Positions 1 through 64,000 of a stretch of DNA of 64,000 bases are shown piece after piece (position 1 is the stretch's first letter; each line of letters starts with the position of its first letter). The notes under the pieces were generated by a model that saw only the letters and a list, made by a program, of their open reading frames with translations, did no database searches and had not been told where the DNA came from. Source of the stretch: Edaphochlamys debaryana (Eukaryota; Chlorophyta; Chlorophyceae; Chlamydomonadales). The stretch covers positions 682,001-746,000 of the forward strand of contig JAEHOE010000033.1 of assembly GCA_016858145.1 (NCBI GenBank), in the 5' to 3' direction. Both the position numbers and the translations under genes were made by a program.

Positions 1-1467
1 GCACAGCCATCAGGCACCATGAATCCTAACGAGAGTTCTCGAGACATTATTGGACAAGGGTGGCTGCCCGAAGGCAGGAAAAGGGCTGATCCCCGTGGTC
101 CCCCCCCAGGGGGCCCAATGTTCGAGTGTGGCTCCGTGGAGCCCTAAACCCTCTCCACCACCAGCCCGCACCACGGCACGCGGGCTCGCACCCGGCCAGT
201 CACCCGTTTGAACCCCGCACTATACGAGGTGATGCGCTGGTCAGGCGTCTACTCGCCTCGGCCTGGACATAGCCGGCCGGACCCACCCTCAGCTACGGCT
301 ACGGGAGCCTCCGCCCTCCTCATCCTGCAACACCGCCCCCCCCCCCCCGCCTCCGCCTCCGCCCGCAGCTGCGGCCCCGCCCGCGCCCCCCGCAGCGCAC
401 GAGAGCGCGATTGAGAGCCGCCGGCCCTGCCAGGCCCTCCAGAAGGCAGACCGTCAGGAGAATCCTCGAGACATCGGAAAAGGGTTGAGCCCTCAGCCCC
501 ACGAGGCCGGCAGCACTCAAGGGCGCCGTGCACTCAAGCGCTGCGGTCTACAATGCGTAGGCATCCATTAAGAACCCACGCACGCACGCCGACACGAGGT
601 AATCCTGGGGGGCTTCGCCGCCCGCAGGGCCTGACGGCGGCAGCTCAGCCCAAAAAGATGCACGCCTCTCACCGCCCCCAAGGGACTCAGCCCCAAAGCA
701 TCTTCCGATGTACACTAAACCCTGGTCGGTGGCCCTCATAGGACCAGGCCGCAGTTCGCGTATCCTTGCCAATTACTCGCGCTCACAGCCGTGGTCTGTC
801 TTATTGTAAGCCTCAGCAGACCCAGAGGTGTTTCACTCAACTCTTGACTTTGGAAGATTCACGAGTAGTACGCTCAGATAGAAGGCCGTGCCCTTGGCGA
901 CCACAGACTTATTCCAGCATATGCCACCGTAAACTACATTCAGAGTTCCCCACTTCCCGCCATCCCCCGCAGTCACTCATGCATGCGTACAGCGTTTCCT
1001 ACAGCATTTCCTTTTCTGCAGAGCCACAGTAGAAAGCTAGACAAAGACGAAATTGCTCGCTCAAATTAAGACCAAAGGCGGCCCTGAGTATTTGAAGAGC
1101 GCAGTATCTGCACATTGCCAGCTGAAAAGGTGGGCCAACAGAAATAGGTTGGGCCACTGCTCATATTGCGTGATCTAAGATCCCCACTTCAGGGCCAAGA
1201 AACAGCCCCGATTAAATGGAGAGCACTGTATCTGGACAGTGCCGGCACATGGCCACATGGGCGAAGCCAGCCGAGTTATTAGCCCCCTGTCATTGCTTGG
1301 ACAGCGCTTAACGCATTAGGATTGCTCTGCTGGTGCTTGGGATCCTTGACTCTCGGCCGCCTGGAGGCATTGCCAGTAATTTGCCTTCTACCGCTGTGCT
1401 TCTTGCCAACTACTCTGCGCCCGCCCAGCACTCTCCACAGCACGGTCTAGCCTGCTGCGAGCAGTGG
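1..1467. other. Spacer downstream of kinase 1, no gene recognised
   Basis: No coding exon with plausible splice sites or a recognisable protein was found on either strand. The stretch lies beyond the stop codon of the minus-strand kinase, so part of it is probably its 3' untranslated region. No minus-strand TGTAA signal (TTACA on the plus strand) was noticed here. It contains a poly-C tract near 342-353 and one copy of a 28-nt dispersed repeat at 52-79. Confidence 0.5.
52..79 (+). repeat. Dispersed 28-nt repeat, copy 1
   Basis: This 28-nt stretch matches 28,658-28,685 with a single mismatch, in the same orientation. It begins GGACAAGGGTGGCTGC. Both copies lie in intergenic DNA, one beyond the 3' end of kinase 1 and one just beyond the SKN1-like gene. 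It may be the remnant of a mobile element or of a duplicated 3' flank; the wider flanks match only weakly. Confidence 0.45.
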
Positions 1468-4400
1468 TTATTGCTTCTGCCGGCGGTTACCTGCCAGCAT
1501 TGAGTTGAATTCGTCAATGAGTTCCGCAACATAAGGTCGCTGCAGTGGGTCAGTCGCCCAGCAGCGCTCCGCCAAGCGCCTGGGCGGTGGGCGGGTGCGT
1601 GGGGCGACAGAGGGCTTTTCCAGGGTGACTTGCGATTCACGCCCAGCCCTCGATGCCACAAGCTCGAGCTATCTTATCCCTATCCCCTTCGCTCAGCCCT
1701 TTTCCTGCCTTCTGGCAGCCACCCTTGTCCAGGGTGACAGTCTCAATTGGGTGGGCAGTACCACCAGTAGGGTAAACCTCCAATCGTCCTAATTTCGCGG
1801 TGCCCTAAAAACCTGCGGGAGGCTTATCGCACCTGTAGGAGGACGGTACGCTAGTTGGGAAGGCCGGGCGTGCACCCGCCATGACAACCGCCGCGACCAT
1901 GTCGTGTTGCAGCTGCATGGGAGTTTGAGGTGTGAGTGGACATTGTGTGGTGTCATTGTTCTTAGTGCCGTGTGTGCGACAGTTAGAGGCCGAGCAAAGA
2001 GGGTCGAGAGGGGAGCATGCCACCTACCTCGGCGTAGGGCCGCGTGCCGCCCGCAACCATGTCCCACATGAGGATGCCCAGGCTGTGGATGGGGCGCGAA
2101 GGGTAATACGATGCAGCTGATGAGTAAACCCCAAGCGTCAGCAAGAGCAGAGCACAGTGGCTTAGAGAGCCAGCTCACCTGTACACATCGCAGCTCGGGC
2201 CGATGCGGGCTCCTGTCGTGCAGGTGAGTGTGTTTAAAGGGCATCCATCATTGTCGGACTAGTACCACATATACTGCTTCAGCCACGCGGGCAAGCGGTG
2301 CTTACCCTCCTCCATGCTCTCGGGTGACATGTGCGTGACCCTGAGGTTGGAAAGGGTTGGGGTGGGGGAGGGGACGATTGGGAGATGCACTGCAACAGAG
2401 CCCCGCTCCTTGGTCCTTCCTTCAACCAACCATCTCACGTTCCGCACGCCTCCTCCACAATTGCAAAGGGCTCTCCGTTGCTGGCGTCATCCCCCGGCTG
2501 CGGGTGGTTGGACAAGAAAAGCGGGCATGGTTTGCTGAACAAGCAAGACTGGGAGGACACATGTAACCGTTCAACCGCCCTTTCGGCAGTGGCAGGGCCC
2601 TTCCCCGTAGTCACCTTGTTCAGCAGCGTTACGAACCCGAAGTCCGCAAGCTTGGCCGTGAAGCCGCGGGGGTCCGTGTTGCTCGTGCGCAGGAGCACGT
2701 TGCCGGGCTTGAGGTCTGCAAGAAAGGAGATAGGACAACCGCAGCCTCAGTGTTAGTTTGGGCCCTTCCGACTGCTTTATAGCTGCTGTGTCTGGCGATC
2801 TCCACCGCTCACCCCTGTGGATGAGGTTGTGGGAGTGCAGGTGGCGCAGCGCCAGAACCACATCCAGGAGGGTCATCAGAATGACCTGGGGTGGAGTGAT
2901 AGGAACAAGGGATGCAGGTTAAAGAATCGTAGCCCGGGGGCAGAAGGCTGGCACATGCCTCCTGTGTGCTTGCCCCGCAGTCGCTCCCCACCTTGTAGTT
3001 GGGCACCTGCCGGGGCGGGCCGCTGCCGTCTGCCGGTCGCACCACCACTGTGCCCGGCACCGCCTTGCTCGCCAGCGCCTTGGCCAGGCAGCCCCGGTCG
3101 CACCACTCAGCCACCAGGCAGTCGCACACGGGGGGCGTGTCTGCGGGGGCGGCGGACACGTCCGGTGGTGGTAGCGCATGGTAAGAGGAAAGCAGCTGCG
3201 ACGTGCACAGATGGGCGCTGGAGTGTATCAAGAGAATGAAGTGTGCATGCACATGCATCCTGGAGTGGGCTAGTCCTTTTGGGGGCTGAGCGCCCGTGGG
3301 CGTGAGCTGACACCGGCTGAAACCCCGGAGGCTCAGCACACACCACACAGCAGGGGAGGCGGGCCAAAAGGTGCTATGGGGCCACGCACAAACTTGCGTT
3401 TCACGTCCAGCCTGTGAAGTCACCAGCAATGGACTGCGTATCCCTACCCTTTGTCATTGAGCGCGGACAAACGTATCGGCCCAACGCGAACTCATCATTA
3501 ATTGGATAAGTCGCACCAAGTTAAACCCACAGCCAGAGGAGCGACGCATAGAGGCTGCTGCTTTATAAGGTGCACTACACTTGAGCTGATAGCAAAGTCG
3601 GTCTGCCGAGGATTCTCGCAGCTGTTGAGGATGTAGCGGTCAAAAGTCACCGCTCAAGCCCAGACCGAGCGCGATAGTCTTATATTATCCTTTGGTAGCT
3701 CAAATACGCTTTATCAAAGCGAAACAGCGCGGACATGTGTTTCGCCCCACGGCAATCCTCCGCCCCCTACACAGGCCCGTAGCTTCGCGCGGAACGCGCC
3801 ACCCATACTAGTGACCTTCTCTTCTTCTGGCCTATGCCATGTGCCGTTCGTAGCTCATCCTGGAAAGCACTGGCCTGCACGCTTGTCCCAATGTCCCATT
3901 GCCCTTCGACTAGCCCCATGAACGGTGTCGTGAAGGAGCACTAACCCGGACCCCGAACCCGGCTTACCGTCGTCGAGGGCGTCCTCGGCAACAGGGTTGG
4001 CCTTGTCGGCGGGCCGCAGCTTGAGCGTGACTGACCCGTCCGGCTTTTGCGTGCGCACCAGGGCGACATTGGAGAAGGTCGTGTAGACCTGCAGTTGGGA
4101 GGGAAGGAAAGGTCGTGGAAGGCCGGAGCCCATGCGTGTGCCGTAGGGCGGGGGAGCCAGACCCAGATCCGAACTTCACCTCACCTGGAGCACGTTGGGG
4201 TGGCCCGTCAGAGAGGTCATCACCGCGAGCTCCATGGCGTTTCGGAGGAGTGCGCGGCGCGCGCCGAGCCGCTTTTGGCCGCTGGGCGTCAGCGCGGCGC
4301 GGGGGCACATGTTCCCGGAGTTTGCGGTGCTGGCTCGTGCGAGGCCAGTAGCCGTGTCCTCGTCGTCCATCTGTGGGGCGGGTAGGGCAGGGCAGGAGCT

Positions 4401-7400
4401 GAGACGGCACGAGTGCTTGCCAGGATGAGCTGCGACCGGCACGTGGCAGAGGCCGTGTCCTTGTCATCTACCATGTGCAGGCAAGAGGGCCGGCGCAACA
4501 CATGCGGAGCGGAACGAGCAGCCTCCTCGGTGCTCGGTATCGAGTGTGGGTGCTATCACACACCCAACCACCCAACCGCGCAGCCAGGTCAGCGCAGGCC
4601 AGGAAGACGTGGCTGTCAAGTGAGAAATACTGAAAACTCACCTCCGGAAGCTCCATGAGCTGAGAAAGGACGACAGGCACATGCGGGCACGAGACCAAGC
4701 GGCGAAAAGGTCAGCACTTGTTCTCACACCGTGCATAAACCAGCGTGCATACCGCTTCTGGACCCTATAGGGCTAGCTAGCTAGCTCTGAGGTGTCAATC
4801 GCTGTCAGCTCATGCCCACCTTGACTGCGACGTCCATCACCCCCATGCGTCCCATGAGGACGACTGCGCAGCCGCCGTGACCCAGCTGAGACAATAGCTC
4901 GATACCCGCCAGAGCTGAGGCGTCGCTGGTGAGCGGCTGGGAGGTACGGCCCAAACGGGAGGTGCCCGACGCAGGTGCAAGCGATCCGACGGCCCTAGAA
5001 TCGGAGGGCGGGCGCAAGGGACCGGGTCGAACGCAAGCATAACCTGCAAGAACCCGGCCAGTCCGCTCCAAAGCGTAAACGCTGCGACGTGCCAACATGG
5101 GCGAAGGTCTATGCCATGCGGTACGGCTGCGCCCGACTCCTACCCGTGCGGTTCTGCCCCTTCCTCACTGTGTGTCCCTTGCGGCGGCCGCGGCCGCCAC
5201 GTCGGCCCTCGCCGCGCCAATGCTGCTGCGCAGGCTGGCCACCAGCGTGGGCATCTGGGAGCGCATCGAGTGCTTGACTGCGGGGGAGGCGTGGGGGGCA
5301 GGAGGCAAGCGCATGGGTCAAGGCAACGTGCAGCTAGGCTGGTCAGACCCTTCCTCGCTTACGAGCTGTGCACGAGCCCCCGCGACTCACCCTCGTCCAT
5401 GTCCTCAACGTGAATGACGGCGTGTGTCTGCGGCTGCGACCAAGCGCAGTCTGCCATCTCGGCTACGAGAAAAGCACCATCTGCTGTTGGTTAGTCGGAA
5501 CTGACCAGGGACCCCAAGCGAGCCAGCTTGCAAGTAGCTCATGCGGGCTGCCCAACGTACCGGTGTTGAGGGCAGGCTGTGGCCCGTGGTCCTTGGACGC
5601 CAGGCCTGGCATGTCCGTGGCGCGGAGGAGCCCCGCCCCATCCAGCGCCGGGTCGCTCTGGGGCATGCATCTGGCGAGCCGGCCACCCACGCTGCTGCCG
5701 ACGCCCATCGTGAGGAAGGGGCTGGTGCCCATGCCTCGCTCCTCTGCACCGCCGCCGAGGTGCTCCGTCATCGTGCTGCTTGCAACCGCCGCTTTGTTGC
5801 GCACATCTCGCCGCGCCGATAGGCTGGCGCTTCCGAGCAGAGAGGCGCCCCCCGAGCTGAGAAGCATCATCGGCAGCAGGCAGTCTCGCGTGCCAAGGGC
5901 GTGGGCTTCGTCGCCGTCGGCCACGGAGTTGAACTCCGCTAGGAGCTGCTCGGCCGTCGCAAAGACGGTGTTGGCCGGGGGCGTGTAGCCGTGCAGGCTT
6001 GTCGTGCGGTAACCGGAGGTAACCGCCGCACTGCCCGCGCCGTCCACCACTGCGTAGGAGCCGGGTGTGGCCGTGGCCAAAGTCTCTACCTCCACCGCCA
6101 GGTCAAACTGCAGCTTGTGGGCCACCAGCGGTGACGCGACCTGTCACCGTGGGGAAGGTGCCAAGAGGGAACAGAGGGCGAGACGAGCTCTCATCAGGCC
6201 GGCCGTGCTGGAGCAATGTCAACTGGACCCAAGCCCATCGCCCGACGTCAAGGAAGAGCCCGCACACACCTTAAGCAGCTCAACCAGCGCGTCGCGAATC
6301 CGGTCAAGCAGCGCCCGCGGCAGGTGCTGCGGGAAGGCCACGTACAGGCCAAAAGCGCAGCGCCCGTCACCGCTGGGCAGCAGCAGAGTGATCAGGGACT
6401 GCACACTGCGCCCCAGCGCCGCCAAGGGGGAGGCAGAGGGATCGCGCGGGCTGCCGTTGCCTGCGGTCGGTGAGGGAAGGCCTAGGGCCTGGCGAGCCAG
6501 TGCCGGCTGCTGCTTCTGGTTAGAGCCCGCCATGAGCATCAGCACGTCGCGCGACGGACGGCGCGGGTCCTGCGGTTCAGGGAAGCAGGTTGCCAAGGGG
6601 TTGGGCGCGGCCGGAAGTTGGTTGCGGCAAGCGTTACGCGTAGCACGCACAACCCGGGACGCGGCGGCTTGTCCAGATGCCTTGCCGTGATCTGTGTCGC
6701 CATGCGTGCAACATGCGTGCAACTCCTCGCGCACACACCTGCACGTGTGCGGCACAGTCCTCGACCACCAGGGCCCGCGGCCTGCGGGGCGCCGCCACCG
6801 CCGCCGGCGCCTTTGCCGTCCCAGCAGAGAGCACCTCGGCTGCAAACGGCAGGCTGGGCTTTGCGAAGGCTGCATTGCCGCCATCCCCCTTGCTCAGATG
6901 GCCGAGCAGAGTCTGGGCGAGTGGGAAGGGCTTGACGTGGAGCTCGGGCGCGGCCTGACTCGCGAGCCCAGCCTCGCTGAAGTCCAGCAGGGCTTTGGAG
7001 GTGTTGCCCAGAGGAATGACCTGCGATTGACCGCCGAAGCCCGCTCTGCCTGACTTGAATAAGCTAGCCGCTCCGCGGCCGGCCGTGGGCTGCAGATAGC
7101 CCCCCTCAGCTGGGCCGCTGGCGACCGTGTGGATGTCTGCGCCGCGGCATGCTGGTGGGCTGTCGGGCACCAGGTTGCGCGGAGACGAGTCAGACTGGCA
7201 GCGTCCTGGCGGCTCCTCCTCGACGGCGGTCACGTCGTGGGCAGTGCCAAGGCGGGTGGCGCTGTCGTGACAGCGACCGAAGTCCGTGGCAGCGTAGTTG
7301 CGACGCACGTTGAGCTTGGACCTGAGGGCAAGGCCGGGTAAAGTCACGCACAGGATCACGGGTGAGGCGACATCAGCACACGTCAAGGGGTCTTGCGAGA

Positions 7401-9044
7401 ATAGTGGTGCCTAAACACGTGCCTTTCTAGCAGCACTAAAGTGATCTCGCGTTCAACATGAGGTGTAGAAGGCTCGCGTGCAGGTGCCTGAGATGGACCT
7501 ACCCAGCGTCATTGCCGGCCGCGCGGGGCCCCGGCAGCTCCGAGGGGCCCCGGCAGGCGAACATCAGGCCGGTGGACGCGCCAGGCTTGGGCACCAGCGC
7601 TGCAGTGACGCGCGGCGTCAGCAGGTATTGCTCCTGCACATTCGCAGCCACCGCCTGGCATAGCGCACCCACGAGCTGAGGGAGGACGGAAATGGGCAGA
7701 GCACTTGTCGGGGCACCAAGACAGAGACTTGGACCGTGCATGTCACTATTTGCTTGAGGCCATAGAGTCTTGGCCCGTTTAGGCCCACGCACCTGCTGCA
7801 TGCTGTTGGCGGTGGAGAGCGCGTGAAGGCCCTCGCACAGGACCCGGAACTGCTGACCCGACTCGCCCGCAAGCAGGGCAAGGGACACGCACAGCCCCAG
7901 CTGCATCAGGGCCGACGGATCAGACAGCAGGTCCGGGCAGGGCGCAGGGCCCGCCGGAGCCCCGTTGGCGGCGCTGGGCAGCGGTGACGCCTTCCGCACA
8001 ATGCACAGTGCGCCCTCCAGCTGCCGGCCCGTGTTGAGCGGGACAACCGCGATTGTCACATCTTGTGGATGACCCCAGGTGCCGTGCCGCACGACCGGGG
8101 CCTGCGAGTGGGGAGGCAGGTGGAGATTGGATCTAGGCCGGGAGGTAGGCACTAGGCAAGAGAGCCCGCAAACCCCGGGGGACGGCCCCGAGGCCCTGTC
8201 CACGGCAGCAGGGCTGCAGTGTCACCCTGGTTGCCCCTGCTGACCTGATATAATCTGCATGCAACCCATCTCACCCGAGTCTCGACCATTCGGTCTAGCA
8301 GCGCTCCCACGAGCAGCGGCACCTGCGGGCTGCCTTCTGCGCCTTGCACCGGACTGGCCGCCGCTGCAGGTGTGCCCTCCAGCGGTGACCTGGGGCTGCC
8401 CTCCTGCAACTCGGTCGGGGCCCCCTCATAGGCCTTCGGCTGGGTTTGCATGCCGCTCGAAGAGCTCGATGCCACCAGCACGAACGGCGGGCTGGCGCTG
8501 CCGTCTTGCTGTGCCACGCCGTACAGCCTACGAACAGAAACGGGTACGAGTTTCAAGTAAGGACGTGTCAGGCCGAACGTTTTGGTTGACCGCATGCCGC
8601 GCGTTCCCCAGTCCGTTTCTGCTGGTTGCATGAGGAGCGCTGCATCTCAAAGTGCATTGCTTTCCAGCGCACTCACCGCAGCTCCCCGGAAACGGTGTCC
8701 GCAATTCGCCCGAGCGTCTCTTGTGCTCTCGCGGCCCAGGACTTGCTGCTGCCGGCAATGTCGCTAATGTTAATCTGGAGGTCGAAAAGGGCTTCGCCAA
8801 CGACTCCACGTTTGCCGTCGGCAATTGCGTTTTCGCGCACGGCTGGCGCGCACCCCTCAGAGTCGCCCGCATCTGTTGTCGCTATGTCAGGAGGGCCCCT
8901 TAGGCTGGCAGCGCGGGGCAGCCAAGACGCCACAGAGGCGGAGGCCTTGCGCAGCAGCGTTCGTTCGCTCTTTGCGCGCCGAACCTCCGGAGGCTGCTCC
9001 AACAGTGATATTTCGCGGGGCTTGAAGCATGCTAGGAACTGCAT
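1468..9044 (-). CDS. Large protein kinase, paralogue 1 of 3
   Basis: This multi-exon gene has a long N-terminal region of unknown fold and a C-terminal protein kinase domain, likely a Ser/Thr or TKL-type kinase. Kinase landmarks in order are: a Gly-rich loop LGHGGCAVV and the VAVK lysine (about 4,815-4,880), an 18-nt exon coding LMELPE (4,642-4,659), a helix-C-like stretch ending NAMELAVMTSLTGHPNVLQ (about 4,190-4,270), HRD-LKPGNVLL split by an intron after the Arg (about 2,680-2,815), LADFG (about 2,655), THMSPE (about 2,320) and SLGILMW (about 2,070). All catalytic residues are present, so it should be active. The first exon (8,673-9,044) begins MQFLACF; an earlier in-frame ATG at 9,203 is possible. 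The middle exons share the motifs HVKPFPLAQTLL and VVEDCAAHVQ with the other two copies. It is the most diverged of the three. Exon edges are approximate. Confidence 0.8.
2808..2888 (-). repeat. 81-nt catalytic-loop exon tract identical in all three kinases
   Basis: This tract covers the end of the preceding intron (CAG), the whole exon coding VILMTLLDVVLALRHLHSHN and the following LIHR, and the first bases of the next intron (GTGAG). It is identical, base for base, to 35,565-35,645 (plus strand) and 42,121-42,201 (minus strand). Flanking exons of kinase 1 differ clearly from kinases 2 and 3 at both DNA and protein level. Confidence 0.85.
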
Positions 9045-9249
9045 TCTAATTGCAAGTACACTCGCGGGGGGCCATGCACCACACAGACTGTCCGTTGTCA
9101 AGCGGATAGACACATATGACTGCAGCAGGCGCTTGCGGGTGTGCAAGTCAGTAATGAGGGCGTGCGAAATACGGAGGGACATGGACCCGCATTCCTTATT
9201 CACGTCGTCAGGACGGAACGAGCACGGCGAGCACGGTTGCTGTCCGCCT

Positions 9250-9345
9250 CTAGGCCAGCATCCTGCAGTGCTCGTAGGCGCTTACTTCAGCCCAGTCCCG
9301 CTCAATTTCAATGCGGTCGCGGTTGTAGTTGTTGATGCACTCGAT
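9250..9345 (-). CDS. Orphan candidate terminal exon
   Basis: On the minus strand a CTGCAG acceptor is followed by an open frame that reads GVDECIECINNYNRDRIEIE and then RDWAEVSAYEHCRMLA before a TAG stop. The composition looks protein-like: alternating acidic and hydrophobic residues and three Cys. It lies downstream of the minus-strand glycosyltransferase and upstream of kinase 1. It could be a further last exon of the glycosyltransferase, in place of the end at 10,043; the plus-strand paralogue has a last exon with a vaguely similar Tyr/Asp/Arg-rich start. It could also be a relic. I do not recognise the sequence. Confidence 0.3.
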   Translation of the reverse strand: MECINNYNRDRIEIERDWAEVSAYEHCRMLA

Positions 9346-9605
9346 GCACTCGTCCACTCCCTGCAGTGGCCTCCCACTGGCCTCCCAGCCCGGGAGCACC
9401 GGGCGCTTGCCTGTCCTGACCGTCCTGACAGAGCCATACCCGGGCCATACCCGTGAGAGTTTCGGGCTCCGTGGTGTATGGATATACACAATTCAGTCAG
9501 AAGTGTGGGTATTCGTCAACCTCCCTCGCCATAACGAAGTAGTCACGTCAGCAGAGAGCCCTGCCCGTCCCGGCCCGTCCCCTCTAACCCTCCACCATGT
9601 CAAGC

Positions 9606-9675
9606 AGCGCATACACCTGGCCCCTGCCCTTACGGCCAGCGCTCTCAGCCGCTGCACGGTCAGCCGACCCAAGCG
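9606..9675 (-). pseudogene. Broken duplicate of the glycosyltransferase last exon
   Basis: This segment is clearly homologous to 10,128-10,197, the last recognised exon of the minus-strand GT61-like gene, in the same orientation and about 520 bp downstream. In the matching frame it reads ADRAAAESAGRKGRGQVYAL, against ADRSAAEGAGLQGRGHAYAL in the gene. Just upstream it has lost about five bases relative to the gene copy, and no acceptor AG is in a usable place. It is therefore most likely a non-functional exon duplicate rather than an alternative exon. Confidence 0.6.
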
Positions 9676-9763
9676 TGAGGTAGTTTGAGGTATGCATACG
9701 TGTAAAGGTGCCATGGGACGCCATGAGCTGTGAGGTCAGGGAACCATACAGCAGCTCCTGGCC

Positions 9764-9768
9764 TTACA
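9764..9768 (-). promoter_or_regulatory. Poly(A) signal TGTAA for the minus-strand GT61-like gene
   Basis: The plus strand reads TTACA, i.e. TGTAA on the minus strand, about 275 nt past the stop codon at 10,043. TGTAA is the usual poly(A) signal of chlorophycean algae. Its position supports the gene ending at 10,043, upstream of the broken exon duplicate. Confidence 0.45.
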
Positions 9769-10042
9769 AGCAAGCACGCCAAGACGGGCGGGATCATCCC
9801 CGTGGGCTTCTCCCAAAGATGCCACTGCTATGGGTCAAACGTGAACCGCTGTCCAATGGCCGAGCTATGAATTCGGCGTCCCTACCCTGCTCTCCAGAGT
9901 CCAGACAAGACCTATCTCCAGCCGCAAAGCCTGGCGGTGCCGCGAAGCTCCCTTACCCCCCAGAGATCGAGTTACCGCCAGTCCCCAACCAAGACACTGA
10001 ACCCTGCCCAAGCCTTTCTGCCTGCCTCATTCAGAGAAGCTG

Positions 10043-13000
10043 TCAATTCTGAACGGCTTCGGCCGCCAGCGCCAAGCCCGTGAGGTCTGCCACTCCCGAG
10101 TCGGCCCATGCCACTCTCCCGCCAGCCAGCGCGTACGCGTGGCCCCTGCCCTGCAACCCAGCGCCCTCGGCCGCTGAACGGTCAGCCACCCAAAGCGCCA
10201 CAGTGCGTAGCACCTGCAGGGCGAGAAGGGCCAGGCGATACGGCGCGCAGGCGTCAGCTCGGCAACCAAGCCCCTTCGAGCCGGTCAGCGTCTGCCTGGC
10301 CCCAGCGGGCAGGTGGTCTCCATGCACTGACCCACTCGCCGCTCTTGCACTTCGCTTAGGTTGCCTATCTCCGCTGCGACTCTTTCCTACTTTCCAGTAC
10401 CGGCCCTTCGCATCTCCTCCCCGGCTCCGTGCTGCGCTGCGCAAGGCCCGTACTTCCACCGAGGCCCCGAGAGAGGTCAGCCTGCCCCCACGCGACTCGC
10501 CCACCATCCAAATCCTACTGCTGGCCCTAGCAACTCTGTGCTCACCTCCATGAGCTGTGTCGCATTGAGGGTCAGGTGCTGGTCGCGAGCCACGTTGGCT
10601 CCGTCCAGGTAGCCGTCAAAGCCCTTGGGCCGCAGCACCCGCCGCGTCGCCGCCGCATACACACCAGCTGCCGCCGCCTCAGGGGCGGCGGCACCGGCGC
10701 TGGCGGTAGCCTCAGATGCCGGTAGGTGGGACAGCTGCCGACGGAGCTGCACGCGTGTGTTGTGCTTGATGGCTGTGCCGTCAGCGTCGCTGCCCTGGGA
10801 ACGCCGCAGCGTCACCGAAGAGCCGGCTGCCTGGCTGTGCTCGCGCCCGGGGGCTTCATCCTCGTCGCCTTGGTCCCCCTCCGCTGGGTCGAGCAGGTCA
10901 GGCCCTCGCCGCTCCTGCGGGCAGCGGCGCGGAAGTTGGAGGCGGGGCAGTGGAAAGCGTTTGTCAGAGCGCACGGCGCAAGAGGGACAGTGGCAACGCC
11001 ACATCGCACACGGACGCCAGGCGCCGGCCGGGGCTGAGTCCATAGCCACATGGGCAAGCCCCAAGCCCCCAGCTCTGAAGGAGGTTGACGTAAGCGCCGT
11101 TAAGCGCCTCCCTGCGTACGGTATCCACAAGCCCCGGTAGCTCGCGTCGGGTCCCGTCCAAGGCCACCCTCTGCTGACCTCATGTGGGGAAGGCGCATCC
11201 GCGCTAGGCTCCTGGGATGAGGGGTGTTGTTGCCGCTGCCACTCCGCGCGCAGTCGCTCCGCCTCAGCCTGCCGGCGGGGCATAGTGCTTGTCATCAGCA
11301 CGCCGCGTCACACGGAGCTGCCACTCGCAGCCGTCCGAGCAGGTAACGCTGCTTGTTCAGGGCTGCTCGTGTAAAGGCCAGGAAAAGCGTAGGCGCGGTA
11401 ATTAGCCGGCCGGTCGTAGATACGGAACCGAAAGCCCGGGGAGTCCGAAGCCCGACCCATCCCGACCCATCCCGCTGTTTGTTGTGTGTGCGCCCCAATC
11501 GCTGAGAACCCCAAGCATCGTAGTAACTTCCTGGACACAGCTGCCGACTTCGCCTCACCTGGAGCTCGCTCTTGGAGCATTGCGCCGGGTCCTCCACGTT
11601 GTATGCCACAAGGACGGGCGCCGCGGGGCCGCCGTGCGCAAACATCTTGGCGAGCCCCTTCTCGGCGTTCTTGGTGAACGCCGTGCCGTACCTGCAGGGC
11701 CGCAGCTGCAGCAACACGCCGCCCATGCTGCCGCCGGGGCCCCCGCCACCAGTGCCGCCGGTCTCGGTCTCACGACCGAGGGCAAAGGCCCGGGTCCCGC
11801 CGCCTGCGCCCTCCCCTGCGATGAGCCGGTCATAGTCTGACCGCCCGTCGTCATCCTCCTCCTCCTCCGCCGCCGCCGCCGCCTCCTCTTGGTCGACGTT
11901 GTCCGCATTAGATGTCGGCTGTTGCGCAGCAGCCTTCTCGCCCCGCCCTGAGCTGCGGTGTAACAACCGCCGCAACCGCCTCTCAGAGCCGTCATCTACC
12001 GACGAGTCCCGCTGCCGCCGAAGCAGCCGCAGCTGCCGCGTGCCCTCATCTGCATCCTGGTCTGCGGCGGCCGCCGCCGCGATGGCCGAGGCGCTGACGC
12101 CGCCGTACTGCCGCATGAAGATGCCGTACGCTGACGCCTCTCCGTGTACGGCAACCAGCACGTGCGCCGAGCGTACGGCAGCAATATTGGCGCGAAACTG
12201 CTCGGGGCTCACCAGAGTGTCCATGTCGTCAGGATCAAAGTCGTGCGTACGGCAGGCGACGCTGCTGAAAGGCCCCGAGGTGAAGCCTAGACGATGAGGG
12301 GCAAGACATGGCAATTTGGTGATGGAGAGCACCGGTACTGCAACGACAGCGCCCCTACACGGCTACACCTAGCCCTCCCGACCCTAGATGCACCAAGGTG
12401 CAAAGGGGTGCGACACGAGCACGCCACCCACCCTTCTTGCTGGCCTCCTCGCACGCCCGCAGCAGCTCCGGCAGGTTGAGTATGCGCCTGACGGGCCCCT
12501 TGCGTGCCTCGAACAGAACCCGCAACACCAGCCCCTTGCCGGCAGCCGCCCCGGCCTTAGGGTCCTCACGGGCCGGGCGCGGCCCGCCGAAGTCCGCGGG
12601 GTCGGCTTCAGCCGCCTCCGTCGCCATGGCCGGACCGACGGCCGCGCCGGCTGCTAAAGCCCCGTGGCTGGCGTTCTGAGGCGCCCCGCTACACATGAGC
12701 ATCTATGCAGGGGCGGGGGGGGGGGGCATCACGGCCTTCAAGGGGATGCATGTGGACCGTGCCGCTGCTACCCAAGGGCCAGGCGCTCCCTGCCAGACTA
12801 CGCTTTGCGTGCGACCAGACATGGGCTCGGGGCCGCCCGTCCCCTACCGCCCACATTTGCTGCGACCTCCACCCCGCCCTACCCCGCCTTCCCCACCTTC
12901 TCAAAGCAATGCACTCGTTCCCCTTCCCCACTCCATGCCACCGGCCCGTCCGCCCGCAGCCGCCCCAGCTCGCGCCAGGTCAGGACAGGGCGGTCGCTGA

Positions 13001-15040
13001 GTCGCTGCAGCAACTGCTCCTGAACGGGCGCCAGGCCCAGCCCGCCGGGCGTGAGCATGGCTAGCGTGGCGCTCCGGTCTGCGGGGCAGCGGCCAGGCAG
13101 GCAAGCAAGACAATGCTATCAGAAGTGGGGTTGGCGAGAGGCAGCCTCGGGGAGACACGGCACAGGACGTGGCCACGTGGGTCACAAAGGCAAAGCTGTA
13201 ATGAAGAGCAAGCGGCTTGAATGCGCCCCAACAGGAGGGGGCGTTGTTATGAAGGTGTGGGGCTGCGGGTTGCGGCGGCGGGGGCGGCCCTCACCTATAG
13301 CCCCAGACGCCAACAGGGAGTCCGCGACCGCCACCGCGCCCGGCACAAACGAGGACACGAGCATGTACGGCCAGTCCACCTGTACGGCAGCATCGCGGCG
13401 TGCACATGCGCACGTAACCGGCGTCCGGTTTGTTTAGGAGCGGGGGCGCGGCTTACAGGAATAAGGCCTGTGTACACACCGGGCAAGGGCGATTTTAACA
13501 CCCTGATGACCTGCCCTCTGATGCGGCAAGGTGCGCTCTGCCCTTCGCTCACCGCGATCACCACGGGCAGCGTGCAGGCGCTAAACATTGGCGCAGTGCC
13601 GAGTCCCACCGCCGCGTCTTGCTCAATGCCCGAGGCCGGCCGAGCGAACAGCCTGGGGAGGAGGGGTTTCAAGCCCGGCAGCACTAAGCGTTTGCGAGTT
13701 CACATGGGATGACGAGTGGTATCGCCTGCCCCTCTGCGCCGCAAGACAAGTCCATAAGCGCAGCCTGACCCTCGTCCGTGAGGGGCACCCGCGAGGGCTC
13801 GCTCCACGACCGGTATCCGCCACCGGCGCGACCCCATCACCCCCACCGCTGTCCCATCATCTGCTCTGCCGCCGCCTCCATCCGGGGCGTAAGCGCAGGT
13901 CCAGGGCCGCACCTGTACTCTTCCTCCGGCGCATGCTTGCAGTCCCCAAAGGTCGCACGCGACAGCATGGACACTGTCAAGTTGGGCTCGCCGCCCGGGC
14001 CCGAGCGCATGCCGGGGCCCAGCGGCAGGGCCCACTGCGCGATGTGCGGTAGCTCAGGCAGCTCCGACCTGAAAGAGGTACGGTGGGCGGCGAGCGAGCA
14101 AGCGCGAGGGACCGAAGGCCGGGGAAGCGGAGGGGGAAGGAGTGGTCAGACCCTGCCAGCCAAGCCAGCTAGGGCGAGACAGTGTGCCCAGTGGGATGTG
14201 GTCCGGCGCGGGTGCAACTAGGCGCCTTCGGCCCAGGCCCTTGCTGCTGGCCGCAGCACCTTCCACAGAGCGCTGAACCCTGGGATGCCGTCGTGGCGGA
14301 AGTTGGATCACCCGCTGGCTTGGTTGGTCTGCCCCCCCCAACTTGCCTGGTCATGTTGTCAAATGTGTACTTGGTGTCGTGTGAGATGAGGACGTCCTGC
14401 GGTCAGGACCAGGGAGGCAGGGTCGGGATGCCCGGCGGCAGAGGCAACGTCGTGCCGCTGCAGGCTGTATGACAAAGGGAAGGGTCCGGAGGGGCCCGCT
14501 TGGGGGGCCCGCCAGTTTTGGGTCGAGGCCCAGCGCCTCCTCTTCTCTTGTTCCCGCGTCTCCGTTGGGCCCCTCGGCGCTGTCTTGCCACAGTTCTGTG
14601 CTCGGAAGCCCGGTTAGCCCAAGCTGCTCGCCACGCTGCCCCTCGCCCCTGCCTCGTGCCCTGCCTTGCACTGTCACCCGCCGGCTAGAGTCTGCCGGTT
14701 CCGAAGCTGCCAACCCACCGACGCCCAGGTTCCATCCACCCACCTGCACAGCACAGACTCGCTCGAGGACCAGGCAGGAGTTGGGCGGGAGCAACTCCTG
14801 CCGCAGGACAGGCCGCTGGCAGGTGCTCCCGCCATCGTTGCTCGCCGCACTCGCGACAGCAAGCACGCCAAGCAGGCCCAGAAGTAGTACGGTCGTTGTA
14901 CCGTGTACCCGCTTCCTAACGTGTTGTGAAGTATGCCTCCGTCGTGGGAAGGACGTCCGTGCAAAGGATTCCAGCTGCTGTCGAGAGCGTGCGGGTGGCC
15001 AAACCCAAAGCCGAGCGGGGGCTAAATCCAGCGCCTGCAT
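10043..15040 (-). CDS. GT61-like (DUF563) glycosyltransferase, diverged paralogue
   Basis: The family transfers a sugar in the secretory pathway. Exon 1 (15,040-14,744) codes about 48 residues, then a hydrophobic segment TTTVLLLGLLGVLAVASA, which suits a type II Golgi anchor or a late signal peptide. Later exons match the plus-strand neighbour: FSACTLPVVIA (about 13,560-13,590), ILNLPELLRACEEA (about 12,445-12,490), ANIAAVRSAHVLVAVHG (about 12,150-12,200), VLLQLRPC (about 11,695-11,720), VAYNVEDPAQCSKSELQ (about 11,560-11,610), ARDQHLTLNATQLME (about 10,555-10,600) and the last exon (about 10,220-10,043). Two features are odd. The family motif HGAG is HGEA here. An Ala/Asp/Glu-rich insertion of roughly 110 residues sits between that motif and LQLRPC. 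Three exons of the paralogue are fused into one. The intron starting at 14,346 has a GC donor. The C-terminal exons are the least certain. Confidence 0.7.
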
Positions 15041-15416
15041 GTACAGCTATTTGGTGTTGGCCATGGTGCAGGTGACGGACAAAGTTTCGAGTCGCCGACT
15101 GGCTGGTCGCCGAGTGTGGTCGTCGCCTGAACCAACACGCAAGGTAAAGACAAAGGTATGTAAGAACTACTCAAGTTGGGGGCCTTCGGTTGTGCAGCTT
15201 CGCGAGAGTGGCCCTCATCAGTTGCGCAGCACGATGTGCGGGAGTCTGCAAACAGCGAGTGGTACAGGCCGCGAACGTCACGCGTCTGCATATAATACCC
15301 ACTGGTACTTTCAATTGACTGGCCGCGCTCGCTGTAACGCCGCGTAGCCCGCCAACCCCGATGCCGAACTCCCAAGTTTTGGATGCCGACCTTAACAGCG
15401 CTCTCTCGTGTTGGCA
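15041..15416. promoter_or_regulatory. Shared divergent promoter region of the two GT61-like genes
   Basis: The two glycosyltransferase genes start head to head, with 376 bp between their ATGs. A TATA-like TATAATA lies at 15,291-15,297, about 120 bp before the plus-strand ATG. No clear TATA was seen for the minus-strand gene. The layout suggests joint regulation; that is inference from spacing only. Confidence 0.5.
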
Positions 15417-18400
15417 ATGAAGAGCAGTTGGGTAGCTCTGTTTCTGGTCCCGGCCCTTGTGCTGGCGGTCGGCCCAGCGCTTGACGATTGCGACGAGCCG
15501 CTTCTGGACGCGCCAGACAAATGGCCAGACCCCTGCACTCTACTGAAGAAGGTGAGTGACAGACCGTGCATGGACTGTCGCTTCCCCCACCTGCCCGCCC
15601 TCCCGCTTCTCGACACGGAACGCTTCCGGGTCCCTACGCAAACCTAGGTCTGCGTCGTGGACAACACGCTTGTCTCCTTCGACCCCGCGCTGGACGTGCA
15701 AACGCTCCCGCGCATCGACGGCACGCTGTGAGCGCCGACGGCCGCGGGCAGAGAGATCACTTGGTGTGGGAGTCAGGCCGCACAGGCAAACCTAGGTGCA
15801 GCCGTCCTTTCCCCCCTTAACTGCCTGGAACTCGCGCCTCACCACTTGTGCTTGATCCGCAACCACTAGGTGGAACTTTCCGTCAGGAAAGTCCAATTCT
15901 GACTCATTCCGGGGAACGCGGGCTGCCTACAAGCCATTCCTTCGACGCGCCGCGGCGGCCTTTCTGGAGCCGCCCCCGCTGCGGAACCCTGTGTTCAGCA
16001 AGTGCACCGCGCCTCTGGTGCTAATGGGCGACTGGCACTACAACTGCGGAGAGTGAGGGCCCCGAAGCGGAGTTTGGGGGGGAAGGCAGAGGGTAGTTCA
16101 GCAGCACGGGCGGACGGGTCTCCTCGAGACGTCCAGAGCCCCTCCACGGGTGCCTGGCGTGCGACACTGGTTAGGGAGAGCTGAAGCGACGGGCGACATG
16201 GCATGGGTGCCCGGAGGCTGTCCACGTGATGTCGCCTCGGGACTGGGCCTGCCACTGGGCCCTGCGGGACAGGGGTGGGGTGGGACGGGGTGAGGGAAGA
16301 GCTGCAGAGTGAAGGCACCGTGCGCCTAAGTAGCAGGGCTGCAGCGGCAGAGGCCAAGCGGGCCGCCATGTGAGCCCGCCCCGCCGGCCGCCCCGCAGGT
16401 TCTTTGCGGAGACGCTGAGCATGGTGCACAAAGCCACGCTCGTGAATGGCATGGGTGCGTGGCGGTCTCGGGGGCTGCTGCTTGCGGAAGGCCTGCCCGG
16501 GGGGCCTTGAAAGGGCGGTTGCCCGTTCTACAGGGTCCAGCACGACAGCAGCACGTAGTGGAGCCAGCTTCTTAGTGTTGAGCAGGGCGCCTCTCGTGGG
16601 CCTCCGACTGGTTCACCACTTCTTGTCCACGCTCGCCTTTCCCCGCCACCCGCCAGGCACTGATCTCACGCTTGTGGTGGGCATCCCCGAGAGCCTCACG
16701 CTCACCACCTACCACCGGGTCATGCTCATGCCGTACACCAAGGTGCGGGACGGGGTGCCGTACTCCAAACACGCGAAAGCCGTACCGTACGGTTCTGGCT
16801 CGTGCCACTGCTACTGCCGACAAAGTGCTTTCTGATGTGCTTTCAGTCCGGGCCCAACTGCTTACTTTTCCGTACTGCACGCAGTACGGCATCACGACTG
16901 TGGCGGAGATTGGTACGATGGATCGGCTCGGCCAGCCGGCGGATTGGTCGTCCGAGGGGAAGCACGTCAACTGCTTTGAGCAGGTGCGGCTGAGAGGTGG
17001 CGCACAAACAAGGGGTGCTGCAAAGGGCAAGTGGGTGTGATGTTGACGCGACGAGAAAGCGTGCGCTTTACGCGCGGGTGGTGTCGTTTGACTCAATCTT
17101 ACAGCTCACTGGGCTGGGTTCGCTTCCTCCCCTCGTGTGCTCGCAAACCAGATGGCATTCTGCAAATGGCAGGGCGGCCGTAGCCGCCACGGCACTCCGC
17201 TCGGGGTGGTGGGGGCTCACCTAGTCAAGGTGAGAGGAGAGCGCGGACAGATACATGAGCAGAAGCACTGTCGCCCCTTGCCTGGTCTCTGGCCGCCGCC
17301 ATCGAGGGGGCGACGAGCAGTATGCCCAGCCTGCCACCTAGAGACCCCGCCGCCTACGCCCGCGCCCCACACACCCTCTCTTTGGCTTTGGCTGCGGCAG
17401 GAGCTGACCCTGGGCAGCAGCGTCAAGCCCGGGCCCAAGCCTGCGCCCCTACCGGTGGACCCTCTGGGCTTTGGCGGCTGGCGGCGGGTGCCGGGGTTCG
17501 AGGAGACACACGCACCGCCGCCCCCCCACCACGGTAGGGCGCCTGAGCCTGCGGTGCCAATGGTTGGCGCTGCAGTAGTGATGCTATCAAGCGCTTCGCA
17601 ACTCGCGGGTGACTCCAGCTGCAGAGCGTCGAGGGGCATGAGTGTCTGGCGGGACGCAGCTGCTGCAACCCCTCACGGTTCGCCACCCCGCAAACACGCC
17701 TCAGGCAATCTGGGCCATTCCGAGCAGTTTACCCTGCGTAAGGCGGCGCGGGCCTGGCACGCCGCGGAGCTGGAGGCCGCTCAGCAGCTGGCGGCGGAGG
17801 GGGAGCCGGAGCCGCCTGGGCCCCCCCGGCTGCGGGTGCTGATTGAGAAGCGCGGCGGCATGACGCGGAACATCAAGAACCTGCCGGACCTGCTGCGCGC
17901 GTGCGAGGAGGCAGACAAAGCGGGTGCGCGCGGGTGCTTGCTGCAGTGCTAGCGAGGTGTCCGCGTGCCATGCATGTAGGTGACAGGGCAGAGCCTCCAG
18001 GACTAAGGCGAGTGCTGACTTGGTCTCTGCCTCCCACAGGCTTTGTGCACGGCCCCTTCCGCGGCCTCGTGTGTCGCCCCTACTCCTTCTCCGGGGCCCA
18101 CGCGCGCAGCTCCTCGGCGGTGGACCCAGAGCACTTCAGGTGCGCCGCCGTGAAGCGCGTGCTGTGCGGCGCGCGCTGTGCGGCGCGTGCTGTGCGGGGC
18201 CTGCTGTGCGGCCCGTGCTGGGCATTCGGCAGGAGTTTGTGGCATGAGGCGTGTGCTGTGTGATGCAGAGGGCGCTAAGCATGAGCGACACATGCAGGAG
18301 CGTTTGAGCTGGGGCGCGGGGAGGATTGACGGGTGCCCTTCCATGCGCCCCGCAGGTCCAACATCGCCGCCGTGCGCTCGGCCCATGTGCTCATGGCTTT

Positions 18401-19987
18401 CCACGGCGCAGGAGCGGTGAGCAGGGTCGGGTCTCTGGGTGGGCGGTGGGATGGCCTGCTGGGGCCACAGCGCGAGGCAGACGCACGCGTTGCTGTCTGT
18501 CTTCTTGCCGCCCTTCCAATGAGCGGATGCGGCTGCCGCCACACGGACGCCCATGCCTGCCTCCAACTCCCACCTCGTCATCGGGCCGTTGTCCGTCATC
18601 CCATACAACTGTCGGGCTGCGCCCATCGGCCCTCAACCCGTACCATCGCCCGACCCCTCGCCCGCAGATCAACTCGTTCTTCATGCACCAACACGACGCG
18701 GGGCCCTCTGCGCTGCTGGAGCTGAGGCCCTGCAAGTGAGTGGCGCGCAGGGGCGTGGCGGGGGGCTTTGCTAGGGTCTGGCGCGCGGAAGCCAGCGTGG
18801 CGCGCTGGGGGCGTCCGAGGGTGTGGGATCCCCTTGCTCCAGGGTCTGGCGGGCGAGCATCAGCCGTTGGGCCCAGCAGAGCGTGTGGCTGACGCGGAGC
18901 CCCCCTTTTCCCAACCCCTCAGGCTGGGGTCCAAGTACAGCCGCTGGCCCGATTCGTACGAGCCCGCGCTGCACGAAACCGCGGGCGACGCGGTGCGAGT
19001 GTTTGCGTACAACGTGGAGGACAAGGCACAGTGCCGCCAGTCCGACTACATGGTGGGACAGCCAGTCGGGGGCCATCAGGGGCCACAGTCTGAGACTGGG
19101 ATTGGTTGAGTGGTGTCGCGAGGGTGGGCCTTGGGCGCCCTGCGGCTCCTGCCCTGCCCCAAGCGTCGCAAGACCCGCGCCCCTTTCACCCCGCCCCGCT
19201 CCATGGCTTTTCGCCCCACCCCCATCCGCGCCCCCGCCCCCGTGCGCATACCCTCCCCTGTCCCCAGGCGCTGGTGAAGAACCACACCTTCTCCATCCAC
19301 TACGTCAGCGAGATCCCCTCGGCACATGCGCGGGATCAGCACCTGGAGCTACGGACAGACCAGTTCCTAGAGGTGCGGCGCTCGTGAGCGGCGAACGTGA
19401 CATTACTGGGGATGAGCGGGGGGTGTCATCTCGCACGTGCCCCTCTTCACCCAGCCCCCATGGCAAGAGGCGCATGCCACGCAGATGCCCTGGAAAGTCT
19501 TTCGCGCACGTGGCCCCACTCTTAGCCGACCGCATCGCCCGCCAGGCCCCCTGCCTCACACTCTCGCCCTCCCTTCCACCCTACTATCCCATGTCCTCCC
19601 CCTGTCAGGTCCTCAGACACGTGGCCACCCTCATGGCCGACCGCATCGCCTTCCAGGCCGCCCGCGCCAACGAGACCCTGCACGCCTACGCCATGAGCGA
19701 GAAAGACGGCGGGCTCCAGGTACCGCACGCATGCATGGGAGGGAGTGGGGGCGTAGCCCGGCGGTCAGTCCTGGGCTTGAGCACCCACCTCGTGCCCCTC
19801 GCCTTGTGCCCTGGTCCGCCCGCAGTTCGGTCCGCTGGGCCTGGTGGACTACAAGCACTACTTTGCGGACCGGAAGCGAGCGGCCAAAAAGGCGCGGCGG
19901 GAGGCCAAGAAGAAGGTGGCAACGGCGGCGGGGGTGGCTGGGGCGGACAATGAGGGAGGGGACGAGGGGGACGAGGAGGAGGAGTAG
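15417..19987 (+). CDS. GT61-like (DUF563) glycosyltransferase
   Basis: Sixteen exons join without a frame break into 601 residues: 15417-15551, 15648-15727, 15870-16052, 16399-16454, 16657-16742, 16885-16983, 17152-17229, 17401-17533, 17705-17923, 18040-18139, 18356-18416, 18668-18735, 18923-19052, 19268-19372, 19609-19719, 19826-19987. The N-terminus MKSSWVALFLVPALVLAVGP is a good signal peptide or short anchor, so the protein enters the secretory pathway. The GT61 signature is SAHVLMAFHGAGA at residues 398-410, then FFMHQHD and LLELRP at about 413-431. In the family this motif lies in the nucleotide-sugar binding and catalytic region of enzymes that add xylose, arabinose or GlcNAc to glycans or glycoproteins; the substrate here cannot be told. 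The C-terminus is a Lys/Arg- then Asp/Glu-rich tail. TGTAA lies about 170 nt past the stop. Confidence 0.8.
18138..18232 (+). repeat. Imperfect GC-rich tandem repeat in an intron
   Basis: Four to five degenerate copies of a roughly 16-bp unit (GTGCTGTGCGGCGCGC and variants) fill the first part of the intron after the exon ending at 18,139. It is non-coding in the gene model. Confidence 0.55.
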
Positions 19988-20162
19988 AAAGAGGAGGGGA
20001 AGAGGGAGGGGGAGGAGGCGAGGATTGGGGATGTGGGGGGGGGGGAAGGGGAGAGGAGAGAGTGGCAAGGAGAGAGGGGAAGGGGACGGGGGAGGGGAGC
20101 GGTGAGGGGGCGCTGGGGGCATGGGTGCATGGGGTTGCGTGGAGGCAGCGCCACACGCTGTA
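19944..20162 (+). other. Polypurine tract and poly(A) signal in the 3' UTR
   Basis: From the acidic C-terminal codons to about 20,112 the plus strand is almost pure G and A, with many runs of three or more G, including a run of ten near 20,036-20,045. Such DNA or RNA can form G-quadruplex or triplex structures. The TGTAA poly(A) signal at 20,158-20,162 follows immediately. Confidence 0.6.
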
Positions 20163-21637
20163 AGCCAGGCAAGCCGGCGGGCTCGCTGAGGGCAGGGTGG
20201 CAAGGGCGTGTGAGCCCAATAAACGAACGCCGGATGAGTCTGAGCTCGGGGAATTGGCTAAACACTGTGGGCAGTCATCGCATGTCGGAATGTTCTCTCG
20301 GCTTCGGCTTGTGGCTCTTCCTGACTTGATCAGGGCTCTTTCCTGCGCTGAAGTCGTGTCTCATGTGAGCGAGAATGGAGTGCTTGAAGCGTGCCTTGAG
20401 TGCCAAGTGGAGGAGGAGGAGGACGGACACTTGGGGCGCGCAAGTGAATCCCCCGTAAGTAGCAACGCTACCACGGGGCTTTTGTGGCCAACATTGGTGT
20501 GGGACCAACATTTGCTTCGTGTCTTCTTTCTCTTCCTTCCGCACGGGTATTGATCCCTACCTAGGTAGAACCTTGGCCATTCGGATGCCTGCAGTCTGCC
20601 GAATCGTGTCGGGTGCGCTCTTCTCGTCAACTAGCACCATTGCATTCCCGTTGCATTCGTTGTATTGTGGCAACCACCTCGGGCCGGTGTAGATAAGGGG
20701 ATAGTGCTCGTCATGCTGACAATTTGTTTGACCACAGTGACTGACAGAACAATCTGCAGGACAGGGGAGAAGTGCAGGCGTGCATAGCGGTGGGGGCTAG
20801 AGAGCCAAGTAGGGTGTGTGCACTGTGCAGTGAGGGTGCGCGAGGGTGCGGTGAGGGCCCGGTGGACCCCATGGCTGATCTTACTTCACGATAAGGGATG
20901 AAAGAGGTAGAGCTGTCACTTGGATTGCTTCAAACCGATTGGACTCGCGCGGACTTGAGGCGTAACACGATGGATTCGGTAGTCGTGCACCGAAGTTGGA
21001 CTATTGAGCCCTATGTAGGGGGTTGAAGGGGGGCCTTGGACGGAGTACCGTGGTGTGCTGGCAAGCGCCCTGCGCCCCCGACCCACCCCTGACCCCTACC
21101 CTGACCTGAGGAGCCTACTCCACTGAGGCTGGGCCTGCATAATGAGTTGCCTTTGCTCGCTTCCCAGTAACCGGGACGGCACGTGAGAGGGGCCGTTGAG
21201 AGGTGGTTGCACATGGCGACACGTCCACCCTTGGCCAGGCAACCAGGCGGGGGCTGGCACGAGCCGATGCTGGCGCCAAACCCCGCGTCCCGGCCACGGC
21301 CGGCATGACTGCCCAGCGTGAAGTACCGATCGACACCCGAACTACCCCACAGGCTCCATTCTGCTTACTTGTGCCTTCAGCTCGTGTATATACCTAACTT
21401 AGCCTGTCGCAACGTGCGGAGAAGCTTACCCCTCGACAACCTGCGTACGCAAGGTCGACCTCTCTTGTCCCCAGGGCTGCACAGCTAACCCGCTTATATA
21501 TTCAGCATCGCCACCCTGCTCTGACGCGAGGGGTGCGTAACATCCCGAACTGCAGCGCCATTGGCCCTCACGGACTTGTCGCCTCTGGCCTGGGGTAGAG
21601 CTCTACGCATTCTTTCATCATCTCTGTCACCACGGAC
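20163..21637. other. Spacer with candidate promoter of the SKN1-like gene
   Basis: I see no gene in this stretch. An AT-rich TATA-like element (TTATATATT) lies at 21,494-21,502, about 140 bp before the ATG at 21,638, in otherwise GC-rich DNA. A second AT-rich site, GTGTATATACCT, lies near 21,385. Confidence 0.4.
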
Positions 21638-24600
21638 ATGTTGCCCACACGTCGGAGGGCTATCGTGGGCTGCGCCCTCTTCGTTCTTGGTGAGGAATCG
21701 CGGCGCGCTGAGCACCGTATTTGGACTTCTCGAGTCCTCAGAGCGCTCGGATGGTGCTGTGACACGTCTGCGCCAACGGTCAAGGCATGGGCTCTTCTTC
21801 GCAATGCTGTGGCCGGCCAGCCTGTTCGCTCACTCGCGAGGCCTGCAGAGCTGCAGCGCCGCGAACATCGCTGCGAGCGCGGGGGCGGCGCGCCGTTGTG
21901 CCAGCCCGTCGTGCCTAGCTGCCCTCGGCCCTCCCTTCCACCCCCGCCCTCCCCTTCCCTTCTCTCCCACAGGTGTAGCCGTTACACACGCGTTGGACAA
22001 CTCCAACCATGCGTGCGTCCAGCGGCTTAAAGCGGCGGTGCCCGCTGCGGAGACGGTGTGGATCGACCCGGACACACCGGACACGGCTTGCGGCAACCTG
22101 AAGTGCCGCCAGAATTACACCAGCTGTGGGTGCTGAGTCAAAGGGCCTGGGCATAAGCAAGCAACCTTGCGCGGGCCAGGGGAGTGGGCGGCAACTTTTC
22201 TAGACAAGGAGGTTCAGTTGCGTAGCCGCCAGCGCGGATTGGGATTTCCTAGACCCGAACGGAGACAAACGGTCCGGGACCACGTGCCCTGTTGTTGCTG
22301 GGGCTAAGCGAGCTGTGTGGACAAGGAGAAGGGGTAGTTGCTGCACGGCCAGGGATTGTGCCCCTACTCCCAGGCTCTGGCCAAGCGCTCAGCCCAGCAT
22401 GGCACGTGCCCGGACCTGGGCTCCCAACAACCCTTGGCACCAAGGCACACTGGGCATAGGCCAGCGTTCGGCGCTCGCTTGAAGCTCTTTCCTGCCCCCT
22501 TCCCTGCCGCTGCCGGTGCCATTGCGCAGGCATGGGATTCCAGGGCTTTCCGGATCCCTACGGCGGGCCTTTGCGGGAGCCCCCGCGACCCGAAAACATG
22601 GTGGGGGGGGTGGGGGGTGGGGGGCTCTGGTGCAGGAGCCTGCGGCCGTGGTGCGGCAGCCGGTGACTGCGGTCGTGGCTTGGGCTGGTGCAGGGGCGAA
22701 AGACGGGAAGGACGCACGGTGCTGCCAGCTAGCCTGGAGGAGTTGGTCGCCCCTTCTGTCAGCAAGGAGGAGAAGCCAAAACATGGCTGGGGCTGGGGCT
22801 GGGGCTGGGGCTGGGGCTGGGGCTGGGGCTGGGGCTGGGGCTGGGGCTGGGGCTGGGGCTGGGGCTGGGGACTGCGAAGGGCGGCGCTCAGGGTCAACGA
22901 GGGGCGTCACGGGGCGGCCAGGGGTGTGGCGGGGCTGGCTGGCGGTTCCAGGTCGCAGGGCAGAGCACGGGCGGAGGACCAGCTTTGCCAGGCCCAAACG
23001 TTTGGGGCCGTACACGAAGGCCCGCCGGTCCCAAACGGTTACCACACGGCTGTCACCTGTTGGCCCATGTCTCCGCCCTCTTGCCCTCCCCGCAGCTGCT
23101 TGTCTTCAGCGACGAGTTCAACCACCCCTACCGGGACTTCGGCCCCGGTAAGGACTACAAGTGGCAGGCGCTGGACCTCCTGTACGTCAACGGTGACAAG
23201 GTACGGGCGGTTGACGGTTGATGGTTGGTCTTGCCGGCTAGGGGTCGGCCGACGGTGTGGAGCGTTGGCGGGCACCGTGGGGCGGGACTCGGGAGTGGGG
23301 CGGGGAGAGTGTCAAAGCGTGTTCCAGCTGCACCGCAAGCCTGAACGCATGCGCCCATGCGGCCGTGCTGTCTGCCCGCGAGGCTTACTCCCGTGGGGCG
23401 AGAGGGGGGGATGGGGGCACGGAATGGGGGGTTAAGAGCGTGTACCCTGCTTTCTTCCCCGGACGACCCCACAAGAACTGCGCACCCCGGCTCCCGCCTC
23501 CCCCGCCTCTCCCGCCTCCTCCCAGGCCGGTTTCCGGCAGAAGGCCATCACCATCAGGGACGGCAAGCTGCTCATCACAGCCTCCAGGGAGCCAACCAAG
23601 GTGGGGGGCGGCGGCGGAGCCGATGCCGGCGCGTGGGGGTGCGGCGGGGGTGCAGCGGGGGTGGTGCTGTGGGGTGCCGTGCGGCGGCAGTGAGGTACAG
23701 AGCACCATCCATGCGTGTTGGCGTGTGGAGTTCCGCGGGGTGCCAGTACCCTGGGGTCCCATGTACAGAGCTGTGGAATTGCGTCCATCTTTTGCAGGGG
23801 CTCTGTCCCTGACTCATACTGCTGCTAGTTGGCAGCGCTGTCTCCCTTATGTACACAGAGCGCGGTGCTGGGTTGGGCTAGCTGGGGCGGCGTCCGAATT
23901 CCACCCCCGCACCTCTCCCACACGACCCCCAGGCGCCCTTCTCGGCGCACTGGGGCGACCAGCTGTCCCTGGAGGTGCCCTACACCAGCGGCTTCCTGCA
24001 GGGCTGGAACAAGTTCTGCTACACAGGTGTGTGAGGGGACGTACGGAGCACTCGGGGGCGGACGAGGTCCCTGACGGGGGGGGGACCCCAAGCTGGGACC
24101 CCACGGTGGGACCCCGTGCCCTTTCCACCCCGCCGGCCCTTGCAACCGACGTCCCCCGCCCAAGCCTCTCCCCTACGCTTCCCACCCACCCCCCTCCCCG
24201 CCCAGGCGGCTACCTGGAGATCCGCGTCAAGATGCCAGGGGACGACCAGAAGGGCGGCTTCTGGCCCGCGCTGTTCACGCTGGGGAACCTGGGCCGCGCG
24301 GGGTACCTGCGCTCCACGGAGGGTGAGCTGGGAGGGGTCCGAGGCTGCCTGCACAGAAGGCCCCGAGCTCAAGACCCCACGTGCTCGTCTCGGGTTTCCG
24401 CCCTCAACTCGCTCATCAGCACGATGCCACCTCCCCTCGGTTTGCTCCCACCCCATCCACACCCCGTCCCCACCTGCGCCCCTGTTTCCTTGCGCTTCCG
24501 CATGCCATGCCCCGCGATCCTGCTCACCTGCCACCCCCATCCACCCTCAGCTTCAAACACCCCCATCCACCCTGCTTTTCCCGTCCCCCGACCGCGCAGG

Positions 24601-27600
24601 CGTTTGGCCCTGGAGCTACGACACGTGCGACCTGGCCGCCACACAGACCTTCCCCTGGTCCGACACCAAGCAGCTCATAAACAATTGCAACGCAGCCAAG
24701 GGTGCGCGGCCTTGGGGGCGGCCTTGGGGGCGGCCTTGGCGCGGCTCGTGCTTGCAGCGTGCTGCTCGTGTGCGTGCTTGGCGCCCTCCGCCGCGTGACC
24801 GCACGCCAGGGACAGCGCAAAGGCCTCGGGGCCGGCCCGCACGGCCCACGGCCTTGGCTGCCCCGTGCCGCACCCACTCCCCTGCTCTCCCGCCCCTGCC
24901 CGCCCCTGCCCTCCCGACCCCCTCCACCCCAGGCCGTGGCTCGCCCGAGATCGACCTCTTTGAGATCGGCGTGTGGCAGGCGGGCGACCCCGAGCTGTCC
25001 ACCTCGTACGCCGTGGCCCCCATCATGCCCCGCTACACCACCTGGATGAACTCGCCCGGCGGCATGTACTTTCCCACCTACCAGGCGCCCATGTACTCGG
25101 GCACCAACGGCTGGTCGGGAGATAACTCGTTCTACAATGTGGGTCGCGTCGCGGGGGCGCGGTGCGGGCGCGGTGGGGTGGTGGAACGTGGTGGTCCGGG
25201 CCCGGGTCCGGGCCCGGAAGGGCGAAGTTGCATGTTTGGGGGTGTTAGAGGAGTCCGCGGATTGACATGGTGGAGTACCTCGAGGGGCGGACAAGGTGGT
25301 GGACATTGGAAAGGGTCGAGCCGGCCGAGGAGCGCCCGACGTGCACCTGCGTGGCTTCGCTCAGGGAGTGGGCAGGGTGGGGACAAATCACGTGTCGGGG
25401 TGTCCGGCCCGCTGAGGCTGCCGGCGGTCTCCAGCCTCGCTGACTGTGCTCACGCCTTCGCTGCGGCCCGCAGGAGGGCGAGAGCAAGTGGGTCCCCCGC
25501 CCCGGCTCCAAGCTTGCGGACTACTACTCGGGCACACACCGCCTCAACGCCAGCTTCTTCACAGGTGCGGCTGGAGCCTTGGGGATGGGATGGGGTCCCG
25601 AAGAGATGCATGGCTTATGGGTGTGGGGCTCCTTTGGTGATGCCAGGGCGTGGCCTTGGAGAGTGCGCCTGTAGCGGCTGACTCTAGGGAGCACAGGGCA
25701 TGGCCTTGCAAGGGCCATGCTTGCCTGTTTCTCTGAGGTTGCGTCTATAGAGGCTTACCACGCTGCGGCTGCGCCGCGCTGCTCAACCCCCCCTCAGACT
25801 TCTATCGATTCGGCTTCGACTGGAAGCCCAACGAGTACATTCGCTGGTACATCAACGACGTACTCATCCAGGGTGAGCGGCCCGGAAACACGCTGAAGCA
25901 GGCCAGGCTAGGCAGGCCGTCTACCGCACAGCCCGGGTCGTTCCGCTTTCTTGGGCCTCCCACTTGTTGCTAATGAGAGTCGGCACAGGTCAGCATGCGC
26001 CACTGCAGAAAGAGAGACGCGCTAGGGCTCCTCCCGTCCCGGCCCCTGTGACGGTTGCAACTCGAGCCGGAGCTAGCTGCGGTTGAAGCCTGAGCCTAAC
26101 GGACGGGTGCCCAGCGCCTAGCTGAGCTCCCCTAGCCGCCCTCCAGCCCGCGGCCTCGCCGCCCCGACCCCGCCCCTCATCGCGGTGCCTTGTGCTGCGG
26201 CCCGCCGCGCAGAAGTGAACAAGAACGCGCTCAAGGCCATTTCCAACAACTTTAACGAGTCTGTGGGCGACCGGCTTATCCCGCTGGAGGTAAGCAGGCA
26301 TACGGGTTGGGGCCGGCGGCGGCAGAAACCCGCACCCGGCCAGGCGGTGTGGGATCGCATAATGTCCCATTGCAAGTCCCATCGCGTGCGCTCGATGCCA
26401 TTCCTTGAGATGAGATACCGCCAAGTTGACAACCACTCCACACCGTCCCCCAGCCATCGTACATCAACATCGCGCTAGCCATGTCGGACAATTTTGCGCC
26501 CATCCACCCCGACGTGCCGCTGCCGTCGAGCATGGAGGTACGGCAGCAGGGGTACGGCAGCGGTGGGAGAAGGGAGGGCAGTGCTGGCTGCAGCAGGAGT
26601 TGGAGGGGGAAGGGCGTACGAAGCGGGGGAGGAGCGCTGTTGGGTTCGCTCATGAAGGGAGGCGTGAACTGACTGCTGCTTCCCAATCTCTCCTGTCCCG
26701 TGTAGATTGACTACGTACGAATCTGGCAGCAGAAGGAGGAGGTCAACATAGGATGCGATACGCCCGACTACCCCACGCAGGCAAGCAGGCATACGGGTTG
26801 GGGTCGTCCGTGGCAGACACCCCTGCCATGCCCTGCCCGGCGAGGCGGCGTAGGGTCACGAGAAGCTCCGTTCCGTCCCTTCTCAATACGTGCGCGCCCT
26901 CCCGGCCACACGCCGTTATCCCATACGCCGCCCTGCTCAATCGCCGAGCGTGTGGGGACGCTGTGCGCTGACCCCACCCCCCGACCTCTCCTGTCTCCTC
27001 TCCTCACCTCCCCGCAGGCCTACATCGACGCCCACCGCTCCTCGTACATGGTGTCGGGTCTGGACGGCTTCGAGGATTTCGTGGGCGACTCCCGAGTCAT
27101 CGGGCCCACGCGAGCCGACAAGCCCATCGTGAGTCGCGAACGCGGGAGGCTTGGCGAGCGGCGAGTGGGCTAGGCACGGGGCTGCAGAACTCGGGGCTGC
27201 ACTGAGGGCAGGCGGGGCGCGAGTGGGCGCGCAGGGGCCGCCGGGCAACCTGCCGGTCTGTGCACTGGCCGGCCTGACCAATCCCTTGCTTCGTGATGCT
27301 GACAGGCGGGCTCGAGCTCGGACAGCGGCAGCTCCATCGCTGCTATTATCGGCGGCGTGGTGGGCGGCGTGGGCGCGCTCCTGCTTATCGGCCTGATCGT
27401 GTTCCTTTGGGTGCGGCACAAGAAGAAGAAGCAGGAGGCAGAGGCGGCTGCCAACGCAATCGAGGTGAGGGTCGGGGAGCAGGGGCCTGGTGGTGAGGAG
27501 GGAACGTGGAGCAGGGAGCGTGGAATGCGGGAGCGGGAGCGTGTGAGGTCGATGAGGTGCAGCCAGTGCGGTAGGCGCAGTGCGAAGAGCAGGGCGACGA

Positions 27601-28472
27601 ACACGCGGGCATGGCTACTCAATCTGCGCCACGCGGCAGCAGCTTGCGCTGCTGCAAGGCGGTACGTTGGAAGGTGGCCTCCAGGGCTCCAGTCCACATA
27701 CATCCGCCTTCAGGGTTTTTAATTTTGTGCACCCGAGGAACGCAGCCCTGGCTCAATCCATTCACCCCATGCACCTTGCTCCCTCCCTACCCCCAGCTGG
27801 GCAAGAACAAGCCAGGCGCGGCGGGCAACCAGGTGATGCCAGGGTCGGCCGACAAGCTGGCCAGCGTTAAGGACGGAGCGGAGGGGCAGCAGGTGAGCGG
27901 GCGCCTGGGAGGAACAGCACTGCGGGCGGCAGGGAGCGCGGTTGGTAGGGGCGGGTGGGGGCGCCTGGAGCGCTATCGTCTTGGTGCCCTTGCCTTGCAA
28001 GGGCGCTGCTCGGGAGGTGCGTGAGCGTGCAAAAGCATGGGGCCTTATCCTGCTACCGTATGTCCGTCCCGTCCTCACTCCGGCCCCCGCCTCCCTGCTC
28101 CGCTCCCCCCCTCCCCGTCCCCCCCACCAGCAACCCGAGAAGCCGCCAAGCGGAGTGGCCCTCTTTTTCCAGGACTGCGGCCGAGGCATCAAGGGACTCT
28201 TCCACCGCGTCTGCCGCGGCGAGCAAATGACACGTCACCAGCGCGTTATGTTGGGCGGCCCCGACACCGCCCGCCGCCAGCAGGTCTGGGGCGGCGACAC
28301 TGGCGGTACCCCAAACCGCCCGCCGCAAACGGTTGCCATGATGGCGGCCGGGGGCGCAGGGCGGCCGGGGTTTGGCACGCAGCAGCAGCCGTACGGCGCG
28401 CCCGGGCGCGGCGGGTACGGCAGGGGCGTGGATCCGAATGCAGTGTACAACATGAACATGAACGTGCGATGA
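21638..28472 (+). CDS. SKN1/KRE6-like membrane protein with GH16-type domain
   Basis: SKN1/KRE6 proteins of fungi and stramenopiles are GH16-related membrane proteins needed for beta-glucan assembly. The first exon starts MLPTRRRAIVGCALFVLG and continues at about 21,972, forming a signal peptide followed by VWIDPDTPD and paired Cys, typical of the start of this family. The GH16 part runs from LLVFSDEFN (23,095) through GYLEIRVKM and GGFWPALFTLGN (24,207-24,290) to EIDLFEIG (about 24,950), which fits the E-x-D-x-x-E active-site motif with both glutamates. Later come DFYRFGFDWKPNEYIRWY (25,798) and IDYVRIWQQ (26,706). A single membrane segment, GGVVGGVGALLLIGLIVFLW (27,305-27,463), followed by RHKKKK gives type I topology with a Gly-rich cytosolic tail. 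The join between about 22,130 and 23,095 is unresolved: no donor in the right phase was found. The intron at 26,781 has a GC donor. Confidence 0.75.
22785..22870 (+). repeat. GGGGCT hexanucleotide microsatellite
   Basis: About 14 perfect tandem copies of GGGGCT lie inside the long, unresolved second intron of the SKN1-like gene. In two frames the array reads Gly-Leu or Gly-Ala. The G-runs make the sense RNA a quadruplex candidate. Confidence 0.9.
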
Positions 28473-29916
28473 CCAACTCTTTTATGGTGCACGCGCTTGA
28501 TGTTGTGTGCCTGCTTGGGGCTTCATCCCGGGTGCATGCAAGTACAGGTATTTTTGCGGGCTTACGCAGGCGCAGTAATGCGCCCGAGCCCTGAGAGCGG
28601 CCAGCATGTCGACTGTGTTGAGAGGGCACCGGGAAACCTGGACCCAGGGAGACTGACGGACAAGGGTGGCTGCGCGAAGGCAGGAGCCTGAGGCGAAGGC
28701 AGGAGCCCAAAAAGAGCGGCACTGGATGGTTTAGCAGCACTGGAACGGGTATCCATCAAGGACTTCATAGCAATGCTTGTTATCAGCTTGACCGGCCTTC
28801 AGGGGGTCGCCGGAATACGTGACCGCGTGGGGCGCTGAGATTGACGCGCCACCGCCCGAGCCGAAGTTGTGCGGCTAACGAAGGGGGAATGGAGATTCTC
28901 ACGTGCAGGGTTGTGGGCGTGTTCACGCCGGCTCCCTTACTTGACGCTAGCGGGACCTTGTGGTATTGCGTGCGGGTTCAGGGCAATGTGAAGCTTTCCT
29001 GCTCTGACCCCCCAGCCGGTAGTGTGATCGGGTGTGGGGTGGGTTCAACGCACGCCCAGTGGCGGTACACGTGACAGACTGTGGGCAACGAGACGGCAGC
29101 TTGCTGGCTGCAGGCATAGGCACTTGGACAGGATTGCCCGACATCGATTGCATGTGAGTGATGGTAACGGCCGCTTGAGTCTCAGCGCAGGGTTTCGTGG
29201 GGATGCCTCGGCCTCGGGTTGAGGGAAAGACCGTAGGCTCTATACGGCGGGGAGAGAGGATTATTGGGTGCTGACTAAGACTGAGCTCCCAAGCTCAGCC
29301 TGCTGGCTTGCAAGACGCTCAAGCTCTTGAAGCTTACTGCTGTTCCTGTCATCCTTCAGCGTGGTTTCGCGCGGCAGTGTTGTGAGGTGCTTCTGAGTTC
29401 TGACCAGAATCGGTACCGGTATCCGCGTGGGGCAAGGGGGCACATGGCGGAACAGTGAGGTCCCAAGAGGAGGGTGGGGGCGTCCAACCAAGAGGACGCT
29501 GGAAGGAGGTACGGTACATGAACTGGATCAGCTTCAGAGTTCAGACCGCCAGCTCGGCTTCGAAAGGAGGCCGCAGGCGGCCGTGGCTGACGAAGCGTCA
29601 AAGTACAAGTACTGCTGCCGACCTCCAGTCGCCTCACGGGATCGCCTCCTGCAGGACTCATGCTCATGGTTAACTCAGGCAAGCGATTGTAGACTGCTCC
29701 TGTGCAATGAGGGCTTGACCGATAACGACAAGCGAGTTTCGACCGCATCAGCCCAGTCGCGCATCGCGCTCTTCTAGCTTTCAAGTCATACGATGTCATT
29801 CAGCATGATACCGGCCTGCACAGGGCGCGAACGCTGAAGCCGGTCGCCTGACGCTTCACATGCACGCAAGCGACCCCCACACAGGGACGCTTGAACGCTA
29901 GACTGATACCATCACA
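28473..29916. other. Spacer between SKN1-like gene and kinase 2
   Basis: I see no gene here. It holds the second copy of the 28-nt dispersed repeat at 28,658-28,685. The 3' UTR of the SKN1-like gene and the promoter of kinase 2 must lie here, but no TGTAA or TATA box stands out. Confidence 0.45.
28658..28685 (+). repeat. Dispersed 28-nt repeat, copy 2
   Basis: This stretch matches 52-79 in 27 of 28 positions. It lies 186 bp past the stop codon of the SKN1-like gene. A shortened second partial copy (GCGAAGGCAGGAGCC) follows directly. Confidence 0.45.
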
Positions 29917-32900
29917 ATGCCTACCGCTGGGCTGCTTTCGTGCCTGTTCCGGGGCGGGGCAAGCAAACAGTGTAAACAGCAAGCGTCAGCCGCGGAGCCG
30001 CACACTCCAGCGACAGCATCGGAACGCACCTACGTAGAAGAGACACGGCAGGTGTGATAGAGGCTCGCGCGTAACGACCGCACAGGTTTTTGTCTGTCTG
30101 CTGCTGTTTCAGACGCTGACGGCTATATCGCTCCCCATAACGCAGAACTTATCGTCTTATGCATGGCAGGATACTCTGCTTGGGCTCCAGCGGGCGCTGG
30201 GGGGCGCAGGCGGTACGTGGATGTGTCGCGCTCACGCCACGCTCGCGCTCTCCGCAGCTGCAACGGGGAGCAGGGAGGCCCGGTGAGTAATCGCCAACCA
30301 GAATAGTGCAGTCGAGAGTTTCGGCCAAGACGCGTTCCGGGCCGCCGCTGGACGTGCAGGTTGTTCGGCGTCAACACCGCCGGTGCAGAAGGTTTCGAGG
30401 CGGCCTCCTGCCTCATCCACCTCGCCAGCAGCTCTGCCGCTTCCTCCCTAGACGCTCCCCCTACGACAGCGTCCCAAGCGGGCGCCGCGGCGTCGCTCAT
30501 GCCAGGTCATAGGGTACTCCCAGCCTCAGCGCACGCCAAGCAGCTGCGGGCCTCTGGGCCCCAAGCTCAGGACCTGTGCGGCCCAGCCAGCAGCGACCCA
30601 CTCGACCTCCTGCCCGCTTTGTTCGAGCGAATGCTCCAGGAGCAGGTAATCTGTCACGGATGCGGGCTGCAGCATATGGCGTAGAGGCACGCAGAGGCGC
30701 ACTCAAGAGCGCTGGCGCTGCCGTCTCGACTGGCGCTGGTGCTGTCCCTGGCTGTTGCGTAACCGTACGTAACCGCACGTGTCCCTCCTTTGGACCCCCC
30801 CCCCAGGCCCCCGTCTTCCGAGCCACGGGCACAGGCGCCGCTCGTGAGGTGGTGGCCCTGGTCCCCCTGAGCGCCGGGCAGCACATCACGGGGGCCCTGT
30901 GGCTGGCGCACTCGGGCCGCGCCACCAGCCGCTTCCAGCACCGCCTCTCCACCGGACCTGGCAGCATCGCGTCCTCCTCCACCGCCACCGCCGCCACCAC
31001 AGCGGCCGCCGCCGCCTGTCCCTCGCTCCTGACCGACCCCCTGGCTCTGCAGCAGCTGGGCCTGATCGTGTCCCTGGTGCTGCTGGCGGGGGACTCGGGC
31101 CGGGAGATGGCCGCCCTGTGCGAGGGACTGCACGCGCTCTCCACCGCAGCCTCCATGCAGCAGGCAAGCGTGCCTCCCCGGGATTCCGGAAGCCCAGGCT
31201 CGGGGTCCTGACGTCCGCTGTCTCGTTGGCGTGACAGCCTCCGGCCCTTTGTGCTTCTCCGCGAGCGAGTGCACCCTCCCCGTAACCGTCCCCGCCCTGC
31301 CTCGCCACCCCCTCCGAGCAGCTGGTGGGCAGGCTGTGTGGCGCTCTGGAGACGCACGTGCGGCGGCGCTACCTGCTGGACCCCCGGGTGGTGGCGGCGC
31401 TGGTGCCGGAGCAGGGCTCGGCGGTGGGGCTCATGTTCAGCTGTGGCGGCGGCCAGGCCGACCGCTCCGTGGGGACCACCGCCGGGCGGCCGGCCGGCAT
31501 GGCCTCGCCCAAACCTATGACCGGCCCGCGGAGGTGAGAGGTCTTGCGCAGGTCTTGAAGGGCACACGCATGCCCGGGTGCCGGGCCTACGGTACACGTG
31601 GCTCCCGCTAAGAATAGTGCAAGTGCGCCATGCGGGCTCTGACTGTCTCCTCTTACCCGTACGTGCCCTTTCCCTTGCAGTGGTTTGCGGCGTGCGAACA
31701 CGTCGACGCACCACGGGCCTGTGCCGGCAGCCATGTCCCCGCTCTCGCAAGGCACTTACGAACACCACACGGAGTCGGGCTACCGCAGCCAGCGGGTGAC
31801 GGGCCTGGTCGCTGCCGCCGCAGACTCCACAGCCGCCGCGGCCTGCGCCTCACACGACGGCCCGCGTTCTCAAGGCGCCCCAGCGCCCGCCGCGGCGTGT
31901 CGACCCCAGTCCGATTCGAGGGCGCGGAACCCGCAGCACCAGCTCCTGCCCACCGCCAGCTCCCTCGCCCTCGGGGCCCAAACGCCCCAGCTTTCAGAGG
32001 CTGCGGCCGGCGCGTTCCGCTCCGGCACCCGCGCCGGCATGAGCGGCGCCGGGCCGCGCGTGGTCGCCCTGTCCCAAAACGACCTTGCCGCGGTTGCGGC
32101 TTCGGTTGCGGCCTCGGGCACGTTCGCGCCCGCGCTTCACGTCAAGCCGTTTCCTCTGGCCCAGACGCTGCTGAAACACCTCGCCCGAAAGCCATGCGAC
32201 GGCGGGCTGAACGCAGCCGGCGCGGGCGCCCCGGCGAATGGTGTGAGCACGAAGGACCTGGCCGTGCTGGGCAGTCCCAGTAAGGACACGGCTAAGGCCC
32301 CTGGAGGAGGAGCTAGCGCCGCGGCTCCTGTTGCGTCCGGTGGCGCCACAGCGACCGCTAGCAAGGCCACCGGTGTGGGAGGCCGGTCCGTGCGGGGGCA
32401 GGTGTCTACCCGGGCCAAGCCGCAGGGTTTGGTGGTCGAGGATTGCGCTGTGCACGTTCAGGTACGTGACGGGCTAAATGCGTAACTCAACTTGAATTAG
32501 GGGCGCTGGACACCAATCCTCTTGACAAACCATGCATGCCAACCTGCCTGTGCAGGACCCGCGGCGGCCCGCCCGCGACATCCTGCTCCTCATGGCAGGC
32601 GCCGGGCTGCAGAGCGCTCCCTCGCCGCTCGACAGCCTGGGCGCCATCTGGAACTCGCCGGGCTGCCCCTCTGGCGGCGCCGGCCGCGGCGTCCGGTCCC
32701 TGCTCCTGCTGGTGCTCCCCGCTCAGGAGTACAGCAGGGTGTTGGGCTTCTACGTGGCTTTCCAGCAGGTGTGTTAGGGGCAAGACACGGGTGCAAGCGC
32801 GCCGTTTGTGCCCTTGTATGGCGCTGAGCTCTTGGTGTCGTACCGAAGCCGCCTTGTGGGGGCCCCAGGGCGCCTAACAAGCACGGGACACTCGACTTAG

Positions 32901-35900
32901 TTGGCATGCCGTTGCCTGCTGCCCCACCCACAGAGCCTGCCCCAGCCGCTGCTCCAGGAGGCGCGGGACTCGCTGCTGGAGCTTCTGGAAGTAAGCAGTA
33001 GGGCTGGTGCCACTCAAAGGTTGATAGCTACTGGTGGGGAAGAAGGCACAGGGGCCCTGCACGAGAGAACACAGCTTGTCGGCACCTCGCCTTCATGCCT
33101 GATCAGCCCATGCGCCTCCCATCTTCCCCTCCACCAATGACAGGTCGCGTCGCCTCTGGTGTCCTCCAAGCTGCAGCACGACCTGGCGATGGAGGTGGAG
33201 ACCCTGGCCACCGCCACACCCGGCTCCTACGCAGTGGTGGAGGACCGCAGCCCCCTGCTGCCGCCGGACGGCTGCGTGTACGCCACTGCGCCCGCCATCG
33301 TCGGCGCCGTACCAACCGACCCTGAGTCATGCCGCGTCAGCTTTAGTAAGCTTCCCGATCGCGACCGGACCGAGGAGGGTCGCGACCGGCTCGAGCCGCT
33401 GCTCTTCTCCTCGCTGGGCCCGTCGTTCCTGCTCGACAGCCGCGGCACGCACGGCGCGACCGCCGTGCGGTACAGCAATCTCGCCATGGGGTACGGCAGC
33501 AGCGGCGGCAACCACATATTTGGGGCTGGCAGCTACGGAGCCCCGGCGCTCCTGGACACAGCCGACCATGGCTCCCTGCTGCCGGGCGTCAGTGTCGGGG
33601 TGGGCAGCACGGCCGAGAACGTGCTTGCGGCGCTGGCGGTGTGTGGCGTCGCCACGTCGGGCCGCGCGCCCGGGGGCGAGGGCAGTCTGATGGCTGCGCA
33701 GCCCAGCTCCGTCGTGCACGTGGAGGAGATCAACGCGGGTGAGCTGGAGCAAGAGGCGACAGACGATGCGCCGAGAGCGTAGCGCCGAGCGAGGGGGCCT
33801 TGGGATTCAGAAGAGGTAGCGGTGAGGGGGAGGCTAGCTATTGTGGTGGGCCATTGAACTGACACTCCAATGCCCCTTGCGGTTATTTGCTGCCCCTGCG
33901 TTGCAGTAAACAGCACGCTGCGCTCCCAGATGCCCCTCCTGGTGGCCAGCCTCCAGAACAGCATCGGCATCGCTCGGGCCGAGGCGGCCGCTGCTGCGGC
34001 GGCGGCTATGTCCATGGGCACCGGTTCGAGGCGCTTCGGACGCGAAGCCCTGGGGCAGCAGGCGGGGAAGTCGTGTGACGCTGACGATAACGCGGCGGAG
34101 CTGGAGAGGGTGGAGCTGGTGTCCCAGCTGGGGCACGGCGGCTGTGCGGTCGTGTTCAAGGGGCGCATGGGGGTGATGGACGTCGCGGTCAAGGTAAGGG
34201 GCAGGGCCGCTGCTGTTTACGGTGCTGCCGCTCAGCGCGCTGCAATCATCCCGCATGCGAGAGGAGTGTCCCATCCAAACCTATGAGCGGGTTTGCAGCC
34301 GTGGGAAAGCAGCACGTCCTGGGTCTGGCTGTCGACTAACAGGATTCGCTCTCCGTCTTGCTCCTTTGCCTCTGCCCGGCCGCAGCTCATGGAAATGCCG
34401 AACGTGAGCGGCAGGGACCGAGGGATTGAAGGACTGAGGGCGTGCCAGCTAGCCAGCGCTCCGCCGTGTGCCGTCTTCTCGTCACAGCCCTTGCCCACAC
34501 GAGCAAGCATAGCTGCCCACCCTGCCTCGCTCCCTGCCTGCCTCCAGGTTGACGACGACAGCCATGAGCACGAGGGGCCCTCCTCGGCCCCCGGTGCGGC
34601 ACCAGGCGGCCGCCACGCTGACGCGGACCGGGACGCGGCGGATTCCTGGAGCACACCCGCTTCGGGCTCCGGCGACCCCAAAGAGCTCCTCGCCGCCCGC
34701 CGCGCGCTCCTCCGCAACGCCATGGAGCTCGCCACCATGACCAGCCTCACGGGCCACCCCAACATCATGCAGGCAAGCCCGGGCCCTGGCCCGGGGGCCT
34801 ACACGAGAACTTAGGTCTTTCCTGGCACCGTGCCACGGCCTCGACGGAGCACTCAGCCCGTGCCCCGGTCCACCCTCCCGCAGGTGTACAGCTGCTTCAG
34901 CAACGTGACGCTGGGCCGCCGGCCCCAGCCCGACGGCTCCATGCGGTTCTACCTGAAGCACGCGGACGGGGCGCCCGAGCCGGCGGAGCTGGCCGGGGGC
35001 CGGCTCGGAGGAGGTGCGGCGCTTGGATTGGGTGCGGGATGAGTGCTAACCTGGCGTACTCTGTTGGCTGCGGGCCTTGTTTGGGGCATGGAAGTGGGCT
35101 GCTGAGAGCTGCAGTTTGAAGGCTGCGGGGTGCGGTTTGGCCTGCATCATTTGGGGCATCTCCGCTTAGCAGTTCTGTCCTCCCTGCGTGCTCCCTGCCG
35201 GCTCCTTGACTGTTTGGTTCCCTCGCCCTGATGTCCGCTGTCGGGGCGCATGCAGACGCAGCCCCGGTGTGCATGGCACTGGTCTGTGAGTGGTGCGACA
35301 GAGCCTGCCTCGCCACCGCCCTCTGCAACCACACCTTCCCGGGAACCGTCACTCGGAGTCAGGCCAGCCCGCCAGCGCAGAACATCTACATGCCACCGCC
35401 GCAGCGAGCTCTCAACTATAAGGTAGGTGCGCTAACCGAAGACCGATGCAGCTGCTCGTTTATTTGCTGGTAGGACGGATGCCCAGGCGTGTGCTGACTG
35501 CTGAAGCTTAGCGCATGAGCTGACTTGCCTGTGCCGTGTACTGGTTATGTGTTTCGCCCCACCCCAGGTCATTCTGATGACCCTCCTGGATGTGGTTCTG
35601 GCGCTGCGCCACCTGCACTCCCACAACCTCATCCACAGGGGTGAGCCAGGCGGGCGGGCGGGCCGTAACCTAGGATGCCTCCGAAGGCCCTGACCATGTG
35701 CCCCCCACATGCCCCCAATCTCCCTCCAGACATCAAGCCCGCCAACGTGCTCCTGCGGACGAGCAACACGGACCCCCGCGGCTTCACCGCTAAGCTCGCA
35801 GACTTTGGTTTTGTAACGCTGCTCAACCAGGCGAGCACGGGGTGAAAGCGCGTTTATGACTTCCTTGGCCGGTGGGCTGAGCTACCGGTATGGACCTTCC

Positions 35901-37220
35901 TCGTGCTAATGCCCTTGGCCCCCCCCTTGCCCACAGCCGGGAGACGAGTCAGGCGGTGGCGAGGCGTGGGCGTGTGTCGAGGAGGCGTGTGGCACGTAAG
36001 AGCGGGGCGGGGCGCATGCGAGGGAAGCAACCCAGGCGAGAGAGTTTCATGAAGTCAAGACTTTGAGCACACGTCATGCTGAGCATTGTCCCTTCGACGT
36101 CGCTTGGTCCAATGCAGAGTCACGCACATGCCTCCTGAGAGCATGGAGAAGGGTGAGCAGACAATCGCAGTGCATGATGCGCATGACACTATCGTGACGC
36201 CGGATTCCCTCCATTTTGTTTAGTGCACCAACGCTCTCCCGCATTTCCCCTTGCTCCCGTGCCCTCACAGGTTCTCGGATCGGCGTGAGCAGTGATGTGT
36301 ACAGGTGTGGCCGGGGCAGTGGCTGGGGCGAGCTTGTGTAGCGTCACCGCAGAGCTGCCAGCGGCTAGTACAGCGCTTACTCTCTGCCCCTGTTTCCACC
36401 CTCGACCCCCTGCACCCCTCCCCCATGGCTGCGCTCAGCTTGGGAATCCTCATGTGGTAAGCGCGTGGGGCAGGCGTGATCGGCATGTGGAGCAAGCCCT
36501 GGTTGAGGGCAGAGCAATGCTTCACCAAAGCTTGACACAGTCTCTGACACTCTCGCCCTCATGGCATCATGGCTGGCCCCCATCCACTCAGGGAGATGAC
36601 CGCCGGAGGGCAGCGGCCGTACCCCGAGGTAGGATGGATAGACCCCGAAAGGGAGCTAGCCTTGCAATTTGACCGTTTAAGGGCGGCGCATGTGCGCGTC
36701 CCTCGTGAATCGGGGCGGGGCGCCGCGGACTACACCTGGCCTCGTCGACGGAGGGGCCTGCAAGGCGCCTGCGGGCAGCATGCATGTCGTCTGGCCGCAG
36801 ACAGCTTGCTTGGCTCCCTCGTTGCCGCTGACCCTTGCAGCTCAAACCCGAGGCCATCTCCAAGCACGTCAAGCACGGCGGCCGGCCCGTGTTCGAGGAC
36901 TCTGTACCGCTGATGTACAGGTGAGGTGTCGTACGCCCACTGGACGCACAGCGCGGCCGGGTACGGTGCCGGTACGCCGTGCTTCGCTGATAAGGCATGT
37001 CGGGATTACGCCTTGCTCCCGTGGAGGTTCATAGCGCGATGCCTCTTCGACACAACCCCCGACGGATGAGGCAACCGCGCTCCTGGCACCCCCGTACTGC
37101 CCCCCGTTCAGGCGCCTTGCGGAGAGCTGCTGGATGACGAACCCGCTGGCCCGCCCCCGGCTGCCGGACGTGGTGGCAACCATAAACAACATGCTGAGCA
37201 GCAAGCGCTCTATGGCGTAG
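29917..37220 (+). CDS. Large protein kinase, paralogue 2 of 3
   Basis: The hand-spliced model gives about 1,380 residues. Main exons: 29917-30051, 30113-30212, 30258-30282 (25 nt), 30360-30645, 30807-31163, 31322-31533, 31681-32461, 32556-32768, 32934-32990, 33144-33738, 33907-34193, 34386-34403 (18 nt), 34548-34772, 34884-35013, 35256-35422, 35568-35640, 35730-35830, 35937-35995, then six or so short exons to the stop at 37,218. Phases agree across all exons listed. The kinase domain begins with LGHGGCAVVF and VAVK (about 34,130-34,193) and continues through HRDIKPANVLL, LADFG, THMPPE, SDVYSLGILMW and CWMTNPLARPR. All catalytic residues are present. The N-terminal two thirds have no fold I recognise; parts look GAF-like (exons at 30,807 and 31,322), but this is weak. 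Three introns have GC donors (31,164; 34,773; 35,831). The N-terminus MPTAGLLSCLFRGG may be lipidated. Confidence 0.82.
34386..34403 (+). other. 18-nt microexon after the kinase VAVK lysine
   Basis: The six codons LMEMPN are flanked by CAG and GTGAGC splice sites. The same microexon occurs in kinase 1 (4,642-4,659, LMELPE) and kinase 3 (43,218-43,235, LMEMPE). It codes the residues directly after the ATP-binding lysine, so skipping it would keep the frame but remove part of strand beta-3. Confidence 0.75.
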
Positions 37221-40200
37221 CAAGGCAGAGCATGGCTCTTGAAATGCAATCGATCAGCGACAGCAGACAGGTGCCCTCGCTCCTGGAAGGCGTGTGAAGA
37301 AGGGGCTGCCCGTTGTGCATCCGCTCTCCAGTTCCACTGGTGGTTGGCGGAAGATAGACACAGTACCGCAGTAACAGAACGCAGCTCTATATGCCAGCGC
37401 GGGTGTTGATGGAGGTTGGCGAGGTGAGCGCGTGCGTAAGCCAATACGGATGGGGTGCAGGGGTGTGGGTACCTGGACGTGGCCTTGGGTCTAGCTGCAA
37501 CCTGCAACGTGTCCGTGGGTGGCTCGGAGTGTTGTAGGTTTGCCTTCTGGTGGGGCGTCCGCCTTTTAGCACTGTTAAGCAGTAGCAATGATAATTTACT
37601 GATGATGTGGCGTGGGGCGAAGATGAGCCGTGTGGACAGCCACAGTACGGTTGGATTGACTGCTGAAGCATTGGCCTGGACACTGCAGAGAGGGTTTCGC
37701 TGGCAACACGTTGCGCGGGTGGGGCCACCGAGTTGTGGGTTTGTAGGGTGGCACGACGGGCAGGCCTCCTTAATTCTATGACCCCATGCAACCGGGCGCT
37801 GGTGCACTGATAGGACGTTGCTGTCCATGCGAATAGCGCATAGCGCAGCACTTTGTGGGCTGGTGGGTTCACTGCCTTGGACACTTGATATGGGGTGGGG
37901 GCCTGTCCGCTCAGCTGCTTGACGAGCATGCCGTGAAGACAAGCAGCAATGGGATTATGCTGTGAGGCAAGGATAAGTATTGCTTGAGTCCGGGAGGCCT
38001 GCCACAACAGAGCCATTTCAATAGGAAGCTTGTTGTTCATCAGGTACACGGATGTGGCGGATGTGTGGAGGCAATGATTTTGACGCTTTTGGCGTTGTTA
38101 CGTGTGTGGCATGAAGCGCCCTCTTATGATTACCCCGAGCCTGGTGTTTTGCATGTGTGGCTACGGAACACAACCCAACTAAGGCAACGCGGGTACCCTC
38201 GGGTGGGCTTAGCGTTGTGATGAGAGATAGTGCTGAAGTGCGCGGCCCTAGTGCTGCCGGCCTGGTGAGGATTGGGGTAGCTCTCGGGGTTCAGTCTTGG
38301 TCGAGGCTTGTTGAGGGACAGACCGCTCTCCGCCTGGGTCATCTTGTGGAAGGCCTCGTATGCTGCGCCTTTGTTTCGGGCCAAGACGCCCCGGCGAAAT
38401 ACGGGTAGCTTTACGGCACGCAAGCCGCATCCTGTACGGGACACGTCCAGAGCTGACCAGAGCCTTGCAAACACGCGAAGACTAAGTGGGAGCGCTTGCC
38501 GATACTAGGCATATGGCAGCAGAGACGGGGCTCGGTCCTATACTTGCCCTGTGCCTTTGCAGAGGCAGCCATCTTGTAAGCCCATTCTTATTGGTGATCC
38601 GGGACCCCAGAGCCGTTCGTTGATGTTCTTCTAACCCCAGAGCCGCCAGAGGGTGCAGCATGGTGGCTTGGCACAGCCGACCTCGCTCACCACCACCTGC
38701 CTCGCTCACCAATGGGCAATGGCCCTTTCGGCACCATGTTGCGCACACGATGCAGCGAGAAACCACGCACACAAAAGAAGAGTCGCTCACGTCACGTCCC
38801 TTGAAGCACGCACAAGAGCGTGAAGAGGAGGTCCCCTGACTCATAACTGAAGTGCCGGTCCCCAGCTCTGCCTTGTCATGCATGCCAGGGCGCCCCTCGT
38901 CCTCCCCACCACGCCACAAGCTCATAGCGCTATTCTATCCTCATTAATACGCACACGTTCCGTACCGCAACCTGGGGCCACAAACGGAGGCATGGAGATA
39001 CCGTAGGTGGCAGGTTCTGCCGGATGGAAAGATGCAATGTTCCAGGTACTGGGAACCACACAACACCGCGTCCCCACCTCACCAATGGACGAACCCACCC
39101 ACATACCGGTAATCCTAGAGCCAAGCGACCCTTTATGCACAAAGACAAGCGGGGCGCAGGCAATAGGACCCTCAGATAGCACGTTTATGACACCGAACAT
39201 GGCCGAAGCAGTCGCAAGACACCTCACCCCCTCAAGCGCCCTCTTGTCCACAAGTTCTTGTTCGCTCAAGCACTCAAGCCTCTCCCCACAAACAATGCCC
39301 GGCCTCCAGAGCGCATTCTTGCGTCGCCCAGAATCTGGGGTCAGGGCAAGGCGCTTCACCCCAACCGACCGGGCATACGCCACTCCACGCCAGGCTCCCA
39401 GTCCCCGACGATTGTGCAGCGTATGCCTCAAGTCAACCGGAGCAGTGTGCCCACAAACTGAGCTCAGCAGGCAAGTACCAAACATCCTGTTCCAGATTCC
39501 AGACAGATCCCACTGAGCTGTGCAGCGGGCTGGATAGCGAGCTGCGATGCGCAGCTGCCGTACTGCTCTAAGCAAACATAAAGCAAGTTCTTACCCCCCT
39601 CTTGGTTTTATATGAACAAGTTTCTCAAATTCGCAAGCCCGGCCAGAAGTCCAGGCAATAGTCCACCCGCCAACCACAAAACATTAAGACCACAACCGAC
39701 GCTCTAATGACGTAGGGACGGCGTGTGGTGCTAGGGCAAGGGCACATGTGCCACCATGCCCTCACCTGCATGCCCTGACTGCTGCCTTGCATGCACCATA
39801 TTAAAAGCAGACCAGCGGCAACCCACAGGCTTGTGTACATCCGTACTGTAGCCAAACTTACACAGCAGAACCCGAACCCTCTCCCCTTGAGCATGACATG
39901 TCTGTAGCCTTCAAGGCCTGTGTGTGAGTGTAATAGTTGATATGTAGTCGGCAAAGCCCAAGCGATAATAGCCTATCAAGTCCATCCTCTTCACACCCGG
40001 CAAACAAACCCAGCTCCCAGGCCTCCCTCCTCATGCGTCCCCACAGCTCAAGCCTCCAGGGACCGAGAGTTGGCAAGCTCTCATGCGCAAGGCCCAAGCG
40101 TTCTTCAGGCCAAAATACTAGGCGTTAGATGCGTCCCTATGAGCAAGGCATGTCCACAACCTTTATGCCAGGAAAGGGCACTCAGGCATGGGTGCTGCTT

Positions 40201-40565
40201 AGGCTTGTCCGGTAGAAATCTTCGACTAAGCCCGGCCACACCTTTTCACCCTTAATAGAGGTGGGGTCCCACGCTCAGCTATGCAGCCCCCCAAGTCCAC
40301 CCCTCCCACTTGTGCGCGACTTGAGCGTGCTGAAACAACCGCATGCATGATCAGCTGGATTATACACCCCCATAGCAAGGCAACATGCATAGCGTGGTTA
40401 TGGATGAGAGTCTTACTTCGCTTCATCGCCCCCTTGCAAGCCTGGCTCCGCAGAGACAGCTGCTTGGCCTTCCTCTTCAATCTCACTTTTGGCCACGGCG
40501 CGCCCAAGCCAAACGCTCATAGTTAATGTGCGTACAGTATCATTGGCACCGGTACCGTGCATTCA
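37221..40565. other. Convergent 3' region between kinases 2 and 3
   Basis: No recognisable protein is coded here and the GC content is visibly lower than in the genes. The plus strand is G/T-rich up to about 38,500 and then C/A-rich, as expected if two sense-strand 3' UTRs meet head-on. TGTAA on the plus strand at 38,575-38,579 could end kinase 2, giving a 3' UTR of about 1.36 kb. TTACA at 39,858-39,862 could end kinase 3, giving about 0.7 kb. An open frame of 217 codons on the minus strand (38,922-39,575) matches nothing I know. Confidence 0.5.
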
Positions 40566-43500
40566 TTAACCCCCGGATGTTCGGCCGCTCAGTAGGTTGC
40601 TGATGGACGTCACGAGCTCGGGGACCCGGGGGCGCTTCAGCGGATCGTCCTGCCAGCAGCTCTCCGCGAGGCGCCTGCAGGGGTCAGGGGCCAGGGCGAG
40701 TTGCTCAGCACGTCCCGGCAACAGTTGTGCCACACTCGAGAAATACCGTAGATTCCCCTACTACGCCATGACCGTAACGTGCTGAGGCCTCCGTGCACCC
40801 TCGTGTACGGTGCCTCACTTGTACGGCAAGGGAACCGTGGGGTCGAAGATCGGCCGACCTCCGCGCTTGACGTGCGCTGAGATGTCTGACGGCTTGAGCT
40901 GCGTGGAATCAGATAAGCAGGAGCAACCCAAGGTTGTAATAGAACAGGCAACAGAGACAACCTAACAGACAACCTAACAGCTACCAAAAGGCAACGTTGT
41001 AAACAAGGCCAGGCTAATTGCCGCGCAACATCATGCTTGTTGCCCGGTTCCAAGTCCCGCGCGGCACCCTACTCGTTAACCTCAAAAACGGCTGATCGCC
41101 TTTCACCATTCACGTACCTCAGGGTATGGCCGCAGCCCTCCGGCGGTCATCTCCCTGTTCGGGTGGGGGCCAGCCACAACACCCAAAGGGGCATGGGGTG
41201 AGAGACCGTGTGGAAAAGAGGCAGGGCAGAGCTCTTCCCCACACATTCTTTAACAGCGTGCTTGCTTGCGAGCTAGACGCACCCCACGTCTGCCTAAGCC
41301 ACTCACCACATCAGGATGCCCACGCTGAGGGATTATGTCAAGGGGAGAGGGGTGCCAAGGGTCAGGGACAAGGGAGTACCGTATGCAAAGAGTCAGCTCT
41401 GCACCGGCCCATGGCAGCTTTGCGGCGACCGCGCACACTTCTCATTCAAAGCACCGACATGGGCCCCACCTGTACACATCACTGCTGGCACCGACGCGGG
41501 AGCCTGTGGCGTAGAGGGGGACGAGGCAAGACGGGGAGCGATTCAGCGAAAGAGGCAAGTGAGCTGAGTCCACCTGACGTGCTAGACCGGAGCTAGGCCC
41601 CAGCAGCCAAGACCCACCCTTCTCCATGCTCTGGGGGGACATGTGAGTGACCCTGTTGGGACAAGTGAGGGCGAAAAGGCACTGCTTAATCATGGCATAC
41701 TTCTGGGGCAAGTCGCCTGGGCCGCTTCCATTCCCTCGCACGCGCCCCGCCCCGCTCTTACGTGCCACACGCCTCCTCGACGCACGCCCACGCCTCGCCA
41801 CCGCCTGAATCGTCTCCCGGCTGCGGGTGGTAGGGCAAGGGGGCAAGCAGTAGCGTCACATGTCATGGTCGCATTGCCCGGCAGGAGCGTGTCCCTTGCA
41901 CCCTTCCCGTGCTCGCCTGGTTGAGCAGCGTTACGAAGCCAAAGTCCGCGAGCTTGGCCGTGAAGCCGCGGGGGTCCGTGTTGCTCGTCCGCAGGAGCAC
42001 GTTGGCGGGCTTGATGTCTGGAGGGAGAGTGGGGGCATGGGAAGTTGGGGGCATGTATGGGAAGGACATGCGGTCAGAGCCTGTTTTGGCCCCAAGCGTA
42101 AGGCCCGTCTGCCCGCCTGGCTCACCCCTGTGGATGAGGTTGTGGGAGTGCAGGTGGCGCAGCGCCAGAACCACATCCAGGAGGGTCATCAGAATGACCT
42201 GGTGGGCCACACGGTGCAGGCAAGTCAGCCAGGGGAGAGGGACCTGCCGCTCTGCAAGGCGCGCCACACCAAGCCTACGTGCAATAAGAGCCCAGTAGTC
42301 AAGGCCCTATAGTATTGGGCATTGGCTCAAGTAGAGGTACACTGCTAGAACTCTGCAGCAAGGGCCTGAAAGCAACGGCCCTCTAGTGGAACACACCTTG
42401 TAGTTCAGAACGCGGCCGTGGTGGCGCTGCTGAGTCCCACCAGTCGCCAGGTTAACGCTCACGGCGACAGTTCCCGGGAAGGTGTGGTTGGCGAGGGCAG
42501 TGGCGAGGCAGGCCTTGTCGCACCACTCACACACCAGTGCGACGCACACCGGGGGCGGGTCTGCAGGGGGAAGGAAGGGAGCTGGTCAGCGTGCAGATCG
42601 GAAGCGGCTCATCACAGGCCCTCAGCTCAGCCCCCGCTTCCTGGCCTTCACCTCGGCCCCCAGCACGCAGCATGGCGCAACTCCCTCACCTACGGTCCCC
42701 CGCCCGCCGGCCAGCTCCGCCGGCTCGGGCGCCCCGTCCGCGTGCTTCAGGTAGAACCGCATGGAGCCGTCGGGCTGGGGCCGGCGGCCCAGCGTCACGT
42801 TGCTGAAGCAGCTGTACACCTGCGGGAGGGTGGAGGCGGGGCACGGGCTGAGTGCTCCGTCGAGGCCGTGGCATGGTGCCAGGAAAGACCTAAGTTCTCG
42901 TGTGTGCCCCCCGGGCCCACGCTTGCCTGCATGATGTTGGGGTGGCCCGTGAGGCTGGTCATGGTGGCGAGCTCCATGGCGTTGCGGAGGAGCGCACGGC
43001 GGGCGGCAAGCTGCTCCTCAGCACCGGGAACTGCGCGTGCCGTCCCGCCTGCACCAGTCAACCGGCCTGGCCTGTGGGCATCCACTGAAAAGATGTCCAT
43101 GCCGTCACCTGAGCTGCCGTCGTCCACCTGCGCAAGTGAAGTAGACGGGTCAGCCTCAGTACACGTACACGAACGGCCAAAAGGTAGGTGAGCAGGGGGT
43201 CAAGCGGTGGTGCTTACCTCGGGCATTTCCATGAGCTGTCGGTGTTGCGAGGCACAGGCAGGGGCGGGAGCAGGGCGCGGAGCAATGGTTAGTAGGACGA
43301 CCACACAGAAAGAGCCGAAAGCGCCGAAATAGTGCAATGTAGCACTGCAAGCAGCGGCCCTGCCCCTTACCTTGACCGCAATGTCCATCACCCCCATGCG
43401 CCCCTTGAACACGACCGCACAGCCGCCATGCCCCAGCTGGGACACCAGCTCAATGCGATTTAGTTCTTCCTCCTCCCGTGAACCGCTGTGGAATCCAGCA

Positions 43501-46500
43501 CCTGGCCGCCCCGAGCTGGGCCCTGTGGCCGCCGCTGCGGCTGCTGCCGCCGCTGCCGCAGCTGCAGCCGCCTCGGCCCGAGCAATGCCGATGCTGTTCT
43601 GGAGGCTGGCCACCAGGAGGGGCATCTGGGAGCGCAGCGTGCTGCTTGCTGCGTCGCAGAGAGTTTGCAAAACGGGTAGAAGGTAAGGTGCACAGGTTGC
43701 AAGCCGTTGGCCCACTTGCTCATAAACCCCAAGCAGCTCATCCTCGTAACCCTCAACCAGCATTCCTATTGCACAGAACTCACCCGCGTCCAGTGACCCC
43801 ATGTGGATGAGCGATGCGCTGCGGCCACGCGTGCCTGGGCAGGGCGAGGCCAGTGTGCCCATTCCCGGGGCCGTATCAGGCAGCCTTCCAGCCTGAACTG
43901 ATGGACCATCCCCGCCAAGGAGGCTAGCACCTGGGGCTGTGCTGTCAAGCAGTGCCAGCATGGGCAGGCCACCGCTGAAAGTCTCGCCGGTGAGGAGGCC
44001 ACCGGCAACCCCGGCCCCGCTTCCAGGACGCAGGCCGGTGACGCCACCAGCGGACCCCGGCCGCCCAGTCGCGCTGCTGTGGCTTCCGCGTCCCGGCATG
44101 GGGTTGGCCTCCGTTGGGCTGATGCCGTGCCGGCTCTCGTACAGCATGTTGGGGCCAAGCGAGCTGAAGAGCAGCGGCACGATGCGGTCCCGGCTCTCCC
44201 CCTGCTCAATGCTGCTGTTCTTGTCGTCAGCCCTGAGGCTCCGGCGCTGGATGATGCTAGCCGGCGCGGTTGTGTATGCGTCGCGGTTGGGCCTGTAGGG
44301 GCTCCTGGTGATGACCGTGGGCGCCTGGGCAGTGGGCGTTCCCGAGGGGCCCAGTCCCAGCATCGACGAGAGGTCCGGGGCACGGTCCTCCATGACGGCG
44401 TAGTAGCCGGGGGTGGCAGTGGCCAGTGTCTCCACCTCCACCGCCAGGTCGTGCTGCAGCTTGAAGGACACCAGCGGTGAGGCGACCTGCACGTCGACAT
44501 CAGCGGTAGCAGGTTTAGCGCGGCCTTACCACCAACTGCAAGGCATGGCCCCGGCTGCGCCCATGCATGGCAGGGGTGCTGCAACGCACCTCGAGCAGCT
44601 GCAGTAGGGAGTCGCGCGCCTCGTGGAGGAGCTGTGCGGGCAGTTGCTGGGGGAAAGCCACGTAGAAGGCCAGCATCCGGGAGAAGTCGCTCGTGGGCAG
44701 CACCAGGAGCAGCAGCGAACGAACGCTGCGGCCTGCAAACATGGGCGGGAGGACTGAGACCAGGTAGGGTCAGGCTTCTACAACGACGGGCAGTTGGGCT
44801 GTCCAGCATCTGGGCGTCGTCCATTGATAGTGGCATTGGGCCCGCGGCCTTACCTCGCCCTGACCCTGAGGTGAAGCTGCCCCAGCCACCCCGGGGCGAG
44901 ACGCCGTGCACGGAGGAGTCACCACCCGCGGCTGCTGCAGGGGGGGCTGGCGGCGCTGAGGACGGGAGTGCGGACTGGCCCGCTCCCGCCATCAGCAGGA
45001 GTATGTCGCGTGAGGGCCGGCGCGGGTCCTGCAGAGCACGGGGTCAGTCAGGGATAGGACGCGAGAATCGGGTCCATTGCTGCGGGCAAGCCAGCCCAGC
45101 TGCAATCCAATCAACTGAACAGGCCCGACCACGCACTGACCTGCACGTGAGCGGCACAGTCCTCCACCACCAGGCCCTGCGGCTTGACCACCAGGCTCCC
45201 GGCCCCAGGCAGCACCCCCGACTGCTTCATTGCGAACCCGCCCACGCCGCTGCCGAGAGTGCCCTGGCTGGGCACTGCGCTGGACGACAGCGGCCCCGGC
45301 CTCCCGGTTCCGGGGGGCGGCGGGCTGGTCGATGTGGTCACGATGCCGCCAGTGGCGACTGCGCCCGCGCTGGTGCGTTTGACCAGGTGACGCAGTAGCG
45401 TGTGTGCCAGGGAGAAGGGCTTGGCGTGGAGCGCGGGCGCGAGCGCCAGCGACGCCAGCGTGCCGGAGACCACCGCGACGTCATTCTGACTCAGCGCCAC
45501 GACGCGGCTCGCGCCTGTGCGCACCGCGCGGCTGTCCGTGGCACCGCCCACTTGGCCGCTCAGCTGCTCGAACAGCGCGTTGGCGCCGCCGCTCGCGGCC
45601 GCGAACAGGCCGCCCGCGCCCGCGCCCGCGGCGCCGGCCGCGTCGCGGCTGGCACGCGTCATTGTGTCCGAGACCGGCCGCGAGTGCGTTCGCTCCATGG
45701 CGTGCAGGCCGCTGGAGGGCCGCGTCCAGGCGCATGGCTGCGCCTGCTGCTGCTGGCCGGCGGCGGTGGCCGCCAGAACGCGGACGGTGCCGCGCCGCGC
45801 GTCCAGGGTCGCCTCGCCCGCGGGCGGCTCTGCTGCGTCGCCGCGGGTGCCTTCCGTGGAGCCGCGAGCAAAGCCCGAGAAGCCAGACAGCTGGCCCTGC
45901 AGCGCACGGGTGCTGCGGGCGGGTGGCGGGCCAGCGAGACGGGTGTGGAGGCAAGTGGGAGGGAGGCGAGTTAGGCGGGTGAGAGAGCCAGCCCAAGGTC
46001 GAGGCACTAGTGGCCAGGAGTGGGTATGGCGGATCGATCCGTACAGCACCCGTACCGAGCCGTACCTGCGACCGGGCTTGGGCGAGCCCGTTGCGATTGC
46101 GCCGCCGACCGAGCGTTCCGTGCTGCTCCAGCTGAACATGAGCCCCACCGCCGAGCCCTGCTCCGGCACCAGTGCCGCCACCACCCGGGGGTCCAGCAGG
46201 TAGCGCCGCCGCACGTGCGTCTCCAGAGCGCCACACAGGCTGCCCACCAGCTGCTCGGGAGGGGTGGCGAGGCAGGGCGGGGACGGTTGTGGGGAGGTTG
46301 CTCTTGAGAAAAAGCACCAAGGGACGGAGGCTGTCACGCCAACGAGACAGCAGACGTCAGGACCCCGAGCCTGGGCTTCCGGACTCCCCGGGACGCACGC
46401 TTGCCTGTTGCATGGAGGCTGCGGTGGAGAGCGCGTGCAGTCCCTCGCACAGGGCGGCCATCTCCCGGCCCGAGTCCCCCGCCAGCAGCACCAGGGACAC

Positions 46501-47956
46501 GCTCAGACCCAGCTGCTGCAGAGCCAGGGGGTCGGTCAGGAGCGAGGGGCAGGCGGCGGCGGCCGCTGTGGTGGCGGCGGTGGCGGTGGAGGAGGATGCG
46601 ATGCTGCCAGGTCCGGTGGAGAGGCGGTGCTGGAAGCGGCTGGTTGCGCGGCCCGAGTGCGCCAGCCACAGGGCGCCCGTGATGTGCTGCCCGGCGCTCA
46701 GGGGGACCAGGGCCACCACCTCACGAGCGGCGCCAACGCCGGTCGTGTGGATGACTGGCGCCTGTGAGTCAGGGAGCATCACGGACGGGTTGGGGATTTT
46801 GCAGTGGCTTGACCGGGGGCTTACGCGCCGCAGTAGCAAGGTCCTAGAAAGCCGACACCTTTCAGCGCCAGGCCCCCAGCTGACGTCCTGGCGCGGAATG
46901 TCTGCTTATGCAGGGCCTACGTGTGGCGTCTGGCCCCACCTGGGTTTGCAGCATTCGCTCCAGCAGGGCCGGCAGGACCTCCGACGCCGTTGGCTCCGCC
47001 AGGGCCGGCGAAGCCCACGTCGCGAAGGGCGAGTCCATGGCCGAAGCCCCTGGAGCCACGCCGTTGCCCGTGCTGGGGCCCGGGGGGTTCCGGGACGGCT
47101 GCAACTGGCCGCCGGAGCTAGGGCAAACGTAGTGGCCTGGAAGGAATGGCGCCGTGGAAGCTGCTGCTTCGCCTCGGTGCGCAGTCAGAGCGCAGGAGGC
47201 TCCTTCCCCCGTGCCAGCAGGAGGCGAAGCTGAGCTCGTGAGCAGCACGAAAGCTGACGGGGCCTGTGAGGGAGACGTAGCGCCCCCGGCGAAGGCGTCC
47301 GCAGCGGGAAGCGCCCCGTAGAGTCTGCACAGGCCGAGAAACGGCGGGGAGGAGCGGCAGAGGGGGGGTGTGCAAGGATTGGGAGAGGCTGTCGCGCGGA
47401 GGACTCTCTCTTTTGCGGCGCATGGTGCTGTGGGCACAGTTACGACGGGGGCGGCGGGACCCGGCACGACGGACGCGAAGCGTCGAGGTACGGGCGCTAC
47501 CGGGTTACGTTCCCCCACCCGCCCCCCTGTCCCCGCCCAGGCCCGACGCGCAATGTGAAGCATCGAAGCGAGGCCTCACCGGCACTCGCGGCAGGCGAGC
47601 TTGGCGTTCAGCGCCGACATTAGACCCATCGCCCGGCCTGGAAAGCTGCTGCCCGTGGCGAAGCCACAGAGCTCACGATGCAGTGTCACCATAAAGGTCT
47701 GGGCATCACCAGCCTGCGAGAACGCGAACGGTCACAGACCGAAGTCGGTTGTGCGGGAAAGCCCCGTCCATTCTGATTTCTGTTCCACAACTGCATTTAC
47801 CTGAAGCGCAGGATTGCCATCAAGCAATGCACCAGCAGCTGCAGGGGTATCTGGAGAGGCCCCGCGAGGGGTCGGCCTTGTCGCGCCACCCACGTCCGTC
47901 TCTCCAGCACGCGACAACTCGCTGCCTCTGCAGAGGCAGCCTAATACGCGTATCAT
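40566..47956 (-). CDS. Large protein kinase, paralogue 3 of 3
   Basis: This gene has the same architecture as kinase 2, in inverted orientation, and ends 3.3 kb from it. It starts MIRVLGCLCRG (47,956). It then has an exon ending ACRECR (about 47,590-47,710), the exon RLYGALPAADAF (from about 47,330), a stretch almost identical to kinase 2 (46,130-46,735), the shared HAKPFSLAHTLL and VVEDCAAHVQ motifs (about 45,150-45,420), and ATATPGYYAVMEDRAP (about 44,370-44,420). The kinase domain carries LGHGGCAVVFKGRMG (about 43,395-43,445), LMEMPE (43,218-43,235), HRDIKPANVLL split by an intron at 42,126, LADFG (about 41,945) and CWQDDPLKRPR (about 40,640). Catalytic residues are intact. The last exon ends GRTSGG and TAA at 40,566. 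Introns starting at 46,404, 42,926 and 41,916 have GC donors, as in kinase 2; kinase 1 has GT at all three places. Confidence 0.82.
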
Positions 47957-49134
47957 CGGCGCATTGGCGTGAAGCTTGGCGTGCGGGTGTGCCAGTCGTT
48001 GGCACGTCGTCGTTGGTTACTGGAACTTCCTGTTAATATAATCGAGGTATCTATACGGACTGCCCCTGGAATGTGGAGCTATAATCTATCTCGCCGGCCC
48101 ACGGACGACGCACTTGAAGTACATTACCCGATGAGCTCCAGTCTGCTCTACATGTCTTTATGGGGAATACGCAGCAATACGGGGTGCCGTCACAACAGCT
48201 GGCGAAGCGCACGAGGACGGGAACCAGACAGCGGGTACACCGCGCCAAAACCAGGCCCCGACGCAGCCAGTTGATGCAAAACATGAGATGTTATATGAAG
48301 CAAGATCTTCCGGGGGTGGAGGGGGTCTCAGCGCGCCGTTTGGGGCACTTCCACACGGCGAAAGTGCACTGCGACGAGCGGTCGGTCGTGCGGCAGCGTG
48401 CGGTCGCCGCCGCGAGTGCGGACTCGCGCGTGGGTTGGCAAGTCAGCAGTGCCAGTGCATGGCACAACAGTGCTCCTCATGTGCAGGTGGGTGCGGCTGT
48501 ACTTTGGGTTACGTCGGGCCTGGGCTTGCCCTTCCCGCCTGCTTGCGCTCTCCAGGCCTCCCCGATGTATCCTTCGTTCCATCCCCGCCCCAGAGCGGAG
48601 GACTACAGATTCCAGGAGCTGTTTCAAGCACTGCTCTCAACACAAGGGCAAGCGCTGCTCTCGTCCCCTGCAACCCTGCCAGCCTGGTTCAACCGGAGGC
48701 CTGGAGCAGCTGGCCGGAACCCTCCCAAGCCCTTCTCAGAATCACACACAGTTACAGCAGCTCCGACCTGTAATAGGATAGTACCTGCCTTGCGCTCATT
48801 CGCTGCCCCTCCCGCAGCACGGCTACGCGCCCCACCGTGCCGGCCGGCCCACCTCGCCATGCCCCCCGAACCGCCACCGAGGGCCCAGGGCTGCCACCCC
48901 AAGGCCGACGGCATCCATATTCCGAACGCTGCTGCCCCCAAGTGCGTGGCACTACGCCCCGTTGCCCATAATAACCCCAAGTGCGTGGCCGTCTCCCGAC
49001 ACCATCATCATCCTTGGTGAGTACTTCGAGGTCTAGTACGCAACGTGCTGCAACAGGCCGTGCGATCGCCGTGCGGCCCAGAGACGCGCTCCCCGCCCCG
49101 AGCGCGCGTGTCACGTGCTTGGCACGGCAAGGCC
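47957..49134. other. Spacer: kinase 3 promoter and CWC16 3' flank
   Basis: A TATA-like element on the minus strand (TATATTAA, plus-strand 48,033-48,042) lies about 80 bp upstream of the kinase 3 ATG. TTACA at 48,752-48,756, i.e. TGTAA on the minus strand, lies about 380 nt past the stop of the CWC16 gene and is its likely poly(A) signal. An uninterrupted plus-strand frame of 286 codons (48,160-49,020) is rich in Pro/Ala/Arg and resembles nothing known; I treat it as a GC-driven chance frame. Confidence 0.45.
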
Positions 49135-52100
49135 TCATCGCCCGCCCATCAGGCCCCCGCCAGCCGCGCCTAGCCGCCGCCGCTGAAGCTCCGCCGCCCG
49201 GTCCTTGAGGTTCCGTCCAATCGGCTTCGCCGCTGCTGAGGCCCCGGCCTTCCCGGCTGTCGCCGCCGCATGTGCGCCCGTGCCGACACCCGCGTGGCGA
49301 CCCCCGTGCGGCCCCGCCCTGGCAGCAGCCGCTGCCGCCAGCGCCGCCGCACCCGGCGGCGGCCGGCCGCTGCCGCCGGCCCCCGCGACCCCCGCTCCCG
49401 ACCCCGCACCTCTCCCTGCCCCTGCTCGCAAGCTGCTGGTGCTGCCTGGCGTCGGCCCCGTCCCACTGGGCCCCGCCCCTGACGTGCCGCCAGGCCGGCC
49501 GCTGCCGCCTGCTTCTACCGCCGCCGCCGCCGGGCCGGATCCTGGCCCAGAGACCGGCCCCGGCCGCAGCAGCGCTTCCCGATACGACCGACCGGGTTCA
49601 GACGCCGCGAGGGGAGCGCTCTCCCGAGCCGGCCCTGCCGTGCCTCCTGCTGCGGCCGGTGGGGCGCCCAGGGGCGACGGACGCACGGCAGGAGGGGTCC
49701 CGCCGGCTGCTGCCGCCGAGGCGGAGGATGGACGCGCCGGCGCCAGGGAGCCGCCGCCGCCGCCGCCGCTCAGAGCCTGGCGCTTCGCAGGCGGCAGCCC
49801 GCCTCCGCCTCCCGCGCCTCCCGCGCCTCGCCCCGAAGGCCCCGCGCCCCCTCCTGCCCCTGCCCCCGCTGCCCCTGCGGCTCCCCCCACTCGTGCGCCG
49901 CCTGCCCTCCCTCCGCCGCTGCTTCCGCTGCCGCCGCCGCTGCCGCTGGCGGCGGCGGCGGCGGCGGCGGTGAATATGTCCTGGTCCAGGATGCGCTTGC
50001 GGCTCTCGTCGGAGCCCAGCTGCGCCTTGGCCCCGCTGGTGAGGAAAGCCACCTGGGCGGGTGTGCGACAGGAGCCAGGCGGGGGGTTCTGGTTGAGAGA
50101 GGGGAGGCTAGGCAAGGCAAGGCAAGGCAAGGCAGGGCAGGGCACCACAACCGCCGCCGGCAGAGGGCACGATACATGCGCGCCCGATTCCGTCCCAGCC
50201 CGGCCAGGCCCAGCAGTCCGAGCGACATACCACACAGCCCACAGACACGAGCAGCCACACATCACAGAGAGCACGCTCCCCCTTGATCCGAAAACGACAC
50301 TGCGGCAGCCCCCAGCACCACGCTCCAAACCACCAGTGTCTGCTTTGCACGCACGCACGTGCACCGCCCCTGCAGGCCCCAGCACAGCACCCGACCCTAT
50401 GCGAGCACACCTGCGCTGCCAGCTGGTCGTTGGCGCTCTCTGGCAGCAGCGCGACCTCGGAGGGCAGGCCCAGCTGCTGGCGGCGCGCGTCCGCGGCGGC
50501 GGCGGCCTTGCGCTGCTGCCGCATGCCGGCGCGCAGGGCCTTGTTGAGGGCGTAGGGGTCGGCCGCGTGGGCGTCGGCCAGGTCGTGGATGGCCGCCACC
50601 CGGGCGGCGCCGCTGAGGGCCTTGGCCTTGGCGCCCTGGGGTTGGAGCGAGGGCGGGAGGGCGAGGGAGATTGAGGTGTCGAGTGCGTGTGGGAGGGGGT
50701 GTAGCATGGGGCTCGTGCGGGGCTGGCGCGGAGGCGGTGACAGCGCGAGGCGGTGCGCCGTGCTGCCGGTGCAAGCCTGAGCCCCACCAGGTCCCGGCAG
50801 TCGCAGTGCGCACTGCGCGTGCTCGCAGGGGGTGGAGTGGCAAGGGACTGCCCAATGGGAAAGGAGTCGGGGGCCCCAGCAGATGTACGGCAGGTGTACG
50901 GCAGCAGGCGCGGGGTGCTCACCTGCTGGAACTCCAGGCGGTACAGCGGGTCCTTATCGCGCCGCTCCTTCTCCGCCTCGTCGGGCAGCTCGATCACCTC
51001 GGCGTCGGCCGCCGTGTAGCTCTCCTCCTGCAAGCGCCAAAGCGAACAGAGCGAGAGTTATGCCAGCGCGCCCCCTTACCCATCCCCCTGCCCCCGATCA
51101 TTGCGCAAGAACCTGCGGCAGCCCAGCTCCCCAAACCCTAGCCGCCGTGCCTTCCAACACGCCAGCCCGAGGCCCCGCCCCGCCCTGCCCTCTCGCCCGC
51201 CCGCACCTTCTTGCGCGCCCCCTTTACCACCTGGTACTCTGCCACCAAGATCCATTCCCAGCCCCCGCTACCCGCACGCCGCCCCGAGGCCCCTCCTTTC
51301 CGCATCCACGCACCTTCTTGCGCGCCCCCTCCACGACCAGGTACTCTGCGTTCTTGGGGTCGGTCTGTATGGTGATGATGCAGCCGCAGTGGTGGCGCAT
51401 GGAGAACTGCAGGATCTTGGTGGAGTGGTAGTTGCCGATGGCCTTCTTCTCGGCGTTGAAGCGCTCGCCCTTGGCAATGTGCTCGCCGCATTTGTCGCAA
51501 AGGATGTTGAAGGGCACCTCGAACCTGCGAGGTAGGATGCGAAGGAGGAGACGTGCGGGAGGGTGAAGCGGGGGGTGAAGAGGGTGGATGCATTGAGCCC
51601 GCGCGTGAGAGGGGAGGGCCTCTGTTGATGTGGCCAACAAGCGGGGACGTGGAGAAAGAAGGATAATTGTATCGGTAAGAGTGAAGGGGCGATGGCTAGG
51701 ACGCTGTGGCCCCAGGCCGCACGCGCCCCGGCCCCCGAGGCGGACTCCCGACCCCCATCCAGACCCAGGTTCGGACCCCGCTCAGAGCACAACCCGATGC
51801 CACCACCCTCAGCCCTCCGGCTGTGAACCAGGCGGGCTTGAGCACCGCTAGCGCCGGGCAAGCGCTGCCCGTGTGCCTGGTGGCTGCCCAGGGCAGGGGC
51901 ACACGGCGCCTGCCCCACAAGCGCCGGCCACAGCTCGCGACACAGAGTCCACCAGGTGTGCTCACTGTGTGCTGTGCTCATCAGTACCGGTACCTGGCCC
52001 TGAGCTGTTCTCATCAGTACCGTTACCCGGCCCTGGCCCCGAGATTTGGCCCTCCTCTCAACGCTTCCCACAGCGGCTGCCTTTTCAGGTAACGACAGGT

Positions 52101-52486
52101 GCCCTCCAGCCTGCCCGCACCTGATGACCAGGATGCCCTGGTCCAGCTTCTTAGCTCGCTCGCGCAGCGGGTGCTGGCCATTGTACTGCGAAGGAGGGAG
52201 GGGCGAGGCAAAGGGGGACACGGCGACGGGGGCAAGGGGGATGGGCCGTGGACGTGGGCCGAGGCACGAAGTCGCCCCGCTGCTTGTGCACTGGCGCCAG
52301 GTGGGCCCCAAAGAAGACGTCCGCTGGCCTAAACGCGCACGTCGTGGGCGCAAAGCTGGCGAAGTGCATCGCACGCATCTTAGCATCCGCAAGGGCACGC
52401 ACCTTGTTGAGGGAGCCATGCTTGACAGGGTCAAAGTCCGGCGGAAAGTAAAAGTTGTCCGCCCTCGCAGCAGCGAGCGACGACAT
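49135..52486 (-). CDS. CCDC130: CWC16-family splicing factor (CCDC130/YJU2B-like)
   Basis: CWC16 proteins join the spliceosome around catalytic activation and help hold the branch helix. Exon 1 (52,486-52,403) starts MSSLAAARADNFYFPPDFDP, the near-invariant start of the CCDC130/Saf4 branch. It is followed by YNGQHPLRERAKKLDQGILV (exon about 52,122-52,185). The core exon (about 51,313-51,524) carries CDKC, RFNAEKKAIGNYHSTKI, HHCGC and QTDPKNAEYLVVEGARKK, the zinc-binding CWC16 core. Further exons (about 50,923-51,028 and 50,412-50,634) are charged and probably helical. The last exon (49,135-50,056) starts VAFLTSGAKAQLGSDESRKR and then becomes a long Gly/Ala/Pro/Ser low-complexity tail ending LGAAGGGLMGGR. 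That tail is far longer than in animal or plant homologues as I remember them. The gene is divergent to MUTYH. Confidence 0.92.
50106..50142 (+). repeat. GGCAA pentanucleotide repeat in an intron
   Basis: Five or six tandem copies of GGCAA/GGCAG lie in the intron between the last two CWC16 exons. Confidence 0.75.
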
Positions 52487-52962
52487 GGTGCCCTCCTTGG
52501 GCCTCCCTTGGCGCTGGGCCTAAGTAAGTGTGCTTCAAGTCCGTGTAATTGTGGAAAGGCGTGGCCAGAGGCTGGGGCCCGAAAGCGCCGGGCGCTCGCG
52601 GTTAACGTTCTGCGTGGAGAAGGGGAGCGAGCGCAGCCAGAGCACACAGACTAATAAACAGCAACGTAGCCAATATAATTGTGGCAAGCAGGGGCCATCC
52701 TGGAGCTTCCTGAACAAACCCTCATCGTGCACGGCAGGTCCATGCTGGGGCAAGGAGGCGGGAACTGCGCTGGGTCGCGTTGCCAGGCCTGCACTGCGTC
52801 GGCACCCGACCACAAACGGCAGTCTCGTAGGGGTCTTCAGAACTGCAACGGGGTTGCCGCGACCTCCCAAGCGAACACATTCAACCCATCCGGGGCACCC
52901 CGGAGCCGTGCTAGCTAGCCACGCTGCGCTGCACCTTTGCAACGTGGCGTAGAGCACTCAGC
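52487..52962. promoter_or_regulatory. Shared divergent promoter region, CWC16 and MUTYH
   Basis: Two genes for nuclear RNA/DNA upkeep start back to back, 476 bp apart. An AT-rich element at 52,669-52,680 reads GCCAATATAATT, combining a CCAAT box on the plus strand with a possible TATA in either direction. Which gene it serves is not clear. Confidence 0.5.
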
Positions 52963-55900
52963 ATGCGCGCCTCTGGGGCGAAGGCAGGCGGGAAGGGCGC
53001 TAAAGCGACGTCCGCGGCGAAGCCATCGACAGGTGCGAGCTGTCGTTCCCTCGCCTAGACGACGTCTAGCCAACATCGCTAATACCTAGAACCCTGCTGC
53101 ATGCGGGCGTCCGGTGTTGTTGGCGTCGGGGAGGTGGAGGGCAGTGCAGCGGGGAAGGGGTGAAGGTGGTGGGGGTGCAGGGAATACAAACGTGTGGTTA
53201 TGCCCTGCTCCCACACCGAATCGGACGTGCCTATCCCGACTCGCTTCATCCAAGCCAACCCCCACCAACTCCCTCCAACACCTCGTCCCTCAGTTGCAGC
53301 TGCCAAGCCAGGCAAAGGCAAAGCCGCTGCCCCGGCGGAGGAGGTGGAGGCGGAGGCGGTTGCTTCGGACACCCCCGCACCGGGCGCCATGAAGCCCGCT
53401 GGCGGCAAGGGCGCCGGGGGCAAGAAGGGCGCAGCGGCGGCGGCCTCCGCAGCGGGGCCCCACTTCACGGAGGAGGAGCGGACAGAGGTGGGCGCGGCAC
53501 ATGCATCCCCGCATCTGCTGGGTAGCTTGCAAGCGTGTACTCCTTTCTGACTACGTAGGGGGGCGGACAGACAGCGCATGTGTAGAGCCTCGGTGAGGCG
53601 CGACCATGTCGGCCCCAACCAAGCAGCTTCAGACCTTCAGTTCTGCTGTCCTTTACGATTCCGCCGCTAACGCGCAGTTCCGGTCCAAGCTGCTGGACTG
53701 GTACGACAGGACACACCGCGTGCTGCCGTGGCGCCGTACGCCCCATTCCAAGAAGGTGGGTTTGTAGGTTGTAGGAGACGGGGGAACCGCGGGTGTGGCG
53801 AGGGCGGACCCCAACGTCGGTGGCTTGGGGGCCTGGAGACAGGGAGGAGGCGTCAGCGACGGGCGGGACTAGGACGTAGCGCATGGGTTGGAGGGGTGAT
53901 GATTCGCGCGCCGATGGGGGCCGTGTTTTGTCAGGCCGTAGCGGGGCACACGTCATTGCCTCGGCGCAGAAGCGCCCGTCAGATGAGTGGTGTTGCTGCT
54001 TGAAAGCAGCGCCGTGCCTGTCTGTAGTCCGGGCCAGGCCGGGGCGACCGGCAGGGTGAGGGGTAAGATCGTTGGGGAGAGGTGGTGTTGGCTCACGGGA
54101 CGCAGGGTGCAGGGGTGGGTGCTTGGGTCCGAAGAGGGCTGAGAACCTCACTCGCAATTCCGCTCATTCCCCTGTCTCAGCAACTTCGAGACCCATGCCA
54201 CGCACCCAAGCCCATAACCTCCCGGATACATTACCCTGAGCTCGACCCCGGCGCCCACCCCTCCCCCGGTGGCGGCAGGAGGCGGCCGCTGGCGGCGCGG
54301 AGGGCGGCGAGGACGCCGTGGGCCCCGCGCCCGCCAGCCTGCCGGACCAGCAGTTTGCGTACTGGGTGTGGGTGTCGGAGGTGATGCTGCAGCAGACGCA
54401 GGTGCGCGGGTGCAGGGGACCGCAGGACTGGCAGCCAGCGGCCCCCGGGGAAGCGCTAGGAGACTCGCCAGCCGGCTTGCGGCAAGGCCAGGCAAGAGCG
54501 AGGGGCTGCAGCAGGCGCCAGTGTGAGGAGCGCTCAGCCTTGGGCGCTTAACAGAGGACGGTCGGGTGGTATCCGGGGTCCACTGAGGGAGCATATAGGG
54601 GGCTTGCTTTGGCTCGTGGCCTACTTGCGGCCCTTTCTTACATCCTTACACGCCCGTGCCTCCCACGACCACCACCCTGTCCAGGTGGCCACTGTCATTC
54701 CCTTCTTCAAGCGCTGGGTGGCCAAGTGGCCCACCGTTGCTGACCTGGCAGCCGCTGACGTTGACTCGGTCAACGCCATGTGGGCGGGGCTGGGGTACTA
54801 CCGCAGGTGCGTGGGGAACTGGGAGGGAACGGCGCAAGAGCTCTGGTCATGTGCAAAAGCAGCCCGGCCGATGGGCACGAGACTGAGCACACGATCCCGC
54901 CCTGCCTTGCCTGCCCCAGGGCCCGCTACCTGCTCGACGGGGCGCAGTTCGTGGTCCAGAAGCTGGGCGGCGCCTTCCCCACTACCGCCGCCGAGCTGCT
55001 CAAGATCCCCGGTGCGTACGGCGGTACGGCAGTGCGGCGGTTGGTGGTCCGGGTCGTGATCCCGATCGAATGTGCATGGTGGGCTGTCATACTGCTCGAA
55101 TACAAACCCCATTTTCATCGCTCTCCCTCCGTCAGGTGTGGGGCCATACACGAGTGCCGCTGTGGCTTCCATTGCCTTTGGCTCGCCCGCGGCCGCCGGT
55201 GAGCGGAGCTCCCTGGGCGGGACGCGGCAAGCTCGCCCCATGTGACTGCGTCAGCCACCGCGTTGTTAATGTGCTTAGGCCGCGACACGCCTTGCGCTCG
55301 CCCCGACCCCGCTTTCCACCTCCTGCCCACACCTCCCAACCTGCCCGCCCCCATCCCCGCCCTCCCGCCCTCCCCCAGTGGACGGCAACGTCATCCGCGT
55401 GGTGTCCCGCCTGCGCTCCGTGGCCGGCGACCCCACCAAGCTCACGCACCTGCACAACGCCCTGGCGGCGGAGCTGCTGGACTCGGAGCGGCCCGGCTGC
55501 TACAACCAGGTGCGCTCTGGCCCTGTTTCAGCCATTACCTTGGCTGCTACAAGATATTATCGAATGGAAGAATAAGTCGGGTTCGGACGGCTGCGACAAC
55601 CTGGTCCGATGGCCCTGGCCCTATCGCTGGGAAACAAGCAGGACACGTTAGAAGCATCAAAGTCAAAGGCTTCTAGTCCGGCGTTGGCTGAGCAAGGGAG
55701 CACAGCAGCCCGCCACCACTCGCACCTCTCGCCTCGCCCTCACCTACCGGCACCCGCCCCACGTGTCCCCAGGCGCTGATGGAGCTGGGGGCCACCGTCT
55801 GCCGCCCCGGCGCCGGCGGCCCCGACTGCGGCGCCTGCCCGGTGCGGGGCGTGTGCCGGGCGGCGGCGGAGTGGGAGGCCTACCTGGCGGCGGGGGGCGC

Positions 55901-57819
55901 CCCCGACGTGGAGGACGCGCCGAGGGTGACCAACGTGAGGAAGCGGGGGTGGAGGGGTGGGGTGGAGGGGGGCGGGGGACAGGGAGAGGGGTGGGCGGGT
56001 ACCGTGGACTTGAGACCCGGAGCGAGGAGTTCATGGGCTGGCGGGATAGGGCTCAGCGGGGGCAAGCCAAGCCGGCCCCGCCCCGCCTCGTCGTGCCCAC
56101 TCTCACCCGCCCCCTGCCCGCCACACCCCTTCCCCGTCGCCGACACCTCCCCCGCCCACACCTTCCCTGCCTCCCCCCCCAGTACCCCGGCAAGAAGGCC
56201 GTCAAAGGCAAGCGTGAGCAGGCCGTGGCAGTGACCGTGCTCGAGGTCATCTGCGCCAAACAGCAGCAGCAGCAGCCGGACAGCAAGCAGCCGCAAGGCA
56301 AGCAGGAGAGGGAGCAGGACAAAGCGGGGGAGAAGCAGCAGGCGGCGGTGGCGGCCGAGCCGGCCCCGCGGAAGCGGCAGAAGACCATGGCGGACTTTGC
56401 GCTGGCGGCGGCGGCGCGGAAGCAGGCGGCGGCGGCGGCAGGTGACGGCGGCGGCGCTGGCGGTGCTGGCGGCGGCGGTGGGGCGGACCTGGAGGCGCTC
56501 GTGGCGCGGGGCGTACGGCACTACCTGCTCGTCATGCGGCCTGAGGTACGGCGTTGGTTCTCGTATGTACAGCAGCAACTGTGCAGCTCTGCAGGTTGCC
56601 GGGTGCAGGTTGCCGGGTGACCGTACTGCGCGGGTCTTCTCCATCTGACGGATGTCCTTCCTCCGTCGTCGCGTCTGCACTCCGCAGGGCGGCCTTCTGG
56701 CGGGTCTGTGGGAGTTCCCCGGTGAGCACTTGGGCACCGTGGCGTGGGTGCATGCTTGCCTTGCCTTGCAACTGCAGCAGCGATAACTAGCCCCCATCCC
56801 ACCTCCTCCATCTTGCTGTGATCAGTCAATGTCAGCCGCTCCCTCGTGCCTTGCTTATGCCCTGCCCTGGACCGATGCCCCTTCGGCATTCACTTCATGC
56901 TTACATCGTGCCCCCTGGTGCAGGTGCGATCATGAGCGACGTCGTCCCCGAGGGCGAGGGCGCCGCGGCGGCGGCGGCACCGACGGCGGCAGAGCGCCAG
57001 CGGGCCGCCGAGTCCCTGCTCACCCGCCTCCTGGGGCCCTGCGCGGAGGGCCTGGCGGCGCCGTCGGGCTCTTCGGCCGCGGCGGGGGCGGGGCAGAAGC
57101 GCGCGGCGGAGGCGGCCGACGGCGCCGCCGCCACCGCCGCAGCCGGTGGCTCGCTCCGCGTGCTGGGCCGTCACGACATGGGGCAGTACGTCCACGTGTT
57201 CAGCCACATCCGTCAGACCAACTACGTGCAGCGGTTGACGGTTGTGTACGACGGTGACGTGGCCTCGCTCCTGCAGCTGACGGGCGCGAGCGAGGTAACC
57301 GCCGTAACCGTCGCGCCCGCGGCCCAGGAGGACGAGGCCAAGAAGGGGGGCAAGGGCGAGGCGAAGGAGGGCGAGGGGGCGAAGCGGTTCTCAGGCCGCA
57401 AGGCAGCGGCCAAGAAGGAAAAGGAGGAGGAAGACGAGGAGGCGGAAGAGGCCGACGAAGAAGAGGCGGAGGCGGACGGCGAGGCTGAGGAGCAGGAGGA
57501 GGGGGAGGGCGCGGGCGGCAGCAAAGCGGGGTCCAAGCCGGGCCGCAGCACGGGCAAGGGCAAGGCCGCCGCCGGGGCAGGCGGCGAGGCGGGGGCCAAG
57601 CCCGCGCTCGCGTGGGCGACGCGGCAGCAGATCGAGGGCCCCGGCCTGCCGCTGAGCTCGGGCGTCAAACGCATTCTGGAGCTGGCGGTTGGGGGCTCGG
57701 CGGGGGCGGGTGCAGGGGGAGCGGGCAAGGCCGGCGGCGGCAAGGCGGCGGGGAAGGCAGGTGGGGCCGGCAAGGCGGGGGCCGCCAAGGGCAAGGGCGG
57801 CAAGGCCGGGGGCAAGTAA
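52963..57819 (+). CDS. MUTYH: Adenine DNA glycosylase, MutY family
   Basis: MUTYH removes adenine mispaired with 8-oxoguanine. Twelve exons give 773 residues in a continuous frame: 52963-53032, 53300-53487, 53678-53755, 54279-54401, 54685-54806, 54920-55011, 55136-55198, 55379-55509, 55773-55934, 56183-56545, 56688-56721, 56924-57819. The basic N-terminus ([14 protein letters not shown]) may be a nuclear signal. The catalytic glutamate is in SEVMLQQTQ, the helix-hairpin-helix in [20 protein letters not shown], and the catalytic aspartate in VDGNVIRV. The Fe-S cysteines are C-x8-C-x2-C-x5-C; the family norm is C-x6-C-x2-C-x5-C. The C-terminal NUDIX-like domain is seen in [12 protein letters not shown] and [15 protein letters not shown]. 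It is interrupted by an Ala/Gly/Gln-rich linker and a long Lys/Glu-rich insert, and the gene ends in Ala-Gly-Lys repeats. The protein is much longer than bacterial MutY (about 350 residues) or human MUTYH (about 535). Confidence 0.93.
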
Positions 57820-58693
57820 GTGAAGTAGGGGCGGGGCAGGCGGGGCGGGTGGGAAGGTGCTTGGGGGCTGGGTCGGGCCCGCGACTGGGGGCCGGGCAGG
57901 AAGGAGGCGGGGCGTAAAGGAGGAACCCGGCGGGGGAGCAGGGGGGTTGCTCGAATGGGTGACAGGCGGGTGTTTGCAAAGGATCGCTCTTAACTGTGCA
58001 GGTGGGGTGTGCACCTACAAGCGGTCTGATCAGTGTGCGATATCGATGCATTTCGTTATTGATGTGTTTGTGCGGGCAGTGGGGCCCCTGCAGGACGCTA
58101 CGAAGGCATTGGTGGTGAGCTTTCGGTTCACGTACTCTGGTGCTGTGTGCGCAAGTTCTCCGCGCATGGTGTTATTGGTAGGCAGTAGGACCAGGACCTA
58201 GAGGACCAGATGGACCAGTCCTTGTCCCTATGGTGTGGGCAGGGAAAACTGATCAACCCCGCTCTAACAAACTGAGCGCAGTAGTACTGTTAGAGCGCCT
58301 CATGCATCTCGTATCCTTTGTAGGTGCGGTAGTTGCGGGCACGGCAGACCAGCGCACCGGCGTGGGCATGACCCTTCACGGGTGCCGTACACGCGGCGTT
58401 TGACAGCCCAGGCTCGATGCGTCCGCGCGACCCTGTGGGGCTCTGTGACATTATCAGCCTAGGCAGAGCCAAGGCCGACTGGCTGCGTTGGCTGAAGGCG
58501 GGATGAGCGGTGCACGCGCCAAAGGCCTGAGCCCTTGTCGAGACCGAGCGGCTGGCATCTGCGCACCTTCCAGCGGCGTGCGTGTACGTATAAGCACGGT
58601 GGGCTGCTGGCGAGCTCCATCTTTGTGGCTTGCGCAACCTGTTCTGCCATTCCACTCGCACTCCTGCAGGGCAAAGGAGATGGCGAGCTGAGA
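57820..58693. other. Spacer between MUTYH and the zinc-finger/OAS-like gene
   Basis: No firm gene was found. No TGTAA was seen within 500 bp of the MUTYH stop. A minus-strand frame at 58,290-58,427, preceded by a TCACAG acceptor and ending HEAL and TAA, looks slightly gene-like but stands alone. An in-frame open stretch with a CTGCAG acceptor at about 58,670 leaves room for upstream exons of the next gene. Confidence 0.4.
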
Positions 58694-61602
58694 ATGGACA
58701 CCAGACCTGGAGGACCCCTCGGTCATGTGCACGGCTCGGCCAGCTCGTTGCGAAGGCTGACCGTGGCCAAGGCCATCGGCGTTAAGGATGTCGGTCACAT
58801 CGGAGACTCCGCCCCGCCGCTGTCCCAGTGCGACCGCTGCGGGGCGCGGAGTGATGCGGTGGCATACGAGCACTGCGACGTTTGCGACGGCTGCGTGCCC
58901 CAGGTCGGATGCAAAGTTGGTTTGGGGTCATGGCATCCTAGCTAGCAGCCTAGCTGCCCGCCACAGGCCTTACCACTGCCTGACCGGCCTAAAGCTCTCG
59001 GCCCCGCTCTCCTTCTCGCAGTCCTCGCCGCACGTGTGTGCCCCCATGGCCGCTCACCGGGAGTGCGTGAGCTGCCGGCGGTACCTCTTCTCCGGCGGCC
59101 CGCTCGCGCCCCTGCCGGACTGCGGCCACCCCGCCGCCCACGCTGCCTGCCTCCACCTCATCGCCGCCCACGGCAGCTCCCGCGCCCTCGCCGCCCTGCA
59201 GTCCCGCTGCCCGCTGCCCGCACTGCCCTTCACCATTTGCGATCGCAACGTGTCCCGACTCCGAGCTGTATCTCTGCACGCGCGGCGAGTACCTTCGGCG
59301 CATGAACCAGCTGACGGCGGCGTTCGTGGTGCCGGGCGAGGAGGAGGTGGCGCAGGCGAGGGCCGCGGTCAGCACGGTGGTCAAGGTGCTGCAGAAGGTG
59401 CCGGAAGTCAAGGTGGGGATGCGGGGAGCACAGGGTAAGGGCCGCCAAGGTGGAGGTCATCCCGCTCCCTACCCTCTAGGCCGGCTGGATTCCTGCCGCG
59501 CCACTGTCTCCTCCGCTTATGCTGCGACACGCCCTAATCACCCATCCCCCGCCTAGGTGGACCGGGTGCACGTGGGCGGCTCCTTCGGCCGCAAGACCAG
59601 CGTCAAGGGGCGCTTCGACGTGGACCTGTCCGTGTTCGTGAACGGGCTGGACCCAGACCCCCACGAGGCGGCCACAGTCCTCCAGGCGGTAGGACGGAGT
59701 TTTGAGCCGTTGCTCGAAGCTGAGGGAGAGGTCACGTGGAAAGGTCCTTTCTGTTCGAGCCACGAGGGGCCTTACCTGCGGCTTGCCACCTGCTCAGCTC
59801 TGCCCTCGCCCCCACGCACTCCCTCGCGGCCCTGCGCTAACCTCACGCCTGCGCCCCACTCCCTGGCCCCGCTGCCCCGCAACCCGGCCCCCAGGCCGCC
59901 TCACGGCTGGAGGTGTGCATGGCCGTACCCGTACGACAGAAGCCTGGCATGCGCATGCTGGAGTTCACGTGGGACGAGCTGGAGGTGGACTTGTGTCTCG
60001 TCCAAAACGTGGCGCGCTGGTACAACTGGAACAAGGCCGCCAAGCAGGTCGGTTCAGGTGAATCTGCATTCTAAGCGCTAGAGGCCCTCTCATATTCGGG
60101 CTAACGATATGGTATGGACTTGGCTGCTTCACAGGTGGAAGTGCTGGTGGGGCCCCTGCTGCGGATGACGGACGCAGAGGTGGCCGCGCTGGAGGACCAG
60201 GCCGGGCCCAACCGGGCCCGCGAGAGGGGCGTGGGCGAGGCCCTGACGGCGTTCGTCAAGGCCCAGCCCGGCACTGCCACGGAGGCGGTGCGCCTGTTCA
60301 AGGCGAGCGGGGCCGCGGGGGGGCAGAGCAACCTAAGACCCTTGCGGTAGGGGGCCGAAGGCTGGCCTGCAGGCGGGCTACTTACATGTCCCCTCCTGCA
60401 TCGTTTGCGCTCCCCTCCAGGCCTGGGTCAAGTGCGGCCTGGGCGAGCGGGGCCTGCTCGACCCCTCCAAGCTGCCCTCCGTTGCGTTGGAGCTCTTGTT
60501 GCTCCACGCGTTCCTCGAGGAGGAACGGGCGCCGAGCAGCGAGTTCGACGGCATCAGCCCCGGCCGGTGAGCAAACGCCGGTCTTCAGGGAAGTAGCCCT
60601 GTTGGCCCACGTCGGCCATCCCCCGCACAAGTCAGGCCCCTCTGAAACAAGGAAACCCCCTCCGTTCATCCCTAGCAGGTCCCTGCTCCTCCGCACCTTC
60701 CTGGGCGCCCTGGACACCGCCTCCCGCCTGGACGAGCCGGGGGGCGGGCCGGTGGTGATGCTCGACGCCGGGGCCCTGGGCTACCGGCGGGAGCAGGGCG
60801 AGCGGTTCCGGGCGTGCTGGGGCGCGGAGGGGCCCTTCGTCATCCACCCCATCGACCCAACCTGCAACGTTGCAAAGGTGAGCACAAGAGCCGTGAGTGT
60901 CCAAACACGTTGGGTCAGGCAAACATGTATCCGTCAAACATCGCTGAACATCCTTGGTAAGCACCCCGCGCTTTCGTGCTGCACCCCGCACAGGCTCGCG
61001 ATGACGGCCGCCCGGCCTGGGACTGGCCGGCGCTCGCCCTCGAGGCCCGGGCGCTGCTGACCGTTGTACGGCACACCAGCCTCGAGACACTGCTGTCGTA
61101 CTCCACCCTGGGAGCGGCCCTGGACCGCCTGGCCGCGCTGGATCCGGAACCGGAACGGGAACCGGAACTGGAGGCGCCGCCCACTCCCGGGCGGCGGCAG
61201 ACCCGCCTGCCGCCCTGCGGAGGGGGGGCGGGAGCGCTGGAAGCGGCAGCTCGAGAGGATTACAGGGGGTGGATGGAGCGGCGTGAGGAGGAGGAGGAGG
61301 AGGACGGGGAGGAGAACGCCGGGTGGTTGGCGTCCGAGGATGCGGAGGAGGACTGCTCCTGGCTGGGCCATGAGGAGGGCGGGGGCGAGGGGGGCGAGGC
61401 GCCGGAGCCATGGCACGAGTGCGACGAGGGGCCCAGGGCGTGGGTCGAGGAGGTGGAGGACGACGGCGGGGAGTGGTGGGAGGCGCAGGCGGCGGCGGCG
61501 GAGGAGCCGTGGGAGGGGCCGTGGCTTGCGTCGGAGGTCGCGGAGGAGGACGTCGATTGGCTGACGTCAGTGGAGGCGGAGGCGGAGGCGGACTGGTACT
61601 GA
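58694..61602 (+). CDS. CTCHY-RING zinc finger fused to OAS-like nucleotidyltransferase
   Basis: Exons: 58694-58903, 59022-59412, 59557-59688, 59895-60047, 60135-60302, 60421-60566, 60679-60877, 60994-61602. The N-terminus carries CDRC, HCDVCDGC and HVC, a CTCHY-type zinc finger. It is followed by a RING: CVSC, CGHPAAHAAC and a final RCP(H)C pair, the order seen in RCHY1/PIRH2 and MIEL1 ubiquitin ligases. Downstream is an oligoadenylate-synthase-like domain: GGSFGRKTSVKGRFDVDL (OAS spacing from Gly-Ser to Asp-x-Asp), the third acidic residue in LEFTWDELEVDLCL, KLPSVALELLLLHAF, and IDPTCNVAK like the OAS DPTNNV motif. All three catalytic acidic residues are present, so nucleotide polymerase activity is plausible. 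The C-terminus (from about 61,270) is a Glu/Trp/Asp-rich tail. The frame changes by +1 between RING and transferase at a 7-bp tandem duplication (59,205-59,218); without it the frame is continuous, about 666 residues. The intron starting at 60,303 has a GC donor. The start codon is tentative. Confidence 0.72.
59205..59218 (+). repeat. 7-bp tandem duplication that shifts the RING frame
   Basis: CGCTGCC occurs twice in a row, followed by the related CGCACTGCC. The first copy codes Arg-Cys-Pro of the last RING cysteine pair. Reading on through the second copy gives Leu-Pro-Ala and a stop at 59,438. With one copy, the codons would read RCPHCPSPF and run on into the nucleotidyltransferase. Confidence 0.8.
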
Positions 61603-62148
61603 CCGAGGGCGGCCCCAGACGAATGGATGCGCCGGCCGTCTGGTGACGGGGCATGTGCGTGAGCGGGTGGGTTGTTTGTGGCAGACGGCTACACGGGCAG
61701 TCAGCAGATGACCTGTGCACGAGTGCGAGCACGTGGGACGTAAGGGCTCAGGGGCGGGAGGCCAAGCGCCTCAGACTGCAGTTGAAGAAGCTCACAAGTG
61801 TTTCTGCAGTTTCCCGAGCGGGCCTCAGGCATGGCAGTCGATTGAGCCGTACTGAGCCTGAAGGGGGCCCATGCCCATTGGGTCGGAGCGGCATCGAAGC
61901 GTTTACACGTGTGATGCCACCGACCCCACCAAAGCATTCTGCCAGAGGTCTCCCCCCGTCTTCCCGTCGAGCCCCCCCGTCTTCCCGCAGCGACCCTTCG
62001 CCCAGGCCCCGGCTCCACAGGAGTCCATGATAACACACCCGCCTCGCCCCAACAGACCTCATTGTCAGCTTGCACTCATCGCCCAGCCCCCTACCCGCCC
62101 GGCCATACCCTCACTCGTCACCTGCCTGCTGGAATTTCTGTACCTCGA
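61603..62148. other. Convergent 3' spacer
   Basis: No gene was found. TTACA at 61,903-61,907, i.e. TGTAA on the minus strand, lies about 245 nt past the stop of the minus-strand gene at 62,149 and is its likely poly(A) signal. No TGTAA was seen on the plus strand for the OAS-like gene. Confidence 0.5.
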
Positions 62149-64000
62149 TCACTCCTCCGCCCCCGGTGCCTCTGAACCCGTTTCGCCCCCGGCCGCTTCC
62201 GCCAGCCCCCGCTGCATCGCTGCCCGCCGGGCCTGCCGCCGCAACGACACACGCGCAGTCCGCAGCTCCTTCCCTGCTGCCGCCTCCGCCTCCGCCGCCC
62301 GCAGCGACACAGCCGCCGCCGCCGCCGCTGGCCCCTGGGCCGCCTCAGCTCTAGCCCCTGCCTCCGCTGTCGCCGGCGCCGGCGCCGCCAGCTCTGGCGG
62401 CGCCACAACCGCCGGCAGTGCAACCACGTCCAACCGCCCATTCGCCTCTGCGAACGGCGCCTGGGCTTGGGCCTGCGCTAGCGCTCGCTCCGGCAGGGGT
62501 GGGCTCTCGAGGCCTCGCGTTGGCGCCGCCACAGCCTCTTGCGCCGCCGCTGCGGTGACCACCACAGTCGGCTGCGTGAGCGCCGCGTCCTGCGCGGCCG
62601 CCGGCGGGGCCTCGGCCGCAGCGGCGGCGGCTGTGGCAGCGGCGGAGCCTGCAGCTGGCGCCGCCGCCGGCTGGCGCTTCGCGGCGCCCCTGGTCTTGGG
62701 GGCCGCTGGCAGCGGCGGTGGCGGCGGCGGCGGCGGCGGCGCAGCCTTGTTCTGGCGGTCCCTCTGGCGCTTGGCCCTGCGCCGCTCCTCCGCCGTCAGC
62801 CCTGGCGGCGCCGCCGCCACTGACACGTCAGCTACGGCTTCCGCCACCGCCGCCCCTGCCGCCAGCCCCTTCAGCGTCGGCACGTCAACCGCCTGCTGCC
62901 GTGGCTGCTGCAGCTCTACCGCCGCCGCCGCCACCACCGTAAGAGCCGGCTCTGGAGTCACCGCCGCGGTCTCAACAGCTGGCAGCTCATTTGCATCCAC
63001 CGCATCCCCTGAGGCTGGCCGCCAGCGCCGCCGCGGCTGCGGCGACGCAGCAGCTGCCACTGGCGATGCCTCCGTCGGCAGCGGTTCAGTCGGAAGCGCT
63101 GCCGCCGCCTCCGGGCGCATGGTCACGGCCGGCGGCGCTGGCATGGCTGCAGCTGCCGCCACACCCGTCGCCGCCGCCGCGGGTACAGGAGCTGCCGCCG
63201 CCGTCGTCGTCGACGACGCGACGGCGCCCGAGCCGCCGTCAGCGGCCTCAGCCGTTGGCTCCTGCGGCGGCGGCGGCGGCGGCGTCCGCGACGGCCCCTG
63301 GCGCCTCAGCCGCCGCTTCGCCAGCAGCGCACGCGAGCCCTCAAACACCTCCTCACGGCTCTCCCGCGAGCGCCGCTGCGCCTCGTCAGCGTCCCGCGCC
63401 TCATCCGCCGCCGTCGCCTCCGCCACCGTCGTCGCCAGCTCCGTCGCCGCCGCCGCCGCCGAAGCCGCGCCCGCCGCTGCGCGCTGCAGCCTCGGCCGCC
63501 GCCGATCCCACGCCCCTTCCCTGTCGTCCTCGTCAACGCTCGGTTGCCGCCGGCTTGCCCCGCTGGGCCCCTCCGTGACTGACGGCCGGGCTCTGCCCCC
63601 CCTGGCCGTGCCGGGTTGCGCAAACACGCTGCCGCGCGCCTCTCGCGCCGCCTCCGCGGCCGCCTCCGCCGCCGCCACCCCAGTGGCGCCCGCCGCCTCC
63701 AGCGCCGCCACCACGGCTTCCGGCAGCTTCGCGCTGAAGCTGGCGAACGCGCGATCCAGCGTCACGAGATCCATGTACGACAGCGTGCCGGCGGCGGCGT
63801 GGCGGGCGGCCACGGCCGACGCCTCGTCCAGCCAGTGCTGAGGGGGAAGGAGTGAGGGGTCGGGGGGAGACCAGGAGTTCTGTTGCTGGGAAGCGTCTTG
63901 GATTGCGCCCTTTCCTAACAGCCATGCCCTCATCTGCTCACCGCAAGATCCCCGCCCCGCCCACAAGCACGCGCATGCTGGAACCTGGATTTGAGCCATC
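62149..64000 (-). CDS. Ala/Pro-rich protein of unknown function (3' part)
   Basis: The last exon is 63,837-62,149, 562 codons plus stop without an intron. It joins in phase 0 to an exon ending at 63,942 (donor GTGAGC) that runs off the window edge. The joined start reads HARACGRGGDLA-HWLDEASA and then SYMDLVTLDRAFASFSAKL, which looks helical and may be the end of a folded domain. The rest is mostly Ala/Pro/Glu-rich and likely disordered. It contains basic patches LLAKRRLRRQG and EERRRAKRQRDRQNK followed by a proline run, which could bind nucleic acid or act as nuclear signals. I do not recognise the family. The frame is kept open for 1.7 kb and ends at a clear stop followed by TGTAA, so I think it is real. 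Confidence 0.6.
   Translation of the reverse strand, partial: MAQIQVPACACLWAGRGSCGEQMRAWLLGKGAIQDASQQQNSWSPPDPSLLPPQHWLDEASAVAARHAAAGTLSYMDLVTLDRAFASFSAKLPEAVVAALEAAGATGVAAAEAAAEAAREARGSVFAQPGTARGGRARPSVTEGPSGASRRQPSVDEDDREGAWDRRRPRLQRAAAGAASAAAAATELATTVAEATAADEARDADEAQRRSRESREEVFEGSRALLAKRRLRRQGPSRTPPPPPPQEPTAEAADGGSGAVASSTTTAAAAPVPAAAATGVAAAAAMPAPPAVTMRPEAAAALPTEPLPTEASPVAAAASPQPRRRWRPASGDAVDANELPAVETAAVTPEPALTVVAAAAVELQQPRQQAVDVPTLKGLAAGAAVAEAVADVSVAAAPPGLTAEERRRAKRQRDRQNKAAPPPPPPPPPLPAAPKTRGAAKRQPAAAPAAGSAAATAAAAAAEAPPAAAQDAALTQPTVVVTAAAAQEAVAAPTRGLESPPLPERALAQAQAQAPFAEANGRLDVVALPAVVAPPELAAPAPATAEAGARAEAAQGPAAAAAAVSLRAAEAEAAAGKELRTARVSLRRQARRAAMQRGLAEAAGGETGSEAPGAEE

Follow-up and report, generated by a model that had tools for sequence, protein, structure and literature searches.

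Among known proteins that join the fold of OAS, an antiviral alarm enzyme in humans, to part of the ubiquitin system are those of the OASL type, in which the fold is combined with ubiquitin-like domains; human OASL is enzymatically inactive. RCHY1 (Pirh2), a ubiquitin ligase built of CHY, CTCHY and RING domains, has to our knowledge no nucleotidyltransferase itself. In bacteria, ubiquitin-like conjugation of cGAS by Cap2 increases the output of cGAMP (PMC10097602). OAS-type enzymes are the commonest CD-NTases across eukaryotes, and OAS-like proteins were found in eight of 12 eukaryotic supergroups (Culbertson and Levin 2023, PMC10732462). That survey used EukProt v3, and neither 'zinc finger' nor 'RING' occurs as a whole word in its main text (PMC10732462); because EukProt is among the listed sources of one of the sequences described below (P0001), that sequence may have been in the set surveyed. 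Functional work on an algal OAS-type enzyme was absent from the matches listed in the literature searched. The first-pass annotation of the locus studied here had proposed a one-protein combination of a CTCHY-RING ubiquitin ligase and an OAS-like nucleotidyltransferase, and had known of no described protein with such an architecture; by title or the start of the abstract, we too found none among the papers listed in the literature searched.

The genome searched was that of Edaphochlamys debaryana (141.9 Mb, 502 contigs), and the window is the whole stretch of 64 000 nucleotides that was analysed, C33:682001-746000. The protein of its gene HYH03_007767 matches the window letter for letter over seven exons, which are separated by six introns, five of them GT-AG and one GC-AG (Table 1). 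The enzyme motifs proposed earlier, that is, the nucleotidyltransferase motif, ELEVDL and DPTCNV, all lie in the spliced exons of this one annotated gene. The public model covers the enzyme only, and the ligase module is left out of it. Of three open frames beside the gene and a piece of 48 residues, none had a Pfam match that exceeded the cut-off of its family.

Table 1. Features of the window gene, of the stretch upstream of it and of related places in the genome. Positions are those of the window unless a contig is named.
Feature	Position	Strand	Remarks
CTCHY zinc finger, second half, CDRCG...HCDVCDGC	58694-58915	+	Reading frame; Cys/His cluster 58829-58915
Proposed intron, 106 nt, GTTGGT...TCGCAG	58916-59021	+	Between CTCHY and RING stretches
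RING stretch HVCAPMAAHRECVSCRRYLF...LPDCGHPAAHAACL, first six ligands	59022-59202	+	Homologous to C162 and Astrephomene RINGs
7-nt tandem duplication, CCCGCTG twice	59203-59216	+	Splits RING frame from enzyme frame
Last RING pair, CPHC	59215-59226	+	Already in enzyme frame
HYH03_007767 (P0004), predicted OAS-superfamily nucleotidyltransferase	59302-61602	+	Annotated coding region, 505 aa, exact spliced mapping
Exons of HYH03_007767	59302-59412, 59557-59688, 59895-60047, 60135-60302, 60421-60566, 60679-60877, 60994-61602	+	
Nucleotidyltransferase motif stretch, GGSFGRKTSVKGRFDVDL	59575-59628	+	Spliced exons of HYH03_007767
GGSFGRKT and first two catalytic acids	59575-59625	+	D-x-D at 59617-59625; aligned with OAS1 GGSSGKGTTLRGRSDADL
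ELEVDL, third catalytic acid	59976-59993	+	Asp codon 59988-59990; invariant in alignment A1 (five proteins)
HPIDPTCNV, OAS1_C signature	60845-60871	+	Aligned with OAS2 PVILDPVDPTNNV; DPTCNV at 60854-60871
C-terminal tail, acidic, Trp/Glu-rich	61180-61602 (start approximate)	+	Missing from the remaining four A1 proteins
HYH03_017255 (P0001), paralogue	C162:216.9-219.9k	-	CHY exon, CTCHY exon, RING exon
OAS-like places on C33 (five)	611.7-617.9k, 622-624k, 624-626k, 657-660k of C33, and the window gene		
Further OAS-like place (one)	C162		
More distant OAS-like places	C75 (three), C71 (two), C161 (one)		

Upstream of the annotated start, the proposed ligase patterns were recovered by homology. 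The N-terminus of the Astrephomene homologue (see below), used as a tblastn query against window positions 55001-64000, matched the RING stretch at 7e-15 and the CTCHY stretch at 7e-6; the paralogue on contig C162 aligned with the ligase module of the window in pieces of 49-61% identity, and a query from the window matched C162 at 9.9e-10. The RING ligands C-x2-C...C-x-H-x3-H-x2-C and C-P-H-C are located at 59064-59226, with CVSC as the first Cys pair where RCHY1 has CPIC (Ser in place of Ile), and the donor GTTGGT at 58916 gives a phase-0 junction between CTCHY and RING which, read by hand, falls at the same place as in C162. On the strength of these alignments, the Cys/His motifs of the window exceed chance. 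The CTCHY pattern survives only in part, in that its Cys/His cluster stands, but the clear match is confined to the second half of the finger and is altered there, the His of 'WHC' being replaced by Gln and the 'CGIC' third Cys being absent; a weak match that extends upstream to 58631 (tblastn E 0.011) may be what is left of the first half. The tblastn matches listed for window positions 55001-64000 included no convincing CHY finger. The window stretch alone matched no RING or CTCHY family of Pfam at E<=1, and its search against the PDB returned no RCHY1; the assignment to a ligase rests on the homologues.

This stretch also has a short tandem duplication. Because CCCGCTG is doubled, the last RING pair is out of frame with the six ligands before it, and no single frame that holds both RING and enzyme was found in this assembly. 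With the frame broken before the last RING pair, the claim that all the motifs lie in one exon series is not confirmed. A candidate splice rescue, with donor GTGAGC at 59067 and an acceptor CTGCAG whose last base is 59201, preserves the RING frame at the cost of the RING core and so fails as a rescue; this check was made by hand on the RING exon only and was not exhaustive. The ligase half of the window copy is damaged, being both truncated and out of frame, and for that reason the window gene most likely makes the OAS-like enzyme alone.

Alternatively, the fusion of CTCHY-RING and OAS would still be functional in the window gene, the 7-nt duplication being a strain-specific allele or a mistake of the assembly. 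An assembly fault is conceivable; counting across both frames yields all eight RING ligands, and the CTCHY/RING junction is the one common to C162. Comparison of the window with C162 gave a dN of 0.33 and a dS of 1.03 for the RING (41 hand-picked ungapped codons), 0.27 and 0.59 for the enzyme (129 hand-picked codons), and a dN of 0.32 above a dS of 0.19 for a CTCHY piece that, at 11 codons, is too short to read. These figures are averages over both lineages, and the low dN of the RING relative to its dS indicates that the window RING was under constraint during a large part of its history. However, the missing CHY finger and the missing half of the CTCHY do not depend on the duplication, the assembly had been corrected by three rounds of Arrow and three of Pilon (PMC8226300), and the public model, made by BRAKER with RNA-seq (PMC8226300), starts downstream of the whole module. 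We consider a working fusion in the window rather unlikely.

A fuller module is found in two homologues. On C162, the CHY exon upstream of HYH03_017255 scores 35.3 bits against zf-CHY (cut-off 31.3); the annotated protein P0001 starts within the CTCHY region and leaves this exon out, and we infer from the Astrephomene homologue that the exon belongs to the gene. That homologue, Agub_g3221 (P0002) of Astrephomene gubernaculifera, which one source names 'Zinc finger protein', has 634 aa that run from CHY-CTCHY-RING through a linker to an OAS enzyme; its zf-CHY score is 37.2 bits, and it is 45% identical to the C162 join over 98% of the C162 query. Against the PDB, its residues 6-185 matched RCHY1 (7ynx) at 3.3e-28, and its match to OAS1 stood at 1.9e-5; C162 without its CHY exon matched RCHY1 at 2e-12. 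Another Astrephomene model, Agub_g3201 (P0007), is partial but similar, with 84% over 69% of P0002. Neither P0001 nor P0002 matched a RING or CTCHY family of Pfam at E<=1, and zf-CHY and OAS1_C alone reached a curated cut-off in the Pfam, NCBIfam and PADLOC scans of the proteins. The zf-CHY and RCHY1 matches place CHY, CTCHY and RING together in the C162 and Astrephomene copies, and support a module of the RCHY1 type. The profile check proposed by the first-pass annotation gave, for the window, OAS1_C above its cut-off but no RING or CTCHY family.

The likeness to Pirh2 extends incompletely to the residues that read its substrates. Contacts of Pirh2 with the Ala C-degron include Tyr23, Arg41, Arg54, Leu92, Asp94, Gln99, Arg109 and Ile110, and binding was abolished by R41A and reduced more than six-fold by D94A or Q99A (PMC10148881). 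The zinc module of the fuller proteins might serve for substrate binding or targeting and not regulate the enzyme; as a Pirh2-like reader of Ala-rich C-degrons on stalled nascent chains, it would direct the OAS half to ribosomes that have stalled. The equivalents of Tyr23, Arg54 and Arg109 are indeed kept in Agub_g3221 (residues were matched by hand, the chain and paper numberings differing by one). In Agub_g3221 and C162 alike, however, Arg41 is replaced by His, Asp94 by Ser and Gln99 by Met, and Arg54 is Lys in C162. Such a reader seems to us unlikely, and the zinc module could select its substrates otherwise than Pirh2 does.

The identity of the enzyme half was approached through profiles, alignment and predicted structure. 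Three of five family proteins exceeded the 19.9-bit cut-off of OAS1_C (PF10421), namely P0003 (27.7), the window gene (23.3) and P0005 (22.9), in agreement with the OAS-like identity first proposed; Agub_g3221 (17.6) and the hand-made C162 join (16.5) fell below it, and OAS1_C was not among the matches of P0001 as annotated at E<=1 in the Pfam scan. An eight-protein profile searched against the PDB placed seven OAS entries on top (human OAS2 3e-15, OAS1 3e-13, OAS3 4e-5), followed by the bacterial CD-NTase CdnC (1.7e-3) and a first CCA enzyme at 0.11; these values are sums over several pieces, the best single stretch giving 2e-6 for OAS2 and 1e-8 for OAS1. In alignment A1, G317, G318, S319, D331, D333 and D380 (P0002 numbering) are all invariant. 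P0006, a C33 paralogue outside that alignment, has Asp-Ala-Glu and is missing the third Asp, so members of the family need not all be active; another paralogue, P0008, is named 2'-5'-oligoadenylate synthetase by one source. AlphaFold models of P0002 and P0004, built from eight-row alignments, were of low confidence (mean pLDDT 45.9 and 50.7). With the poor P0004 model, Foldseek ranked OAS2 first (1.4e-4), weak support at a TM-score of 0.22, and the P0002 fusion model gave no Foldseek match below 1e-3. A PF10421 search of the whole genome returned no match and is uninformative, because the controls were empty too. Membership of the window gene and its relatives in the OAS superfamily is well supported by sequence.

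Could the enzyme half instead be a template-free RNA nucleotidyltransferase, of the poly(A)/U or CCA type, and no second-messenger synthase? Such an enzyme would fit the weak matches, all below cut-off, to profiles of NTP_transf_2, MTPAP-like and archaeal CCA enzymes, and the TUT/GLD-2 and NF90 hits of Foldseek. Against this, OAS1_C is the one family of the enzyme half to score above a curated cut-off, the weak matches beside it in the Pfam, NCBIfam and PADLOC scans include oligonucleotide cyclases as well as nucleotidyltransferases, and the seven OAS entries of the PDB search precede any CCA enzyme. We regard an RNA nucleotidyltransferase as improbable.

The two halves appear to be joined in the fuller copies. 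On C162, the RING exon runs into the first helices of the enzyme in one stop-free frame of 320 codons, whose ends reach into introns, and in the model no intron separates the first enzyme helix from the RING. The Astrephomene models were obtained by TransDecoder on StringTie-assembled RNA-seq (PMC8608804), so a single assembled transcript should carry the fused frame. That both models are two adjacent genes merged through annotation error, for which the lack of the CHY exon in annotated P0001 might speak, is very improbable in view of that uninterrupted genomic frame and of the same order in the transcript-based models of a second species. The fusion of an RCHY1-type E3 half with an OAS half in one chain is, on these comparisons, well supported. 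The one-protein architecture proposed at first exists in a fuller form, CHY-CTCHY-RING-OAS, in C162 and in Agub_g3221, the latter from a related alga, but not in the window, with its truncated and out-of-frame ligase half.

Three homology searches, in which 8,000, 7,998 and 8,000 candidates sharing most words were scored, gave at least eight family proteins, including five from E. debaryana and two from Astrephomene; two named species appeared among the matches listed. CTCHY-RING is present in three of the eight listed proteins (P0001, P0002 and P0007). A hand count from 43 matching pieces gave 12 OAS-like places in the genome (Table 1), two of which, C162 and the window, have a CTCHY-RING match. 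Among the six distant places, the OAS1_C-side signature was found in all, and a piece with the nucleotidyltransferase motif in two (L042 and L043). CHY-RING is found at two further loci, on C55 and C32, and neither contig has an OAS-like match. In a tree of nine enzyme rows, the window gene groups with the unfused C33 genes (87/92, with an open fork), which is consistent with, though not good support for, loss of the ligase half. Because a ligase remnant persists at the window and fuller modules are found in C162 and Astrephomene, an ancestral fusion followed by loss of the ligase on C33 would be the simplest history, and has modest support.

We think it probable, on balance, that these proteins form a volvocine family of RCHY1-type E3/OAS fusions, that the window copy provides the enzyme alone, and that in the fuller copies the E3 tunes the synthase. 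An ancestor of the family would have carried an RCHY1/Pirh2-type E3 (CHY, CTCHY, RING) and an OAS-superfamily nucleotidyltransferase on a single chain. From the window copy, the CHY finger and half or more of the CTCHY would then have disappeared, with the duplication pushing the RING out of frame, to leave a free OAS-type enzyme from the annotated start. In the fuller proteins, the enzyme half, once triggered, would make an adenylate-type second messenger from ATP, and the E3 half would ubiquitinate its own chain or a bound partner and so set the level or place of the enzyme. The ligase and synthase activities, the trigger, the product and the control link are what we infer for them, and tuning by the E3 is modelled on the ubiquitin-like control of bacterial CD-NTases. 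The alarm role, the 2'-5' oligoadenylate product and the antiviral function considered in the first-pass annotation are hypothetical in the same way. A bolder version, which we put forward tentatively and think possible but not likely, makes the fusion a one-chain volvocine immune or stress enzyme in which ligase and synthase act on each other. Sensing or tagging of a target by the ligase would switch the synthase, and loss of the ligase would yield free synthases such as the window gene. The significance would be greater for the family than for the window gene. A natural fusion to a ubiquitin ligase would point directly to a control partner, and cultured algae allow tests.

What appears to be new here is a single chain that carries an OAS-superfamily enzyme as well as an RCHY1-type E3, both halves being of known kinds. 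With animal OAS1/2/3 and OAS-like CD-NTases the enzyme shares GGS, D-x-D with a third Asp, and OAS1_C with DPT-N-V, whereas the relatives of the window gene differ from these in carrying the joined CHY-CTCHY-RING module. The only KEN-type (PF06479) match found in the genome lies at C144:233403-233812, with the kinase motif HRDLKPHN upstream, an arrangement that looks like IRE1; by this search for KEN domains no RNase L was identified, although one may be present. RCHY1/Pirh2 (7ynx) has the order CHY, CTCHY, RING seen in Agub_g3221 and C162, but several Ala-degron residues are changed in the fusions, and the window copy retains remnants only. OASL, represented by 4xq7 among the PDB profile matches, likewise holds an OAS fold and a ubiquitin-system part in one chain, but has a ubiquitin-like tail where the algal fusions have an E3. 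In Type II CBASS, a CD-NTase is also coupled to ubiquitin-like conjugation, although that system is bacterial and uses Cap2, a separate E1/E2-like protein, without a RING fusion (PMC10097602). If our reading is true, ubiquitin and nucleotide signalling would be tied together in a eukaryote as they are in bacterial CBASS, and the algal fusions would be a eukaryotic counterpart to the ubiquitin-like control of bacterial CD-NTases.

The window gene, HYH03_007767, ends in an acidic tail rich in Trp and Glu, a feature found in none of the other four proteins of the five-member family alignment. Four more OAS-like genes lie outside the window on the same contig, and no RING was detected at any of them. 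In one of these C33 genes, P0003, a gap of ~4 kb splits the exons and the model starts with a hydrophobic stretch; another, P0006, lacks the third catalytic Asp.

Coordinates of the features discussed
Feature	Location	Loci
C-terminal tail	window 61180-61602	
Iron-sulphur motif match	window 55790-55870	
Four OAS-like genes	G000:C33:611700-660000	L037-L039
Six distant OAS-like places	C75, C71 and C161	L041-L046
KEN-type RNase domain	G000:C144:233403-233812	

The six more distant places carry the signature HPIDPTCNLA or similar, genome homology searches detected no ligase module at them, and they perhaps form a second subfamily. In Astrephomene gubernaculifera, part of the enzyme region is present a second time at the end of the partial model P0007 (Agub_g3201), suggesting duplication or assembly trouble.

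Upstream in the window, a stretch matching the endonuclease III iron-sulphur motif (15.7 bits, below the cut-off of 20.5) possibly belongs to a MutY-like gene. The sole KEN-type RNase domain found (PF06479) has a kinase motif upstream, and this locus is probably IRE1.
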